Positions 1 through 64,000 of a stretch of 64,000 nucleotides of DNA are shown piece after piece (position 1 is the first letter of the stretch; every line of letters begins with the position of its first letter). The notes below the pieces were generated by a model that ran no database searches, was not told the origin of the DNA, and saw only the letters and a list, made by a program, of their open reading frames with translations. This DNA is from Acidobacteriota bacterium (GTDB taxonomy: Bacteria > Acidobacteriota > Blastocatellia > RBC074): positions 186,001-250,000 of the forward strand of contig JACPYM010000002.1 of the NCBI GenBank assembly GCA_016196035.1, in the 5' to 3' direction. Position numbers and translations under genes: made by a program.

Positions 1-2
1 CG

Positions 3-86
3 GGCGAGGAACGCGCGGCGCGGGCGGCGCGCGAAAAAGAAGAGAAGCTGTTGCCCACGTATGTTTCGATTCTCACGGGCGCTTGA
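3..86 (+). CDS. C-terminal end of a truncated gene, function unknown
   Basis: Only the last 27 codons are inside the window, read from base 3 to a TGA at 84-86. The fragment is rich in Arg, Ala, Glu and Lys (E-R-A-A-R-A-A-R-E-K-E-E-K) and ends LLPTYVSILTGA. The charged stretch could be the end of a coiled-coil tail, as seen at the C-terminus of some Uma2-family proteins, but this is too short to assign a family. The reading frame is open from the window edge and stops just before an inverted repeat, which fits a real gene end. The gene is convergent with the Uma2 gene that follows. Confidence 0.4.
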   Translation, partial: GEERAARAAREKEEKLLPTYVSILTGA

Positions 87-96
87 GCTATGGAAC

Positions 97-184
97 GGTG
101 CCGCGCGCGTCAGCAAGCGGGCATCCGAGTATTGCCCATTCGTAAATGTCGGCGCCACCGCTGGCTGACGCGCGCGGTACTGCC
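97..184. repeat. Inverted repeat, family A copy 1
   Basis: The left arm at 99-120 (core CGCGCGCGTCAGCAAGCGG) pairs with the right arm at 158-179 (core CTGACGCGCGCGG). There are about two mismatches and a loop of roughly 37 bases. The same core occurs at 1836-1930, 8192-8289 and 44560-44658. It lies between two convergent genes, so it could act as a bidirectional terminator, but no T-tract follows either arm. Confidence 0.8.
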
Positions 185-193
185 ACGGCTGGC

Positions 194-868
194 TCAATCG
201 AGGATGTCCGCCAGTTTCAAGGTGAACCCCGGCAGTAATGGTTCGCCGGAAAGCTCGGTGGGCTTGTCCGGAATTTCGACCGCCGTATTAGGGCGGTAAA
301 TGTGCACCTGCTTTTTCAATGGATCAATCAACCAGCCCAATTGCGCGCCGTTCGCCATGTACTCTTCCATTTTCCGTTGCAACGGTTTCAGCCGGTCTGA
401 GGACGAACATAATTCGACGACAAAATCGGGGCAGATGCGCGCAAAAGTTTGGCGCTGCTCCGGCGATAAGGCGTCCCAACGTTCGCGCCGCATCCACGAA
501 ACATCAGGGGCGCGTTTGGCCCCGTTGGGCAAGGTGAATCCGGCAGAGGAGTCAAAACCTTTGCCTGTGCCATCGGCTTCGACCCAAATTGCAAAACGGC
601 CGGTCAACAAAAAATTGCGGCCACCACCTTCGGAAACAACTGGCAGTTGAATAATCATTTCGCCCTCGCTGGTCATTTCGGTGCGGGGTTCAGGATGCGC
701 GGCACAAAATTGCGCGTAGTCCTCATCGGTGCAGCGGTCGTGCTCGGCATCCGGCTGGAGGATGATGGCGCCCAGACCGGCGGGCCATTCAAGCGAAGAC
801 CAGAAGCTTTGGCTTGCACTTTTCGGGGCTTTTTTCGGTACCGTGGCAAATGCGGCATTGACAGTCAT
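194..868 (-). CDS. Uma2 family protein (DUF820, PD-(D/E)XK nuclease fold)
   Basis: This 224-residue protein matches the Uma2 family, a restriction-endonuclease-like fold of mostly unknown role that is expanded in cyanobacteria and several other phyla. The core signature is present: E70 (SEGEM), D122 (APDVSW), E152 (DFVVEL) followed by SSSD, then the conserved helix EEYMANGAQLGWLIDP at about 169-183. The first 30 residues are variable and look like a linker. A paralogue at 46856-47518 has the same ending, GEPLLxGFxLKLAxILD. No toxin or antitoxin partner is adjacent. It is transcribed away from the DinB-like gene. Family assignment is firm; catalytic activity and biological role are unknown. 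Confidence 0.88.
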   Translation of the reverse strand: MTVNAAFATVPKKAPKSASQSFWSSLEWPAGLGAIILQPDAEHDRCTDEDYAQFCAAHPEPRTEMTSEGEMIIQLPVVSEGGGRNFLLTGRFAIWVEADGTGKGFDSSAGFTLPNGAKRAPDVSWMRRERWDALSPEQRQTFARICPDFVVELCSSSDRLKPLQRKMEEYMANGAQLGWLIDPLKKQVHIYRPNTAVEIPDKPTELSGEPLLPGFTLKLADILD

Positions 869-886
869 AAAGCGGTTCCTCCCTGC

Positions 887-993
887 TAGTACTCCATCAA
901 GCTGAAAATGAGGGATGTAGGGCGGGATTTAATCCCGCCCTACATCCCGGATGCGCTCTCAGCATCCATCACTTACAGCTTGATGGAGTACTA
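887..993. repeat. Nested inverted repeat (hairpin inside an outer inverted repeat)
   Basis: The outer arms 887-904 (TAGTACTCCATCAAGCTG) and 976-993 are perfect 18-bp complements. Inside them lies a second perfect 18-bp inverted repeat, 912-929 and 931-948 (GGGATGTAGGGCGGGATT), with a single unpaired base between the arms. It sits between the divergent Uma2 and DinB-like genes, so it cannot be a simple terminator for both and lies where their promoters would be expected. Confidence 0.85.
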
Positions 994-1266
994 GGTCGTG
1001 CGTGAGGCCGCAGCATAGCCGCTCACCGCAACACGGGCAAGACAGGCTGACAGGCAATGGCGACTGTGCGCGGCTTTCAGACAATGCGTAACCACTCGAC
1101 AGAACTCAGCGTCTGACATATTGTGCGGCAAGCAATCGCTGCTGGAATTGCACTTCAATCCAAAAATACACTGACAATCTGGCGACTCTTGCGAGTCAGT
1201 CGCCCAACTTGTCCGCCGCTTGCCGTTTGAGCTGCGGGCACAATCGCAACTCACAAGGAGCTACCT

Positions 1267-1818
1267 ATGAAACTTTATCCATCCATTCTGCTGATCGTGG
1301 CGTTGGCCGTCACGGCCTTTGCTCAAAACGCCGCGCCCGCAGCCGCCGCGCCGCAAGCCGCCCCGTCCAACCCGCTCAGCGCCGAGGCCAAACAGATGTA
1401 CAACGGCGTCAAAACCAATCTGATCAAGATGGCCGAAAAGATGCCGGAGGAAAACTATGCGTTCAAAGCCACGCCGGACGTGCGCACCTTTGGCGAACTG
1501 ATCGCGCACGTCGCCGATTCGCAAGCGCGCACGTGTTCGACGGTGAATGGCGCGGCCAAAGCCGTCAACGCCGGTCAAAAGAAAACCAAGGCCGAATTGG
1601 TCGCGGCGCTCAAAGAGTCCTTCACGCTGTGCGATCAGGCGTTTGAAGGATTGACGACTGATGCCAAAGCCGTCGAATTGGTCACGATGGGCCAGCGCCA
1701 GCGCACGCGCATCGGCGCCTTGCTCCAGACTGTCTCGCACTCGAATGAAGAGTACGGCTATATGTGCGTTTACATGCGGCTCAAAGGCGTCGTGCCGCCC
1801 TCAAGCGAAGGACGCTAA
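1267..1818 (+). CDS. Secreted DinB-like protein
   Basis: This 183-residue protein has a clear Sec signal peptide (residues 1 to about 20, ending AFAQ) and an Ala/Pro-rich linker to about 36. A four-helix DinB-superfamily domain follows. DinB-fold proteins usually bind a metal through three histidines and act in thiol transfer or as damage-inducible proteins of unknown function. H81 (LIAHVADS) and H158 (TVSHSNEEYGY) fit two ligands. The third site, usually His in H-x3-H, is Glu162, so metal binding may be altered. The C-terminal YMRLKGVVPPSS is typical. The start is set by AAGGAG at 1255-1260, six bases before the ATG. An inverted repeat follows the stop. Confidence 0.8.
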   Translation: MKLYPSILLIVALAVTAFAQNAAPAAAAPQAAPSNPLSAEAKQMYNGVKTNLIKMAEKMPEENYAFKATPDVRTFGELIAHVADSQARTCSTVNGAAKAVNAGQKKTKAELVAALKESFTLCDQAFEGLTTDAKAVELVTMGQRQRTRIGALLQTVSHSNEEYGYMCVYMRLKGVVPPSSEGR

Positions 1819-1835
1819 ATCAATTGGGACACTGG

Positions 1836-1930
1836 TACAGTACCGCGCGCGTGAGCAAGCGGCGCCACAGGTTTGGCGCTGCTTGGGTATGAGGTGACAA
1901 CCGCCGCTTGCTCACGCGCGCGGTACTGTA
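1836..1930. repeat. Inverted repeat, family A copy 2
   Basis: Arms 1836-1864 and 1902-1930 are perfect 29-bp complements (core CCGCGCGCGTGAGCAAGCGG), with a 37-base loop. It lies between co-directional genes, 17 bases after the DinB-like stop and 20 bases before the ThuA start. The outer six base pairs (TACAG/CTGTA) differ from those of the other copies but still pair. Confidence 0.9.
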
Positions 1931-1950
1931 AAAATTCTGGATAACCACTG

Positions 1951-2895
1951 ATGAAAAGATTTCTCTGCACAATTCTTTTGCTCACGTTGACGGTGTTGGC
2001 CGCGCCCGCTGCCGCACCCATTCGCGTGATGCTGCTCGACGGCGAGAGCGGCGGGCCGTATCACAAATGGCAACTCACCACGCCCGTGCTGAAAAAACAG
2101 CTCGAAGAAACCGGCCTCTTTCAAGTTGATGTCGTCACCGCGCCCCCGGCGGGCGGCGATTACAGCGGCTTCAAACCGGAGTTCGGCAAGTATCAGGTCG
2201 TCGTTTGGAATTACGACGCGCCCGATGAACGCTGGCCTGCCGCGCTGAAAACCGCCTTTGAGGAATACGTCAAAAATGGCGGCGGGGTCGTCATTGTGCA
2301 TGCCGCCGACAATGCCTTTGCGGGCTGGTCCGCCTTCAATGAAATGATCGGCATCGGCGGCTGGCGCAATCGCAACGAAAAAGCCGGGCCATTCTGGTAC
2401 TTCAAAGACGACAAGCTGGTGTCGGACAACACGCCCGGCAATGCGGGCAATCACGGCGCGCGCACGGCTTACCAAATGAACATGCGCGATGCGAATCATC
2501 CGATCACCAAAGGCTTGCCGAAGCTCTGGATGCATCAAGGCGATGAACTCTATTCGCGCCTGCGCGGGCCGGGCAAAAACATGAACGTGCTGGCGACGGC
2601 CTATTCAGACCCGGCGAACAGAGGCACAGGCCGCGACGAGCCGTTGCTGCTGACGCTCAGTTACGGCAAAGGGCGCATCTTTCACACGGCGTTGGGCCAC
2701 GACATTGTGGCGCTGAGCTGCGTCGGCTTCATCACGACCTTTCAACGCGGGACGGAATGGGCCGCGACGGGCAAGGTGACGCAAAAAGTCCCGGCCAATT
2801 TTCCGACGGCGAATTCGATCAGCTATCGCTCTGACATCTGGGCGCTGGACCCGAATTACAAACGCGGGCTGAACGGGCTGGATGCCGCCCGGTAA
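1951..2895 (+). CDS. Secreted ThuA domain-containing protein
   Basis: This 314-residue protein has a signal peptide (residues 1 to about 20, AAPAAAAP cleavage region) followed by a ThuA-like domain of the class I glutamine-amidotransferase-like fold. ThuA was named from trehalose utilisation in rhizobia; related proteins act on keto-sugars. Visible features are the N-terminal strand VMLLDGESGGPYHKW, the nucleophile-elbow-like GGGVVIVHAAD (110-120), the WMHQGDELYSRLRGP segment and GRIFHTALGHD near 250. No catalytic Cys is present at the elbow, where H117 and D120 stand instead, as is usual in ThuA proteins. It is followed by a dihaem cytochrome and a PQQ dehydrogenase, which suggests a role in extracytoplasmic sugar catabolism. 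Confidence 0.9.
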   Translation: MKRFLCTILLLTLTVLAAPAAAPIRVMLLDGESGGPYHKWQLTTPVLKKQLEETGLFQVDVVTAPPAGGDYSGFKPEFGKYQVVVWNYDAPDERWPAALKTAFEEYVKNGGGVVIVHAADNAFAGWSAFNEMIGIGGWRNRNEKAGPFWYFKDDKLVSDNTPGNAGNHGARTAYQMNMRDANHPITKGLPKLWMHQGDELYSRLRGPGKNMNVLATAYSDPANRGTGRDEPLLLTLSYGKGRIFHTALGHDIVALSCVGFITTFQRGTEWAATGKVTQKVPANFPTANSISYRSDIWALDPNYKRGLNGLDAAR

Positions 2896-2937
2896 ATCGA
2901 GTTTAGACCACTGGCAGAAAATGCGGCCCTGGCGACC

Positions 2938-3020
2938 AGGCGTTCAGAGTTCAAGCTTTAGCTTGTCCGGGCGCGACTACGGCGGACCCGGACAAGCTAA
3001 AGCTTGAACTCTGAACGCCT
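2938..3020. repeat. Inverted repeat, family C copy 1
   Basis: Arms 2938-2971 and 2987-3020 are perfect 34-bp complements with a 15-base loop. Each arm carries GTTCAGAGTTCA followed by a mini-palindrome, CAAGCT-TT-AGCTTG. The related copy at 5540-5603 has CACGCT-TC-AGCGTG in the same place, so the change A to C is matched by T to G across the mini-palindrome. Confidence 0.92.
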
Positions 3021-3062
3021 GCACCTGACGCACTCATTACGAACTCATCTTCGGAGAACGAT

Positions 3063-3902
3063 ATGTGTCATCAACGTAAATTCCGGCTGCTAGCCGTCGC
3101 GCTTGGCAGCGTCTTGTTGCTGGCCGTCACGGCAAACAATCCTAGTGCGCAAGAACCCGGCGGTGGCGGCGGACGGCGCGGCGGCAACCTGCGCGAGTTC
3201 CTGGGGCTAGGCCCAGCGCCTGATCCGGCGGCGGCGAAAAAGGGCGAGCCGCTCTATAAACAAAACTGTGGCGGCTGTCACGGCGCAGATGGCCGTGGGG
3301 CGCAAGCGCCCAATCTGCTGCGTTCGCCGCTGGTGCTGCACGATGTCAAAGGCGAAGAACTGACGCCGGTCATCAAACAGGGACGCGGCAATATGCCTGC
3401 CTTCCCTGGCCTGTCGGCGGATGACATTTACGCCATCTCGCAATACATCCATCTGCAAGTCGAATTGACGGCGAATCGTGGCACTTACGGTTCGACCTAT
3501 GCATCGTTGCGCAATCAGGCGACGGGCGATGCCAAGCAGGGCGAGGCGTTTTTCAAAGCCAACTGCACGGCTTGCCATTCCGCGACGGGCGATTTGGCGA
3601 AAATCGGCGCGAAGTTCGCCCAGGTGACCGCCCTCAAGTCGCGCTTCCTCTGGCCTGCTGCGCAAGGCCCGGCCAAAGCCAAAGTGACGACGCCCGGCGG
3701 GCAGACGATCAGCGGCACAGTCAAGACGAATAACGATTTCGATATTTCGCTGATTGACGCCGCAGGCAATTACCATCACTGGCCGCGCCAACAGGTCAAA
3801 GTCGAAATCGAAGACAAGCTGACCGGCCATCGCGCCTTGCTGCCCAAATACACGGATGCTGACATCAACAACCTCGCGGCCTATCTGGTGACACTCAAAT
3901 GA
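3063..3902 (+). CDS. Secreted dihaem c-type cytochrome
   Basis: This 279-residue protein has a signal peptide (1 to about 29) and a Gly/Arg-rich linker. Two cytochrome c motifs follow, C69-G-G-C-H73 and C168-T-A-C-H172. M111 in GNMPAF is a likely axial ligand for the first haem. Between and after the motifs there is a segment (about 195-245, TTPGGQTISGTVKTNNDFDISLID) of the small beta type often fused to cytochromes beside acidobacterial PQQ dehydrogenases. Its stop codon overlaps the start of the PQQ dehydrogenase by four bases (ATGA), so the two are translationally coupled and the cytochrome is the likely electron acceptor in the periplasm. A GGAG at 3053-3056 supports the start. Confidence 0.9.
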   Translation: MCHQRKFRLLAVALGSVLLLAVTANNPSAQEPGGGGGRRGGNLREFLGLGPAPDPAAAKKGEPLYKQNCGGCHGADGRGAQAPNLLRSPLVLHDVKGEELTPVIKQGRGNMPAFPGLSADDIYAISQYIHLQVELTANRGTYGSTYASLRNQATGDAKQGEAFFKANCTACHSATGDLAKIGAKFAQVTALKSRFLWPAAQGPAKAKVTTPGGQTISGTVKTNNDFDISLIDAAGNYHHWPRQQVKVEIEDKLTGHRALLPKYTDADINNLAAYLVTLK

Positions 3903-5533
3903 AAATCAACCGGCTATTACTCACGTTGACGCTGGCGCTCGCGGCTAGTTCGCTCAACGCGCAAGGGCTTGACCCCAAGACGCTCACCCTCTTCAAACAA
4001 CCGGCGGATTGCTGGCCGACCTATAACGGCGATTATTCGGGACGGCGTTTCAGCGACTTGAAGCAGATCAATCAGACCAACGTTGACCTGCTGAAGATCG
4101 AATGGATGTACCGCATTCGCGGCATCGGCCCGCAGCGCGGTGTCGGCGACCCGACGATCAAATCCACTCCGCTGCTGGTGAATGGCATTTTGTATTTCAC
4201 CATCCCCGATCACATCTTCGCCATCAACGCGCGCACCGGCGAGCACATTTGGCAATACGATTTTGAAGATCAGGGCGGTCACCTCGTCGGCCAGCGCGGC
4301 GTCGGGATGTATGGCGAATGGCTCTATTTTGAAAGTCCCGACGGCTGGTTCATCTCGCTCAATGCCAAAGACGGCAAGGAACGCTGGCGCAAAAAGATTG
4401 CCGATGAGAAGCAGCAATACTTCACCACGATGGCCCCGCTCGTCGTCAAAAACCACATCATCGTCGGCGTCGGCGGCGACGCGATGGACGTGCGCGGCTA
4501 TCTGGAAGCGCGCGACCCCGACACCGGCGAATTGCAATGGCGCTGGTATACGACGCCCGAAAAGATGGGCGATCCCGGCTCTGAAACCTGGCCCGATCTG
4601 GACGCCATGCATCACGGCGGCGGCATGACCTGGATGCCCGGCACTTACGATCCTGATTTGAATTTGATTTATTGGGGCACCGGCAACGCGAACCCTGTGT
4701 TTGCGGGCCAAAGCCGCAAAGGCGCGAATCTGTGGACGGCCTGCATCGTCGCGCTCAATCCCGACACCGGCAAACTGGTCTGGTGGTTTCAACCTTCGCC
4801 GCACGACACACACGATTGGGACAATGTCGAAACGCCCGTCCTGTTTGACGCCGTCATCAACGGGCAGCCGCGCAAGTTATTGGGACAGGCCGCGCGCGCC
4901 GGATGGTTCTTCGTGCTGGATCGCACGAACGGCAAGAATCTGGTTTCCAAACCCTTCGCAGGCACCGGCAATTGGGCGCTGGGCGTGGACGCCAAAGGGC
5001 AGCCGATTCCCAACCCGGCGAAAGAGCCGACAGTGGACGGTTCGATGATTGACATGCCCGCGATGGGCGCGACCAATTGGCAGCCGCCCAGTTACAGTCC
5101 GTTGACTGAGTTGTTTTATTTTACCGGCACGCAAGGCTACGGCATGGCGGTTTTGTATGACACTTCAGAAAAGCCGCAAGGCTATGGTGGTGGGCCGGGC
5201 GGCAACTTCGATACGAGTTCGGCGCTCTTTGCGATGGACATTCGCACCGGCGCGGTCAAATGGAAGCACGAACACAAAGGCGGCGGCCCCGGCGGCGGCG
5301 CGCTGAATGGCGGCGTGTTGACGACGGCGGGCAGGTTGCTGTTCACCGGCGATTCCGGCGAACTGGTGGCCTTTGATCCGGCCAATGGCAACCCCATCTG
5401 GCATCAACGCCTGACCAGCGCGGTCAGCAATGGGCCTTCGACGTGGACGCTGGACGGCAAGCAATACTTGATCGTCGGCGCAGGCGATACGCTCTATGCG
5501 CTGACACTGGCGGGAAAAACCAAAGCGGAATAA
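3899..5533 (+). CDS. Secreted PQQ-dependent dehydrogenase (quinoprotein, eight-bladed propeller)
   Basis: This 544-residue protein has a signal peptide (1 to about 21, SSLNAQ) and a PQQ-type beta-propeller. It oxidises an alcohol or sugar in the periplasm and passes electrons to a cytochrome. Visible features are tryptophan-docking repeats (for example ARTGEHIWQY at 111-120, DPDTGELQWRW near 206-216, NPDTGKLVWWF at 287-297), WGTGNANPV at 259-267 and the active-site segment H302-D-T-H-D-W-D308. The D306-W-D308 pair resembles the D-x-D arrangement of lanthanide-dependent members, where the second Asp helps bind the metal. The adjacent-cysteine disulfide of classical methanol dehydrogenases is absent. 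The start overlaps the upstream cytochrome stop. The substrate cannot be read from the sequence. Confidence 0.92.
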   Translation: MKINRLLLTLTLALAASSLNAQGLDPKTLTLFKQPADCWPTYNGDYSGRRFSDLKQINQTNVDLLKIEWMYRIRGIGPQRGVGDPTIKSTPLLVNGILYFTIPDHIFAINARTGEHIWQYDFEDQGGHLVGQRGVGMYGEWLYFESPDGWFISLNAKDGKERWRKKIADEKQQYFTTMAPLVVKNHIIVGVGGDAMDVRGYLEARDPDTGELQWRWYTTPEKMGDPGSETWPDLDAMHHGGGMTWMPGTYDPDLNLIYWGTGNANPVFAGQSRKGANLWTACIVALNPDTGKLVWWFQPSPHDTHDWDNVETPVLFDAVINGQPRKLLGQAARAGWFFVLDRTNGKNLVSKPFAGTGNWALGVDAKGQPIPNPAKEPTVDGSMIDMPAMGATNWQPPSYSPLTELFYFTGTQGYGMAVLYDTSEKPQGYGGGPGGNFDTSSALFAMDIRTGAVKWKHEHKGGGPGGGALNGGVLTTAGRLLFTGDSGELVAFDPANGNPIWHQRLTSAVSNGPSTWTLDGKQYLIVGAGDTLYALTLAGKTKAE

Positions 5534-5539
5534 GGCGTT

Positions 5540-5603
5540 GTTCAGAGTTCACGCTTCAGCGTGTTTGCCGCGCTCCAAACACGCTGAAGCGTGAACTCTG
5601 AAC
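5540..5603. repeat. Inverted repeat, family C copy 2
   Basis: Arms 5540-5566 and 5577-5603 are perfect 27-bp complements with a 10-base loop, starting six bases after the PQQ dehydrogenase stop. The arm begins GTTCAGAGTTCA as in the copy at 2938-3020, then carries CACGCT-TC-AGCGTG. Confidence 0.92.
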
Positions 5604-5629
5604 CCTAACTACTGTCCTAAGGAGATCAA

Positions 5630-6709
5630 ATGACTGAGATCAGCAGAAGAGATTTTGTGAAGCACAGCGCCGTGCCGCTGGCAATGAGCGCAATGCCGCC
5701 TTCGTTATTTGCCAACACTACTGCACCGCTCAGCAAAATGGGCATCGCGTCTACGTCGTTTACGACCCCGCCAACGTCCGGCAATCCGGCGCAACCGGGA
5801 ACCGGAACTGTGCCGCGTCCGCAAGGGCGCAGTGCGTATGATTTTTTAGAGAAATGCTACGCACTCGGTGCGGGCGGCATACAAACAGGACTGAACGGCG
5901 ATCTGCCAAAGCTGCGCGCGCGCGCCGAAGAGTTGGGCATGTATCTCGAAGGCATGGTTTCGATCCCGCGTAACGGCGATATGAGCGCGCTGGAGAAAGG
6001 CCTCGCCGATGCCAAAGCCGCCGGGGTGAAAGTGGTGCGCGCCGCGATGCTGGGCGGTCGCCGTTATGAAACCTTCCCGACGCTGGCCGAGTGGAAGAAA
6101 TGGGTGGATCAGAGCTACGCCGCGTTAACTGCCGCCCTGCCCATCATCGAAAAACACAAAGTCATCGTCGCCGTCGAGAATCACAAAGACTGGACGCTGG
6201 AAGATTTTCAGAAATTGCTGCGCACCTATCAAAGCGAATACCTGCAAGTCTGTTTGGATTTCGGCAACAACATTTCCCTGCTCGATGATCCGCTGGAAGT
6301 CATCGAGAAGCTCGCGCCTTATGCCAAGGCGACGCACATCAAAGATATGGGCGTGCAGCCATACGCCGACGGCTTCCTGCTGTCGGAAGTGCCGCTGGGC
6401 ACGGGGCTGCTGGATTTGCCGAAGATCGTCGCCACCATTCAGAAGGCCAATCCGAACACGACCTTCTCGCTGGAAATGATGACGCGCGACCCGCTCAAAG
6501 TGCCGTGCATGACCAAGGCGTATTGGGAAGTCTTCCCCGACCGCAACGGCAAGTATCTGGCGCAGACCTTCAAGCTGGTGCAAACGAAGAGCAGCCACAC
6601 TCCCTTGCCTGTCGTTGCGAATTTGTCGCGCCCGGAACTCATCAAGATTGAGGAAGACAACGTCAAGGCATGTTTTCGGTATGTCAGCGAGCAAAAGCTG
6701 ATTGCGTAG
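5630..6709 (+). CDS. Tat-exported sugar phosphate isomerase/epimerase-like TIM barrel protein
   Basis: This 359-residue protein belongs to the AP-endonuclease-2-like TIM barrel family (xylose isomerase-like, PF01261 type). The N-terminus has a twin-arginine motif, SRRDFVK at 5-11, followed by a hydrophobic stretch, so it is probably exported folded. Barrel metal-site segments are visible: AVENHKDW (Glu), CLDFGNN (Asp), HIKDMG (His/Asp) and SLEMMTRDP (Glu). Members of this family include isomerases, epimerases and lyases or hydrolases acting on keto-sugars. With ThuA, PQQ dehydrogenase and cytochrome just upstream, a role after periplasmic sugar oxidation is plausible. GGAG at 5621-5624 supports the start. 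The substrate is unknown. Confidence 0.87.
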   Translation: MTEISRRDFVKHSAVPLAMSAMPPSLFANTTAPLSKMGIASTSFTTPPTSGNPAQPGTGTVPRPQGRSAYDFLEKCYALGAGGIQTGLNGDLPKLRARAEELGMYLEGMVSIPRNGDMSALEKGLADAKAAGVKVVRAAMLGGRRYETFPTLAEWKKWVDQSYAALTAALPIIEKHKVIVAVENHKDWTLEDFQKLLRTYQSEYLQVCLDFGNNISLLDDPLEVIEKLAPYAKATHIKDMGVQPYADGFLLSEVPLGTGLLDLPKIVATIQKANPNTTFSLEMMTRDPLKVPCMTKAYWEVFPDRNGKYLAQTFKLVQTKSSHTPLPVVANLSRPELIKIEEDNVKACFRYVSEQKLIA

Positions 6710-6744
6710 CTTAGGCTACTGAAGCGTCTCCATTGAATCGTTCG

Positions 6745-7548
6745 TCAGTAATGCGGAAGCTGCGTTCGGTTTAATGCCGCGTCAATGAGCGTTCCCGCGT
6801 AGGCGTTGTCCAGGCTCGCTGGCGTGGCGAAGCTCATTCCGCCGCGCCAATGCTCCGGCGCTTCAGGATGAACGCCGGAAAGAATCACCCAGCCCTTGCC
6901 GGACATTCCTTCGACAATGGCAGGCGTCCCGTCGGGATACTTGCCCACCAGCGCACCCCAGCCGGTAAATTGCGGGCCATCCTCCCAGTAATGTTCAAGT
7001 GCTGGCGAACCGGCAACGGTGATTGCCACCGCAGCCTTGTGGATATTTCGATTCACGACCGCGTAAAAATCGAACCGCACGCCCGGCGTCAGTCTCAGAC
7101 TGTTGGAAGGGGCATCTCCGGCAAGAAGTCCTCCCGCACAGATTCCCAGGTAGTTCAATCCACCTTGCACGGCATTGTGAATGTTCTGGGTTGTGCTGGA
7201 AGTCAGACCGTTGCCGATGTTGATGTAGTTGCCGCCGGGAATAATCAGCAGACGGTAAGCCATCAACTGTGCTTCGCTCATACCGTTCAACTGCCGTGAA
7301 TTCGCAGTGGAATATTTGAGATGGTTGTCCTTCAGGATTGTCTCGACCGCCACAACATCATTGGGAGACGTTCCGGTTCCATTGAACAGAAGAAGGGGAT
7401 GAGCATTGTTCGACGCCGGTGGAGCACAAGCCGTCATGGCAAGTGAGATGAAGATGAGTTGAGCAACTGTATAGATTGAGCCAGGCGCTGTGAACCAAAG
7501 ACGGCGCGGAACCTCGCGAGGGATAAGGCTCGCTGGCAATTTGGTCAT
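6745..7548 (-). CDS. Lipoprotein with BPL_N / class I glutamine-amidotransferase-like domain
   Basis: From the ATG at 7548 this is a 267-residue protein. It has a basic N-terminus (PREVPRRLWF), a hydrophobic segment and a lipobox-like LAMTAC, with the modified Cys at 41. The rest resembles the N-terminal domain of biotin-protein ligase-like proteins, a glutamine-amidotransferase fold: LLLFNGTGTSPNDV, LLIIPGGNY and the nucleophile elbow LGICAGGLLAGD (C137). A long YWEDGPQFTGWGALVGKYPDGTPAIVEG stretch and GWVILSGVHPEAPEHWR follow, as in this family. The frame is open further upstream (ATG at 7656, TTG at 7695), but those starts would bury the lipobox 70-90 residues in. Substrate and role are unknown. 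Confidence 0.75.
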   Translation of the reverse strand: MTKLPASLIPREVPRRLWFTAPGSIYTVAQLIFISLAMTACAPPASNNAHPLLLFNGTGTSPNDVVAVETILKDNHLKYSTANSRQLNGMSEAQLMAYRLLIIPGGNYINIGNGLTSSTTQNIHNAVQGGLNYLGICAGGLLAGDAPSNSLRLTPGVRFDFYAVVNRNIHKAAVAITVAGSPALEHYWEDGPQFTGWGALVGKYPDGTPAIVEGMSGKGWVILSGVHPEAPEHWRGGMSFATPASLDNAYAGTLIDAALNRTQLPHY

Positions 7549-7695
7549 TGGTGCGTTCGCGCCCAGGATGGTAATTGAGCTGATGTTAGGCGCTGCTTGC
7601 AAGGAAGCGCACTTGCCGTCTTTCCCGTCGTTACTACGAGTTCCTTTCAAGATCATTGGATACGCATTCCCTTGAGCAGACTTATTAGGCGGCAA

Positions 7696-8130
7696 TCAAT
7701 CCCCAGCCCAGATGCCCAAGCACTGACTGGCATCGAATTCGACCACGGTACGGTAGGCCGGATCCTCCTTGTATGGAAGGATCACCATCCAGCGCTGCTC
7801 CCCGTTATATTGAATATCCTCTCGATCAATTAGCACGTGTGGCCCGATGAGGTGAATAGCAGGCTCAAGTATCTCCGGGTTGAAACCCTTGAACTGTCGC
7901 TCTACTTCACGAAGAAAGGACGGAAGGTTTGGCATGATGCTACGTGCGAGGTCTTTCTCGCTATCGCTTGGCAGCGGCGCTGGATGCGCCTCGATCGTGA
8001 GTCTCGTCATAAACAAAAGGTCAACTTCTGACGCGAACACAGACCCAAACGCAAGGGGTAAGTGAACTCGCCAGCCGAAAGGGTCGGCACTGAGTTCTGT
8101 CAATAGTTGCTCGAAAGATGGTTCACTCAT
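7696..8130 (-). CDS. Hypothetical protein, 144 residues
   Basis: I do not recognise a family. The protein is acidic and soluble, with no signal peptide or membrane segment. It begins MSEPSFEQLLTELSADPFGWR and ends with a beta-rich half (GEQRWMVILPYKEDPAYRTVVEFD). The look resembles small cytoplasmic immunity-type proteins, but nothing toxin-like lies beside it. It is immediately upstream, in the same frame and on the same strand, of the BPL_N lipoprotein, so the two may be co-transcribed. The codon usage is coherent over the whole frame, which supports a real gene. Confidence 0.6.
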   Translation of the reverse strand: MSEPSFEQLLTELSADPFGWRVHLPLAFGSVFASEVDLLFMTRLTIEAHPAPLPSDSEKDLARSIMPNLPSFLREVERQFKGFNPEILEPAIHLIGPHVLIDREDIQYNGEQRWMVILPYKEDPAYRTVVEFDASQCLGIWAGD

Positions 8131-8191
8131 CGCATACTCTTCCTTTGCCGCCTAGACCGGTTTGCAATTGCGTTTACGGGAGCGCGTTGGC

Positions 8192-8289
8192 CGGGACGGT
8201 ACTGCGCGCGTGAGCAAGCGGCGCGTCAAGTTTACGCCGTTGGCCGAACCGCTCAGGCTCCGCTTGCTGACGCGCGCGGTACCGTCCCG
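8192..8289. repeat. Inverted repeat, family A copy 3
   Basis: Arms 8192-8221 and 8260-8289 match at 28 of 30 positions. The conserved core GCGCGCGTGAGCAAGCGG is flanked by the outer pairs CGGGACG/CGTCCCG, which are different from the outer pairs of copies 2 and 4. It lies 19 bases beyond the stop of the ATP-grasp gene, on the downstream side. Confidence 0.88.
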
Positions 8290-8307
8290 CTGCGCAAGCC
8301 CCGCTTC

Positions 8308-9504
8308 TTACGCCGTCGGCTTATCCGGCAACGGCGCCGTCGCATAGAAATCCTGATAAAACCGCTCGGTATAACTGTCCAGTAATTCCTTCACTCGTTC
8401 GTGCGCGGGCGAGGCGACGATCAGCCCAGCGTGGTATTCCTTGTTCATCCGCCAAACGATTTCGGGATCGGTGTAAGCCGCCGTGTCGGGCCATTCCTGC
8501 TTGGCCAGCGAGATCAAAATGCCGGCGTAATCCTGCCGCAGCTCTTTCAAACGATATGGTTTCTCTGCCGTAGCAGTTTCGATCTTCGCCCATTCGCCCC
8601 AGAGATTCAGCCCGGTGGCCGCTTCGACCATCTCGGCGATGTTGGCCCCGCCGACGCGCGCGGCGATTTCCAGAAAGTAAAAATGCCCATCGGCGTGGCT
8701 GCGGATGAATTCGGCGTGCGTGACGCCGCGCACCATCTTGAGCGCGTGGATGACTTCGTGATTGATGGATTCGAGGGCGGCGGTTTCCAGACTTTCCCGC
8801 GGCAGGATGCGCGTGGTGAAGACACCGCCACTGTGCGCCACATTCATCGGCGTGTCGCCATATTTGCTGACGGCGGCAAAGACGACTTCGCGTTCAGAGA
8901 CGACCGAATCCACATGATAAACACCGCCCGGCACGAAGCGTTCGAGCAGGTGATGCGATTGCTGGTCACCGAGTTGATCAAGCACCGGCCAAAGCTCTTG
9001 GGCGGTGTTGATTTTCTTGATGCCAATGGCCGAAGCCGACGAGCGCGGCTTCAACACCCAGGGGCCGGGCACGCGCGTCATGTATTCGCGCAGCTTGTCG
9101 TAATTGAGCACGGGCGCGAAATCGGGCACGCGGATGCCGTATTCGTGCGCCTGCGCGCGCATCGCCAGTTTGTCGCGGAAGTGGCGGCTGGTCGTTTCAC
9201 CCATGCCGGGAATGCGCAAGTGTTCGCGCAAGGCGGCGGCCATCTCGATGTCAAATTCATCGAGCGCCACGATGCGGTCGAGGTGTTCGCGGCGCGCCAG
9301 ATAGCTGACGGCGTTGCTGACCTCGGCGCGGATGGTCAGGCTGGGCATCAGGTAAACTTCGTCCAGACACTCGCGCGGCCAGTGGGCGTCTTTCAGCTTT
9401 TCATCGGTCAACAACAGCACACGCCAGCCTTGGCGCTTGCATTCGCGCATGAACTCCTGGCCTTTTTCATAACTGGTCATGCAAAGGATCGTCAGTTCGG
9501 ACAT
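8308..9504 (-). CDS. ATP-grasp domain protein (carboxylate-amine ligase type)
   Basis: This 398-residue protein has the order expected of ATP-grasp ligases: a pre-ATP-grasp domain (about 1-100, [18 protein letters not shown]), an ATP-binding segment [17 protein letters not shown] (about 148-164) and a metal-binding segment [17 protein letters not shown] (about 275-291). Such enzymes join a carboxylate to an amine or thiol through an acyl-phosphate. No signal peptide is present, so it is cytoplasmic. No partner biosynthetic gene lies beside it, so the substrates are unknown. The ATG at 9504 follows a short AGGAGC-like sequence on the minus strand. Confidence 0.85.
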
Positions 9505-9685
9505 AACGTTCGTTGCTCCTGTGTGAAAGTTTGAAGGCGATGATATTGGCGAATTGAAAGCGCCGTGACCGCTGGCGCGCTGGAAATTGCTGCGGTGAAG
9601 AGTAGCACAAGGGTTGCGGATGGGGCGAGTCAGCCGTTCAGGCGGATTGCAGTTTTCTACTTTAGCGGCGTGGCGCAGCCGCCAA

Positions 9686-9770
9686 TGCGGTACAGGGAGC
9701 GGTAGCGATTTGGTCTCTCGGCGGGCTGCCTACGTGGAGTCGCCAGGTCGCTACCGCTCCTTGTACCGCA
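9686..9770. repeat. Inverted repeat, family B copy 1
   Basis: Arms 9686-9708 and 9748-9770 match at 22 of 23 positions; the one exception can form a G-U pair. The arm core is GGTACAGGGAGCGGTAGC, which recurs at 53205-53223. It lies eight bases beyond the crcB stop, in a 273-base gap between two minus-strand genes. The rest of the gap shows nothing recognisable. Confidence 0.88.
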
Positions 9771-9777
9771 CCGCCGC

Positions 9778-10155
9778 TTACAGCAACTGCGCGATGCGCA
9801 TACCGAGCCAGGCACAGAGCAAGCCGAACAGCACGCTCGCGCTGGCATAGGTCACAGCCAGCACCCATTCACCCGCGCGCAAGAGCGACAGATTCTCCAG
9901 CGAATATGCAGAAAAAGTCGTGTAGCCGCCCAGCAAGCCGGTGATCAAGGCCAGCCGCCATTCCGCCGAGGTGAGCACTTGCAGGCGGTAAAGCTCGCCC
10001 AACATGCCAATCACAAAACTGCCGCTGAGGTTGATGAAAAGGGTTGCGTAAGGAAACTTCGGGTGTTTGAGCCAACTGTTGACCAGCAGCCCTACCGCGT
10101 AGCGGCACCCGCAACCGAGCGCGCCGCCGAGCATGACACAAAGCAGATTTGTCAT
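9778..10155 (-). CDS. crcB: Fluoride-specific ion channel FluC (CrcB)
   Basis: The product is 125 residues, the usual length for the FluC/CrcB family of small four-helix membrane proteins that export fluoride as dual-topology dimers. Diagnostic motifs are GGALGCGCRY (10-19), N42 in INLSGSF and GGYTTFSAYSLE (76-87). An upstream open frame to 10278 adds 41 residues that do not belong to the family, so the ATG at 10155 is preferred. The gene follows the giant DUF11 gene on the same strand, separated by two hairpins. I did not find a fluoride riboswitch on the correct strand. Confidence 0.93.
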   Translation of the reverse strand: MTNLLCVMLGGALGCGCRYAVGLLVNSWLKHPKFPYATLFINLSGSFVIGMLGELYRLQVLTSAEWRLALITGLLGGYTTFSAYSLENLSLLRAGEWVLAVTYASASVLFGLLCAWLGMRIAQLL

Positions 10156-10169
10156 AGTAGCTAAGACAA

Positions 10170-10201
10170 AGAAGGCCAGAGCGGTTAAGCCCTGGCCTTC
10201 T
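10170..10201 (-). terminator. Candidate terminator hairpin upstream of crcB
   Basis: On the minus strand AGAAGGCCAG GGC pairs with GCTCTGGCCTTCT: a 13-bp stem with one G-U pair and a six-base loop, followed by CTTTGTCTT. It lies 67 bases after the stop of the giant gene and 15 bases before crcB. The T-tract is interrupted, so termination is likely but not certain. Confidence 0.5.
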
Positions 10202-10220
10202 GAAAAAATGATTGATTGCA

Positions 10221-10251
10221 ACCGGGGCGATGCTTGGCGAACCGCCCCGGT
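10221..10251. repeat. 9-bp hairpin just after the giant gene
   Basis: ACCGGGGCG (10221-10229) pairs perfectly with CGCCCCGGT (10243-10251) around a 13-base loop. It starts 18 bases beyond the TAA of the DUF11 gene and has no T-tract, so it may protect the 3' end of the mRNA rather than stop transcription. Confidence 0.6.
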
Positions 10252-10268
10252 ATAGCCTGTCTGCCGGC

Positions 10269-13200
10269 TTATTGGCAAGCTGGCGGAATGATCGGCACCG
10301 TCAGCGTGACGCTCGAATTCAAGGTCAGCTTATGCAAGTTGTGGCCTTGATTGAACGCGCCGGAACTCGAATTCGCATTCGAGTTCTGATTGATCTGCGC
10401 ACCGATGATGCCGACAGTGGTGCTGGTCGAAGACAGCTTCATCCAGCCCGACCGGCCCGCCGGAATGAAGTTCGTAAAGCCGTTGAACAACCGCGGGAAG
10501 CTGTTGCTCAACTGCGAACGGAACTGGCAGGTCGAGACGTTCTGGGTATAGCTCAACCCGACCTCGGCATCGTCGTAAACAAAGCCGAACAGCGAAACCA
10601 GCGTCGCGCCGCTGCGGGTGTAATTGCCGCCAATCGCGTCCACAATCAGCAACGTGTTGTTCTGATCGGCCCGGCTCGGAATATTGTCGGACACCAGCAA
10701 CGCCGGCAACCGGTTGTAATTCATGCCGTTGAAGTTCAGGTTCACAGTGGTCACAGAGGGATCCGTGCCCGCCGGGAACACCATCACTGCCGCCACCGCT
10801 TCGGCACCCAGGTTGGCCTGGTGCCCCGTCGCGAACTTCACGAACTCATCACCGATCAGACAGTTGAATGCGACCGGCAAGCCAGTGTTGTGATCAACTG
10901 CCACCGCCACAATGTACCCCGTGGCGCCCGGATCGAAGTCCGAAGCCAGGAATGTCGCGGTCTGATTCGGCGTCAGGCAGATGAAGGCATCCAGCACGGA
11001 GCAGGAAGCGCCATCCACCACGAACAAGTGCACCGTCGCCTGTTCAACACTTGAGATGTTGGTGACGCTGATGCGCGTGTTCTGCGAGTTCGGGTTCGCC
11101 GCATCCGAGGTATAGATCGGATACATCAGGATCGAACCCGCCTTTTGATCACTGATCTCAGCCGTCGCCGGGTAGCCTGGCACCGAACCTGGGCCAGGAT
11201 CGTTCGGCGGCGGGCCAATGATCGTGTCGAAGAACGCGCGGTTGTTCGCCAACAGCAGCGTCCCCGGTGTGATGATCGAGGCGAAGCCCGAGAGCGGATT
11301 CGCTTGCACCGCCAGCGTGCCCGTTTCCGGCAGACAGTTCGTCGAAGTGACGGTCGCCGTGTTGGTCACGATGATGTTCGGATGCTTCTTGGGCACCCGC
11401 GCTTGCAGGGTAATGATGACCTGTGTCGCGCGCGGGGCGGCGCATTGATTGGCCGCGCCGACCACGCCCAGATTGATCGTCACCGTTTGCGTGCCAGCCG
11501 CATCGGTCGCCGTCGTCGCGTTCGGAGCAGCGATGCCGCCGCCGCCAGCGCCCGCCGTGATGGTCACGCTATTGTTCACCAGCGTGAAGCCTTTCGGCAG
11601 CACGTCGGTCACGACTACGCCATTCGCGTTGGACGGCCCCGCATTGTTGACCGTCAAGGTGTAGGTCACTACCGAATCCGGAATCGCCGAAGCCGGGCCG
11701 CTCTTGGCGATGCTCAGATCGGATTGCGCCTGTACCGTCGTCGTCGCCGACGCCACGACCGGATTGCCCACCAGATTCGGCGGCGTCAACGAGAAGATAT
11801 TCGCGTTGTTGGTCAGGTTCTGCACGCACATCTGCGCATCCGTCAGGTTGCGAATCTGCTGGAAGTCCGCACAGACGCGCACAACGATGGTCAGCGTGCG
11901 CACGGTGCCGACCGGCGTCAAACCGCCTGCCGTACCGCCCGCTGCATCCCACACCGCCGTCACCGTCGGGCCACCCGCCACACCAGTACCGACCGAACCA
12001 ACGGCAGGAAAGACCGTCGGCGTGGTTAGTGTTGCACCGGACGAGGCGACCGCCGAAACGAAGGCGGTGCCCTGCGGCAGCAAATCGCTGATGGTGAAGT
12101 TGAGCGCCGCGCTCGGCCCTTGCGGCGAAGCCGTGATCGTGTAGGTCAGCAAATTCCCCGCGATGACCGGGTCAGGCGTGTCCACCTTGGCGGCCGTCAG
12201 CGGTGAAACAAAGGTGATGTTGACGCGATCACAGACGCTGGAATTGACGAAACGTCCATTGGCGTCCGCCGTCGTATCCGGCAAGCCCGCTTGCACCGTC
12301 GGGCCGTCGCCCGCCGTGGTCGGGTCGAACGACATGGACTCGAAGGTCACGCAGTTGTCATAGAAGGTCGGCGCCGGTTGCGGCGTGTTTGGGTCTTGAC
12401 GAACCTTGAACTTGAACTGAATCGTGCCCGCCGGGTTCGGATCGCCGTTCTGCTTCTTGTTCGGCGGCAGCGCTGGCCCGTCGCAAACCAGCGTCGCGCC
12501 ATTGCCAAAGCCGATCAAGTTTGCCGGAGCGCACGTCCAGCCGGTCGGCAGAGTGATGTCAGCGACCTGCGGCACCACGCCCGCCTTCGCCACGATGGTC
12601 TGGAAGGCCGGAATGATGTCGTTCAAGCGCGGCATCGCCGCCGTGCTTGGGCCGTTGTTGGTCACGTCAATCGTGTACTCGAAAATCGTGCCCGCCACGA
12701 CCGAGAGGCCGTCGGCGGAGGTATTCGTGTGCGATTTGACCGTCACGATGTCCGAAGTCGGGCCAACCGCGTTGGTTTGCACCGCCGTGGCCGACGTAGA
12801 GGTGTTGAAGTTGTTGATCGTCGCGTTGATGATCGCCGTGTTGGTCACGTCAACCTTCGTCGCGGGATCAATAAAGACGGTGATGTCGAACGCCGCCGTG
12901 TTATTCGGCGCGTTGGCCGACAGCAAGGGGGCAGTACATTGCACCTGACCGCCGTTCCCCGCCGGATCAACGATGCCAGTAGGCGCCGCGCAGGTGAAGG
13001 TGGCGCTGAAGGGCGCGATTTGATTGATCGCGACGTACTTGGCATTCGCCGGGATCAGGTCAAGGACGCGCACATTCGAGACATCCGATGGCCCGTTGTT
13101 GACGACGTTGATGCGGTAAGTCGCCAATGTACCCGGCACCAGCCCCGTCTGGCCCGCCGCGATGTCCACGAGGGTAACGCCTGGGACATTGCCGACCAGC

Positions 13201-16200
13201 GTGGCCGCGCCCGACGCCAGGTTGATGGTGTAAAGGCCCGAAGCGCCAGCCACGTTGAGCGAGGCATACGCCGTCGCGCCCCCGCCACTGGTAACGTCGA
13301 AGCCCACGTCCGCACTGGTATTGACGCCCAGATTGCCGACGGTCGTGACCGCGCCGGTGTTGGGCGAGGGCACGCCGTTGATGCCGCCGATGGTCACCAA
13401 CTGGTCGGTGTTGAAGTCAATGCCGTAAAGCGTCGTTTGCGTGGCCCCGGCGTTGTTGCGGTCATACGCCGCCCCTGTCACCTGCGCGCCTGCCGTCAGC
13501 GCCGTGTCCACGCCAGCCACCGCACCCGTGATCGGGTTGAGGCGGAAGTTGTCGCGGCTGTTGGCCGTCACACGAATGCGATCCACGGTCGGGTTGAAAT
13601 CAAACCCGTAATCCGTGCCCGCCGCGACGCCCGCCGATTGCGGCAACGTGAACGAAGCGCCGATCTGCGTCGCCGCGCCGGTGACTGTGTCAATCGTGTA
13701 AAGCCGCCCGGTCGTACCGCCGGTAACGCCCAACCCATAGAGCACGCCCGTCGCCGGACGGACATCAATGCCGCGTACCGACTCGCCTGCTTGCAGACCG
13801 ACGATTGCCAATGGCGCACCGATCAGCGTGCCCGGCGTGGCCGCGTTGAACCGCACCAATTGATTGGCATTGGTCAACCCAAAGACGGTCGTCGTCGCGG
13901 GCAGCGCCTGGGCGAAGGTTCCGTTCTGCACGACCTTGGTAATCGCCAGTTGCGAGTTGGCGACCACCAGATTGCTGGTCGTCAGGCTGGTGTTGTTACC
14001 GGGGTTCGGGTCGGAGGTGCCCGGCGTGCTGCCTTGTGGCGCGGACGTGATGTTGGCCGCATTGCCCACAATCGTGCCGCCCGAAACCGATTCGTTGACC
14101 TTGACGAAGAAGGTCAGCGTGCCGGTGTAACTGGCAGGCAACACGCCCGCCAGGAAGGCCGGATTCACACCCGTGTTGTCCGCCGGTACGCACGTGATCT
14201 GCGCCGTGCCGGGGTTGCCCGCCACCGTGCAAGTCAGATTGATCGGGGCCGCTGGTGTGGTGTCGGCCTGGATCGTGAAGGTGAACGGCAGCGCGGGCGG
14301 TTGCGCCGCCGGCACGAAGACGCCACCGGTCGCCAGCGCGCCGACAAAGGCCGTGTTGCCCGGCACGTTGTCCGTGATGCGCACATTGACGGCGCTGGAC
14401 GGGCCAGCATTGCCAAACGGCACGTCGTAGCGGATGTAACCACCCGCCGCCACGGAACCGGTCGGCGAATTGGCCGGGGGCAGCGCCACGGGCACAAGCG
14501 GGCCTGCGCCATCCGGGTCAACCACCGGGCTGGAAGTCTTGGCGATGCCCAGATCAGCCGACCCACGCACCAACGTCGTGTCGCAGGATTGGTTGTTGCC
14601 GTTCGCCGCCACCGTCACTACGTCAGCGTCGTTGTGTTGGCCGCCGCCGAGCGGATCAATTTCCGGCGTCGGATTGGTGTTGCGCAGCGTCACCGTCGCG
14701 CAATTAACCAGGTTCGTGCCGTCGGGCACATTCGAATCAATGTCAACCTTGACGATGATGTCGAGACTGGCCCCGGCGAAGAAGTTGCCCGCCGCGCCGG
14801 GCGCGTTCTTACAGAGCACTTCGCGCGTCGCCGCCGTGTAGGTGCAGGTGAAGCCGCCCGGCCCATTGGCAGGCACGAACGGATTGTTGGCGATGTTCGC
14901 CAGCGTGGTGCCCACTGGCAACACGTCGCGGACAATGATCGAACCGGCCCCGGTGGGCGGATTGCCTTGCGGCGGATTGTCGCCCAGCACATCGCTGGGC
15001 CCCAGGTTCCGCAGCGTCAACCGGTAATCAATGCGGGTACCCGCAATGCCGAAGTCCGGCGCTTCTTTCTTAATGGACATATCCGACTCGTGCCGCACGG
15101 TCGTGCGCTGAGTGGAAGTCGCAGTTTGCGCCACCAAGGGGCCGACCACGCCATTGCTGTCAGACCAGTTGATGACCACCGTGTTAAGCAGGCCAGCCGG
15201 ATCATCCGGATTTTGCGGCAAGGCATTCGGCGGCACGCTCGGCAGCACTTTCACGACAATCGTGATGTTGGCCGTCGCTCCTGCCGGGAACACGCCACCC
15301 GGAATCGCGGTGCATGTCACCACGTTCGCTGCTTGCGCGCAGGAGTTGGCGGCGCTGAAGACGCCCGTACCAGTGGCGGAAAGGAACTGCACCTGCGTCG
15401 CGGGCGGCAGCGTGTCAACCACGCTCACAGCTTGCGCGTCGGAAGGGCCGTTATTGTTGACCGTGATGGTGTAAGTCAGATTGGTGCCCGCCACGACCGG
15501 GTCGGGATTGTCCGTCTTGATGACGGTCACGGCGGAATCAGTCGTCACGGTCGTGTTGACCGGACCGACCGCGTTGTTGGCCAGTACCGGATCGCTGGTG
15601 GTCGCTGAAACGGTGGCGTTGTTTGCCAGCACCGTGCCATTGGCGACACTCGCGGCTACCTTGCCGACGAGGGTGATCGTCGCGGTGTTGCTGCCCGAAC
15701 GCGGCGGAATGATGTTCGGGTCGTTCGCAATCAGCGTCGCCGCCGTGCAATTGACCACGCCCGCATTGCCGTTGTCGGGCGTGCAGGTGAATTGATTGTT
15801 CGTGCTCGAAGCCGAGACGAAGCTAACGTTGGGCGGCAAGGTGTCTTTGACCACCACATTCTGCGCGTCAGATACGCCATTGTTAGTCACCGTTAGCGTG
15901 TAGGTGATGTTCGCGCCCGCATTGACGCTGGCCGGACCGGTCTTGGTGATGGCCAGGTTCGCTTCGGTGCGCACGCGGTTTTGCGTTTCGTTCGAGAGGT
16001 TATTGCCGCCATTCGGATCAGGTGTGGCCGGTGTCGCGCCGACGCCCTCTGAATGAATGGTCGCAGTGTTCTTGATTGCCGTGCCCTCAGCCACGTTTGC
16101 CAGCACGCGCGTGCGGAACGAAATCGTGCCGTTGGCACCCGCCGGCAACGTGCCGCCACCCGTCGGGGTGCAATCAAGTTGCGTGGGCAGTGGCGAGACC

Positions 16201-19109
16201 GTACAAGTCAGCGCTGGGCCAGCCGCCGGTGTCACCACAATCGAACCTGCCACGAATTGCACATTCGCCGGAATCACGTCACGAATATGAACGTTGACCG
16301 CATCGCCCAGCCCGCTGTTGCGATAGGTCAAGCCGTAGAAGATCTCGCCCTGACCGGTCACAATTGGCACCGGCAAAGCTGGCGGAGCCGCCGAGATCGC
16401 GCCGCCCGCCGTCACTTGCGCATCGAAAGCCGAACCGGCCAGCGTGTAGGAAGCCTTCTGAACAGACAAATCGGCACTCGGCCCAACCGGTGTATTCACT
16501 GTCGAAGTGTTATTGGCCGAAACCGGATCTATCGCATTTGATCCCGCGACGATGTTCACCGTCGCGGTGTTGTTGATAAAGCCACCCGGCTGGCCGCCGT
16601 TAAAGTTGGCGTTGACGGTGACAGTAAATTTGATCGTTGCCGATGCGCCTGCTGACAACGCTGACGTCGCAGTACAAGGGAACGCCGTAGCCAGGTTGCA
16701 ACTAAAGCCTGCCGCAGTAATCACGGTGCCAGTCTTGAGCGTCGTACCGGTCGGAGGGAAAGGCGCATCTGCGACAACGAATTCACCCGCGCCGATGTCG
16801 CTGGGGCCGACGTTCTTGACCGTAATCGTGTAGTTGATGTCCTGACCAGCCAACACCGCATCCGGCGAATCATCTTTGGTGATTTGCAGATCGGAGCAAT
16901 GATTGACCGTCGCCGTGCTGGTCGAAGTGCCAACCGCGATCGTGCCGGTACCAGCAGTCGTGATGGTTGCCGTATTTGCCAGCGCCCCACTCGGCGCGGT
17001 GGGCGACAGCTTGACCGTGATGTCGAGCGTGCTCTGACCGGTCGGGATGTCCACCGCCGCGCAAGTCACCGTGCCCGGCGTCCCGCCATTGTGTGAACAG
17101 CCGGTCAGGAAGCCGCCGTTCCCGCTTAAATTCAGGAACGTAGTGTTCGCCGGCAGCGGATCACTGATGGTCGCGTTGAGCGCCGTGCTCGAGCCACCAT
17201 TATTGACCGTGATGTGGTAGGTGTAGGTGTCACCGGCACAAATCGTCGCCGGGCCAGCCTTCGTGATCGAAAGCGGCGCGTCCACCACAATGTTCTGCTG
17301 GACGCTCGCCGTGTTGGGCGCAACGTTGGGCGTAGGCTCCTGCGTGGCGGAAGCAACTGTCGCGGTGTTGGTGCGAACGCCACTCGCCACATTCGGTACA
17401 ATCTGCGCAACGATAAAGATCGTCGAAGTAGAAACCGCAGCCGTGTTCGGATCCGGGCCGGGCAGGCTGCCGGTGCAAGTGACCGTTCCATTGGTGGCGT
17501 TTGGTGGCCCGGTGCAGATCAACCCGTACCCGGCGATGGCCGGATTGTTCACGACTCCCACATTCTGAAAGACGATGCCCGGCGGCAGCGGATCGGTCAC
17601 GACGATGTTCTGCGCGTCCGATGGGCCATTATTGGTTACCACCAACGTGTAGCTGAAAGCCGCGCCGCCCGCCGTCGGAGTTGGGTTCGACGTCACTTTG
17701 GTGATGCCCAGGTCGGCCTTGGTGATGACCACATTCGAAGTCGTCAGCGAGGTATTGTTGCCAGCATTGATGTCTTCTGAGCCGTTGCTGGTGATCCGCG
17801 CCGAGTTGCCAATAATTTGATTAAGCGTGGCCGAAGCCAGCACGCGGAGGCGATAGGCGATGCGCGCCTGGAAGCCCGCCGGCAATACGCCCGGCGTATA
17901 GCCCGGATTGATGGCGATGTTGTTGCCCGGACGGCACGTCAGCAGCGCACCCGCGCCGAAGTCATGACAGCCGATGGCAAACGTGGTGGCAGTACCGACC
18001 GGCGGCCCACCCGTGTCATTGGCAATGCTCACGGCAATCACACCCAGAGCCGCTGGAATGATCGGCTGGCCTGGCACAGGCCCGGCGACCGGATAATCTT
18101 GCGGCGGGGCATTCACGCCCGCAAGCTGTACCGGCCCACCTGGGACTTGATCCTCAATAATGACGTTGGTGGCGTTGGCCGGACCGAGGTTGTTGACGGT
18201 CAGGACGTAGCTGATGTTGCCACGCCCTTCGTTCCCGATGCTGCCCAGGCTGATCATGCCCACCGAATTGCCACCCGCCAGAACCGAGTTCTGCGGATCG
18301 GGCAACGGCGGCTGCGCAGTCTGTGCGAACTTGGTGATCGCCAAATCGGCGGAGGGCGCGACGATGTGTGACACGATGTTGGAACCGATGAACACTTCAT
18401 CAACACCATTGCCGTCAAGGTCGGTCTCGAAGAAGGCGGTGTCGTTGATGATGTTATTTGGTGTCGCGGCGGGCGACACGAGCATGTCCACCTTGAGCAC
18501 TACAGTCTGGTTAGCGGCAAAAGTATCCGCGCCGCCACCAATGCCATCGCCTGCATAGCAGGTGAACTGATTGGTGCCATTTCCATTCGGAGTGATCGTG
18601 CAAGGCCCCCAAGCGCTCCCCCCGCCAGGCTGGGTCATCACACCTGTCGGGAACGCCGGGTTGAATTGGAACAGCCCTTGGGTCGTCGAGGTGTCGAAAG
18701 AGCGAATGAAACCATTACCAGCCGTCGTATCAGCCGTCGCACCATTCGTAATAGTGATGGTGTAGGTAATGATCTGCCCTTGCCCAACTGAACTGCCGCT
18801 GGGCGGTGTCGCAGACTTGGTGATGTTGTAGGGCGTAAACATCGCGGCTGTCGCCACAGGGGCAGCCGCGTTTTTATACGTTGATGGTAAAAGTTGCTTT
18901 TTGATGGCGGTGCGCAAGGGTGCGGGAGCGACAGATAATATCTTTTCCGCCGCCGCGCTGGCCTGCACGCGTGCCACCAAAGCCTGGCGGGCAGCCGCCA
19001 CAGGCCGCATGGGCGCGAAAGCAAAGACCAGTCCTGCCAAAATCAACACTGCGCCGCTAATGAGGAACGCGCGCCGTGTCGTGAGGTGTTGTGTGTGTGT
19101 AATTCGCAT
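10269..19109 (-). CDS. Giant secreted DUF11-repeat protein with an embedded DUF4394 domain
   Basis: At 2946 residues this is by far the largest gene in the window. Residues about 13-40 form a signal or anchor segment (AFLISGAVLILAGLVFAF). From about 95 to 2620 I count roughly 14 DUF11-type Ig-like repeats, each opening with (A/S)-D-L-x-I-x-K and carrying a (V/I)xNNGPSDA motif and a closing TATV strand. One repeat is interrupted at about 1730-1985 by a DUF4394 domain (TTTVFGLTNANQLVRFN, YGFDFNPTVDRIRV, TTLYGIDFNTDQLV). The last 300 residues, from about 2650, form a different beta-rich domain with Cys pairs (SCSVLDAFIC, STCQFRS) and no LPxTG or type IX signal that I can see. The role is probably at the cell surface (adhesion or envelope). 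GGAG at 19117-19120 supports the start. Confidence 0.9.
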   Translation of the reverse strand: MRITHTQHLTTRRAFLISGAVLILAGLVFAFAPMRPVAAARQALVARVQASAAAEKILSVAPAPLRTAIKKQLLPSTYKNAAAPVATAAMFTPYNITKSATPPSGSSVGQGQIITYTITITNGATADTTAGNGFIRSFDTSTTQGLFQFNPAFPTGVMTQPGGGSAWGPCTITPNGNGTNQFTCYAGDGIGGGADTFAANQTVVLKVDMLVSPAATPNNIINDTAFFETDLDGNGVDEVFIGSNIVSHIVAPSADLAITKFAQTAQPPLPDPQNSVLAGGNSVGMISLGSIGNEGRGNISYVLTVNNLGPANATNVIIEDQVPGGPVQLAGVNAPPQDYPVAGPVPGQPIIPAALGVIAVSIANDTGGPPVGTATTFAIGCHDFGAGALLTCRPGNNIAINPGYTPGVLPAGFQARIAYRLRVLASATLNQIIGNSARITSNGSEDINAGNNTSLTTSNVVITKADLGITKVTSNPTPTAGGAAFSYTLVVTNNGPSDAQNIVVTDPLPPGIVFQNVGVVNNPAIAGYGLICTGPPNATNGTVTCTGSLPGPDPNTAAVSTSTIFIVAQIVPNVASGVRTNTATVASATQEPTPNVAPNTASVQQNIVVDAPLSITKAGPATICAGDTYTYHITVNNGGSSTALNATISDPLPANTTFLNLSGNGGFLTGCSHNGGTPGTVTCAAVDIPTGQSTLDITVKLSPTAPSGALANTATITTAGTGTIAVGTSTSTATVNHCSDLQITKDDSPDAVLAGQDINYTITVKNVGPSDIGAGEFVVADAPFPPTGTTLKTGTVITAAGFSCNLATAFPCTATSALSAGASATIKFTVTVNANFNGGQPGGFINNTATVNIVAGSNAIDPVSANNTSTVNTPVGPSADLSVQKASYTLAGSAFDAQVTAGGAISAAPPALPVPIVTGQGEIFYGLTYRNSGLGDAVNVHIRDVIPANVQFVAGSIVVTPAAGPALTCTVSPLPTQLDCTPTGGGTLPAGANGTISFRTRVLANVAEGTAIKNTATIHSEGVGATPATPDPNGGNNLSNETQNRVRTEANLAITKTGPASVNAGANITYTLTVTNNGVSDAQNVVVKDTLPPNVSFVSASSTNNQFTCTPDNGNAGVVNCTAATLIANDPNIIPPRSGSNTATITLVGKVAASVANGTVLANNATVSATTSDPVLANNAVGPVNTTVTTDSAVTVIKTDNPDPVVAGTNLTYTITVNNNGPSDAQAVSVVDTLPPATQVQFLSATGTGVFSAANSCAQAANVVTCTAIPGGVFPAGATANITIVVKVLPSVPPNALPQNPDDPAGLLNTVVINWSDSNGVVGPLVAQTATSTQRTTVRHESDMSIKKEAPDFGIAGTRIDYRLTLRNLGPSDVLGDNPPQGNPPTGAGSIIVRDVLPVGTTLANIANNPFVPANGPGGFTCTYTAATREVLCKNAPGAAGNFFAGASLDIIVKVDIDSNVPDGTNLVNCATVTLRNTNPTPEIDPLGGGQHNDADVVTVAANGNNQSCDTTLVRGSADLGIAKTSSPVVDPDGAGPLVPVALPPANSPTGSVAAGGYIRYDVPFGNAGPSSAVNVRITDNVPGNTAFVGALATGGVFVPAAQPPALPFTFTIQADTTPAAPINLTCTVAGNPGTAQITCVPADNTGVNPAFLAGVLPASYTGTLTFFVKVNESVSGGTIVGNAANITSAPQGSTPGTSDPNPGNNTSLTTSNLVVANSQLAITKVVQNGTFAQALPATTTVFGLTNANQLVRFNAATPGTLIGAPLAIVGLQAGESVRGIDVRPATGVLYGLGVTGGTTGRLYTIDTVTGAATQIGASFTLPQSAGVAAGTDYGFDFNPTVDRIRVTANSRDNFRLNPITGAVAGVDTALTAGAQVTGAAYDRNNAGATQTTLYGIDFNTDQLVTIGGINGVPSPNTGAVTTVGNLGVNTSADVGFDVTSGGGATAYASLNVAGASGLYTINLASGAATLVGNVPGVTLVDIAAGQTGLVPGTLATYRINVVNNGPSDVSNVRVLDLIPANAKYVAINQIAPFSATFTCAAPTGIVDPAGNGGQVQCTAPLLSANAPNNTAAFDITVFIDPATKVDVTNTAIINATINNFNTSTSATAVQTNAVGPTSDIVTVKSHTNTSADGLSVVAGTIFEYTIDVTNNGPSTAAMPRLNDIIPAFQTIVAKAGVVPQVADITLPTGWTCAPANLIGFGNGATLVCDGPALPPNKKQNGDPNPAGTIQFKFKVRQDPNTPQPAPTFYDNCVTFESMSFDPTTAGDGPTVQAGLPDTTADANGRFVNSSVCDRVNITFVSPLTAAKVDTPDPVIAGNLLTYTITASPQGPSAALNFTISDLLPQGTAFVSAVASSGATLTTPTVFPAVGSVGTGVAGGPTVTAVWDAAGGTAGGLTPVGTVRTLTIVVRVCADFQQIRNLTDAQMCVQNLTNNANIFSLTPPNLVGNPVVASATTTVQAQSDLSIAKSGPASAIPDSVVTYTLTVNNAGPSNANGVVVTDVLPKGFTLVNNSVTITAGAGGGGIAAPNATTATDAAGTQTVTINLGVVGAANQCAAPRATQVIITLQARVPKKHPNIIVTNTATVTSTNCLPETGTLAVQANPLSGFASIITPGTLLLANNRAFFDTIIGPPPNDPGPGSVPGYPATAEISDQKAGSILMYPIYTSDAANPNSQNTRISVTNISSVEQATVHLFVVDGASCSVLDAFICLTPNQTATFLASDFDPGATGYIVAVAVDHNTGLPVAFNCLIGDEFVKFATGHQANLGAEAVAAVMVFPAGTDPSVTTVNLNFNGMNYNRLPALLVSDNIPSRADQNNTLLIVDAIGGNYTRSGATLVSLFGFVYDDAEVGLSYTQNVSTCQFRSQLSNSFPRLFNGFTNFIPAGRSGWMKLSSTSTTVGIIGAQINQNSNANSSSGAFNQGHNLHKLTLNSSVTLTVPIIPPACQ

Positions 19110-20234
19110 CGGATTTCTCCTAAATCGCTAAAGGTTAAAACAGCGCGGAGGTCTAGGCCTCAAACGCAATAAGATCTAATGCAGTACTGGAGATAACTTT
19201 TCCCTGCGCCCCGGGCACAGAAAATCGCCGCTCTCAGCCAGTCCTTGCAACGAAAGCGTGAAATAAGGATTTGGAACTTGGGGCCGAGTAGCGAGTTCCT
19301 CGTGGTCGCAACTAATCGAGCCAGAATTCTTTGCCTGAGAAACGCTGCGCAAGCTTTGTAAGCCAACGCCGCTGCGCCGCGCCCCTTCAAGCCTGTTCCC
19401 GGGCTGAGAGCACAAGCAAATAACTGCGGCATTTGTGTGAAGCGACCAGAGCAGGTTGCCGGCCGATTGCTGATCCACCATCAGTTGCAGGGAATTTGAG
19501 AACTGATACATTCCAGCCAGGCCCACATCAAAAGGGCGCGAACCGGGGCTGCCGGGGTTAGTGGATGCAGAGGGCAAGACAGCTTGCTTCGAAAAGTGAT
19601 TGGCGTTTGGTAAAGAGGCAAAATCGGCTGTCTGCGAGGTTGTAAAAGGTGAAACAACGTGCGTGTGGCCAGCCAAAGCTCCGCCCATTAACACGGCGTC
19701 AAAAAGCCTCAACAAGCTGTGCGTAAAAGCAGTCCCGGATTTGTGTGTGAGTGTGTGATGCATTCGGCCCCTTGGCGAAACTACCAAAGAACAATCAAAA
19801 ACAAGGTGCCTTTGTTAAACCCAACCAGCCAGAGTCCTTCCCAAATACCAGCCATAGAAAGGCGATCTGAGATCACCGGCTCCCGCACCAGAACTGAAGA
19901 CCTTTAATCTCTATAGGTACTAAAGCATATTCGCCGGTTATTCCCAGGCAAACACTAACCGGCGACCAAATTGTTTGGCGTAAGGTACAGAGCTTGTGAA
20001 GTGCCCGATGCCGATTGCGACTTCACAACGATAGACTCAACTGAAAATGTTGTAGCTGAATCTTGAGAGATTGATCAAACGGCCCTTGGTTTTCACTTCG
20101 ACCTGGAATTTCTAGCGGGTCTTAAGCAAATGAGGCGAGAGACGTTTAATCACGTGCCGGAGTATATCGCCCGGTTCTGACCTTGGCAAGACACCGGTCT
20201 TAAGGTGCTTTTGAATTTACTGCCAGCCCATATT
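19110..20234. other. Long intergenic region without a convincing gene; three hairpins near its far end
   Basis: About 1.1 kb separates the giant DUF11 gene from the amidase gene. Short frames exist, the longest being 19176-19787 minus, but none resembles a protein family. Three hairpins cluster at the amidase side: 19931-19940 with 19956-19965 (10 bp, TCGCCGGTTA), 19994-20002 with 20020-20028 (9 bp), and 20180-20206 (10 bp with a three-base bulge). The region upstream of 19109 must hold the promoter of the giant gene, but I could not define it. Confidence 0.6.
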
Positions 20235-20999
20235 CTAGCCACGCATATCAGCGAGAAAAGGCAAATCACGGCGATATCTTTCCAAATCCGCCAGGCTCAC
20301 CTCAGTTTGAATCACACCTTCAGACGCCGTCGCCGTAACCAACAGGTCGCCGCGCGGGCTGATAATGCGGCTGCTGCCAGAGTATGACAACGTGGGGTCT
20401 TGACCCGTTCGGTTGACGCCCAACACATAAGCTTGGTTTTCGATGGCACGCGCTTGCAGCAACACTTCCCAATGCATGATGCGCGTGACCGGCCAGTTGG
20501 CCATCACCAAAATCAAGTTCGCGCCCTGTTTGACCGCCGCGCGAAAGCTTTCCGGGAAACGCAGGTCGTAGCAAATGAACGGGGCGACTTTGAAGCCTTC
20601 CCAAGCGAACAGGCATACCTCTTCGCCGGGTTCATAGTGGTCGGACTCACCGCCGTAGGTAAACGGATGCCGCTTGCAGTAACGCGCGATTTCCTGGCCG
20701 ACGGGGTCATATACCACGCATTCATTGCGCCCTTGGCCTGACTTGCCGGTGGTCACGACACCGCCCGCCAAATACACGCCAAAGGCCTTGGCGGTTTCCG
20801 CCAGGAACTGCTGGGTCTCTTGTGAGGCGGTGTCAGAAATGACGGCTGCCCGCATGCTGAAGCCGGTTGCGAACATCTCTGGCAACACGACCAGCGAGCC
20901 AGGCGCGGGCGGTGTTTGATCGAGCAACTGACGCACTTTCTGATGATTGGCGGCTTTGTCTTCCCAGACGATGTCCAGTTGGACGGCAAATACATTCAT
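20235..20999 (-). CDS. Carbon-nitrogen hydrolase (nitrilase superfamily, omega-amidase-like)
   Basis: The 254-residue product has the full nitrilase-superfamily triad: E41 (VVLPEMFATGFSM), K109 (RYCKRHPFTYGGE) and C143 (APFICYDLRFPE). The ATGFSM and KRHPFTYGGE segments match the YafV/Nit2-like branch, which hydrolyses omega-amides of alpha-keto acids formed after transamination of glutamine or related amino acids. A PLP aminotransferase of the kind that yields such keto-acid amides lies two genes upstream on the same strand, which supports that reading. The protein is cytoplasmic. The start at 20999 gives the standard family N-terminus MNVFAVQLDIVWED. Confidence 0.92.
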   Translation of the reverse strand: MNVFAVQLDIVWEDKAANHQKVRQLLDQTPPAPGSLVVLPEMFATGFSMRAAVISDTASQETQQFLAETAKAFGVYLAGGVVTTGKSGQGRNECVVYDPVGQEIARYCKRHPFTYGGESDHYEPGEEVCLFAWEGFKVAPFICYDLRFPESFRAAVKQGANLILVMANWPVTRIMHWEVLLQARAIENQAYVLGVNRTGQDPTLSYSGSSRIISPRGDLLVTATASEGVIQTEVSLADLERYRRDLPFLADMRG

Positions 21000-21026
21000 C
21001 TTGTTTCTTCTCCCATATCGTTTTCA

Positions 21027-21153
21027 GGACTTACGCAAAACTTTGCCACAGAGGCACAGAGACACGGAGGAAGTGGGAGAACGGCGCCAATACTATGAAA
21101 AGGCTCTGTGTCTCCGTGCCTCTGTGGCTAACCTGTTCGTGTCTTGCGTAAGC
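21027..21153. repeat. Nested inverted repeat, family D copy 1 (CACAGAGGCACAGAG type)
   Basis: Inner arms 21045-21069 and 21104-21128 match at 23 of 25 positions (GCCACAGAGGCACAGAGACA and its complement). An outer pair, GGACTTACGCAA (21027-21038) with TTGCGTAAGCC (21143-21153), encloses them. The arm is itself a loose tandem of CACAGAG-like units. A related copy lies at 36195-36286. It sits between two minus-strand genes. Confidence 0.85.
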
Positions 21154-21239
21154 CCTGGTTTTGATTCCACGAGCCAGGTGACTCAACCCAATTCTCGGTC
21201 TGCCGCATCTGTCGCAGTTTTCCATCCTCACTTCAGGCT

Positions 21240-22163
21240 TTAGGCCTTACGCGCCCATGTCTCGATGTAAGTCCCCATTTCGACATAATTACTCAAATCC
21301 GAAATGATGCGTGCCGCCGCCTTTTCCGCAGCGCTGAGCCACCCGCCCGTGTGCGGCACTAGGCTGGTTCCACCATACATGCGCCATTCCAGCGGCGTCA
21401 GGCCATGTTTTGCCAATAACCGGCGCAAGGATTGCGGGGTAAACCCGAAAACATGAAAGGGCGAGAAGGTCGGCGAAAGATTAACCACCCAATTCCGCAA
21501 ACGTAATCGTTGATAAAGATTACCGATGTGAAAATAGAGTCCCGCCTCGTTCGGAACATCCACAAAGAGCAGTCCGCCGGGTCTCAAGACCCGCGCAATG
21601 GAACGAATGACAGCATCCGGTTCATACAGATGTTCCAACACGGCAGCCAGGATAACGACCTCAAACGATTCAGCAGGCAGGCTGCAATTTTCGATGGCTT
21701 CGGTTAGCACTTCTACGCCGGAATTGCGCGCCGCCCAACGGGCGAACGGCGGCGATGGCTCGATGCCGACAACCTCCCAACCCGCCTGTTTGGCCGCGTA
21801 CAAAATCTCGCCACGCCCGGCCCCAACATCCAACAAGCGCCCTTTGCCACGGCCTAGCGTTTCAGCCTTTTGCAACAAACGTACTGCGCTCTCGGCTTTG
21901 CCCGCTTCGTCGTGAGCCGCAAAATACTCTTCGGGCGGCAATCCATAATGCTGCTCCAAACCGCCTTTCGGAATGGGCATCGGGTTGGGGAAGATCAACC
22001 CACAGCCGCCGCAGCGCCAGAGGCGCGTTTCAATACCTAAACATTGCCGATGCGCGGCGCCGCCACGCCGGCCTAAATACCTGGCTGGTTCAGACACACA
22101 GATGGGGCAGGCTTGCGCACGCCAGTGATAGTCAGCTTCCGTGAGCTTAAGCCCTTTTTCCAC
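21240..22163 (-). CDS. SAM-dependent methyltransferase with N-terminal zinc ribbon
   Basis: This 307-residue class I methyltransferase has motif I LLDVGAGRGEIL (110-121), the acidic loop VVGIEPSPP and post-motif segment VVILAAVLEHLYEPD. The N-terminus has two Cys pairs, C19-x2-C22 and C51-x2-C54, forming a small zinc ribbon as in methyltransferases that modify sugars or lipid-linked intermediates. It has no membrane segment. It ends just before the family D repeat and lies 19 bases downstream of the aminotransferase, so the two genes are probably one operon. The substrate cannot be deduced. Confidence 0.85.
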   Translation of the reverse strand: MEKGLKLTEADYHWRAQACPICVSEPARYLGRRGGAAHRQCLGIETRLWRCGGCGLIFPNPMPIPKGGLEQHYGLPPEEYFAAHDEAGKAESAVRLLQKAETLGRGKGRLLDVGAGRGEILYAAKQAGWEVVGIEPSPPFARWAARNSGVEVLTEAIENCSLPAESFEVVILAAVLEHLYEPDAVIRSIARVLRPGGLLFVDVPNEAGLYFHIGNLYQRLRLRNWVVNLSPTFSPFHVFGFTPQSLRRLLAKHGLTPLEWRMYGGTSLVPHTGGWLSAAEKAAARIISDLSNYVEMGTYIETWARKA

Positions 22164-22182
22164 GTTGAAGACCTCCCGGTTT

Positions 22183-23346
22183 TTATTCTCCTAAAATCGT
22201 TTTCACGCCGTGTACTAACCGCCCAACCCCTGCCCTGACCGTCTCCGGCTGCAACGCGCCATACGAAATGCGCAAGTAACAACCCGCACTGCCAAACGCG
22301 TTGCCGGGAATGGCGGCCACGCGGAATTCGCGGATGAGCCGTTCGACCAGCGCCAACGGAGGCAGCGACGTCGCCAGCTTCAGATAAAAATAGAAGGCCC
22401 CCTCGGCGGGCGGAACCTGGCAATGCGGCGCAAGCTGCGCCAGTTCACGCAGCACGGCCAACCGCACCTCCGCCAACTGGGCCAGATAGGCCGCGCTGTA
22501 GCTGCGGCCCACCTGCATGGCACTCAGGGCGGCAAGTTGTGAGACCACCGGCGGACAGATCAGGATCGTATCCTGCACCTTGTTGACGGCCTCGAAAAGA
22601 TGTTCAGGAATCACCATCCAGCCGATCCGCCAACTGGCAAAGCCGTAGCCTTTCGACAAGGAATAAAGCGAAAGCGTATGCGCGCCGCTCCCGGCAATCG
22701 AAGCCGGTGAAAAGTGGCGGGCATCATCATAGGTGAAATACTCATACGCCTCATCGCTGATGTGATAGAGGCCGCGCGCGCGGCAGAGTTCGTTGACGGC
22801 GCGCAGGGCCTGTTCGGGATAAACCGCCCCGGTCGGATTGTTCGGCGAGACGGTCACAAGCGCGCGCGTCTTGGGGGTAATGGCGGCGGCGATCAAATCC
22901 GGCTGCAATTGGTAATTCGCGTCGGTCGGCACGAGTACCGGCGTACAATTCGCCATCGTGATGGCCATTTCGTGATTGAAATAGTAAGGCGCGGGCAGAA
23001 TGACTTCGTCGCCCGGATCGCAAAGCGCCAGCACGGCATTCATAAACGCCATATTGCCGCCCGCCGTCACCACGATGCGATTGTCCTGGCCGACCTCGAT
23101 GCCGTTTTCAATGCGCAATTTGCCGGCAATCTGTTCAACCAAGGCAGGCACGCCATAAACCGGCTGGTATTTGTGCAAGTCGGGACGCTGCTGCAATTCT
23201 TGCACGGCGGTGTAAATCTGTGGCGGCGGTTCATAAAAGACCACCCCCTGCCCCAGCGAAATCGTCCCGGGGGTTTGCCGGATCAGCTCAGCGACGACCG
23301 GAATGATCGGCGCTTGAACGGCCTGCATGCGTTGCGCTAGCTGCAT
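22183..23346 (-). CDS. Pyridoxal-phosphate-dependent class I/II aminotransferase
   Basis: This 387-residue fold-type I aminotransferase has the Schiff-base lysine K232 (SLYSLSKGYGFASWRIGW), SPNNPTG at 167-173, DEAYEYF at 198-204, R240 for the PLP phosphate and a C-terminal carboxylate-binding Arg in CYLRISYG. The sequence YGFASWRIGWMV is typical of the MtnE/KAT-like branch. The omega-amidase-like hydrolase two genes downstream is a frequent partner of glutamine transaminases in methionine salvage, so that pathway is a reasonable but unproven guess. Confidence 0.9.
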   Translation of the reverse strand: MQLAQRMQAVQAPIIPVVAELIRQTPGTISLGQGVVFYEPPPQIYTAVQELQQRPDLHKYQPVYGVPALVEQIAGKLRIENGIEVGQDNRIVVTAGGNMAFMNAVLALCDPGDEVILPAPYYFNHEMAITMANCTPVLVPTDANYQLQPDLIAAAITPKTRALVTVSPNNPTGAVYPEQALRAVNELCRARGLYHISDEAYEYFTYDDARHFSPASIAGSGAHTLSLYSLSKGYGFASWRIGWMVIPEHLFEAVNKVQDTILICPPVVSQLAALSAMQVGRSYSAAYLAQLAEVRLAVLRELAQLAPHCQVPPAEGAFYFYLKLATSLPPLALVERLIREFRVAAIPGNAFGSAGCYLRISYGALQPETVRAGVGRLVHGVKTILGE

Positions 23347-23433
23347 TGTTTGGGAACCTCGTAAAAAGTGTGGTGCTCTCTTAGCGTGGCAAGCGGCATC
23401 TTGTCAAAAGCCCAGCCACGAAAGAGGTGCTGC

Positions 23434-23462
23434 TTGACAGTACCACAGGCATCGGCTACTTT
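23434..23462 (+). promoter_or_regulatory. Sigma-70-type promoter for rpmE
   Basis: TTGACA at 23434-23439 and TACTTT at 23457-23462 are separated by exactly 17 bases. Transcription would begin near 23469, giving a leader of about 124 bases before the ATG of rpmE. The leader ends with a small hairpin, GGCCG-AAG-CGGCC (23567-23579), placed directly against the ribosome-binding region. Confidence 0.65.
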
Positions 23463-23592
23463 TCCGGTTTGCCAACCACGTCAAATTCGCGTCTGTAGCG
23501 GGTGGGTACGCGGTCGCGCAAGTTTATCAATTAGTTTTTGATTCAATTTTGAGAGAAATTCTAGCGGGCCGAAGCGGCCAGAGAGGTGTGTT

Positions 23593-23832
23593 ATGAAACC
23601 CAATACCCATCCTAACTATCAGGAATGCAAAGTCGTCTGCGCGTGCGGTTCGACTTGGACGACGCGCTCGACACGCAAAGAACTACACGTGGAAATCTGT
23701 TCGACCTGCCATCCCTTTTACACCGGCAAACAAAAGCTGGTGGACACGGCGGGCCGCGTTGAACGATTCCAAAAACGCTATGCTAAAAAGGCGGAGCCAA
23801 AGGCGGAACCAAAAGCGGAACCAGTGGCATAG
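23593..23832 (+). CDS. rpmE: 50S ribosomal protein L31, zinc-binding type
   Basis: This 79-residue protein is a C+ type L31. The zinc ligands are C16, C18, C36 and C39 (VVCACGS and [15 protein letters not shown]). The tail after residue 64 is an extension of KAEP repeats ([15 protein letters not shown] in effect), a low-complexity charged tail seen in some L31 proteins. It starts the conserved block rpmE, DUF1385, prfA, prmC. A good promoter lies 130-160 bases upstream. Confidence 0.95.
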
Positions 23833-23951
23833 GCGGACTGCCACCAAACGCTATGAAGCTGAGATTCGTTCATCACACATTGTCCGGCTTGAGCGCCCGC
23901 GCGCCTCGGCCGTTCTGTGTGTGCGTTCATCGCTAGCAGTCGTAAATTTAC

Positions 23952-24032
23952 GAAGCCACAGCGCATCCCGTGCTGACCAAATGACCACTTGCGCTGGTCA
24001 TTGTTGCGCACCGGGATTGCGGCTGTGGCTTT
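23952..24032. repeat. Inverted repeat around an inner hairpin, between rpmE and the DUF1385 gene
   Basis: GAAGCCACAGCGCATCCCG (23952-23970) pairs with 24012-24032 apart from two one-base bulges. Inside, AATGACCA (23980-23987) pairs perfectly with TGGTCATT (23995-24002) around a seven-base loop. The structure ends 46 bases before the DUF1385 start and could attenuate or process the transcript. Confidence 0.7.
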
Positions 24033-24078
24033 CTGTTTTGGGCGTGCGCGTGACAGATTTGTGCCGGAAGGAGCAGCA

Positions 24079-25206
24079 ATGAAACCTGAAAAAGAAATCA
24101 TCGTCGGCGGTCAGGCCGTGATTGAAGGCGTGATGATGCGCGCGCCGCATTCCTATGCGGTGGCCGTGCGCCGGCAGGACGGCCAGATTGTCAGCAAAGC
24201 TGAACCGCTGCCGAAGTTGGATGAAAAATATCCCTGGCTCAAAATTCCCGTCTTGCGCGGCAGCGCAGTGCTGATCCATTCGATGGCGCTCGGCATCAAG
24301 GCGCTCAACTTTTCGGCAACCGTGGCGATGGAAGAGCAGGAAGCGGTCGAGCAGCAAGTCCAGCCTGCCGTCAAAGCCGCCGCTGCGACCGGCGTGCTGA
24401 TGACAACGGCTCACGCTATCGAAGCACCCGAAATGCTCCGCGCAGTGGCAGAAACTGAAGAAAAGCCCAAGTCATCCGCCGCTGCCGCCACGGCTGCCGG
24501 TTCGATGGTTTTCGCACTCATCTTCAACGTGTTGCTCTTCATTGTGCTGCCGCTGTTGGTGACCAATGCGCTGTTTATCTATTTCGGCTGGGGCAATGCG
24601 CCGCAAGCCACTTTCACTGCCGATGCCAATGCGCCCTGGTATCAGGCTGGCTGGCACTGGTTGCAAGCTTACATGAAACCGGTGCGCCCCTCGGTTTCTT
24701 TCAATCTACTCGACGGCGTGATTCGCATGGGCCTGTTTTTGCTGATGATTTGGAGCTTTTCGCGGCTGCAAGACATCAAGCGCATCTTTGAATATCACGG
24801 TGCCGAGCACAAAACCGTCTTCGCCTGGGAAGCGGGCGAAGAGTTAACCGTCGCCAATGCGCGCCGCCATCCGCGCCAGCATCCGCGTTGCGGCACCAGC
24901 TTCTTGATGGTGGTGATGCTGGTTTCCATCGTGCTTTTCTCGGTCGTCAAATTCGACGCGCTGCTTTTGAATATGTTGACGCGCATCGCGCTGATGCCGT
25001 TGATCGCGGGCATCTCCTACGAAATCATCCGCGCGGCGGGCAAGAAAGAATCCAGCGCGCTGTTCTCGTTGATGACACTGCCTGGTCTCTGGCTGCAAAA
25101 CGTGACGACACAAGAACCCTCCGACGACCAGTTAGAAGTGGCAATCTACGCCCTAAAAGAATCGTTAAAGCTGGAGCCCCAAGAACCGTTAGCAGTCGGC
25201 AGTTAG
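24079..25206 (+). CDS. DUF1385 membrane protein
   Basis: From the ATG at 24079, preceded by GGAAGGAG at 24065-24072, the product has 375 residues. It matches DUF1385 (YqhQ-type): the N-terminal block [15 protein letters not shown], then two hydrophobic segments (about 140-165 and 220-235), the conserved [21 protein letters not shown] block with [14 protein letters not shown], and two further membrane segments. The His/Cys-rich block suggests a metal site. The function is unknown, but in many bacteria the gene sits beside prfA and prmC as here. A region of about 60 residues rich in Ala and Glu (about 88-140) is an insert. Confidence 0.93.
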
Positions 25207-25230
25207 CAGCGAGCAGTTTACTTGCTCCGC

Positions 25231-25265
25231 TACTGACTACTGACTACTGACTACTGACTACTCGC
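25231..25265. repeat. Tandem heptamer (TACTGAC)n directly before prfA
   Basis: Four perfect copies of TACTGAC run from 25231 to 25258, followed by a degenerate TACTCGC at 25259-25265. The prfA ATG is two bases further on. No purine-rich ribosome-binding site precedes that ATG, so the repeat occupies the translation-initiation region. Confidence 0.9.
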
Positions 25266-25267
25266 TT

Positions 25268-26356
25268 ATGTTCGACAAACTTGAAGCCATCGAAAGAACC
25301 TACGAAGAGTTGACCCAGCAGATGACCGACAACGACGTCATCTCTGATCAGACGCGCTACACCAAGATCGCCAAGCAGCACCGCGACCTCGAAGCGATTG
25401 TCGAGAAATACCGCGAGATGAAGAAATTCGACAATGACATCGCGGGCGCGCGCCAGTTGCTCGCCGAAACGACCGAAGCTGAGATGCGCGAACTGGCCGA
25501 ACTCGAACTTGCCGAAAATGAGGTGAACCGCGTCAGGGTCGAAGAGGAATTGAAAGTCCTGTTGCTGCCCAAAGATCCCAACGACGAAAAGAACGTCATC
25601 TTTGAAGTCCGCGCCGGCACGGGCGGCGAAGAGGCTTGTTTATTCGCGGCGGAAATCATGCGGATGTATGCCCGCTACGCCGAACGCCACGGCTGGAAAT
25701 TCCAAATCACGGACATTTCCGAAACAGGTCTCGGCGGCATTCAAAAGGCCGAAGCCATCATCGAAGGCGACAAGGTTTACTCCAAACTCAAACACGAATC
25801 CGGCGTCCATCGCGTCCAGCGGGTGCCGCAAACCGAAACCAGCGGACGCATTCACACCTCCGCCGTCACTGTCGCCGTGCTGCCCGAAGCCGAAGACGTG
25901 GACGTAAAAATTGACGCCAAGGACATCCGCACCGACACCTTCTGCTCCTCCGGCCCCGGCGGCCAATCGGTCAACACGACTTATTCTGCGGTGCGCCTGA
26001 CACACTTGCCCACCGGCCTCGTCGTTTCGATGCAGGATGAAAAGTCGCAGATCAAGAACCGCGAGAAAGCCATGCGCGTGCTGCGTTCGCGGCTCTACGA
26101 AATCGAGCAGCAGAAACAGCACGACGCCATCGCCGCCGAACGCCGTTCGATGGTCGGAAGCGGCGACCGTTCCGAAAAGATTCGCACCTACAATTTCAAA
26201 GAGAACCGCGTCACCGATCACCGCATCGGCCTGACGCTGCATCAACTCGATTTGATTATGGAAGGCGGGCTGGATGAGTTGATCAATTCGACGGTGGCGT
26301 TCTTCCAGGCAGAGAAATTGAAGCAGGAGACCGAGCGGCAAGTCGCGGGCGTGTAA
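25268..26356 (+). CDS. prfA: Peptide chain release factor 1
   Basis: This 362-residue protein is a full-length class I release factor that recognises UAA and UAG. GGQ (231-233, [12 protein letters not shown]), which triggers peptidyl-tRNA hydrolysis, is present. The stop-codon recognition tripeptide P-x-T of RF1 is PQT at 187-189 ([14 protein letters not shown]), where PAT or PVT is usual, so the middle residue is uncommon. The C-terminal block [25 protein letters not shown] is normal. There is no Shine-Dalgarno sequence, and a heptamer repeat array lies right before the start. prmC, which methylates the Gln of GGQ, follows three bases after the stop. Confidence 0.97.
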
Positions 26357-26359
26357 GCC

Positions 26360-27214
26360 ATGACCATCGCTGAAGTCTTAAAAGAAGCCAGCGCCGCCTT
26401 GCGCGCCGCCGCTGTTCCCAACGACCTGCTTGACGCGCAAACGCTGCTCGCCCACGCGCTCACTTGCGACCGCACGCATCTGATCGTGCATTTCAACCAG
26501 CAACTCACTGACGAACAACAAACCAGCTTCACCGCCTTGATCGCGCGCCGCGCCGCAGGCGAACCATTGCAATATATCACCGGCCAGCAGGAATTTTTCG
26601 GCTTGCCGTTTCTGGTTACGCCCGCCGTGCTAATTCCCCGCCCCGAAACCGAGATTCTCGTCGAAGAAGTCATTCGCCTCGCTCAACTGCACAACTGGAC
26701 GAATCCGGTGATTGTGGATGCGGGCACCGGTTCGGGCTGCATCGCCGTAACGCTGGCGCGCGAATTGGAAGGCGCGCAAGTCATTGCCACGGACATCTCG
26801 ACCACAGCGCTCGCCGTGGCGCGCCGCAATGCCGCATTGAATGGTGTGGCTGAGCGCGTGCAGTTCGTGCAAAGCGATTGGCTCGACGCAGTGCCAGCGG
26901 AACCCTTAGCCGACTTCATTGTCTCCAACCCGCCTTATGTCGCCGCGCACGAAATGCCGACGCTGCAACGCGAAGTGCGCGAGTGGGAACCGGCGCTGGC
27001 GCTCACCGATCAAGGTGATGGTTTGGGCTGTTATCGCCGGTTGCTGGCAGATGCTCCGGCGCGACTGAAGCCGGGCGGTTACTTCCTGTGTGAGTTGGGT
27101 TATACGCAATCGGCGGCGGTCAGTGCGTTGGCGGATCAAACCATCTGGACGGAGCCGCAGATGCTTGACGATTTGCAGGGCATTCCGCGCACGTTGGTGT
27201 TGCGGCGACGATAG
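26360..27214 (+). CDS. prmC: Release factor N5-glutamine methyltransferase
   Basis: The product is 284 residues, the normal PrmC/HemK length. It methylates the glutamine of the GGQ motif in release factors. Evident motifs are [15 protein letters not shown] (67-81), [10 protein letters not shown] (91-100), SAM motif [11 protein letters not shown] (120-130) and the catalytic NPPY (190-193, FIVSNPPYV). It lies three bases after prfA, and its likely substrate is the product of that gene. An inverted repeat containing a strong hairpin follows the stop and separates it from a convergent gene. Confidence 0.97.
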
Positions 27215-27220
27215 CAACCC

Positions 27221-27341
27221 CTGGGTACGCACCGCTTCCAGCGTGCAGATTTGGCAGCGGACACGCGAAGGCCGGAGGGAATCCCTCCGGCCTTGTTGTT
27301 TCTGATCCCAAGACCGCACGCTGGAAGCGGTGCGTACCCAG
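27221..27341. repeat. Inverted repeat enclosing a terminator-like hairpin between convergent genes
   Basis: Outer arms 27221-27246 and 27316-27341 are perfect 26-bp complements (CTGGGTACGCACCGCTTCCA in the left arm). In the middle AAGGCCGGAGGGA (27268-27280) pairs with TCCCTCCGGCCTT (27282-27294) and is followed by GTTGTTTCT. The layout, an inner GC hairpin inside a longer outer pair, is the same as at 887-993. Confidence 0.9.
27268..27300 (+). terminator. Rho-independent terminator of the rpmE-prmC block (probably bidirectional)
   Basis: A 13-bp GC-rich stem with a minimal loop is followed by GTTGTTT on the plus strand. Because the stem is symmetrical and lies between convergent genes, it may also end transcription of the phosphatase-like gene. 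Confidence 0.65.
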
Positions 27342-27348
27342 GTTGCGG

Positions 27349-28452
27349 CTACTTACCAAACAAACGCGCCACCGGCTTCCCGGCCTGCGGATTGTTCTCG
27401 CTGTAATCGAATCCCAGCCAGCGGCAGAGCGTCGCGGCGGCCTGATTCTGGTAAATCGTTTCGGCATCCTTCCATTCGCCACGCAGCGCGCTGTCCGGGC
27501 TGACGAAAGCCATCCAGATGTATTGCGCTTCGGGGACTTTCTCGCCGTGATCCGTCCAGTCGCGGATGGTTTTGCCGCGCCCGTGATCGGTGGTGAACAG
27601 AATCGAAGTTTTGCCCTGATAACGCGGCGTGCGTTGCAGGTACTCCCAAATCGCTTTGATCTGTTGATCGTTGTGCGCGAACGAATCGAGCACGTGCGCG
27701 TATTCGCCGCCGTGCGCCCAATCGTCGGTTTCGCCCAGCGCGATGTGCACGACGCGGGGCTGATACTTTTGCATGTGCGCCAGCGCAAAGCGCACGGTGA
27801 AGTAATCGAAGCGCACGCTATCCCAGGGACTGAGCCGTTCGTTTTGCAGCTTGCTCAGCACTTTGATTTCCGGGTCGGTCGAAGGATATGGCTCGTGCCC
27901 GGCATTGATCGTCACCGCGCCTTCTTCGTGTTCGCCGATCCAGTTGAACACATCCCACGAACCGAACAGCGCGACCTGGTTTTGATTGAGCTTGAGCTTG
28001 CGTTTGAGGAATTCGAGCACGCTGGTGTTCGGATTGCGGTTGCGGTCGTTGCTGTTGATGACGTCGTCGTGCGCCTGCCCCGTGAGGATTTCGGAATAGC
28101 CGGGATAGGAAAACCACATTTTGTTGGTCGTCATCACGGCGCTGTTCAAACTGCGATTCCCGGCAATCGAACCGTATTGCTTCAGCAGCGTGCCCCAGAA
28201 AAAGGGCATCAACTTTTCGCGGCGTGCCGCAGGCGTGTCGGCCCAGTATTTTTTATAAAGCGCGGAGTCCTCGACTTTGCCGCGTTTGGTTTTGTCTTTG
28301 AGGATGTCGAGGTCGAGGCCGCCAAAAATCTCCTGCGTGCGCGCGCCGTCGAAGGTGATCAGGATGACGTTTTCGGTTTTGGTTTGCGCGGCGGCAGCCA
28401 GGGTCAGGGCGAAGAGGAAAACGAGGATGCGTAGGGTGTCTTTGGTTTTCAT
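27349..28452 (-). CDS. Secreted alkaline-phosphatase-superfamily protein (type I phosphodiesterase-like)
   Basis: This 367-residue protein has a signal peptide (1 to about 23, LAAAAQ). Its layout is that of the alkaline phosphatase/phosphodiesterase superfamily: metal ligand D35 (ILITFDGAR), a candidate nucleophile S120 ([11 protein letters not shown]), metal-site segments [12 protein letters not shown] (D243, H247) and TTDHGRG (D289, H290), and H302 in WTDHGE. It probably cleaves a phosphomonoester or diester, or a sulfate ester, in the periplasm. It is preceded by a 35-bp perfect inverted repeat and has no obvious operon partner other than the TonB-dependent receptor upstream on the same strand. 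Confidence 0.85.
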
Positions 28453-28477
28453 TGCAGCGTAGCCTTCAGGAAAAGCA

Positions 28478-28572
28478 GAGAGTACGGAACAGACGGAAAG
28501 AACGGAACAGACGGAAAAGCCCGTTGGTTTCCGTTCAGTCTGTTCCGTTCTTTCCGTCTGTTCCGTACTCTC
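28478..28572. repeat. 35-bp perfect inverted repeat built from tandem GGAACAGACGGAAA units
   Basis: Arms 28478-28512 and 28538-28572 are perfect complements over 35 bp. Within each arm the unit ACGGAACAGACGGAAA occurs twice in tandem, so direct repeats are folded into the inverted repeat. It fills most of the 129-base gap between the TonB-dependent receptor stop and the phosphatase start; the right arm ends nine bases beyond the receptor stop. Confidence 0.93.
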
Positions 28573-28581
28573 CTTTAGTTT

Positions 28582-31500
28582 TTAGAAAATCAGCTTCAAC
28601 GCGAACTGAAGCTGTCGCGCCGGGAAAGTGGTACGGATGGTGCCGTAACCGCCAGTTGCCGTGCGCGCATTCGTTGCAGTGGGGTCGGGCGCGCCGAAGT
28701 TGGTATGGTTGAAGAGATTGAAGGCTTCCATACGGAATTCCAGCTTGGTGCGCTCTTTCCAGACCGGGAACGCTTTGTGCAAGCCCAGATCGGTTTGCGC
28801 GAAGCCAGGCCCCCGCACGATGTTGCGGCTGGCGCTGCCGAATAACTGGTCGCCGGTGGGGATGGAAACTCCCGCGACGTTCAGATAATCGTTCGGGTCA
28901 ACGCCGGGGCTGCGCAACGGCTGCCCCGTCAGGTTCGGGCGCAGGGTCGCCTGACCACCGACGCTGAAACCAGAAACTGCGTTGTAGAACAGATTGACGG
29001 GCAGCCCGCTGTTCAGGGTGTTGATGAGCGTCGCACGCCAGCCGCCGATGAGGTAATCGAGCGCGGTTGAACTATTGGCCAGCTTTCGGCCTTTGCCGAA
29101 CGGCAAGTCATACACCACGCTGGTCGTGTTGTTGAGCGGTTGGTTGTAATTCGATAGCCCCTTGTCAGCACCGATGTTGCGAATGTTCAGGCGCGAGTTG
29201 TCGCCCGATTGCGTTTCCAAATGACCGGCGACGTTATCAATCGCCTTCGACCAGGTGAAGGAGTTGAGCAGGTACAGACCCTGGCTGAACCGCCGTTCCA
29301 GCTTGATCTGCAAGGCGTGGTAATTCGCAAAGCCGGCATTGAACGAAGCCTGCACGAAACCGAAATCAGCCAGCGGGCGGCGTGATTGGAGCGACGGGAG
29401 CGCTTTGCGGTTGGGATCGGTCGTCGGCAAATTCGACAAGCGAATCTCTTCCGCCGTCACTGTCCGCGCCTGGTTGTAATCGCCCAGCGCAACCAGTTTG
29501 ACGCTGTGATTGCCGACGTAGCCCACGTCCAGCAGCAAGCCCTTCATCAATTCACGCTGCACGGTCAGATGCCAGCTTTGCACGTAACCCGTCCGCGTTT
29601 CGGCGGGCGAGAAGTTGGTGCGCGTCGTCAAGGTGGTGGCGCGCGCCGGCGAAATCAGCCCCGCCGGATAACCGGCCTGCGTCGGGCGGAAGCAGTTCAG
29701 GAAGTTGTCGCCCGTGCAAAGCGGCGACGTAATCGCCTGATCAATCGTCACGCCGATGATTTGCGGCAGGTTGAAGGCCAGCAGGTTTTCGCCGCCCAGC
29801 CGGTTGAAGTGGATGTAGCTGATGCCGTAGCCGCCGCGAATCACCGTCTTCGGCGTCAGGTTGTAAGCCAGCCCCAGGCGCGGCGACCAATTGTTGCGGT
29901 CGGGATTGACCAACGCGCGATTGTAAAGTGAGCCGCTGCTGGCGAAGATCAGCTTCTTCGCCACCGGATCGAAGTTGGTCAACTGGTTCTTGTCTTCGTA
30001 CTGTGGTGTGGCGAATTCGTAGCGCACCCCCAGGTTGAGCGTCAGCTTTTGATTCACCTTGAAATCGTCCTGCAAGTAAGCGAAATGCATGCGCTGGCGG
30101 TATTGCGCCAGAAAGAAATTCGCCAACTGATATTGGCTGCGCGCGCCAAACAGGAAATCGGCGAAGTTGTAGATGTTGTTGCTCCCCGTTACCGTGGTCG
30201 GGCGGCTGAATTGACCGCTGTAAGCATCCTGCCCGTATTTCGGAGCGAAGTCTTCGACCTCGGTGTTGATCCGTTGGTATTCGTAACCGGCCTTCAAACT
30301 GTGGCGGCCCAGCACCTGCGTGTAGTTGACGCGCGGGTTCCAGATGAACGGGTCTTGATGCTGCGGGTTGGACGATTGACGGCCAATCTGCGTGAAACCG
30401 CTGATGGCCTGCGAGTTCAAACCGCCGCCAATGGTCGGATCGGTCGGCAAGCCCGGCAACAGAAAGTTCGGATCGCCCAAACCGGTCGGGTGCTTGCCCG
30501 CTTGGGTGCGCGAAATGCCGAGCCGGAATTCCACGATTGAATTGCTGGATAGGTTATAGGTCACGCCGCCGGCGAGTTGCTGGTTCAACACATAAATGAA
30601 GGCGTTACGTTCGCCGCTGAAGACCGGCCCGGGAATGACCGGCGCTTCATAATTGTTCACCTTGCGGTGGCTGACGCGCACGAAACCATTCAGTTTGCTA
30701 TTGAAGGTGTGATCGAGCTTGAGGTCGAATTTGTCGTTATAAAACTTGCTACGCGGCAGGTTCTCATAGTTGTTCGAACCGACGCCAGTCGCGGTCGGAT
30801 TGGTCACCGGCAGAGCCAGCGCAGCCAGCACGCTCTTGGCAAAAGGCGTGATTTCGTTCGCCGGGATGTTGCCGTCGGCATAGACCGTGCCGGTGAACGG
30901 ATTCCGCACGGGCACCGCCAACTGTCCCGCGCGCTGCGCCGCCGTCGGCACGGTGCCGAATTGCAGCGTGCGAATGATGCGGCGGAAGCCTTCGTAATCG
31001 GCGAAAAAGAAGGTCTTATCGTGAATGATCGGACCGCCGATGGTGCCACCGAACTGATTCTGAAGCAGGACGGGTTTGAATCCGCGCGTCGGTTTGAAAA
31101 AGCCGACCGCGTTGAGCGACGTATTGCGCAGGAATTCGTAGGCCGTGCCGTGAAATTCATTGGTGCCGCTGCGAATTGCGGCGTTGATCACCGCGCCGCC
31201 CGCGCGCCCGAATTCGGCGCTGAAGTTGTTGGTCTGGACTTTGAATTCCTGCACGGCGTCGGGCGAAGCCTGCACGACCTGATTGGAAAAGCCCTGATTG
31301 CTGGTGCCGTATGAGTTGTTGTCTACGCCGTCAATAATGAAGTTATTGAGCGATGAGCGCAGCCCATTGACGTTGAACGAAGCATCGCGCGCGCCATTTT
31401 CCAGCGTCGCCAGCGCCGAACGCCGCACGCCGGGTGAGAGCAATGCCAGATCGGCATAAGCGCGGCCATTCAGCGGCAGATTGACGATCTGTTCGCGGTT

Positions 31501-31935
31501 GATGATCTGGCCGCGGTCGCTCGATTCGGATTGGAGCAGTTGCGCGCTATCGGCTGAGACCGTAACGGTGTCAGTCACCGCGCCGGCCTTCATCGCCAAA
31601 TCCACGCGCAGGCGCGCGCCGACATTGACCTGAACATTTTCGGCCACAGCTTTGGAAAAGCCCGCGGCTTCGGCGCTGATCGTGTAAACGCCGATCTTGA
31701 CGTTATTGATCTGGTAATTGCCTTCTTCGTCCGTTTGCACGGTATGGGTAATGCCGGTCGCCGTGTTTTTGACCGTCACATTGGCTTTGGGCAGCACCGC
31801 ACCCGAGGCGTCGCGCACGGTACCTACGACCGTCGCGGTATCAAATTGCCCATACGCCAGCGGCGCAAACAGGCAGCATAGCAACGCAGCGGCAGACAGG
31901 CGCGTCAAGCGTTGCAAGGTGTAATTCAACTTCAT
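28582..31935 (-). CDS. TonB-dependent outer-membrane receptor with N-terminal carboxypeptidase-regulatory domain (Oar-like)
   Basis: This 1117-residue protein has a signal peptide (1 to about 29, LAYGQ) and a carboxypeptidase-regulatory-like beta-sandwich (about 33-118, [24 protein letters not shown]). A TonB plug (about 125-235, [32 protein letters not shown]) and a long beta-barrel follow, ending in FALKLIF with the terminal Phe expected of an outer-membrane protein. Such Oar-like receptors are strongly expanded in Acidobacteriota. There is no SusD partner beside it. The ATG at 31935 follows TCAAGGAGTC on the minus strand; an upstream frame to 32001 is unlikely. The substrate is unknown. 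Confidence 0.94.
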
Positions 31936-32164
31936 CTTCTGACTCCTTGAGTGGATAGAGTATGTGAGTGCCAAGTGGCAAGCGTACCTTCGCGGCGTCA
32001 AGCTTGCGTTAGCTTACGTGCGAATTAACGTCAAAATTACATCCCAGCAAAGCAGGCTTCCTGTCTCGGATGGAAAAGTCATCGGCAGGATTTTTCGTTG
32101 GCATAGCTTCGCCGCAAGCGGCGGCATAGTCAACCGTCCAGACGGAGATTGGCCCCGGCAAAAC

Positions 32165-32205
32165 AAAAGCTGCGAGCAGTGTTGTGCTGCTCGCAGCTTT
32201 TTCAG
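32165..32205 (-). terminator. Rho-independent terminator of the MacA/ATPase operon
   Basis: AAAAGCTGCGAGCAG (32165-32179) and CTGCTCGCAGCTTTT (32187-32201) form a perfect 15-bp stem with a seven-base loop. On the minus strand it is followed by TTTTGTTTTG. It begins 21 bases after the stop of the ABC ATPase gene. The plus strand also ends in a T-run, so it may act both ways. Confidence 0.85.
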
Positions 32206-32222
32206 GCCAGGCTGTCAGTCTC

Positions 32223-32978
32223 CTACTTGAGTCGTTCGTCCTTGGAAATCTGTCCGTCCAGAATCGTCAGCACGCGATGCGCATGGGACGCAATGTCCGG
32301 CTCGTGCGTGACGACGATGATCGTATTGCCGCGTTCGTGCAGCCGTTCGAGCAAGGCCATGATTTCAACCGAGGTCTTGGAATCGAGGTTCCCGGTCGGT
32401 TCGTCGGCCAGAATGATCGAAGGGTTGTTGACCAGCGCGCGCGCGATGGCGACGCGTTGCCGCTGGCCGCCCGAAAGCTCGTTGGGTTTGTGGGTCATGC
32501 GCTGGCCCAATTCGACCGATTCCAGCGCCTTCTTCGCTTTCTCGAGGCGTTCGGCGGAGGGCGTGCCGTTGTATATCAGCGGCAATTCAACGTTGTGCAG
32601 CGCCGTCGCGCGCGGCAACAGGTTGAACGTCTGGAAAACGAAGCCGATCTCTTTGTTGCGGATGTAGGCCAGTTCATCGTCATCCATCTGCGAAACCAGC
32701 TTGCCGTTCAGCCAGTACTCGCCTTTGGTAGGCGTATCCAGACAGCCGATCATATTCATCAGCGTAGATTTGCCCGACCCCGAAGGCCCGATGATGGCGA
32801 CGTATTCGCCCTGTTTGATCTCGAACGTAACCCCGCTCAAAGCGTGAATCTCTTCGTCGCCCATCACGTAAGTCTTCCAAAGATCCGTCGTGCGGATCAT
32901 CGTGGGCCGTGCGTCTTCGTTTGTCCGCTCGCGTTGCATTTGGGGTTTGGCCTCTAGTTCCATCATTGCAGCAACCAT
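32223..32978 (-). CDS. ABC transporter ATP-binding protein (MacB/LolD type)
   Basis: This 251-residue ATPase has Walker A GPSGSGKS (64-71), Q-loop Q116 ([11 protein letters not shown]), signature LSGGQ (168-172), Walker [10 protein letters not shown] (188-196) and the H-loop in [16 protein letters not shown] and the [12 protein letters not shown] block place it in the MacB/LolD/FtsE group. It follows a MacA-type adaptor gene by 89 bases. No permease gene is present in this operon, and a strong terminator comes right after the stop. GAGG on the minus strand, about six bases before the ATG, supports the start at 32978. Confidence 0.93.
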
Positions 32979-32987
32979 AAATTACCT

Positions 32988-33071
32988 CGGTAGTCGGTAG
33001 CCGGTTGTTGGTAGTCGTTAGTCGGTTGTCGGCTTGCGATAGTTCCTAACCGACTACCGACTACCGACTAC
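32988..33071. repeat. Imperfect inverted repeat of GTAGTCG heptamers
   Basis: The left part from 32988 contains GTAGTCGGTAGCCGGTTGTT and related units; the right part, 33048-33071, contains ACCGACTACCGACTACCGAC. The arms match at about 20 of 24 positions. The right arm overlaps the stop codon of the MacA-type gene (33068-33070). Confidence 0.75.
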
Positions 33072-34525
33072 TTGCTCTCAGCCTTCTCGTCCTTCTTCTT
33101 GTTCTTGTCTTCGCGCTTGACGATGGTGTCGTCTTTGAGCGTGCGCAATTGGCGGTACGGCCCAATGATGAGTTCAATGCCTTCTTTCAAACCGCTCTTG
33201 ATTTCGATGTCGTTCTCACCGGTGATGCCGGTTTCAACGGGCACGAACTTGGCCTTGTTGCCGGCCAACGTGAAGACGCCCTTTTGCGCCTTGCGTTCTT
33301 TCTTTTCGCCGGGCTTGGGCGAAGGCGCGCCTTTCTCTTCGGGCTGTTCGCGTTCAACCAGGGCTTGCAACGGAATAGCCACAACACTCTCGCGGCGGTC
33401 GGTGGTGACCGTGGCGGTCGCTGACATGCCGGGCCGCAACGCATTGCGCACCTCGTCATTCATGTTAATCAGGCGCACGACGACCTTGAAATCCTTGGCT
33501 TCCTGATTGCCGCTGGTTTGCGTTTGCACGATGTTTTGGCCGGTGCGCGTGATGGCCGAAGCGGCCTTCTCGACGACTTCGCCTTCGATCTCGCGTTCGC
33601 CCAGGGCATCCACTTTGACCTTGACCTTCTGGCCGACCTGCACATTTTTGATGTCGGTTTCATCCACGCGGACTTCGACGTTAATCAGCGACATGTCCGC
33701 GATGATCATCAGCGGCGTGGACGAAAAGCTGGCTGTCGCAAAGGTGCCGACCTGAATCGGCAGGTTGGCGATGACGCCGTTGATGGGCGAATACTGCGTG
33801 GTCTTGGCCAACAGATCGGATTGGCTGCGCAATTGCGCTTGTGACTGGGCCGCGCGCGCTTGCGAGGCCGCCAGACTGGCGCTCGCTTGACTGACGCGAA
33901 TCTCGGCGTCCTTGATCTGCACTTCAGCCTGTTTGACACGCGATTCAGCCGAATTGACGGCAGCCGTGGACGCATCGAACCGCGCCTTGGCCGTGTCATA
34001 AACCGAACGTGAATTGATGCCCGCCTCAACCAACTCGGTGTTGCGCTTCAATTCGATCTCGGCGTTGGCGCGGTCAATTCTGGCGCGTTCCAAATCAGCC
34101 TGCGCCACGCTCAACGCCGCGCGCATATTGTTGATGGTGTTTTCCGCCGCCGAGACGGCCACGGTCTGGTTTTGCACATCCGCTTGCGAAGCGCGCAAAG
34201 CAGCCTCTTGCAAAGTGGTCGCCGACGACTGCTGCGTCGGGTCAACGCGCAACAGCGGTTTGCCTTTGTTGACGACATCGCCTTCTTTGACATAGATGTC
34301 GGTCACGCGGCCCGGCACTTCAGAGGTTAGGTTGATCAGGTGGACAGGGCGGACTTCCCCATTGGCGGTGACTTTGGATTCGAGCGCATTGCGGCGCTCG
34401 ACTTTGGCGACTTGGACTTCGGGGGCATCGGTGCGGCGCGCCCAGACGCTGGCCCCGATGATGCCCGCTAACACGAGAATCACCACGGCAGTGATTCCTA
34501 TCTTTTTATTTCTGGACATCGGCAT
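33068..34525 (-). CDS. MacA/HlyD-family periplasmic adaptor protein
   Basis: This 485-residue membrane-fusion protein has an N-terminal membrane anchor (about 9-28), then the half-lipoyl motif ([28 protein letters not shown], about 69-96). A long Ala/Gln-rich coiled-coil hairpin follows (about 97-245), then the second lipoyl half ([19 protein letters not shown]), a beta-barrel and a charged C-terminal tail ([16 protein letters not shown]). It would link an inner-membrane ABC permease to an outer-membrane channel. The ATPase gene follows, but no permease is found. A GGAGAG on the minus strand precedes the ATG at 34525; an in-frame ATG at 34519 is possible. Confidence 0.92.
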
Positions 34526-34969
34526 TGCGATCTACTCTCCTTCTCCGGGCTTCAAACTCCGGACTTCAAAGCTGAAGCCAATCAGAAGTCTTGGGATTCT
34601 GTTTATTGTTTTTAGGACGTACTCTCGGTTGCGTCAACTTCCTGAGCCGTGCGCCTATACGTCTTCAGTTTCGGCCTTGTTTCAAACTTCTTGGACGAAA
34701 ATATAAGGGGCCATTCTAGCAACCAGCCCTGCTATGTCCAAACGATAATTTCCTGTCAGTATTAACAACCAAAATAAAATTGCTGGCTGCCACGAGTCGG
34801 CGCCTTCAAGCTAATGAGCCCCAGCGCCCACGCAACGCACGCCCTGCCGGACTGCGATGCTAACGAGTTCCCTGGCTCTGGCGCTGCCGCGCGCTGCTTT
34901 TTTTGCGACGAGCGGTGGGCGGTATATGATGCCGCCCGTTACCGGACTGAACTGGCAGGAATCATCTCA

Positions 34970-35509
34970 ATGACATTGCACATTCGCCCGGCGCGGGCGG
35001 ACGAAATCCCGGCGCTGGAACAATTGATTGCCCGCTCGGTGCGCGCGCTCAGCGTGGGCTATTACACGCTCCGCCAGATCGAGTTGGCGCTGGTGCACGT
35101 CTTCGGCGTGGATTCGCAATTGATCGCCGACGGCACGTATTTCGTGGCCGAAGTAGCCGGCCAACTGGCGGCCTGTGGCGGTTGGAGCAAGCGCCGCACG
35201 CTCTATGGCGGCGACCAGATGAAAGCGGGGGAGGACAACCTGCTCGACCCGCGCAGCGAGGCGGCCCGCATCCGCGCCTTTTTCGTAGACCCGGCGTTTG
35301 CGCGGCGCGGCATCGGCAAACAATTGCTCGCAGCCTGCGAAGCGGCGGCCCGCGCGGCAGGCTTCACCCGCTTGGAAATGGGTGCGACCTTGCCGGGCGA
35401 ACCGCTCTACACCGCCGCCGGGTATCGCGCGGTCGAACACTTGGCCGCGCCATTGCCTGAGGGCGAAACGCTGCCCATCATTCGTATGGAAAAACTGTTG
35501 CCCGCATGA
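34970..35509 (+). CDS. GNAT family N-acetyltransferase
   Basis: From the ATG at 34970 (AGGA at 34957-34960) the product has 179 residues. The acetyl-CoA-binding motif is IRAFFVDPAFARRGIGKQLL (R/Q-x2-G-x-G/A type), followed by LEMGATLPGEPLYTAAGYR, as expected in the GNAT fold. The frame is open back to 34814, but that extension is poor in codon bias and does not match the family. The stop overlaps the next gene by four bases (ATGA), so the two products are translationally coupled. The acceptor is unknown. Confidence 0.85.
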   Translation: MTLHIRPARADEIPALEQLIARSVRALSVGYYTLRQIELALVHVFGVDSQLIADGTYFVAEVAGQLAACGGWSKRRTLYGGDQMKAGEDNLLDPRSEAARIRAFFVDPAFARRGIGKQLLAACEAAARAAGFTRLEMGATLPGEPLYTAAGYRAVEHLAAPLPEGETLPIIRMEKLLPA

Positions 35510-36165
35510 TCATGCTCGATCAGGCTTTTCGCGCCCACAGCACCCAACCGGCAGAGATGGATTTGCTCTGGGCTAATGGCTGGCGTCATTTTGGCGCTTA
35601 CTTTTTCCGTTATTCGCTGGCCGAACACGGCGGGCGGATTTGCAGCGTAATCCCGTTGCGCGTGGATTTAGAGCGCTTCGCCCCCTCGCGCAGCCAGAAA
35701 CGCGCGCTGGCCCGCAACCGCGACCTGACGGTCATCATCCGCGACAGTTTTATTGATGAAGAGAAAGAGGCCTTGTTCAACCGCCATCGTGTGCGTTTCA
35801 CCGACAACGTGCCCGATTCGCTATACACGTTTCTCTCGCGTCAGCCTGCGCGGATGCCCTGTCAGAATCAGGAAATCTGCGTTTACGATGGCGCGCGTTT
35901 GCTGGCCGCCAGCTTTCTGGATTTGGGCGAGACCGCGACCTCGGCGGTCTATGCGGTCTTCGAGCCGGAGGAGCACAAGCGCAGCCTGGGCATTTTCACG
36001 ATGCTGCGCGCCATTGAGTATTCGCGCGAATTGGGCTGCCGCTATTACTATCCCGGCTACGCCTACCGCGAGCCAAGCGTTTACGATTACAAAAAGAACT
36101 TCGCCGCGTTGGAGTATCTGGATTGGAGCGAAGGCTGGCAACAATTCAACCACGACAATCAATGA
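35506..36165 (+). CDS. Arginyl/leucyl-tRNA-protein transferase-like protein (ATE C-terminal domain)
   Basis: This 219-residue protein resembles the bacterial Bpt/ATE family, which adds an amino acid from aminoacyl-tRNA to the N-terminus of proteins (N-degron pathway) and has a GNAT-like fold. Matching segments are CSVIPLRVDLERFAPSRSQKR (46-66), LYTFLSRQP, the QNQEICVYDGARLLAASFLD core and YYYPGYAYREPSVYDYKKNFAALEYLDW near the end. The N-terminal Cys-rich part of ATE proteins is reduced to a single Cys (C46). This could alter or abolish tRNA-dependent activity, so substrate and activity are uncertain. It overlaps the GNAT gene upstream. Confidence 0.75.
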   Translation: MIMLDQAFRAHSTQPAEMDLLWANGWRHFGAYFFRYSLAEHGGRICSVIPLRVDLERFAPSRSQKRALARNRDLTVIIRDSFIDEEKEALFNRHRVRFTDNVPDSLYTFLSRQPARMPCQNQEICVYDGARLLAASFLDLGETATSAVYAVFEPEEHKRSLGIFTMLRAIEYSRELGCRYYYPGYAYREPSVYDYKKNFAALEYLDWSEGWQQFNHDNQ

Positions 36166-36194
36166 AATCGCGCCGCGCAAGCTGGAACAAAGGC

Positions 36195-36286
36195 TTTGCC
36201 ACAGAGGCACCGAGACACAGAGAAAAGAATTGGGGCTGACAACCGCTCCCTTTCCTCGCTCTGTGCCTCCGTGACTCTGTGGCAAA
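36195..36286. repeat. Inverted repeat, family D copy 2
   Basis: Arms 36195-36222 and 36259-36286 match at 25 of 28 positions (TTTGCCACAGAGGCACCGAG in the left arm). The arm shares GCCACAGAGGCAC with the repeat at 21045-21069. It lies between two plus-strand genes. Confidence 0.85.
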
Positions 36287-36343
36287 TTCTGCGTGCCAAT
36301 CATGCCCGGCCTGATTAGCAAATCACTTCGGAGAGATCGAACT

Positions 36344-37348
36344 ATGAACAAACTGCGCTGGGGTGTGCTGAGCACCTCAAATTTCGCCCTGACCAAAACC
36401 CTTCCCGCCATGCTGAAGGCCCAGCATTTGGAAGTCGCCGCCATCGCTTCGCGCGATTTGAGCAAGGCCGCAGCAGCGGCGGCGCGCTTCAACATCGGCA
36501 AAGCCTACGGCAGTTATGAGGCGTTGCTGGCCGATCCTAAAATTGACGTGGTGTACAACCCAATGCCGAACCACCTGCACGTGCCGTGGACGATCAAGGC
36601 GCTGGCAGCGGGCAAACACGTGCTGTGCGAAAAACCCATCGGGATGTCGGCGGCAGAGGCCCAGCAACTGCTCGAAGTTTCGCAACAGCATCCGCGCTTG
36701 AAAGTCATGGAAGCGTTTATGTATCGGCTACACCCGCAATGGCAGCGCGCCAAACAGATTGTCCAAGCGGGCGGCATCGGTGAACTGCGCACGATTCAAT
36801 CCTTCTTTTCGTATTACAACGTCAACCCAGCCAACGTGCGCAATCAGGCCGACATCGGCGGCGGCGGGTTGATGGACATCGGCTGTTACAACATCTCGCT
36901 CGCGCGCTTTATTTTTGACGCCGAGCCGAAGCGTGTGCTGGGCCTCGTCGAATACGATCCGACGTTCCAGACTGACCGCATCGCGTCCGGCATTTTGGAT
37001 TTCGGCCCCTCTTTGGGAAATGCCACTTCGACGTTCACCTGTTCGACGCAACTCGCGCCGTATCAGCGCGTCAACATTCTGGGCACGACGGGCCGCGTAG
37101 AGATCGAAATCCCGTTCAACGCGCCGCCCGACCAGCCGTGCAAGCTCTGGCATCAGCACGACGGCCAGCTCGAAGAAATCAGCTTCGACATCTGCGATCA
37201 ATACACGCTTGAAGCCGACGCCTTTTCGCTGGCGGTGTTAAACGATACGCCCGTGCCGACGCCGCTGACCGATGCGGTGGCCAATATGAAGGTGATCGAG
37301 GCGGTGGTTTTGAGTGGGAAAAGTGATGGGTGGGTAAAGCTGGGATAG
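36344..37348 (+). CDS. Gfo/Idh/MocA family oxidoreductase
   Basis: This 334-residue NAD(P)-dependent oxidoreductase has an N-terminal Rossmann domain (LRWGVLSTSNFA, then VAAIASRDLSKA), the hallmark EKP motif (HVLCEKPIG) and a C-terminal alpha/beta domain (GGGGLMDIGCYNISLARFIF) containing the usual catalytic Asp/His region. Members reduce or oxidise sugars, inositols or related compounds at a hydroxyl. GGAG at 36330-36333 supports the ATG at 36344. It is a cytoplasmic enzyme without a partner gene, so the substrate is not known. Confidence 0.92.
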   Translation: MNKLRWGVLSTSNFALTKTLPAMLKAQHLEVAAIASRDLSKAAAAAARFNIGKAYGSYEALLADPKIDVVYNPMPNHLHVPWTIKALAAGKHVLCEKPIGMSAAEAQQLLEVSQQHPRLKVMEAFMYRLHPQWQRAKQIVQAGGIGELRTIQSFFSYYNVNPANVRNQADIGGGGLMDIGCYNISLARFIFDAEPKRVLGLVEYDPTFQTDRIASGILDFGPSLGNATSTFTCSTQLAPYQRVNILGTTGRVEIEIPFNAPPDQPCKLWHQHDGQLEEISFDICDQYTLEADAFSLAVLNDTPVPTPLTDAVANMKVIEAVVLSGKSDGWVKLG

Positions 37349-37351
37349 GGA

Positions 37352-37455
37352 GAAAATCAAAAGGCAAAAGTCAAAAATGCGGAGCTCGTTTTCAAGGTAA
37401 GAAAGAAAGTGCCGACCTTTTGATTTTTGCCTTTTGCCTTTTGCCTTTTGATTTC
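37352..37455. repeat. Inverted repeat of TTTTGCC heptamers between convergent genes
   Basis: The right arm at 37424-37455 is TTTTTGCC followed by repeated TTTTGCC units and TTTTGATTTC. The left arm at 37352-37377 is its complement with one unit missing and one substitution. Both arms are tandem heptamers. The repeat ends exactly at the stop codon of the DUF2238-like gene. The long T-runs could help termination in either direction. Confidence 0.8.
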
Positions 37456-38046
37456 TTACTCCCCCGCCTTTGACCGTCGCAGCCAAAAATACGCCAACAC
37501 GCCGCCAATCACCGCGCCGATGAAATCGCTCTGCAAATCATTGGGCGTGTCGTAAGCGCCGTGAATGCGCCAGCCCGGCGTCGGATGCATGTATTTGTCG
37601 TCCCACAGTTCCAGCACTTCGTAAAAGCCTGAGACGGTGAATAGCAACGCGACTGCAAACACGGTCGTCAGCGCCAGCGGCAGACGGTAATTGAACCGTG
37701 TCAGTCCTTCATCCAACAGCCACACGATGCACGGCACGACCAACAAGGGCACGGCCGTATGCGTCAATTCGTCATACGCCATTCCTGCCAGCCCATTGCG
37801 ATACCAGCCAAAGATGTTGCCCAGCCAATCCAGCCCGACCGAAATCCAACACAGCAGCAACAGGAAATACGGAATCGCCAGGCCATAGCGCGTTTGAATA
37901 TACGCGCGAAACGCCAGCAACAACGCCGCGCCGACCGGCAGGCTGATGTAGCCCGGCAGATAGGCCATGCGAAAGAGGAAGAACGAACCGGCGACAATAA
38001 AGAAAAGGGCAATCAACGGTTCAAACCGTTTGACCAACTGTTCCAT
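37456..38046 (-). CDS. DUF2238 (YjdF-type) membrane protein
   Basis: The product has 196 residues and about five or six membrane helices. It carries the signature AYDELTHTAVPLL near the middle and FYEVLELWDDKYM before the last helices, both typical of DUF2238. The AYDTPNDLQSDFIGAVIGGVLAYF ending is also characteristic (Asp residues in a helix). GGAG on the minus strand, six bases before the ATG at 38046, supports the start. It overlaps the end of the upstream membrane protein gene by 34 bases, so they form an operon. The function is not known. Confidence 0.85.
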   Translation of the reverse strand: MEQLVKRFEPLIALFFIVAGSFFLFRMAYLPGYISLPVGAALLLAFRAYIQTRYGLAIPYFLLLLCWISVGLDWLGNIFGWYRNGLAGMAYDELTHTAVPLLVVPCIVWLLDEGLTRFNYRLPLALTTVFAVALLFTVSGFYEVLELWDDKYMHPTPGWRIHGAYDTPNDLQSDFIGAVIGGVLAYFWLRRSKAGE

Positions 38047-39938
38047 GCACGCTCCGTTGTTTGAAAGAGTTGTTTGAAAGAAAAGATGACCAGCGCTAGC
38101 CACAGGCCGCACGACACGACCGTCAGCCAATTGCCCACGCGCCGCACCGGCGTCGAGCGAAACTCCAGCACGACCGTGTGTTCGCCGGCTGGCATCGCCA
38201 GCGTGATATTGCCAACTGGCCCGCGCGCGCTGGGCACGACGCGCCCATCCAGCAAAGCCGTCCAGCCGGGAAAATCGGAAGTGCGAAGCTGCAATTGCTC
38301 TGCGTGCTTCGCCCGCACCTGCAAGCGGCGAAATTCCGGTTGCCAAACAAGCACCTTGATTTCGCCCGCGTCAGCGTTGACGAATTGCGCTTCGGGCAGT
38401 GGCGGCGCTTCCCGCGGCACCTGGGCGGGCAACGTGGCGTAGTTGTAATGCTGTGGGTTTTCCCGAAACGCCTCGGCCCGCACCATTGGCCAGGCAACTT
38501 TCCAAAAACTTACGCCCGCAGAAGCAAACAGCATCAACCAGGCAATCGAAACCAAAGCGAACCGCCGCCACTTCGCCGTTTCGTTATTTGCTTCCTGCAA
38601 AGCCGCCTGCACGCACAGACCCGCCAGCAACGCAACGACCAAACTGGTAAGGCCCAGCATCCGCCACGCAAAGACACCGATTTCCAGCTTCGGAATCAAG
38701 CGGCCCAGCGGCGCCGAATAGCGCGTCATCAAGAAGCTGGCGAACACGCCTGAGGCCAACCAAATCGCGTTTGGAGTTCCGCCTTCAGGCGGCTGCCCCG
38801 TCAACCGCAACGATTGCCGAAACGCCGGACTCCAACGCAGCAATGCACGCGCACCCAGTAACAGCAACCCCGCATTGAACGCCCACAGAAAATCCAGCCG
38901 GGCGATGAACGGATCGAAGCGGTTGAAGCGCGTTTGCCGATAATCGAAGACGTAGGTCGTGTGATACGGCCACGTCTCGCTGACATCGTTGGCGTGAATG
39001 AAAGGCTGCTCTAAAAACGCCGGGACGAAATACGCGCCCGCCAGCATTGCGCCAAACAACAAGGCCGCCGCGAGCAAGGCCAGCGTGCGCCCTTGCCTGC
39101 GCCAAATTGCCAGGCCAGCGATAAACACGCCGAATACGAGCGTGAATTGATACGCCGTGGGCGGATGCGAAAAGAGGAAGGCGCCGTAACAAAATGCTAA
39201 GCCGCAAGCGGCAGCCAGCAGGGTTTTGTGATTGCCAGCCATTGCTTCAGTAACGGTGGCAGCCGCGCCTGCGGCACGGTCGGCGGGCAGGGCCGCCCGC
39301 GCTCCCAGGCGCTCCGCGAAAAGCAAACACAGTGGCATCCAGACAAAGCTTAATTGCTCGGCCAACGCGCCACGCTGATATTGATTCAGCAAGTGATACG
39401 GCATCACCACATATACTGTCATTGCCAGCAACGCAGCGCCGTGCCCCAACGATTCCCGCGCATACGCATACAGCGCCAAGCCCGAAGCAAACAGCATCGT
39501 CCACCACGTCAACAGCCAAACCCGTTGCCAATCACGCGTGATGAGGTACCAAAACGAAGTCAGGTAATACGCGCCCGGCGGATAAAAGCTTAGTGTTGGC
39601 GCGCCATAGCCGTTGTGCGTAGCCTCATCCCAGCGCGGATAGACGCGCCCCGCCGCTAAGCCGCGCGCAAAGGCTTGCATCTGGTTAAAGTGCATCCAGG
39701 CATCGTGTGTGATTGGCGCTTCGCCGCCGCAACAACCGACGGCGCGGTCTTCACCGATGTAAAAGAATGGCAAGGCCGCGACGGCGGATACGATCAGGCA
39801 CAACAACATTGCAGTCAGCCATTCGCGCTGCTTGCTTTCTGTTCGTTTCGTCAATGTGTTTGTCTTGCTCCCCGCCCAAATAGTTTGGTGATGAGGGCGT
39901 AGATTGTGGCACGCGCTCCCCAGCTCAGCAATCGGCAT
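38013..39938 (-). CDS. Large polytopic membrane protein (6-pyruvoyl-tetrahydropterin-synthase-related / YfhO-like)
   Basis: From the ATG at 39938 the product has about 641 residues with roughly ten to twelve membrane helices. A large extracytoplasmic segment lies near the C-terminus (about 505-600), ending LDGRVVPSARGPVGNITLAMPAGEHTVVLEF. The start of the membrane domain carries ITHDAWMHFNQMQAFARGLAAGRVYPRWDEATHNGYGAPTLSF, the DxxxH-type first loop of membrane glycosyltransferase-like proteins. This layout fits the PTPS-related membrane family or YfhO-like glycosyltransferases, which use lipid-linked sugars. The start is uncertain: a TTG lies at 39992 and no clear ribosome site precedes either. 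Confidence 0.75.
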   Translation of the reverse strand: MPIAELGSACHNLRPHHQTIWAGSKTNTLTKRTESKQREWLTAMLLCLIVSAVAALPFFYIGEDRAVGCCGGEAPITHDAWMHFNQMQAFARGLAAGRVYPRWDEATHNGYGAPTLSFYPPGAYYLTSFWYLITRDWQRVWLLTWWTMLFASGLALYAYARESLGHGAALLAMTVYVVMPYHLLNQYQRGALAEQLSFVWMPLCLLFAERLGARAALPADRAAGAAATVTEAMAGNHKTLLAAACGLAFCYGAFLFSHPPTAYQFTLVFGVFIAGLAIWRRQGRTLALLAAALLFGAMLAGAYFVPAFLEQPFIHANDVSETWPYHTTYVFDYRQTRFNRFDPFIARLDFLWAFNAGLLLLGARALLRWSPAFRQSLRLTGQPPEGGTPNAIWLASGVFASFLMTRYSAPLGRLIPKLEIGVFAWRMLGLTSLVVALLAGLCVQAALQEANNETAKWRRFALVSIAWLMLFASAGVSFWKVAWPMVRAEAFRENPQHYNYATLPAQVPREAPPLPEAQFVNADAGEIKVLVWQPEFRRLQVRAKHAEQLQLRTSDFPGWTALLDGRVVPSARGPVGNITLAMPAGEHTVVLEFRSTPVRRVGNWLTVVSCGLWLALVIFSFKQLFQTTERAWNSWSNGLNR

Positions 39939-40086
39939 GCCGCGCGTCATTTGCGGCCAAACGCCGCTGCAAGTGTCGGAGGAAAGCGTCAATTGCCAAG
40001 CCTGGCTGACGGGCAGCGCAACGTCGCGCTGGTGGGAACCCGCTCAATCGAAGACGAGCCGCGCGAACCTATGACGCTGACCTGCC

Positions 40087-40192
40087 ATTCCTTATTCTCG
40101 ATTCGTCATTCTGCATTCGTAAGCAGATGCCCCGACTGAGCCGACTCTGTCTCTGTCTGCGAATGCAGAATGACGAATTGAGAATGAGGAAT
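40087..40192. repeat. 33-bp inverted repeat of CATTC-type units in a divergent gap
   Basis: Arms 40087-40119 and 40160-40192 match at 31 of 33 positions, and both exceptions allow G-U pairing. The left arm is a loose tandem of ATTC-containing units (ATTCGTCATTCTGCATTCG). It sits in the gap of about 360 bases between the divergent membrane-protein and fumarase genes. The rest of the gap shows nothing else that I recognise. Confidence 0.9.
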
Positions 40193-40296
40193 GCCTGCCA
40201 TCCGCTTGTTCCAATCCCGGTTGGTTTGATTTAGAGTAACGGGCGGTTTCAACCATTACCTAATTCAACCTGGATTCAGAAAAGGACGTACCACCA

Positions 40297-41826
40297 ATGG
40301 AAGCTTTTCGCGACAGCATGCTGCAACTCATCACCCAGACCGCGACTAATCTGCCGCCCGATGTGCGCCGCGCGATGGCCCGCGCGACCGAGAGCGAAAC
40401 CGGCGCGCGTTCGCTGCAAGCGTTGAACGTCATCGGCACCAACATTGATATGGCCTGCGACAACGAAGGCCCGATCTGTCAGGACACCGGCTGGCCTACG
40501 TTTGAGATCAAAACGCCCGTCGGTGTGAATCAACTCGTGATGAAAACGCAGATTCGCGCAGCCGTCGCCGAGGCGACCAAACGCGGCAAACTGCGCACCA
40601 ATTCGGTGAATTCGCTGACCGGCGTCAACGCTGCGGACAACCTTGGCCCAGGCACGCCGACCATGCATTTTGAACAGTGGGAAGGCGACGACATCGAAGT
40701 CCGCCTCTTGTTGAAAGGCGGCGGTTGCGAGAACAAGAACATCCAGTATTCGCTGCCGATGGAAATCCCGCATCTGGGCAAAGCCGGGCGCGATTTGGAC
40801 GGGGTGCGCAAATGCATCCTGCACGCCGTCTGGCAGGCGCAAGGCCAGGGTTGCAGCGCCGGCGCCGTGGGCGTGTGCATCGGCGGCGACCGTGCGCAAG
40901 GTTACATCAATGCCAAAGAGCAACTTTTCCGCCTGCTGGACGACACAAATGCGATTCCCGAATTGGCGAAGCTGGAAGATTACGTGATGCAAACGGCCAA
41001 CACGCTGGGCATAGGCACGATGGGCTTCGGCGGCGGCGCGACGCTCATCGGTTGCAAGATCGGTGTGCTGAACCGCCTGCCCGCCAGCTTCTTCGTTTCA
41101 GTAGCATACGACTGCTGGGCCTTCCGCCGCTTGGGCGTGGTGCTGGACGCGCAAACCGGCGCGATCAAACGCTGGTTGTACCGGGACGCCGCGACGCCCG
41201 AACAGAAGATGTCGCACGGCGCCAATGGGGGCGGCTTTGTCAGAACCGGCAACGAGAAAGTCCTGCGCGCGCCGCTCACCGAAGCGCAGATGCGCGAATT
41301 GCAAGTCGGCGATGTCGTGCTGATTTCGGGCGAAGTCTTTACCGGACGCGACGCCGTCCACGCGCACCTGATGAAAAACGATCCGCCCGTGAACCTGAAC
41401 GGCGCGATTCTTTATCACTGCGGCCCCGTCGTGCTGAAAGACGGCGACAAGTACACGATCAAAGCCGCTGGCCCGACGACTTCGATCCGCGAAGAACCCT
41501 ACCAAGGTGACATCATCAAACGCTACGGCGTGCGCGCGGTGATGGGCAAGGGCGGCATGGGCGCGAAAACGCTGGCGGCGCTCAAAGAACACGGCGCGGT
41601 GTACCTCAATGCCATCGGTGGCGCGGCCCAGTATTACGCCAAAAGCATTGACGAAGTCCTCGGCGTCAACCTGCTCGAATTCGGCATCCCCGAAGCGCTG
41701 TGGCAACTGCGCGTGACCGACTTCCCCGCGATTGTGACGATGGACGCGCACGGCAATTCGCTGCACGCGGAGGTGGAGCAAGCGTCGGCGACGGTGTTGG
41801 CGAAGTTGAGTGAGCCGGTGTTTTGA
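40297..41826 (+). CDS. Fumarate hydratase class I, iron-sulfur dependent
   Basis: The 509-residue protein contains both the alpha and beta domains of class I fumarase in one chain and interconverts fumarate and malate in the TCA cycle. Likely [4Fe-4S] ligands are C61 (GPICQDTG), C186 (GQGCSAG) and C273 (VAYDCWAFRR), with spacing close to that in E. coli FumA. The beta domain begins near 330 (LQVGDVVLISGEVFTGRDAVHAHL) and has GPTTSIREEPYQGDIIKRYGVRAVMGKGGM. A purine-rich AAAGGA lies 11 bases before the ATG. An alternative is L(+)-tartrate dehydratase, which shares the fold, but the length and fusion favour fumarase. Confidence 0.92.
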   Translation: MEAFRDSMLQLITQTATNLPPDVRRAMARATESETGARSLQALNVIGTNIDMACDNEGPICQDTGWPTFEIKTPVGVNQLVMKTQIRAAVAEATKRGKLRTNSVNSLTGVNAADNLGPGTPTMHFEQWEGDDIEVRLLLKGGGCENKNIQYSLPMEIPHLGKAGRDLDGVRKCILHAVWQAQGQGCSAGAVGVCIGGDRAQGYINAKEQLFRLLDDTNAIPELAKLEDYVMQTANTLGIGTMGFGGGATLIGCKIGVLNRLPASFFVSVAYDCWAFRRLGVVLDAQTGAIKRWLYRDAATPEQKMSHGANGGGFVRTGNEKVLRAPLTEAQMRELQVGDVVLISGEVFTGRDAVHAHLMKNDPPVNLNGAILYHCGPVVLKDGDKYTIKAAGPTTSIREEPYQGDIIKRYGVRAVMGKGGMGAKTLAALKEHGAVYLNAIGGAAQYYAKSIDEVLGVNLLEFGIPEALWQLRVTDFPAIVTMDAHGNSLHAEVEQASATVLAKLSEPVF

Positions 41827-41869
41827 GCCAACCGACGAAAGGCGTTGCGATTCGATTAAAGGAGGCACG

Positions 41870-42625
41870 ATGAAAAATCAAAGCCACAAAACCAGGTTAA
41901 GGGCGGTTTGTTTGTGGGTGATGTTCGCCGCTTCAGTTGCGCCTGCCCAACAAACAGCCGCGCTGACCGGGCCGCAGATTTTTGAGCAGGTCAAAGCCAA
42001 CTACGCGCAATGTCAGAGTTATATGGACACAGGTCGCGTGGAGACGGTGTTCATCACGGAGCGCGGACGGCGCACGGTTCTCAAGCCCTTCACGACGGCG
42101 TTTGTGCGGCCCGAAGCCTTTCGCTTTGAGTTTCAGGAGCGCCGGGGCGAAGCAGAGTGGGATCGTTATATCGTGTGGCAGCAAGGAGCAGCGATTAAGA
42201 GCTTGTGGACGATGAATCAACAGGAGCGCGAGTTCACTGACTTGGGGCAAGCGTTGGCAGGGCCGTCGGGCGTTTCTGGTGGTTCAGCCGTTCTGGTACC
42301 TGGGTTATTGTTGCCGAATGCAGGGCGCGGCGGTTCGTTAAAAGCGCTGACCAACGTGACATTGGTGGGCGAAGAAACGGTGGACAAACGCGCGGCCTAT
42401 AAACTCGAAGCACAAGACATGCGCGGTGGGGCGCTGACGCTTTGGATAGACAAGACACAACTGGTGATTTTGAAACTTTACCGAAAGCAAAAGATTGATC
42501 CAGCCAAGTTGCCCGGCGGCAAAGGCGCGCCGTTTGAAACGCAAACCACGACGACGTTCAGTCCCCAGATCAACGAACCTGTTCCGCACGAGCGCTTGGA
42601 GTTTTTTGCATACATCACGAAATAG
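41870..42625 (+). CDS. Secreted LolA-like protein
   Basis: From the ATG at 41870 (AAAGGAGG just before it) the product has 251 residues with a signal peptide (1 to about 27, SVAPAQ). The rest is beta-rich (TGRVETVFITERGRRTVLKPFTTAFVRPEAFRFEF; AAYKLEAQDMRGGALTLWIDKTQLVILKLYR), which resembles the LolA/LolB-like half-barrel seen in many acidobacterial secreted proteins (DUF2092-like). I cannot assign a precise family. It is not near lipoprotein-sorting genes. It precedes the alpha-toroid protein on the same strand. Confidence 0.65.
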   Translation: MKNQSHKTRLRAVCLWVMFAASVAPAQQTAALTGPQIFEQVKANYAQCQSYMDTGRVETVFITERGRRTVLKPFTTAFVRPEAFRFEFQERRGEAEWDRYIVWQQGAAIKSLWTMNQQEREFTDLGQALAGPSGVSGGSAVLVPGLLLPNAGRGGSLKALTNVTLVGEETVDKRAAYKLEAQDMRGGALTLWIDKTQLVILKLYRKQKIDPAKLPGGKGAPFETQTTTTFSPQINEPVPHERLEFFAYITK

Positions 42626-42733
42626 CCGGCGTCTGACCACGCAAGCTTGCGAGTGTGCCCGGCGTTGAAATGAACAACAAAGAGAGGCTTGGCTTTCCGC
42701 CTGAGGGACAGACCAAGCGGAGAAAGTTCGCCC

Positions 42734-44557
42734 ATGAAAAGACTCATCGGTTGCCTTTGCTCATTTCTTACCCTGATGGGCTGCCTGTTTCCCTTTGCCA
42801 CGCCGTTGGCCGCCCCACAAATTACCATCCAGACGCCAATGTCGCCGCCAACGTGGGCACTGTTGGAGCGCGAAGTATTGCGCGCGAGCACGGCAGGCTG
42901 CGAAGAATTCTTTGCCAAGTATTTCGACGAGCGCGGCTATTTGCTGTGTGTGCCGCGCTGGGGCGGCGATGACGGGCCGGATGACGCCATCGAGAATTTA
43001 GCGTTGTGGCCGGAGTTGCACGCGTTGGGCGCGTCTGATGTCATTCGCCAGATGTATGTCAAAGCCATTGAAGGGCACATCCGCCAATACACTGAGGCCA
43101 AGACCGTGGACGTGCCGCTGGCGCGCGATGGGATGTATTACAAAGAGTTCCCCGTGATGTTCGATTGGCAGCACAACGCCGAGGGTTTGCGCGTCTTCAA
43201 TGCGATGGGGCTGTCCGATCCGCACGATGCAAACTATCGCAGGCGGGTGCGGCGCTATGCCGGCTTTTATATGGATGAGGACGCGGGCGCGGCGAATTAC
43301 GATCCGAAGCTGAAGCTGATTCGCAGCTTGTTCAATGGCAGCCGGGGGCCGCTCTTGCGCAAGGCGACGGCGCTGGATTGGACAGGCGATCCCATCGAAG
43401 TGAAAAACCGCTTTCCCAGTCTGGTGCACGGCGAACAAAGCTACGAGCAGATGCTGGCGCATTTCAAAGAGTACGGCGACATCGTGGGCGATCATCCACT
43501 CAACTTGCTGAGCACAACGCTGGCGCTGAATGCCTATCTGGCGACGGGCGAGCAAAAGTATCGCGATTGGCTGCTGGGTTATGTTGACGCCTGGCGCGAG
43601 CGTATGGCCGCGAACGGCAACATCATTCCGTCGAATGTCGGGCTGGATGGGAAGATTGGTGGCGAAACGGGCGGCAAATGGTGGGGCGGCGTGTATGGCT
43701 GGGGCTTCTCGCCGGTGGTGCCGCAAACCGGCGCGCGCCAACATCGCAATCGCGTGCCGTGGAGCTTTATCGGCTTTATGAACGCCTACCTGCTGACGCG
43801 CGACGACAAGTACGTTGACGCTTGGCGCAAACAGGCGGACGCAATCAACGCCAACGTTAAAACCGAGAATGGGCGCACGCTTTATCCGCACATGCGCGGC
43901 GAGCAGGGCTGGTATGACTACACGCTAGAAAAGTTCAACGCCTATGCGCTCGAAGCTTATTACCTGACATTGACGCCGGAAGACCGCGCGCGGGTGCCGC
44001 GCAACGAGTGGCTGGAATTTCTGGAAGGTCACAATCCAACGTTCCCGGAAGAAGCCTTGCGGCGCGAGTTGGAACGTGTGCGCAGCCGTGTGCAAGCGAT
44101 TCGCAAAGATGAGACGACGCCCGACACGCGGCTGGCCGATGATCCGTTGAATCTGAATCCGGCGTCGGTGAGCGCGCTGATGCAATTGATGTGGGGCGCG
44201 CTGCCGCCCGATGTGCGGGCGCGGGCGCTGTTTGCCAGCCTGCGCTATTTCGATCCGGCCAAGCGGCGTGCCGGGATTCCTGACGATGTGGCGGCGCTGG
44301 TCGAACAGATGACGGGCGAGGCATTGACGGTCACGCTGGTCAACCACAACCAAAGTGCAAGCCGCGAGGTCATCGTGCAGGCGGGCGGTTATGGCGAACA
44401 CCAGTTCGAGTCCGTGCAATGGAACGGCCAGACCTTGCCGTTGAATGCGCGCGATGTGGCGGTGCGGCTGGAGCCAGGCGCGGGCGGCAAGCTGGCGTTC
44501 AAGTTGCGCCGGTTCGTGAATGCGCCGACGGTGGCGTTTCCGTGGGAGCGCAAGTAA
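42734..44557 (+). CDS. Secreted alpha/alpha-toroid protein (six-hairpin glycosidase-like), function unknown
   Basis: From the ATG at 42734 this is a 607-residue protein with a signal peptide (1 to about 26, ATPLAAP). The helical body (about 30-490) contains repeated aromatic helices (FPVMFDWQHNAEGLRVFNAMG, HPLNLLSTTLALNAYLATGEQKYRDWLLGYVDAW, WSFIGFMNAYLLTRDDKYVDAWRKQADAI) typical of alpha/alpha-toroid enzymes acting on sugars. A small beta domain (about 520-600) ends the protein. The conserved NIIPSNVGLDGKIGGETGGKWWGGVYGWGFSP loop is notable. I do not recognise a defined glycoside hydrolase family, and no catalytic pair can be assigned with confidence. Confidence 0.7.
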   Translation: MKRLIGCLCSFLTLMGCLFPFATPLAAPQITIQTPMSPPTWALLEREVLRASTAGCEEFFAKYFDERGYLLCVPRWGGDDGPDDAIENLALWPELHALGASDVIRQMYVKAIEGHIRQYTEAKTVDVPLARDGMYYKEFPVMFDWQHNAEGLRVFNAMGLSDPHDANYRRRVRRYAGFYMDEDAGAANYDPKLKLIRSLFNGSRGPLLRKATALDWTGDPIEVKNRFPSLVHGEQSYEQMLAHFKEYGDIVGDHPLNLLSTTLALNAYLATGEQKYRDWLLGYVDAWRERMAANGNIIPSNVGLDGKIGGETGGKWWGGVYGWGFSPVVPQTGARQHRNRVPWSFIGFMNAYLLTRDDKYVDAWRKQADAINANVKTENGRTLYPHMRGEQGWYDYTLEKFNAYALEAYYLTLTPEDRARVPRNEWLEFLEGHNPTFPEEALRRELERVRSRVQAIRKDETTPDTRLADDPLNLNPASVSALMQLMWGALPPDVRARALFASLRYFDPAKRRAGIPDDVAALVEQMTGEALTVTLVNHNQSASREVIVQAGGYGEHQFESVQWNGQTLPLNARDVAVRLEPGAGGKLAFKLRRFVNAPTVAFPWERK

Positions 44558-44559
44558 AG

Positions 44560-44658
44560 CGGAGCAGTACCGCGCGCGTGGGCAAGCGGAGGCGTCACAA
44601 AATGCTTATATGGCATAACCTCCACCAACCGCTTGCTCACGCGCGCGGTACTGCTCCG
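44560..44658. repeat. Inverted repeat, family A copy 4
   Basis: Arms 44560-44589 and 44629-44658 match at 29 of 30 positions, and the single exception allows a G-U pair. The core CCGCGCGCGTGGGCAAGCGG is shared with the other copies, while the outer pairs CGGAGCA/TGCTCCG are particular to this copy. It starts three bases after the toroid gene stop. Confidence 0.92.
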
Positions 44659-44774
44659 ATGCTACGCGCCTTGTCATTTACACAACTGAAACCTATTTTG
44701 CTTTCGCATCACATACAGCAGGCAAATCCAAGCTCAACTCCAATTGCATCCGTAACCAGAAAGGAAACGCGACG

Positions 44775-46844
44775 ATGATCAGAATGTATTTGCTAGCCGG
44801 AATTCTCTTTTGCACAGGCGCGTTGACCGCTACCCCCCTGCAACGCAGCGTTGCCGCACAACAGCGGCGCGTGCCGACGGTGGACGATTTGATCAACGTC
44901 AAAGCTGCCGGCGGCGCGCAAATCTCACCCGATGGCAAATGGGTCGCTTATACCGTCAACGAGACCGATTGGAAGCAGGACGCCTTTGTCACGCACGTCT
45001 GGCTGGTCAATACAACTGGCGGCAAGCCGTTTCAACTGACGCGCGGCGAGAAAGGCTGCGGCAATCCGCAATGGTCGCCTGACGGCGCGTGGCTGGCGTT
45101 CACCAGCAATCGCGTTGGCGACAAGAATCAACTTTTCGTGATTCGCCCGGATGGTGGCGAGGCGACGCAATTGACCAAGGCGGAGAATGGCGTGAACGGC
45201 TACGCCTGGTCGCGTGATGGCAAGAGCATTGCGTATACGGCGAGCGATGCCGACAGCAAGGCGGCCAAGGAACGTCAGGAGTATTTGGGCGGCTTTGAAG
45301 TCGTGCGCAAGGAATACGCCTTCGCGCAATTGTGGACGTTGGAGGTGGCCGCAGCATTGAACGCGCCCGTGACCGGCACGCAGCGCACCAAGAACAAGGA
45401 TTACACCATCGGCGGGTTTGAATGGTCGCCGGATGGCAGCCGCATCGCGTTTAGTGCGACGGTCAACGCCGATCTGATCAATGGTGGGACAGCGGATGTT
45501 TACGTGTTGACGCTGGCGGATAACGCGGCCAAGAAAATCGTCGCGCTGGCCGGGCCGGACAATTCGCCGCACTGGTCGCCGGATGGCAAGCAGCTTGTGT
45601 TTTCGTCGGCAATGGGCAATCCGAAATTCTTTCACGCCAACTCGCGGCTGGCGCTGGTTTTTGCTGACGGAGGCACGCCGCGTTCGCTCACCGATGCGTT
45701 CGATGAACAGCCGGGCTTTGTCGAATGGAACGGCGACGGCATCTATTTCAGCGGCGCGCAAAAGACGGCCTCGCATCTGTTCCGGCTCGATCCGGCGAGC
45801 GGCAAGTTCACGCGCCTCAGCGCGCCGGACAATCTGATGGCAAACGGTTTTTCGTTCACCACAGATGGCAAGCAGTTCGCCTTTACTTCGCCCGCGCCGG
45901 CCTCGCTCAGCGAAGTCTTCCTCAGTTCAACCGCCAGCTTTACGCCGCGCAAACTGACTTCGATGACCGAACAAGTCGCCAATTACACGCTGGCTTCGCG
46001 CGAAGTCATCTCTTGGCCAAGCAAGGACGGCGCAACCATCGAAGGCATTCTCATCAAACCCGCCGATTTCGATCCGAACAAAAAATATCCGCTGCTCTGC
46101 GTGATTCACGGCGGGCCGACGGGCGTTGACCGGCGCACGTTGTTGGACGCGCGTTACTATCCGGCGGACATCTGGGCGGCCAAGGGCGCGCTCGTGCTCA
46201 AGGTCAACTATCGCGGCAGCGCGGGCTACGGCGAAAAGTTCCGGCTGCTCAACGTGCGCAACCTGGGCGTGGGCGATGCCTGGGACGTGCTGTCGGGCGT
46301 GGATTATCTGATCGGCAAAGGCTGGGTAGACGGCAATCGCGTCGGTTGCATGGGCTGGAGCCAGGGCGGCTACATCTCGGCGTTTCTGACGACTTCGTCT
46401 GACCGCTTCAAAGCCATCTCGGTCGGCGCGGGCATCTCGAACTGGGCGACGTATTACTACAACACCGACATCACGCCCTTCACGATTCAATACCTGGGCC
46501 ACGATCCGGCGGATGATCCGGCGATTTATGCGAAGACTTCGCCAATGACTTACATCAAACAGGCCAAGACGCCGACGCTGATTCAGCATGGCGAATTCGA
46601 CAAGCGCGTGCCGATTCCGAATGCCTATGAATTGCGCCAGGGTTTGGAAGATCGCGGCGTGCCGGTCGAGATGGTGGTTTATAAAGGCTACGGCCACGGC
46701 ATCACCAAACCGAAATCCATGCGCGCCGTGATGCAGCACAATCTGGGCTGGTTCAACCATTACATCTTCGGCGAACCGTTGCCGGATTTCAGCAAGCCGG
46801 AATTGCCTAGCAAAGCCGACGAGAAGAAAATGGCGGGCAATTGA
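44775..46844 (+). CDS. Secreted S9 family peptidase (prolyl oligopeptidase type)
   Basis: The 689-residue protein has a signal peptide (1 to about 28), a beta-propeller of PD40-type repeats (SPDGKWVAYT at 51-60, SPDGAWLAFTSNR at 101-113, SPDGSRIAF, SPDGKQLVF) and a C-terminal alpha/beta hydrolase domain (from about 415). The catalytic triad is S529 (GCMGWSQGGY), D609 (HGEFDKRVP) and H641 (KGYGHGI). Such enzymes cleave short peptides in the periplasm or outside the cell, often after proline, or act as acylaminoacyl peptidases. The propeller limits access to small substrates. The gene ends with TGA overlapping the region just before the Uma2 gene, which uses the same short intergenic sequence for its ribosome-binding site. 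Confidence 0.92.
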   Translation: MIRMYLLAGILFCTGALTATPLQRSVAAQQRRVPTVDDLINVKAAGGAQISPDGKWVAYTVNETDWKQDAFVTHVWLVNTTGGKPFQLTRGEKGCGNPQWSPDGAWLAFTSNRVGDKNQLFVIRPDGGEATQLTKAENGVNGYAWSRDGKSIAYTASDADSKAAKERQEYLGGFEVVRKEYAFAQLWTLEVAAALNAPVTGTQRTKNKDYTIGGFEWSPDGSRIAFSATVNADLINGGTADVYVLTLADNAAKKIVALAGPDNSPHWSPDGKQLVFSSAMGNPKFFHANSRLALVFADGGTPRSLTDAFDEQPGFVEWNGDGIYFSGAQKTASHLFRLDPASGKFTRLSAPDNLMANGFSFTTDGKQFAFTSPAPASLSEVFLSSTASFTPRKLTSMTEQVANYTLASREVISWPSKDGATIEGILIKPADFDPNKKYPLLCVIHGGPTGVDRRTLLDARYYPADIWAAKGALVLKVNYRGSAGYGEKFRLLNVRNLGVGDAWDVLSGVDYLIGKGWVDGNRVGCMGWSQGGYISAFLTTSSDRFKAISVGAGISNWATYYYNTDITPFTIQYLGHDPADDPAIYAKTSPMTYIKQAKTPTLIQHGEFDKRVPIPNAYELRQGLEDRGVPVEMVVYKGYGHGITKPKSMRAVMQHNLGWFNHYIFGEPLPDFSKPELPSKADEKKMAGN

Positions 46845-46855
46845 AGGAGGCGTTT

Positions 46856-47518
46856 ATGAGTCTGCAAGCTGTGCCCGCGCTGGCGCCGGATGAACCCGAA
46901 GAGAGCGCGCCTTTAACCGCGCCGCTTTTCTTGCCGTTGAACATCGGCCCCGTGCTGTTGCGGCTGGAAGAAGGTCGGTTCAATGCGGCGGATTTCGAGT
47001 TCTTTGCGGCGGAAAACCCTGACCTCAGACTTGAGATGAACAAGGAGGGCGAGATGATTGTGATGATGCCGGTGGGTTTCGCCGGTTCGCGGCGCAATGC
47101 CAACCTGACCGCGCGCCTGGTGAATTGGGCGAATGAAGACGGTTCCGGCATTGCCGTTGAGGCGACCGCCGGTTTCACGCTGCCCAATGGCGCTGAACGT
47201 TCGCCCGATGCGGCTTGGGTACGCCGCGACCGCCTGGCAGCATTAACCGAGGCCGAGCAGGAAAAGTTCTTACACCTTTGCCCTGATTTTGTGGTGGAGT
47301 TGCGCTCGGCCTCCGACCGGCTCAAGACCGTCAAAGCGAAGCTGGAAGAGTACATCGAAAACGGCGCGCAACTCGGCTGGCTGATTGATCCGCGCAAAAA
47401 GAAAGTTCATATCTACCGCCCCGGCGCGCCGGTCGAGATTCTCGACAACCCAACCGAAGTTTCCGGCGAACCGCTGCTGAAAGGCTTTGTGCTCAAGCTG
47501 GCTGGAATTCTTGATTGA
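46856..47518 (+). CDS. Uma2 family protein (DUF820, PD-(D/E)XK nuclease fold)
   Basis: This 220-residue protein is the second Uma2 member of the window, with E66 (KEGEM), D118 (SPDAAW), E148 (DFVVEL) followed by SASD, and EEYIENGAQLGWLIDP (164-179). It differs from the copy at 194-868 in its N-terminus but shares the ending GEPLLKGFVLKLAGILD. AAGGAGG at 46844-46850 gives a strong ribosome site five bases before the ATG at 46856, which overlaps the stop of the S9 peptidase gene. It may be co-transcribed with that gene, but a functional link is not evident. Confidence 0.88.
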   Translation: MSLQAVPALAPDEPEESAPLTAPLFLPLNIGPVLLRLEEGRFNAADFEFFAAENPDLRLEMNKEGEMIVMMPVGFAGSRRNANLTARLVNWANEDGSGIAVEATAGFTLPNGAERSPDAAWVRRDRLAALTEAEQEKFLHLCPDFVVELRSASDRLKTVKAKLEEYIENGAQLGWLIDPRKKKVHIYRPGAPVEILDNPTEVSGEPLLKGFVLKLAGILD

Positions 47519-47624
47519 GGGTGCGGGCGTCAGGCGGAGCCAAAACCTGTTCGCTTGCACAAAGCTAAAAAGGCGGGAATAAACGCCGCACGCAGGGGGA
47601 TTCAACTCAACGGAGGATCGTGCA

Positions 47625-49007
47625 ATGCAATCCGACAACTACGACGCGCTCATCATCGGTTCGGGACAAGCGGGGAAACCGCTCGCGCTGGATTTGGCCA
47701 AGTCCGGTTGGAAAACCGCGCTGATCGAACGCGACCACATCGGCGGCACCTGTATCAACGTGGGCTGCACGCCAACCAAGACGATGGTTGCCAGTGCGCG
47801 CGTCGCTTATCTGGCGCGGCGCGCGGCGGATTACGGAGTCAACGCCAACACCGTCAGCGTCAACCTCGCCGCCGTGCGCCGACGCAAACAGGCCATCGTC
47901 GAAAGCTTTCGCAACGGCAGCCAGCAACGGTTGGAAGCCGCGGCCAATTTGGATTTGCTTTTCGGCGAAGCCAGCTTTGTTTCCCCCAATTCCATCGCGG
48001 TGAACTTGCGCGCGGGCGGCACGCGCATGCTGACGGCGCCGAAGATTTTCCTCAATACGGGCGGGCGTCCGGCCAACCCGCAAATGGAAGGCGCGGACGC
48101 CGTGCCGCTGCTCGATTCGTCTTCGATTATGGAGCTGGACGCGGTGCCGGAACATTTGCTCGTGCTGGGCGGCGGCTATGTCGGCTTGGAATTCGGCCAG
48201 ATGTTTCAGCGCTTCGGCAGCCGCGTGACCATCATCCAGCGCGCGGCGCAACTGTTGGGACGCGAAGATCAGGATGTGGCCGATGAGGTGCTCAAGCTGA
48301 TGCGTGAGGATGGCATCGAAGTATTGCTCAATGCGGAAGCCGTGCGCGTGACGCAACAGCCCGATGGCCAGCTCGAATTGACTGTAAAAACACCGGACGG
48401 TACACGCGCGCTGACCGGTTCGCACGCGCTGGCCGCCGCCGGACGCGCGCCCAATACCGAAACGCTCAATCTGGCTGCCGCTGGCATTGCCGCCGACAAA
48501 CACGGTTTTATCGTCGCCAACGAACGGTTGGAAACCAGCGCGCCCGGCATTTACGCGCTCGGCGATGTCAAAGGCGGGCCGCAATTCACGCACATTTCTT
48601 ACGACGATTACCGCATTATCCGCGCGAACCTGCTGGAAGGCGGCCACGCGACGACCACAGAGCGTCTGGTTCCCTACACCGTTTTCATTGACCCGCAACT
48701 GGGCCGCGTCGGGCTGACCGAAGCCGAAGCGCGCGCGGCAGGCCTCAATATCCGCGTCTTCAAAATGCCGATGAATTATGTCGCGCGCGCGTTGGAGATG
48801 GATGAGTCGCGCGGCTTTATGAAAGCCATCGTGGACGCCGAGACACAGCGAATTCTGGGTTGTGCAATCCTGGGCATCGAAGGCGGCGAGCTAATGTCCA
48901 TGCTGCAAATCGCCATGCTGGGCAAGCTGCCTTATACGGTTTTGAAAGACGCCGTCTTTGCGCATCCGACCCTGGCTGAGGCGTTCAACAATCTGTTTTC
49001 AAGTTGA
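47625..49007 (+). CDS. FAD-dependent pyridine nucleotide-disulfide oxidoreductase (mercuric-reductase-like)
   Basis: This 460-residue flavoprotein has the N-terminal FAD motif [15 protein letters not shown] (7-21), the redox disulfide C43-INVG-C48 in [13 protein letters not shown], an NAD(P) motif [12 protein letters not shown], the second FAD segment YALGDVKGG and the C-terminal dimer motif [14 protein letters not shown] with the catalytic H447-E452 pair. It is a lipoamide dehydrogenase/mercuric reductase-type enzyme. The C-terminal Cys pair of MerA and the N-terminal heavy-metal domain are absent, and no mer genes are near, so mercury reduction is unlikely. The physiological substrate is unknown. 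GGAGG lies nine bases before the ATG. Confidence 0.92.
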
Positions 49008-49475
49008 AGACGGTTCGCCCGCCCAATAATCCGGCGTCTCCAGCGTAGCCGGATCGCGCCGTTCCATCCAGCGTTCGGGACGCTTCAATTCCGCAAAGCC
49101 GAATTTGCCATATAACGCCTGCGCGTCTTTGGTCGCCAGTGCCCAACGGCGAAAGCCCTGCAACTGAGGATGCGTGATGATGACCTCAGTCAACCACGTA
49201 CCAAGCCCTTGCCCTTGATGTTCCGCCAGCACAAACACATCAGCCAACCAGGCGAAGGTGGCGTAATCGGTAATCACGCGCCCAAAGCCGACTTGCGCCG
49301 CGTCGTGATACAAGCCGAAACAAAGCGAATGTTCGAGCGAACGCGCGACGACCTCGCGCGGGCGGCCCGTCGCCCAATAGGTTTGCGTGCTCAAGTATTG
49401 ATGAATCAACTCGACATCCACCCGCTGCGGGTCGGTGCTGATCGTGTATGCGTCGCGGCGCCATTCGTGAATCAT
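48999..49475 (-). CDS. GNAT family N-acetyltransferase
   Basis: From the ATG at 49475 the product has 158 residues. It contains motif A of GNAT enzymes ([22 protein letters not shown]) and the closing segment [13 protein letters not shown]. The frame is open back to 49655, but this adds 60 residues of unrelated sequence, so 49475 is preferred, and the family N-terminus [25 protein letters not shown] fits. It overlaps the convergent flavoprotein gene by nine bases. The acceptor is unknown. Confidence 0.85.
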
Positions 49476-49719
49476 GTTTATCTCACAACCTGTCAGTGAC
49501 GAGTACGCGGCCTTTCGCGCCCAAGGGTGTGCGGCCATCCGCGCCAGTGATGCGGTCACGCAATTCGCGGATAAGCCTTCATCCGGATTCTCCTTGTTGC
49601 GGTGTCGGCATCCGGCGCACATCATCCCGCCTGTGCCGTGTTTCGTAAAGCGCAAGTTGCACGCGCCGCCGCGCCACGGAATAATCGCGCCGTAATCACG
49701 CTTTAGGAATCAACCCGCA

Positions 49720-50817
49720 ATGACGCTGCCACAGGACTTTTCCGCCCAACTGCTTGAATGGTACGACCGCACGGCCACGGCGCTGCCCTGGCGCGGCAGC
49801 CGCGATCCTTATCGCATCTGGCTTTCCGAAATCATGCTGCAACAGACGCGCATTACGGCGGTTGAACCCTACTACGCGCACTTTCTGGAAAGGTTTCCCA
49901 CCGTGCAAGCGCTGGCCGCCGCGCCGCTCAATGAAGTATTGAAAGTCTGGGAAGGACTCGGCTATTACGCGCGCGCGCGCAACCTGCACCGGCTGGCGCA
50001 AACACTGGTCAACGAGCACCACGGCCAATTCCCCGCTACAGCCGAAGCCTTGCAGCAGTTGCCCGGCATAGGCCGCTACACTGCCGCCGCGCTTGCCAGC
50101 ATTGCTTTCGATGAGCACGCCGCCGTGCTCGACGGCAACGTCATCCGCGTACTCGCACGGCTGACCGATCTGCCCGAGGACATCACGCAACCCGCCACGC
50201 AGGCGCAACTCTGGCAATGGGCCGAAGCCTTATTGCCCGCTGAACGGCCCGGCGCTTACAACCAGGCACTGATGGATTTGGGCCGCACGATTTGTACGCC
50301 GCGCCGTCCGGCTTGTCAGGCTTGCCCGCTGGCCGCACATTGTCTGGCCCAGCAACACGGCACGACGGCGCAACGCCCGGTCAAAAAAGCCAAAGCACCG
50401 CTGCCGCAGGTGCGCGCCGTTGGCGCAGTGGTACGCGATGAAATGGAGCGCGTGCTGTTGGTGCAACGTCCGCCCAAAGGCCTGCTGGGCGGGCTGTGGA
50501 CGCTGCCCGGCGGGCTGTGCGAAGCAGATGAATCGTTGCCGGATGGATTGCGCCGCAACGTGCGCGCCGATTTGGGCTTGGAAATCGAAGTCGCGGGACA
50601 GATGGCCGTCGCGGCGCAAACGCTCACCCACATGCGTTTGACGTTGCGGGCCTTTGCTTGCGAGATTCTCGCCGGCAACCCGCGCGCATTGGGCGTCGCG
50701 GCATATAACTGGGTCACGCTGACCGAGGCGCAACATTTCAGCCTGGGCAAAGCAGATCGCGTGATCATCGAAAAGCTGCGGCACTGGCAGCCGCGCCTGT
50801 TTGAAGAATTTGAGTGA
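49720..50817 (+). CDS. mutY: A/G-specific adenine DNA glycosylase
   Basis: The 365-residue protein is a complete MutY, which removes A mispaired with 8-oxoguanine. It contains the HhH-GPD core with E37 (WLSEIMLQQT), the hairpin LPGIGRYTAAAL (114-125) and catalytic D138 (VLDGNVIRVLAR). The [4Fe-4S] cluster ligands are C192-x6-C199-x2-C202-x5-C208. A C-terminal NUDIX-like domain (about 228-365) recognises oxoguanine. It is followed by a cluster of iron-sulfur genes beginning with a SufR-like regulator, and MutY itself needs an iron-sulfur cluster. Confidence 0.96.
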   Translation: MTLPQDFSAQLLEWYDRTATALPWRGSRDPYRIWLSEIMLQQTRITAVEPYYAHFLERFPTVQALAAAPLNEVLKVWEGLGYYARARNLHRLAQTLVNEHHGQFPATAEALQQLPGIGRYTAAALASIAFDEHAAVLDGNVIRVLARLTDLPEDITQPATQAQLWQWAEALLPAERPGAYNQALMDLGRTICTPRRPACQACPLAAHCLAQQHGTTAQRPVKKAKAPLPQVRAVGAVVRDEMERVLLVQRPPKGLLGGLWTLPGGLCEADESLPDGLRRNVRADLGLEIEVAGQMAVAAQTLTHMRLTLRAFACEILAGNPRALGVAAYNWVTLTEAQHFSLGKADRVIIEKLRHWQPRLFEEFE

Positions 50818-50860
50818 TTTAAGCGCGGGCCTGCCACTTCAGCTTTTAGAAACCAATTCG

Positions 50861-50889
50861 TTGACAAAAGCCAAACTGCTTCCTATCAT
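50861..50889 (+). promoter_or_regulatory. Near-consensus sigma-70 promoter for a leaderless SufR-like gene
   Basis: TTGACA at 50861-50866, a 17-base spacer and TATCAT at 50884-50889. The expected start of transcription falls at about 50896-50897, where the in-frame GTG used as start codon of the following gene lies. There is no ribosome-binding sequence before that GTG. Confidence 0.7.
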
Positions 50890-50896
50890 CCTGCCT

Positions 50897-51589
50897 GTGT
50901 CAGTCGCTCACGTCGAAAACCTCCTAAAAGAATCGCGCAGCGCCATCATCGAGTTGCTCAAGGTCAAAGGCGCACTGACCGCCGAGCAATTGGCGGACGA
51001 ACTGGAAGTGTCGAAGGTCTGTGTGCGGCGGCATCTGAGTTTGCTCGAAAGCGACGGCTTGATCGAATACGAACAGGAGCATCTGGAGCGTGGACGCCCG
51101 CGCTTTCTTTATCGCCTCTCCGACAAGGCCAGTTGCCTGTTCCCGCGCAGTTATGACGAGTTTGCCAAAGAGGTTTTGACGCAAGTGCGGCGCGAGTTCG
51201 GCGAGGCGGGTGTGGCGCGCGTGTTGGAAGGCCGGGCCAATGAATTGATCGCCGAGTTAAAGCCGTTGCTGACCGGCTTGAAAATGGAAGAGCGCGTCAA
51301 ACGGTTGGTCAAAATCATTTGCGAAAAAGGCTATCTGGCCGAGGCCCGCAAGGCTAAAGACGGCAGCTTTCGGTTGCGGCAACGCAATTGTCCGACCGAG
51401 AAAGTGGCGACGGAATATCCGCATCTGTGCGAGCAGGAGTTGCGCGTTTACGGCGAGGCGTTAGGCTGCGAAGTCACGCGCGAGTGCCGTATCGTGGAGG
51501 GCGCGACGATGTGCGAATACAAAATCACGCCGATGACCAGCGCAAGCGAATTGCCGGCGTACACGACTTTGCCCATACTCAACAACTGA
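50897..51589 (+). CDS. SufR-like winged-helix transcriptional regulator
   Basis: The product from the GTG at 50897 has 230 residues. It has an N-terminal winged HTH (about 14-70, LTAEQLADELEVSKVCVRRHLSLLE), a helical dimer region and a Cys-rich C-terminus. The cysteines are C165-x12-C178-x12-C191-x14-C206, with an extra C197, close to the C-x12-C-x13-C-x14-C of SufR, which senses iron-sulfur clusters and represses suf genes. Genes for mrp and hesB follow, as expected for such a regulator. An earlier TTG at 50801 would lengthen the protein by 32 residues and overlap mutY, but a promoter lies inside that extension. The cluster ligands are inferred. Confidence 0.82.
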   Translation: MSVAHVENLLKESRSAIIELLKVKGALTAEQLADELEVSKVCVRRHLSLLESDGLIEYEQEHLERGRPRFLYRLSDKASCLFPRSYDEFAKEVLTQVRREFGEAGVARVLEGRANELIAELKPLLTGLKMEERVKRLVKIICEKGYLAEARKAKDGSFRLRQRNCPTEKVATEYPHLCEQELRVYGEALGCEVTRECRIVEGATMCEYKITPMTSASELPAYTTLPILNN

Positions 51590-51624
51590 CCAAATTGTCA
51601 TTGAATAGGGAACCAAAAAGCTGA

Positions 51625-52728
51625 ATGGCTACGGAAACGGCAACGGCCAACATCACTGAAGAAATTGTTTTGAATGCACTGCGGGCGGTCAAAGACCCCG
51701 ATCTGCACAAAGACATCGTCGCGCTCAACATGATTCGCGACATCAAAATTTGCGGTGGCGTCATCGGCTTCCGCTTCGTGCTGACGACACCCGCCTGCCC
51801 GGTGCGCGATCAATTGAAATTTGAAGCCGAGAAGGCTGTGATGTCCATCCCCGGCGTCGAACAGGTCGAAGCCAAGATGGAAGCCGAGGTGCCCAAAGCC
51901 AAAGGCAACATTGACAAGGCCGCGCTCGAAGGCATCAAGCACATCATCGCCGTCAGTTCCGGCAAAGGCGGCGTGGGCAAATCCACTGTCGCGGTCAATC
52001 TGGCCGTTTCGCTTTCGTTGATGGGCGCGCGCGTCGGCATCGTGGACACGGACATTTACGGCCCGAACGTGCCGATTATGATGGGCGGCAAGGATATGCC
52101 CCTGGTGCGCGGCGAAAAGATCATTCCGCCGGTTTATCACGGCGTCAAAACGATGAGCATCGGCTTGCTCAACCCCGGCGATAAAGCCATCGTCTGGCGC
52201 GGCCCGATGCTGCATTCGGCGGTCAACCAATTCCTGCGCCAAGTCGAATGGGGCGAGTTGGATTACCTCGTCGTGGACATGCCGCCGGGCACGGGCGATG
52301 TGCAATTGAGTCTGGCGCAGATGGTCGCCATCGCGGGCGTAGTGCTAGTCACGACACCGCAGGAAGTAGCGCTGGGCGATGTGCGCAAGGCTTACAACAT
52401 GTTCGAGCAGTTGCAGGTGCCGGTCTTGGGTATCGTTGAGAACATGAGCTATTTCGAGTGCCCCAACGACGGCATCAAGTATTTCATCTTTGGCAACGGC
52501 GGCGGCGAAGCGCTGGCGGATCGGTATGAAGTGCCTTTCCTGGGCGGCATTCCCATCGCCATCGCGATTCGTGAAGGCGGCGATCTGGGCATCCCCGTCG
52601 TGATTAGCCAGCCGGACGGCGCGCAGGCCAAGGCATTCACCACTGTCGCGCAAAACGTCGCGGCGCAAGTGAGCATTCAAGCGCTGAAAGCAAACAAGGC
52701 GCTGCCGGTTTTGAATTTGAAGAAGTAG
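51625..52728 (+). CDS. Iron-sulfur cluster carrier protein Mrp/ApbC
   Basis: The 367-residue protein has a MIP18/DUF59 N-terminal domain (about 10-90, TTPACPVRDQL) and an Mrp/NBP35 P-loop ATPase domain with deviant Walker A GKGGVGKST (113-121) and VDMPPGTGD (217-225). Such proteins bind and deliver Fe-S clusters. The CxxC pair that normally follows ENMSYF is reduced here to C279-P-N-D282, so the second Cys is an Asp. This pair bridges a cluster between subunits in other members, so cluster binding may use other residues. It follows the SufR-like gene by 35 bases. Confidence 0.93.
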   Translation: MATETATANITEEIVLNALRAVKDPDLHKDIVALNMIRDIKICGGVIGFRFVLTTPACPVRDQLKFEAEKAVMSIPGVEQVEAKMEAEVPKAKGNIDKAALEGIKHIIAVSSGKGGVGKSTVAVNLAVSLSLMGARVGIVDTDIYGPNVPIMMGGKDMPLVRGEKIIPPVYHGVKTMSIGLLNPGDKAIVWRGPMLHSAVNQFLRQVEWGELDYLVVDMPPGTGDVQLSLAQMVAIAGVVLVTTPQEVALGDVRKAYNMFEQLQVPVLGIVENMSYFECPNDGIKYFIFGNGGGEALADRYEVPFLGGIPIAIAIREGGDLGIPVVISQPDGAQAKAFTTVAQNVAAQVSIQALKANKALPVLNLKK

Positions 52729-52856
52729 GTTTTAGACTCCGATTGCAAATTTGAAATTGGAGATTTGGAATTCGAGATTCGCACTTATAGGCAAAGCTGG
52801 AAGCTGTCGAACAGTCGCCAGCGATCATCAATGACACTATCTAAGGAGAAAACGAC

Positions 52857-53186
52857 ATGAATTTGACTCTGACTGAAACCGCCTTGGGCGAGGTGAAGAA
52901 GTTTATCGAAGCTGAAAACGTCACCCCCGAGGGCGGCTTGCGCGTGCGCGTGGTGCCGGGCGGCTGCTCCGGGTTCCAGTACGCGATGAACATCGAAGAG
53001 GCCGCACAGGCCACCGACGAAGTCGTCGAATCGGGCGGCTTTAAAGTCTTCGTGGACATGTTCAGTGCACAATACCTGGACGGCGTACAGATTGATTACG
53101 TCAACAGCGTGATGGGTTCGGGCTTTACCTTCAACAACCCGAACGCGAGTGGCGGTTGCGGCTGCGGCAGTTCATTCACAGCATAG
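52857..53186 (+). CDS. HesB/IscA/ErpA-type iron-sulfur cluster assembly protein
   Basis: This 109-residue A-type carrier has the three invariant cysteines C37 (GGCSGFQY), C101 and C103 (GGCGCGSSF). It receives and passes Fe-S clusters to apo-proteins. The sequence is of ErpA/IscA type without extra domains. AAGGAG precedes the ATG. An AT-rich gap of 128 bases containing short GAGATT/GAAATT-like units separates it from mrp. A composite inverted repeat follows its stop. Confidence 0.95.
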   Translation: MNLTLTETALGEVKKFIEAENVTPEGGLRVRVVPGGCSGFQYAMNIEEAAQATDEVVESGGFKVFVDMFSAQYLDGVQIDYVNSVMGSGFTFNNPNASGGCGCGSSFTA

Positions 53187-53204
53187 TGATTACAGAACGC
53201 AATA

Positions 53205-53386
53205 CGGTACAGGGAGCGGTAGCAACCTGCTTGTTCGACAAGCTGCCAGCTTGTCGAAGCTTGGCCGTTAGCCAAATGGGTTAACAGCCGGGATTTCGAC
53301 AAGCTGGCAGCTTGTCGAACATACAACCTGATGGCTTCGAGTTCTTCAAGCGTGAATTGACCACGTCGCTACCGCTCCCCGTACCG
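53205..53386. repeat. Composite repeat: family B copy 2 enclosing two 25-base palindromes
   Basis: Outer arms 53205-53223 (CGGTACAGGGAGCGGTAGC) and 53368-53386 match at 18 of 19 positions and belong to the family seen at 9686-9770. Between them are two 25-base palindromes, 53234-53258 and 53295-53319, each TTCGACAAGCTG-x-CAGCTTGTCGAA with centre C in the first and G in the second. They are reverse complements of one another. Confidence 0.92.
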
Positions 53387-53400
53387 CATCCTTTCATCGT

Positions 53401-54483
53401 ATGACTCGACCCGCACTTCAACCTAAGTTTACCCCGCAATTCGACAGCACTGCGCTGCTTGCCGATTACGGCGACGTGCGCGCCGAGTACGAAGCAATCC
53501 AACACAGCACAGCGTTGATTGACCTGTCGCCCGCAGGCAAATTGACGATCAACGGCAAGAACGCCGTGCAATTCATCAACGGCCTGGTCAGCAACGATGT
53601 TAAAACGCTGGCGGCGGGCGCGGGTGTGCTGGCTGCATTCCCTAACCTGCAAGGCAAGGTCGCGGCGCTCGCCAGCATCTACCACACGAGCGACGGCTTG
53701 TTGCTCGAACTCGACGCCAGCAACCGCGCGAAGATTTTCAAGAACCTGAGCCGCTTCGTTCCCGCAGGCGAATTTTTCCTGACTGACATGACCGAGCAAC
53801 TGGCGCTCTTCACATTGCAAGGCTCGCGCAGTGCCGCACTGCTCACGGCATTGGCTGGTCAACCAGTTGAATTCACCACGGCACGCACCATCACGCAAAC
53901 CACATTGACCGGCACGCCCGTGCAAATCGCCGCGCACGCACGCACCGGCCAAGCTGGCTTTGATCTATTCGTGCCGGTGAACGCCGCCGCCGCCATCCGG
54001 CAAGCGTTGCTGACGAATGGTGCGCGGGCCGCCGGGCAAACAGCGCTCGACATCGCGCGGCTCGAAGCGGGCTTGCCGACGGAGCCAGCGGACATCAACG
54101 AGAATTACATCATCAACGAGACCGGCTTGACCGAAGCGGTCAGCTACACCAAAGGCTGCTATCTGGGCCAGGAAGTTATCGCGCGCATTCACTGGCGCGG
54201 CCAACCGGCCAAGCAGTTGCGTGGTCTGTGGATTGACGCCACCGCACCGCCCGCCGCTGGGACCGAACTCTGGGCCACGAATGACAAAGGCGAAAGTAAG
54301 CAGGTCGGCGCAATCACCAGCAGCGTGCGCAGCCTGGCGCTAGATCGCGTGATCGCCTTTGGCTACGTGCATCGTTATTACCTGAACGCGGGCACGGAAT
54401 TCACCCTCAAACACGGCGAGACGGATTGCGGGCGGGCACAGTTGGCTGAAACGCCCTTCGTCACGACATCCAATGGAAACTGA
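53401..54483 (+). CDS. ygfZ: YgfZ/GcvT-like folate-binding protein of iron-sulfur maintenance
   Basis: The 360-residue protein has the folate-binding GcvT-like fold and the YgfZ signature KGCYLGQE (251-258) followed by VIARIHWRGQPAKQLRG. YgfZ supports repair or synthesis of iron-sulfur proteins such as MiaB and is needed under oxidative stress. It begins right after the composite repeat and has no visible ribosome-binding sequence. It overlaps the small gene that follows by 11 bases. Confidence 0.92.
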   Translation: MTRPALQPKFTPQFDSTALLADYGDVRAEYEAIQHSTALIDLSPAGKLTINGKNAVQFINGLVSNDVKTLAAGAGVLAAFPNLQGKVAALASIYHTSDGLLLELDASNRAKIFKNLSRFVPAGEFFLTDMTEQLALFTLQGSRSAALLTALAGQPVEFTTARTITQTTLTGTPVQIAAHARTGQAGFDLFVPVNAAAAIRQALLTNGARAAGQTALDIARLEAGLPTEPADINENYIINETGLTEAVSYTKGCYLGQEVIARIHWRGQPAKQLRGLWIDATAPPAAGTELWATNDKGESKQVGAITSSVRSLALDRVIAFGYVHRYYLNAGTEFTLKHGETDCGRAQLAETPFVTTSNGN

Positions 54484-54766
54484 ACCCAAAGCACCCAAAC
54501 CGGAATTGACGGAACTCGATCTGGAAACAGCCGAACTGTTTTATACGATCATTTCGCGTTACGTTGACCACACTCAGATTTCCGGGCTGGTCATCGCGCA
54601 ACTCGCCGCCCGCCTGGGCGAAGAGGGCGTCAAACCCATCGCGCAAGGCGAATACTGGCAAGGCTACATGGCCAGCCGCCACATGCTGAACGATGCCAAA
54701 GAAGACATCGAACGGCTGACCCGCTTGATCGAACGTATGCAGCAGCAACGCGCAACAACTGACTAA
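54473..54766 (+). CDS. Small conserved-looking protein, 97 residues, function unknown
   Basis: I do not recognise a family. The protein is helical and acidic, with a C-terminal helix (AKEDIERLTRLIERMQQQR) that may form a coiled coil. It has no signal peptide or metal motif. Its start overlaps the end of ygfZ by 11 bases, so it is probably translated with it. A related but weak inverted repeat follows at 54778-54839. Confidence 0.6.
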   Translation: METEPKAPKPELTELDLETAELFYTIISRYVDHTQISGLVIAQLAARLGEEGVKPIAQGEYWQGYMASRHMLNDAKEDIERLTRLIERMQQQRATTD

Positions 54767-54777
54767 AACTATTTCGC

Positions 54778-54839
54778 CGCAGATGACCGCAGACAAACGC
54801 TGATTCGGTTCAATCTGCGTTCCTCTGCGTTGATCAGCG
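54778..54839. repeat. Imperfect inverted repeat of CGCAGAT-type units
   Basis: Left arm 54778-54805 and right arm 54812-54839 match at about 22 of 28 positions. Both are loose tandems (CGCAGATGACCGCAGAC and complement). It belongs in style with the heptamer-built repeats elsewhere in the window. Confidence 0.65.
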
Positions 54840-54867
54840 GCTGATTTGCAAAGGAGCTTCTTCACCT

Positions 54868-55197
54868 ATGCCCAACTACGGCATCATCAACGTCACCGAA
54901 CTCAAAGCCAAATTGGACGCAGGCGACAAGTTTCGCCTGATTGACGTGCGCGAACCATCCGAACATCACCACGCCAAAATCTCCGGCGCGGAACTCAAAC
55001 CGCTCGGTCAGATCACGCAATGGATGCAGGAACTCGCTGACAAAGACGAAGAAATCATCCTGCACTGCCATCACGGCATGCGTTCCGACCGTGCCTGCCA
55101 GTTTCTGGCGGCGCAGGGCTTCACGAATCTGAAAAACCTGACAGGCGGGATTGACGACTGGTCGTTGCACGTTGATCCGTCCGTGCCCCGGTATTAG
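54868..55197 (+). CDS. Rhodanese-domain protein
   Basis: The 109-residue single-domain rhodanese has LIDVREPSEHHHAKISGAELKPL near the start and the active-site loop HCHHGMRS with catalytic C67. It can carry a persulfide sulfur. Its position next to the iron-sulfur genes suggests sulfur transfer in cluster or thiolated-tRNA synthesis, but this is only contextual. GGAG lies 11 bases before the ATG. Confidence 0.9.
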   Translation: MPNYGIINVTELKAKLDAGDKFRLIDVREPSEHHHAKISGAELKPLGQITQWMQELADKDEEIILHCHHGMRSDRACQFLAAQGFTNLKNLTGGIDDWSLHVDPSVPRY

Positions 55198-55202
55198 CCG
55201 CG

Positions 55203-55574
55203 ATGGCCGCCGCTGACTTACCGCCGCAATACCTGCACGGCCTCGCCTTATTCAACGCGGGCGAATTTTATGAATGCCACGAAGTGCTGGAAGAGTTGTG
55301 GCAGCAGGCAGCAGGCGACGAACGGCAGTTGCTGCACGCGCTGATTCAAGCGGCAGCGGCGTTTCATCATTTCCAGCGCGGCAATTTCAAAGGCGCAATC
55401 GGCGTCCAACAACGCGCCCTCACCAAACTCAGCCAATTGCCAACCACTGTTTTGCAACTCGACACGCAGGCCTTCACGCTGGACTTGCAACGCTTTTTCG
55501 CTCAAGCTTCGCCTGCGTCGAATCAAACACTCCCATTTCCTAAAATTCAATTGCGTTATGACTGCAAAACTTAG
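55203..55574 (+). CDS. DUF309 domain protein
   Basis: The 123-residue protein has the DUF309 signature: ALFNAGEFYECHEVLEELWQ followed by the second helix pair LLHALIQAAAAFHHFQRGNFKGA. DUF309 proteins are small helical proteins with conserved His/Glu residues, of unknown function. It begins six bases after the rhodanese stop and overlaps the next gene by 17 bases, so it is in the middle of an operon. Confidence 0.85.
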   Translation: MAAADLPPQYLHGLALFNAGEFYECHEVLEELWQQAAGDERQLLHALIQAAAAFHHFQRGNFKGAIGVQQRALTKLSQLPTTVLQLDTQAFTLDLQRFFAQASPASNQTLPFPKIQLRYDCKT

Positions 55575-56046
55575 ATTGGCAATCGTGAGTCTCTGGCTAG
55601 GCCTGATGCTGATGTTCAGCGTCGGCGTCGCACCCGCCGCCTTCTCCGTTCTGAAAGACCAACAACGCAAGGCTGGCGACATCGTCAACCTGGCGCTCGG
55701 CGGCGCCGAAATCGCGGGCATCATCTGCGGCCTGCTCTTGTTGCTGTTGCTGTTCATCAGCAAAGAACAGCGCGGCAAGCTCTTCAACATCGAGGCGCTG
55801 TTGCTGGCGTTGATGACGCTGGCGATGCTCGTTTCAAAGTTCGTCGTTTCGGCCAAGTTGCACGCGATGCGGGCCGAATTCGGCGAGACCTTGCAAACGA
55901 TGGCGGCGAGCGAACCGGCCAAGGTGGCGTTCAATCAATTGCATCAGTATTCGGTCTGGCTGATGAGCTTCGCGATTCTGGCGGCGCTGGTGTTGATCGT
56001 GCTGTTGGTTCGCGCCACGCCCGCCGCAAAGACAAATCATGCTTGA
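55558..56046 (+). CDS. DUF4149-type membrane protein
   Basis: The 162-residue protein has four membrane helices (about 5-28, 47-66, 75-97 and 135-155), with the N-terminal GLMLMFSVGVAPAAFSVL segment typical of DUF4149. It shows no catalytic motif. It overlaps both neighbouring genes and lies between DUF309 and rluD-type genes in one operon. Confidence 0.82.
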   Translation: MTAKLRLAIVSLWLGLMLMFSVGVAPAAFSVLKDQQRKAGDIVNLALGGAEIAGIICGLLLLLLLFISKEQRGKLFNIEALLLALMTLAMLVSKFVVSAKLHAMRAEFGETLQTMAASEPAKVAFNQLHQYSVWLMSFAILAALVLIVLLVRATPAAKTNHA

Positions 56047-56983
56047 TCCCGAACGCCTCAGCTTTGAGTTTCGCTACGACGAAGAGTTGCCGCCCAAAGT
56101 CCGCCCGCCGCGTCTGGATGAATTCATCGCGCGGGAGTTGCCCAAAATCAGCCTGACGCGCCTGCGCCGCTTGATTGCCGAGGGCGACGTGCTGGTCAAC
56201 GGCGCGGCTTCGCTCAAGGGCGAACGGCTCAGGCACCACGATCAAGTGACGGTCAAATTGTTTGCGGCGGAAAAATCTTCAGCCACGCCGGAGCAAATCC
56301 CGCTCGACATCTTGTACGAAGACGCCGACCTAATCGTCGTCAATAAGCCGGTTGATCTGCTGGTGCATCCGTCGAACAGCGAGAAATCGGGTACGCTGCT
56401 CAACGGTCTGGCTTATTACTTTTGGGAACAGCAGGGCGAAGCGGTGCGGCCCGGTCTGGTGCATCGGCTGGATCGCGACACTTCCGGCGTAATTGTTATC
56501 GCCAAAACGCCGCGCGCCCATCGCACGCTGTCCAAACACTTCCGCGAACGCTGGGTCAGGAAATTTTATGTAGCGTTGGTCAGCGGCGTCGTGGCGCAGG
56601 ACAGTGGCGAGATTGATGCCCCGATTGGCAGCGATGCGACGAAATGGCCGCACTGGTGCGTGCAACCGGTTGAACAGGGCGGACGCGCCGCGCAAACGCG
56701 CTATCGCGTCAAACAGCGTTTTGCCGCGCATACGTTGCTGGAGTTGGAGCCGCTGACCGGGCGCACGCATCAACTGCGCATTCATTGCCAATTGATCGGA
56801 CATCCCATCGTGGGCGACCCGCATTATCACAACGGGTTTGATCCGCTCGTCCGCCAGCACAAACTGAAACATCACCTGCTGCACGCGGCGCGGCTGGTGT
56901 TCAAACATCCGGCAACGGGCAAGGAATTGGACATGCAAGCGCCAATGCCTGCGCCAATGCGGCAGATCATCGAGGGACTTTGA
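56039..56983 (+). CDS. RluA-family pseudouridine synthase with S4 domain (RluD type)
   Basis: The 314-residue protein has an S4 RNA-binding domain (about 24-75) and a pseudouridine synthase domain with catalytic D145 in HRLDRDTSG and the typical GRTHQLRIHCQLIGHPIVGDPHY. RluD modifies helix 69 of 23S rRNA; other members modify other sites, so the exact target is uncertain. The start overlaps the DUF4149 gene by eight bases, and the stop overlaps the next start by four (TTGA). Confidence 0.92.
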   Translation: MLDPERLSFEFRYDEELPPKVRPPRLDEFIARELPKISLTRLRRLIAEGDVLVNGAASLKGERLRHHDQVTVKLFAAEKSSATPEQIPLDILYEDADLIVVNKPVDLLVHPSNSEKSGTLLNGLAYYFWEQQGEAVRPGLVHRLDRDTSGVIVIAKTPRAHRTLSKHFRERWVRKFYVALVSGVVAQDSGEIDAPIGSDATKWPHWCVQPVEQGGRAAQTRYRVKQRFAAHTLLELEPLTGRTHQLRIHCQLIGHPIVGDPHYHNGFDPLVRQHKLKHHLLHAARLVFKHPATGKELDMQAPMPAPMRQIIEGL

Positions 56984-57885
56984 ACAGCTACGACATCATC
57001 ATCATCGGCGGCGGCCCGGGCGGCATCAGCGCCTTGCTCTGGTGCCATGCGCTGGGGCTGCGCGGTCTGCTGCTGGAACAAGCGTCTGAGCTGGGCGGCC
57101 AGATGTTGCAGATGTTCCACCCGGTGTTGGATTACCCCGGCTTGCTGCCCGCTGATGGCCGTGAGTTGCGCGATCATTTCGTTCAGCACTTACAGCAACT
57201 ACAACTCGAAATCAGAATCGCGGCGCAAGTTCAAGCACTTGATTTGGCCGCGCATCGAGTCTGTTGCAATGGCGAATGGCTGACTGCGCGCGCGCTCGTC
57301 GTGGCCACAGGCGCGCGCCAGCGCCGCTTGGGCATTCCGGGCGAAACGGAGTTTGCTTTTCACGAAGACCCGCACCCGCCGATGCCTTACGCCAATCAAC
57401 CGGTTTGCGTTGTTGGCGGTGGCGATTCGGCAGTGCAAAACAGTTTGCTGCTCGCGCCGGTGTGCAGTGCTGTTACGCTGTTGCATCGCTCCGATCATTT
57501 TCGCGCACGCGCCGAATGGTTGCGCGCCGCAGAGGCGACCGCCAATCTCACGCTGCTGACCCACACCGCGCCGCTTGAGTTACACGGCACGAACCATGTT
57601 GAACGCGTGCTGCTGGCCGACACACGCACGGGCGCGCGCCGCGAGTTGCCGGCAGCGGCGGTGTTCGTGCGCATCGGCATCACGCCGAATACGGAGTTTC
57701 TGCAAGGCCAACTTGCCTTGGATGAGACGGGCTACATTCGCGTGGATGCCAGGCAACGCACCTCGGTTGCGGGCATTTGCGCGGTGGGCGATGTCTGCCG
57801 GCCCGGTTGTTTGAGCGTCGTGACAGCGGCGGGTCAGGGCGCGGTCGCGGTAAAAACCCTGGCAGCGCAACTGGCGGGACGCTGA
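56980..57885 (+). CDS. Thioredoxin-reductase-like FAD/NAD(P) oxidoreductase lacking the CxxC
   Basis: The 301-residue flavoprotein has an FAD-binding GGGPGGIS at 10-17, ATGARQRRLGIPGE, an NAD(P) motif VVGGGDSAVQNS and a C-terminal FAD segment CAVGDVC. The fold is that of thioredoxin reductase. The CxxC that normally precedes VVGGGDSA is missing; the equivalent segment reads HEDPHPPMPYANQPVCVV. It is therefore more likely a ferredoxin/flavodoxin-NADP reductase-like enzyme or an oxidase than a true thioredoxin reductase. The start is a TTG overlapping the previous stop; no ATG lies nearby. Confidence 0.82.
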   Translation: MNSYDIIIIGGGPGGISALLWCHALGLRGLLLEQASELGGQMLQMFHPVLDYPGLLPADGRELRDHFVQHLQQLQLEIRIAAQVQALDLAAHRVCCNGEWLTARALVVATGARQRRLGIPGETEFAFHEDPHPPMPYANQPVCVVGGGDSAVQNSLLLAPVCSAVTLLHRSDHFRARAEWLRAAEATANLTLLTHTAPLELHGTNHVERVLLADTRTGARRELPAAAVFVRIGITPNTEFLQGQLALDETGYIRVDARQRTSVAGICAVGDVCRPGCLSVVTAAGQGAVAVKTLAAQLAGR

Positions 57886-58353
57886 GGCCGCAACCAGCGG
57901 TCGTCAGCCTGTTCACCGCCGGCTGGCAAGAGAAATAACGCGGCTGGCTGAAAGCCGGATGATGAGGTAAACGCCGGAAGCTTCGCCGCCAACCAAAATT
58001 TTGGCAGGGCAAAATGCAGCTTTGCCGGATTCCGCTTGGGTCTGACACAGAAGTCGCGGTAGAATCCGGCCTCGCAACTGCCAGTTCTGATGATTTCGTG
58101 AAGCTTGCTGGTCGGAGAGGCAGTACAAAATACTTGATGGAATTGCTCCCACATCAAGTTCATCTTTAACAGAAACAGACAATCAGCGATTAACTACCGG
58201 ACAGTATTGATCACCTGAAAATCGAGGTGATGGCGACGCCGGTGAATTCCGTTTCTACTCACAGAATGACCCGGCGTTTTCGAGGTTTGTTCAGCGCCTA
58301 AGCACGTTTAGGCGTTGGCTGAACCAACTGTCCCATTTCCCGGAACGACGACT
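57886..58353. other. 468-base intergenic region with a hairpin before the next gene
   Basis: I see no gene here. A possible promoter is TTGGGT (58036-58041) with TAGAAT (58060-58065) at 18 bases. A bipartite hairpin near the end combines GTTCAGC (58289-58295) with GCTGAAC (58318-58324) and CGCCTAA (58295-58301) with TTAGGCG (58308-58314), sharing one base and leaving a TTG bulge. It ends 30 bases before the ATG at 58354. Confidence 0.5.
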
Positions 58354-60666
58354 ATGATTATTCTGAGTGTCACTCCAGCATCCCTGCCGCATCAGCCCGT
58401 GCCCGCGCCCGCGCGCCACACGGAAATCACGCGTAGAGTTGCCTTTGGGAACTCGCACCTGACAATGTCTGCCGTGTCTGAAGGAGCGCGTTTCGTTATT
58501 CGAGCCACCGCTGCCGCTGCCTTCGCGGTGCAACAGCAAGCGCAGCCGCCGGAACGCCAGCCGGAAAAACCCGCTGTGCCGACAACGGCGCAGGAACAGC
58601 AGGCGAAACCCCAGACGGAACAAACGGCGAATGCACCCGCGCCGGAACGTCAGCCCTTTTTTGAGCGGTTGTTCAATGTTCCGCCAATGCGCACACGGCT
58701 CGAAAAGGCCTTGAACGAAAAGTGGAAATTCACTGAGGTGCGCCCGCGCCAGCTTGAGTTTCTGCTTTCGCCGGATGAAGAAGACGCGCGGCGCTTTTTC
58801 CTGGATGCCGCCAATGCCCGCCAATATCAGCGGCTGGTCAAGGAATTCGGCTGCGGTTTTGAGAATCGGAATGGCGCCATCACCGATGATTCTTTTGAGA
58901 CACTCAGTGAGTATGGTCCGGAACTGCTGGCGCAATACAACGTGCTGATCGAGAACCGCGAGACCATCAAAAAGTATTATGCTGGCGTTTTCCGCGATGG
59001 CCGCATCGGCACGCAAGCGCTCATTCGCATCAGCAATTCCATGTGGTTCGGCCCCTTCGCCGCGCCCAAATTCAAACAATTCGCCAACCTGCTGCACACA
59101 CGCTATCAAGTACCTGATCATGTCATCGGGCCGATGTTGGGCAGCGTGGGCGATTCGTTCTGGCTGCCGCGCGTGATTTATCGCAAGAGCGGCCCGCAGG
59201 AATTCCAGCAACTGCTCAAGAAAATCGCGCCCTCGACCGAAGGCTCCGCCAACGCCTTTGCGCCCGCGCTGCAATTGCTGGTGATCGGCGAAGAGCACAA
59301 AATCCCGTTTAAGACGCTGGATGACTTCGTCGAAACATTGCGCCTGCGCCCGCAGGATTTCGGTCCCTTCAGCGCCGTCATTTATAACCTCGGCGCCTAT
59401 CGGCTGGCCGACGAAATCAAATGCCCGACCTTCGCCCACTTTTTACGGCGCGAACTGGACGAATTCGGCCCCGATATCAATCAGGAATCGGGCCGCCTCT
59501 TCGTCAATTCCTACCGCGAATTCAAAGACAATGCCGAGGCGCTCAACGCGCTGCAATCGCCGCGTTACACCGAAACCAAAGCCTTTTTGAAGAGCGTCGG
59601 CACCGTTTCTTCCTCGGTCTGGAACATGCAACGCATCGCCGTGCTGACCCAAACATTGACGCCGCAAAAACGCGAAAAGATTGCGAAGCTGGCCCGCGAG
59701 TTGTCTTCGGAATTGACCGTCTCCGACGTCATGTTCCTGGCGGACGTTTGCGATAACGAGGAAGAGTGCAAGCTGTTGCTGGATCGCCCAGCCCTGATCG
59801 CCGGTGTCAAAGATATTCCGATTGACCGCATTGTCGAACGCAGCCACAACGATCTGGTCAAAGAGTTGGAACGCGAGATTGACAATGCCAATCGCAACGG
59901 CCTCTATCGAACTATCCGCAAACTCAGAAACATGATTGATGAGGAAAAGCTGGCTTACACCGAACGGGTTGATCCCAGCAAACTGACCAACATCCAATTG
60001 AGCCGCCTGCTGATCTTCCACCGCTCGATTGGGATGCCCGGTTTCCTGGACACCGTCGGCTGGAACGTTTCGCTGGATATGCAAAACGAACGCAGCGAAG
60101 GCGGCGGCTATCTGGGCTACGACAAAGACATGGCCATGGTCACGATGGTGGCGGGCCAACCCGGCGACAACCGCGCCTATCGCCCGATCAACCTCGAACG
60201 CGCCGCCGCCTCGTTAGCGCTCTTCCACAACCACGCCTTTAAGGACACCTTTGCGCAACGCTATCTGTCCTTCCTCACCCGCATGTGGCCGGCGAACAAA
60301 GACAAAGATAAATATGCCGGCCCCAGCGGTTGGTTAGGCGCTGAAAAAGGCGACATCACGGCGGCGGCGACATCAGAGTTGCCGTCCTTTATCATCACCA
60401 AGGTGGGGCATCCGCAAAACCCCGATGGCACGCGCAATATGAAAGCCGTCTCGGTCAACTTCGATTGGGTCATCGTTGACCAGCAATCGGGCGAAGCGCT
60501 GCGTTCCGACCGTGGGGTTTATACGGTGCCCTATTACACCGACGAGCAGTTGGGCAAGCTTAAATGGCCTTCGCGCAAAGAGGTGAAGCGGCGCGAGAAA
60601 GAGAGCCGGGAAAAATGTCCGGCGATCTTGACCCAACAGGCTTCGGCGCCCTCAACACAGCAATGA
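58354..60666 (+). CDS. Large unknown protein with candidate C-terminal JAMM-like metallopeptidase domain
   Basis: From the ATG at 58354 the product has 770 residues. Residues about 58-102 form a Pro/Gln/Glu-rich linker (QQQAQPPERQPEKP). Residues about 105-550 are mostly helical and unfamiliar. The C-terminal part has E582 in SEGGGYLGYDK, H625-N-H627 in ALFHNHAFKD and S658...D667 in GPSGWLGAEKGDITAAA, followed by LPSFIITKVG. This order (Glu-x2-Gly-x-Leu-Gly, His-x-His, Ser, Asp) resembles JAMM/MPN or DUF4329-type metalloproteases, but the Ser-Asp spacing is longer than the usual S-x2-D. A TTG at 58315 would add 13 residues. No partner gene is evident. I do not recognise the whole protein. Confidence 0.7.
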   Translation: MIILSVTPASLPHQPVPAPARHTEITRRVAFGNSHLTMSAVSEGARFVIRATAAAAFAVQQQAQPPERQPEKPAVPTTAQEQQAKPQTEQTANAPAPERQPFFERLFNVPPMRTRLEKALNEKWKFTEVRPRQLEFLLSPDEEDARRFFLDAANARQYQRLVKEFGCGFENRNGAITDDSFETLSEYGPELLAQYNVLIENRETIKKYYAGVFRDGRIGTQALIRISNSMWFGPFAAPKFKQFANLLHTRYQVPDHVIGPMLGSVGDSFWLPRVIYRKSGPQEFQQLLKKIAPSTEGSANAFAPALQLLVIGEEHKIPFKTLDDFVETLRLRPQDFGPFSAVIYNLGAYRLADEIKCPTFAHFLRRELDEFGPDINQESGRLFVNSYREFKDNAEALNALQSPRYTETKAFLKSVGTVSSSVWNMQRIAVLTQTLTPQKREKIAKLARELSSELTVSDVMFLADVCDNEEECKLLLDRPALIAGVKDIPIDRIVERSHNDLVKELEREIDNANRNGLYRTIRKLRNMIDEEKLAYTERVDPSKLTNIQLSRLLIFHRSIGMPGFLDTVGWNVSLDMQNERSEGGGYLGYDKDMAMVTMVAGQPGDNRAYRPINLERAAASLALFHNHAFKDTFAQRYLSFLTRMWPANKDKDKYAGPSGWLGAEKGDITAAATSELPSFIITKVGHPQNPDGTRNMKAVSVNFDWVIVDQQSGEALRSDRGVYTVPYYTDEQLGKLKWPSRKEVKRREKESREKCPAILTQQASAPSTQQ

Positions 60667-60681
60667 GGCAGCGTTGAGTTG

Positions 60682-60736
60682 AAACGACCAGTAAAGAGTC
60701 CCCGCGCGCCGTCAAGACTCTTTGCTGGTCGTTTTT
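60682..60736 (+). terminator. Rho-independent terminator after the unknown 770-residue protein gene
   Basis: AAACGACCAGTAAAGAGTC (60682-60700) pairs with GACTCTTTGCTGGTCGTTT (60716-60734) with one G-U, giving a 19-bp stem and a 15-base loop. A run of six T and CTT follows. The stop codon of the gene lies 16 bases before the stem. Confidence 0.92.
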
Positions 60737-60793
60737 TCTTGCGCGGTCAAGCTCCCATTGTTGCCCCCCACTCCAACCATCCAGTCGTCGTCT

Positions 60794-62287
60794 ATGACAA
60801 ACACACCCCCTGCCGCCGCACCCGCTCTCGCTTCAGAAACGAGCTCGTCAGAGACCAGCCATAATGCGCAAGAGGATGCGCAAGAGCTAAGCAAACTCGG
60901 CTATGCGCAAGAGCTTTTCCGCACGATGGGCGGCTTCTCGAACTTCGCCATTTCGTTTTCCATCATTTCGATTCTGACCGGCGCGGTGACTTTGTATGGG
61001 CACGGCTTGCGCATGGGCGGCCCGGCGCAAATGTCGCTGGGCTGGCCGCTGGTCACGCTTTTTACGCTGGCGGTCGTGTGCAGCATGGCCGAACTGACGA
61101 GCGCCCTGCCGACTTCGGGCGCAATGTATCACTGGTCGTGCCAACTGGGCGGCAAAGGCTGGGGCTGGTTCACGGCATGGTTCAACATCATCGGCCAGAT
61201 TGCGGCAATTGCGGGGATTGATTACGGCTGCGCGCAATTCCTGACGCCTTTGCTGGGCTTGAACGCCACGACCCGAAATATCCTGCTGGTTTACGCTGGC
61301 ATTCTGCTGTCGCACGCGCTCATCAATCATTTCGGCATCCGGTTGGTGTCGTGGCTCAACGATTTCAGCGTAACCGTGCATATCATCGGCGTCATCGTCA
61401 TCGTCGGCGCGCTGTTTCTCTTTGCGCCCAAACAGCCGCTCGGCTTTTTCTTCGCGCGCGTCACCCACAACAACGAAGGCTGGTCGTATAGCTGGGCCTT
61501 CGTCATCGGCCTCTTGCAAGCGATGTGGACCTACACCGGCTATGACGCTTCGGCCAGCGTCAGTGAAGAAACCGTAGACCCGCGCCGCCGCGCGCCCTGG
61601 GGCATGGTCATGTCCGTTGTGGTGTCGAGCGTCGTCGGCTACTTGCTGCTCATCGCGCTGACGCTGGCGATCAAAGACATCCCGGCGGTGCTGAACGCCA
61701 AAGATGCCAGCGGCAACGATGTCCCCACAGTCATCGCGATTCTGATCGCCGCGCTGGGTGAACGCGCGGGCACGCTGTTTTCCGCGCTGGCGGCAATGGC
61801 GATGTGGTTCTGCGGCCTGTCGGCAGTGACCTGGTCATCGCGCGTCATCTGGGCCTTTGCACGTGACGAAGGCTTGCCGCTCTCGCACCTTTGGCAGCAG
61901 GTCAGTCACACACACGGCACGCCGGTCAATACGATCTGGCTCTGTGTCGTGGCGGCCTTTCTAGGCGCGGTCTATAGCGGCGCCTATGCCGTGGTGACTT
62001 CGATCAGCACGATTGGCCTGTATCTGTCCTACATCATCCCGGTGTATTTGCATCTGCGCGCAGGCGGCATTGAGCGCGGGCCGTGGCATTTGGGCCGTTT
62101 CAGTCGCGCGTTGAACATCATTGCCGTACTCTGGGTCGTCTTTCTTTGCGGCGTCCTGAGCATCCCCGACGAGCAACGCGCGGGCAAATCCATCGCCGCC
62201 GTAACGCTGTTGCTGGCGCTGTGGTATTGGTTCGCCGAGCGCCAGCGTTTCAAAGGCTCAGCCTGGGCTGCGGAAAAGCTTTCATAG
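60794..62287 (+). CDS. APC-superfamily amino acid or amine permease
   Basis: The 497-residue protein from the ATG at 60794 has about twelve membrane helices. The first helix region carries FSNFAISFSIISILTGAVTLYGHGL, then PTSGAMYHWSCQLGGKGWGWFTAWFN, as in GABA/choline-type permeases of the APC family. WTYTGYDASASVSEET in the sixth helix region is typical of this group. The N-terminus is a short Ala/Ser/Glu-rich cytoplasmic tail. The gene starts 58 bases after a terminator and ends 10 bases before a glutamine-synthetase-family gene, so the two probably act together on an imported amine or amino acid. Confidence 0.9.
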   Translation: MTNTPPAAAPALASETSSSETSHNAQEDAQELSKLGYAQELFRTMGGFSNFAISFSIISILTGAVTLYGHGLRMGGPAQMSLGWPLVTLFTLAVVCSMAELTSALPTSGAMYHWSCQLGGKGWGWFTAWFNIIGQIAAIAGIDYGCAQFLTPLLGLNATTRNILLVYAGILLSHALINHFGIRLVSWLNDFSVTVHIIGVIVIVGALFLFAPKQPLGFFFARVTHNNEGWSYSWAFVIGLLQAMWTYTGYDASASVSEETVDPRRRAPWGMVMSVVVSSVVGYLLLIALTLAIKDIPAVLNAKDASGNDVPTVIAILIAALGERAGTLFSALAAMAMWFCGLSAVTWSSRVIWAFARDEGLPLSHLWQQVSHTHGTPVNTIWLCVVAAFLGAVYSGAYAVVTSISTIGLYLSYIIPVYLHLRAGGIERGPWHLGRFSRALNIIAVLWVVFLCGVLSIPDEQRAGKSIAAVTLLLALWYWFAERQRFKGSAWAAEKLS

Positions 62288-62297
62288 GAGGTTTGTC

Positions 62298-63683
62298 ATG
62301 AGCCAGCTTGCCATAAAAGGGATGCTCACGCTCGAGCAACTGCGCGGACTCGTCGCGCAAGAACTGATCGAAACCGTCATCGTCGGCTTCACCGATCATT
62401 ACGGGCGGCTGTGCGGCAAACGTTATGACGCCGAGATGTTTGTCGAGGACGTTTATCACCACGGCACGCACGGCTGCGATTACCTGCTGACGACGGATAT
62501 GGAAATGGAGCCGGTGCCCGGCTACAAGTTCGCTAACTGGGAATTGGGCTATGGCGACTTTCATCTGGTGCCCGATTTGCACACGCTGCGCACGGCGAGT
62601 TGGCTGGATAAAACCGCGCTGGTGCTATGCGATGTGCAACACAGCACGACGCAGCAGCCCATCGCCATTGCGCCGCGTTCGATCCTGCGCCAACAGCTTG
62701 AAGCGGCACGCGGCTTGGGTTTCGAGAGCTTTGCCGCGTCTGAATTGGAGTACTATCTCTTTCAAAACAGCTATCGTGACCTGGCGAAAGACGGCTGGTA
62801 CAAGGCCGAACCAGCGGGCTGGTATTTAGAGGACTACCACATCCTGCAAGGCACGCGCACCGAACCCTTCAACGCCGCCGCGCGCCATCACCTCAAACAT
62901 TCCGGCGTGCCGGTCGAAAATTCCAAAGGCGAATGTGGTCTGGGTCAGCACGAACTCAACGTGCGTTATGCCGAGGCCCTGGAGATGGCCGACCGCCACG
63001 TCGTGTACAAACAATGTCTGAAAGAAGTCGCCGAACAGCAAGGTTTGAGCGTGACGTTTATGGCCAAATTCGCCAGCGACCGCGCAGGTTCAAGTTGCCA
63101 CATCCATTTCAGCCTCTGGCGCGACGGCAAGAATGCGTTTGCGGGCGACAACCAATTCGGCCCGGTGAAATGCAGCGACACGTTCCGTCATTTCCTCGGC
63201 GGTTGGATGGCGCACGTGCCGGACGTGATGCCGTTTTATGCGCCGACCGTCAATTCGTACAAACGTTATGTTGACGGTTCGTGGGCGCCGACGCGGCTGG
63301 CGTGGAGCTATGACAATCGCACGGGCGGTTTCCGGGTCGTCGGCCAAGATCAATCCTTGCGTATTGAATGCCGCATCCCCGGCGCAGACGCCAATCCGTA
63401 TCTAGCTTTTGCCGCAGCATTGGCTTCGGGCTTGGACGGCCTTGCCAATAAGATCGAGCCACCGGAATGTTTCACCGGCGATATTTACGCCGCGCGCCAT
63501 CTGCCGCGCGTGCCTTACACGCTGGCCGCAGCGACCGACAAATTCGCCGCCAGCGCATTTGCCCAACGCGCGTTTGGCGCTGACGTGGTTGAGCACTACA
63601 CGCATTTCTTCCGCACCGAGCAGGCGGCGTTCAATGCGGCGGTGACGGATTGGGAGCGGCGGCGCTACTTCGAACGGATTTGA
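62298..63683 (+). CDS. Glutamine-synthetase-family ligase (gamma-glutamylpolyamine synthetase-like)
   Basis: The 461-residue enzyme has the GS catalytic core: E149 and E151 (ASELEYYLF), E212 and E219 ([11 protein letters not shown]), H268/H270 in SCHIHFSLW and [23 protein letters not shown]. The N-terminal part is the shorter variant seen in PuuA/GlnA3-like gamma-glutamylation enzymes. A clear AGGAGG lies before the ATG. With the APC permease directly upstream, ligation of glutamate to an imported amine is the most plausible role. True glutamine synthetase is less likely because the regulatory loop and conserved GSII features are not recognisable. Confidence 0.9.
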
Positions 63684-63697
63684 AGGAGGGTAAGCAG

Positions 63698-64000
63698 ATG
63701 GCAAGAAGAGATAATTTTCATTTTGTGGTACGGCGGGCGTTGGAGAGTGACGGCTGGACAATTACTGACGATCCGCTTGTCTTGCGCTTCCAAGACCTGC
63801 CGTTGCAAGCCGACCTCGTCGCTGAAAAAACCTTCGCCGCAGAAAAAGAAGGAAGAAAGATCGCCGTGGAAGTGAAAGGCTTTGAGTCGCGCTCGGCCAC
63901 CAGCGAATTGGAAAGAATGATCGGGCCGCTTCAACTTTACGAGTGGGCGCTGGCGGAGCGCGAACCGGAACGGCGCTTGTTTCTGGCGGTCGGCTTGCGG
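63698..64000 (+). CDS. XisH family protein, truncated by the window end
   Basis: The first 101 residues are in the window. The N-terminus [25 protein letters not shown] and the sequence [16 protein letters not shown] match XisH, a PD-(D/E)XK-fold protein named after the fdxN element excision factor of cyanobacteria and usually paired with XisI. D39 and E58-x-K60 fit the nuclease metal site. GAAGGAGGG at 63682-63690 precedes the ATG and overlaps the previous stop region, so it is coupled to the GS-family gene. An xisI partner would be expected just beyond the window. Confidence 0.88.

Follow-up and report, generated by a model that had tools for sequence, protein, structure and literature searches.

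The gene at 58354-60666 on the forward strand of the window, which is the whole stretch of 64,000 nucleotides analysed here from an Acidobacteriota genome, encodes a protein of 770 residues whose most conserved region resembles the JAMM metallohydrolases. We read the product as a cytosolic, single-copy and vertically inherited protein, in which a divergent JAMM-like domain would be joined to a helical part that binds a partner or substrate; this complete reading we consider evenly balanced between right and wrong. That the C-terminal domain adopts a JAMM fold, with either of the activities considered below, seems to us moderately probable, and the evidence for its JAMM membership is suggestive.

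The translation of 58354-60666 (forward strand) is free of stops over 770 amino acids; EGGGYLG begins at residue 582, HNH at 625 and LPSFIIT at 676, and S658 and D667 are both present. The initial annotation had described this open frame and all of these residues correctly, including the eight residues that separate S658 from D667. The likely start is the ATG at 58354. In several orthologues a GGAG lies just 5' of a GTG at the position matching this start, and in three of the orthologues a stop codon just upstream of the matching start rules out an extension long enough for a signal peptide; none was found on the protein. Between the host genome (G000) and G003 base divergence at the three codon positions is 0.23, 0.16 and 0.55, and this concentration of change at third positions indicates a real protein-coding gene. 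Two long frames are also open on the opposite strand, at 58291-59439 and 59443-60159 (382 and 238 residues); they are open in the orthologues too and are probably a by-product of codon usage. The features of the gene are as follows.

58354-60666, forward strand: whole gene, 770 codons and a stop; open frame with coding-type divergence and a start supported by orthologues
58354-58473, forward strand: short N-terminal segment (residues 1-40) containing a conserved motif of the P.SLP type; mean pairwise identity 0.41, with P8, L11, P12 and L36 invariant
58474-58650, forward strand: Pro/Gln/Ala-rich linker, residues 41-99; identity 0.23, variable length, pLDDT 23-30
58651-60015, forward strand: helical part, residues 100-554; nearly all helices in the model
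60016-60588, forward strand: C-terminal JAMM-like domain, residues 555-745; most conserved region, with a weak DUF4329 match in one orthologue
60097-60117, forward strand: E582-G-G-G-Y-L-G, with the candidate catalytic Glu; invariant and chosen by a blind block scan
60226-60234, forward strand: H625-N-H627, preceded by a hydrophobic strand and offering two candidate zinc ligands; invariant, both His needed for the DUF4329 match
60274-60318, forward strand: residues 641-655, a variable insert that separates HxH from D667; identity 0.45, with length variation
60325-60327, forward strand: S658; invariant, nine positions before D667 and so out of SxxD register, without effect on the DUF4329 match
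60352-60354, forward strand: D667, candidate third zinc ligand, in an invariant K-G-D-I; placed by the block scan, its replacement hardly lowering the DUF4329 match
60379-60399, forward strand: LPSFIIT, predicted to form the strand that follows the D667 helix and resembling the JAB SYIIVS strand; in both models (low confidence) and in the block scan

The gene is present as a single copy in 8 of the 11 genomes of the host's GTDB family, and the other seven orthologues share 65-72% identity with the window protein. The three genomes that lack the gene are two of genus g2, with a completeness of 92 and 97%, and one with a completeness of 73%. No relative was found elsewhere in the class (162 genomes, searched with each of two parts of the protein), outside this one family in a sample of 396 genomes of the phylum, or in collections of phages, plasmids and viral contigs. 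The named relatives are metagenome-assembled genomes of Acidobacteria, one of them labelled Blastocatellia, and the protein family is so far known only from one family of Acidobacteria. Weak matches in three further genomes (G401, G332 and G158) were taken as chance, since they cover short pieces only and the loci encode an M48-like peptidase and otherwise, by eye, ordinary unrelated genes.

Across the genomes, the C-terminal domain is 75-85% identical to that of the window protein, and the housekeeping ATPase Mrp is 77-86% identical; the two vary in parallel, with G003 high and G004 and G007 low, as expected under vertical descent. On these sequence comparisons, a vertically inherited, lineage-specific gene is the best reading. 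No neighbour is conserved in the whole family, and the flanking genes vary by genome: the close pair L032/L011 has both neighbours in common, one of them an SMC-like gene that adjoins the gene in this pair only, and the pair L028/L013 shares one nearby gene. In the window itself, a same-strand row of genes lies upstream at 51625-57885; its thioredoxin reductase-like product was examined by Pfam, and the others were named by eye (Mrp-type ATPase, IscA/HesB-like, GcvT-like, rhodanese-like and pseudouridine synthase-like).

Conservation is distributed unevenly along the protein. The helical part has a mean pairwise identity of 0.69-0.81, mostly 0.69-0.72, and identity peaks at 0.89 for residues 581-640 and 0.91 for residues 656-685, around the candidate active site, where E582, H625, H627, S658 and D667 are invariant across the eight orthologues. 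The helical part has no credible Pfam match, and no library used here names it, which agrees with the earlier remark that it matches nothing known. In the structure prediction its pLDDT is 70-79 over parts of residues 110-330 and 430-490 and low elsewhere.

The initial annotation proposed a divergent JAMM peptidase on the basis of the order of these residues. A bare E..HxH..D order arises in 12.9% of shuffles of the 770-residue protein, which makes the motif by itself a weak argument; the concentration of conservation at the motif region is the stronger one. A more specific hint comes from Pfam. At E<=10 the C-terminal domain matches a single Pfam family, DUF4329 (E 0.036-0.11), in one of the eight orthologues, at 13.6-14.5 bits and under the gathering cut-off of 28.6; the window protein itself has no DUF4329 match at E<=10. 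The match spans the stretch from E582 to D667. It is lost when either H625 or H627 is replaced in silico, falls from 13.6 to 12.7 bits when E582 is replaced, and is almost unchanged by replacement of D667 or S658. No member of DUF4329 was found in 247 genomes of the phylum.

The same residues are picked by a blind scan for ordered blocks trained on 30 canonical Prok-JAB sequences. Inside the C-terminal domain its best placement is E582, H625, D667 and the strand at 677. The score is comparable to the scores of true RadC domains; the same level was reached in 10 of 300 shuffled sequences and in 10 of 352 unrelated stretches (about 3%). In most orthologues the scan scores higher elsewhere in the full-length protein. 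Family-mean profiles give a weaker result (23/500 and 43/500), the Prok-JAB placement falling elsewhere. Direct profile comparison of the C-terminal domain with Prok-JAB and with RadC was not significant. Three orthologues are also matched by the NCBIfam model LDH_protist (best E 0.0011) and two by RnfG_Methano (0.031); the LDH_protist matches were set aside, on a judgement made without match coordinates, as probable composition matches, possibly to the linker.

Two AlphaFold predictions, from seven sequences each, and two fold searches were uninformative for the C-terminal domain. In both models nearly all of this domain has a pLDDT below 50, because alignments of seven sequences lack depth; each shows, with low confidence, a helix following D667 and then a strand at residues 678-685. 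Fold searches with these models (mostly pLDDT <50 in this domain) gave no match at E<=0.1.

These results must be weighed against a domain that is not JAMM at all, in which E, HxH and D would be conserved for other reasons, either as part of another metal fold or as structural residues of a highly conserved domain. Such a domain is favoured by the absence of significant sequence similarity to any family, by the frequency of the motif order in chance sequences, by the invariance of most columns of the C-terminal region in any case and by the independence of the DUF4329 match from D667. However, the one hint from Pfam points to a JAB family and is anchored on HxH, and the blind scan recovers E582, H625 and D667; we regard the non-JAMM alternative as rather unlikely, though a serious competitor. 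Of the readings available JAMM is the best, because the sole family hint, the blind scan and the invariance converge on the same residues, none of these lines being significant by itself. The earlier proposal is supported in part; D667 stands outside what the DUF4329 match depends on, and S658 does not occupy the position of the JAMM serine.

A second suggestion of the initial annotation, that the protein might have a toxin-delivery part, is not borne out. The protein lacks a signal peptide and any Pfam delivery or trafficking domain, and neither a partner nor an immunity gene is conserved beside its gene. Conservation is highest in the C-terminal domain, which in polymorphic toxins is the variable part. 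An internal role is preferred to that of an exported toxin because the core is conserved, the gene is single-copy and vertically inherited in pattern, and neither a secretion signal nor a delivery domain nor a partner gene was found. The host genome does contain a contractile injection locus (G000:C124:19000-32598, L086), which encodes a sheath, two tube proteins, a CIS_tube/LysM protein, a hub and a spike, together with three long proteins (964, 647 and 756 residues) without a Pfam match. An effector of such a system, with the N-terminal tail as loading signal, a flexible linker and a terminal enzyme, would have an architecture like that seen here, and the spike family occurs in five of the eight genomes that bear the gene. 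But no spike gene is seen in the other three, which include a genome that is 97% complete, the gene and the injection locus are on different contigs, the gene has no conserved neighbour, the terminal domain is conserved and the protein has no similarity to the three uncharacterised proteins of the locus, so that injection is very improbable.

In the internal role that we prefer, the C-terminal residues, about 190 in number, would form a very divergent JAMM/JAB-like metallohydrolase domain holding one zinc ion through H625, H627 and D667. E582 would activate the water, and N626 would take over the bracing that Ser/Thr normally provides, in the manner of the HNH sites of the RadC type. The helical part, of about 450 residues, would bind a partner or substrate and direct the zinc hydrolase domain to its target, and the flexible linker would connect this part to the short conserved N-terminal segment. 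Fold, metal, activity and target are in this scheme what we infer, whereas the existence of the gene, its conservation, its restriction to one lineage and its lack of conserved neighbours are observed directly. If the fold is confirmed, the definition of the JAMM active site would be widened to include a long HxH-to-D insertion and a displaced serine, and a conserved bacterial JAMM protein would be added that has no evident ubiquitin-like or toxin context. It would also offer an initial clue to the function of a protein family that is strongly constrained in its hosts and is named in none of the libraries used here.

The JAMM/JAB motif has been described as EXnH[S/T]HX7SXXD (PMC300881), and the protein agrees with it in part. 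The spacing from E582 to H625 is 43, close to the 45 between E22 and H67 of AfJAMM (PMC300881), and H625-N-H627 provides the pair of histidines with an Asn between them, as occurs in distant JAMM relatives (PMC300881). In contrast, the second His and the Asp are 40 positions apart (H627 to D667) and 11 in canonical JAMM; the third position before the Asp is E, K or N, and the nearest invariant Ser, S658, is nine positions before it. The Pro that follows the histidines in H[ST]HP of Prok-JAB and canonical JAMM is replaced by Ala, giving HNHA.

An HNH-type pair after a hydrophobic strand is shared with RadC (PF04002), whose sequences compared here have Asn between the histidines, and the best profile alignment with RadC lands on HNH; the profile score is not significant, and the HNHPSG...PSxxD of RadC is absent. 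The likeness to DUF4329 (PF14220), equated with Tox-JAB-2 (PMC3482391), is that of the only Pfam family hinted at, which matches the E-to-D stretch and needs both histidines. It differs in that the match is below the curated cut-off, the Asp and the Ser add nothing to it, and the protein studied here is attached neither to Rhs nor to any other delivery part, lacks an immunity gene and has a conserved, not polymorphic, C-terminal domain. Both likenesses bear on a third alternative, an intracellular JAB-fold enzyme acting on nucleic acids, since a nuclease activity has been proposed for RadC and Tox-JAB-2 (PMC3482391). That activity is itself an inference in the same paper; moreover, the analysis of the present protein revealed neither a domain for binding nucleic acids nor a conserved neighbour with a role in DNA processing, the SMC-like gene adjoining it in one pair only, and a nuclease is improbable. 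A peptidase or isopeptidase acting on an internal target would be more likely, solely by analogy with the JAMM superfamily. RadC was not found in the host genome, which has one copy of a separate, ordinary Prok-JAB gene (G000:C84:51906-52256, L001).

The protein also resembles Prok-JAB (PF14464) and AfJAMM in that the Asp precedes a helix and an S-[FY]-I-I strand. Compared with all these families, it may tentatively be placed as a new, lineage-restricted JAMM clade, a placement in which our confidence is somewhat short of even: such a clade would have a rearranged loop at the active site, with about 30 extra residues between HxH and the Asp and no SxxD serine, and would be permanently fused to a new helical fold in the service of a core internal function.
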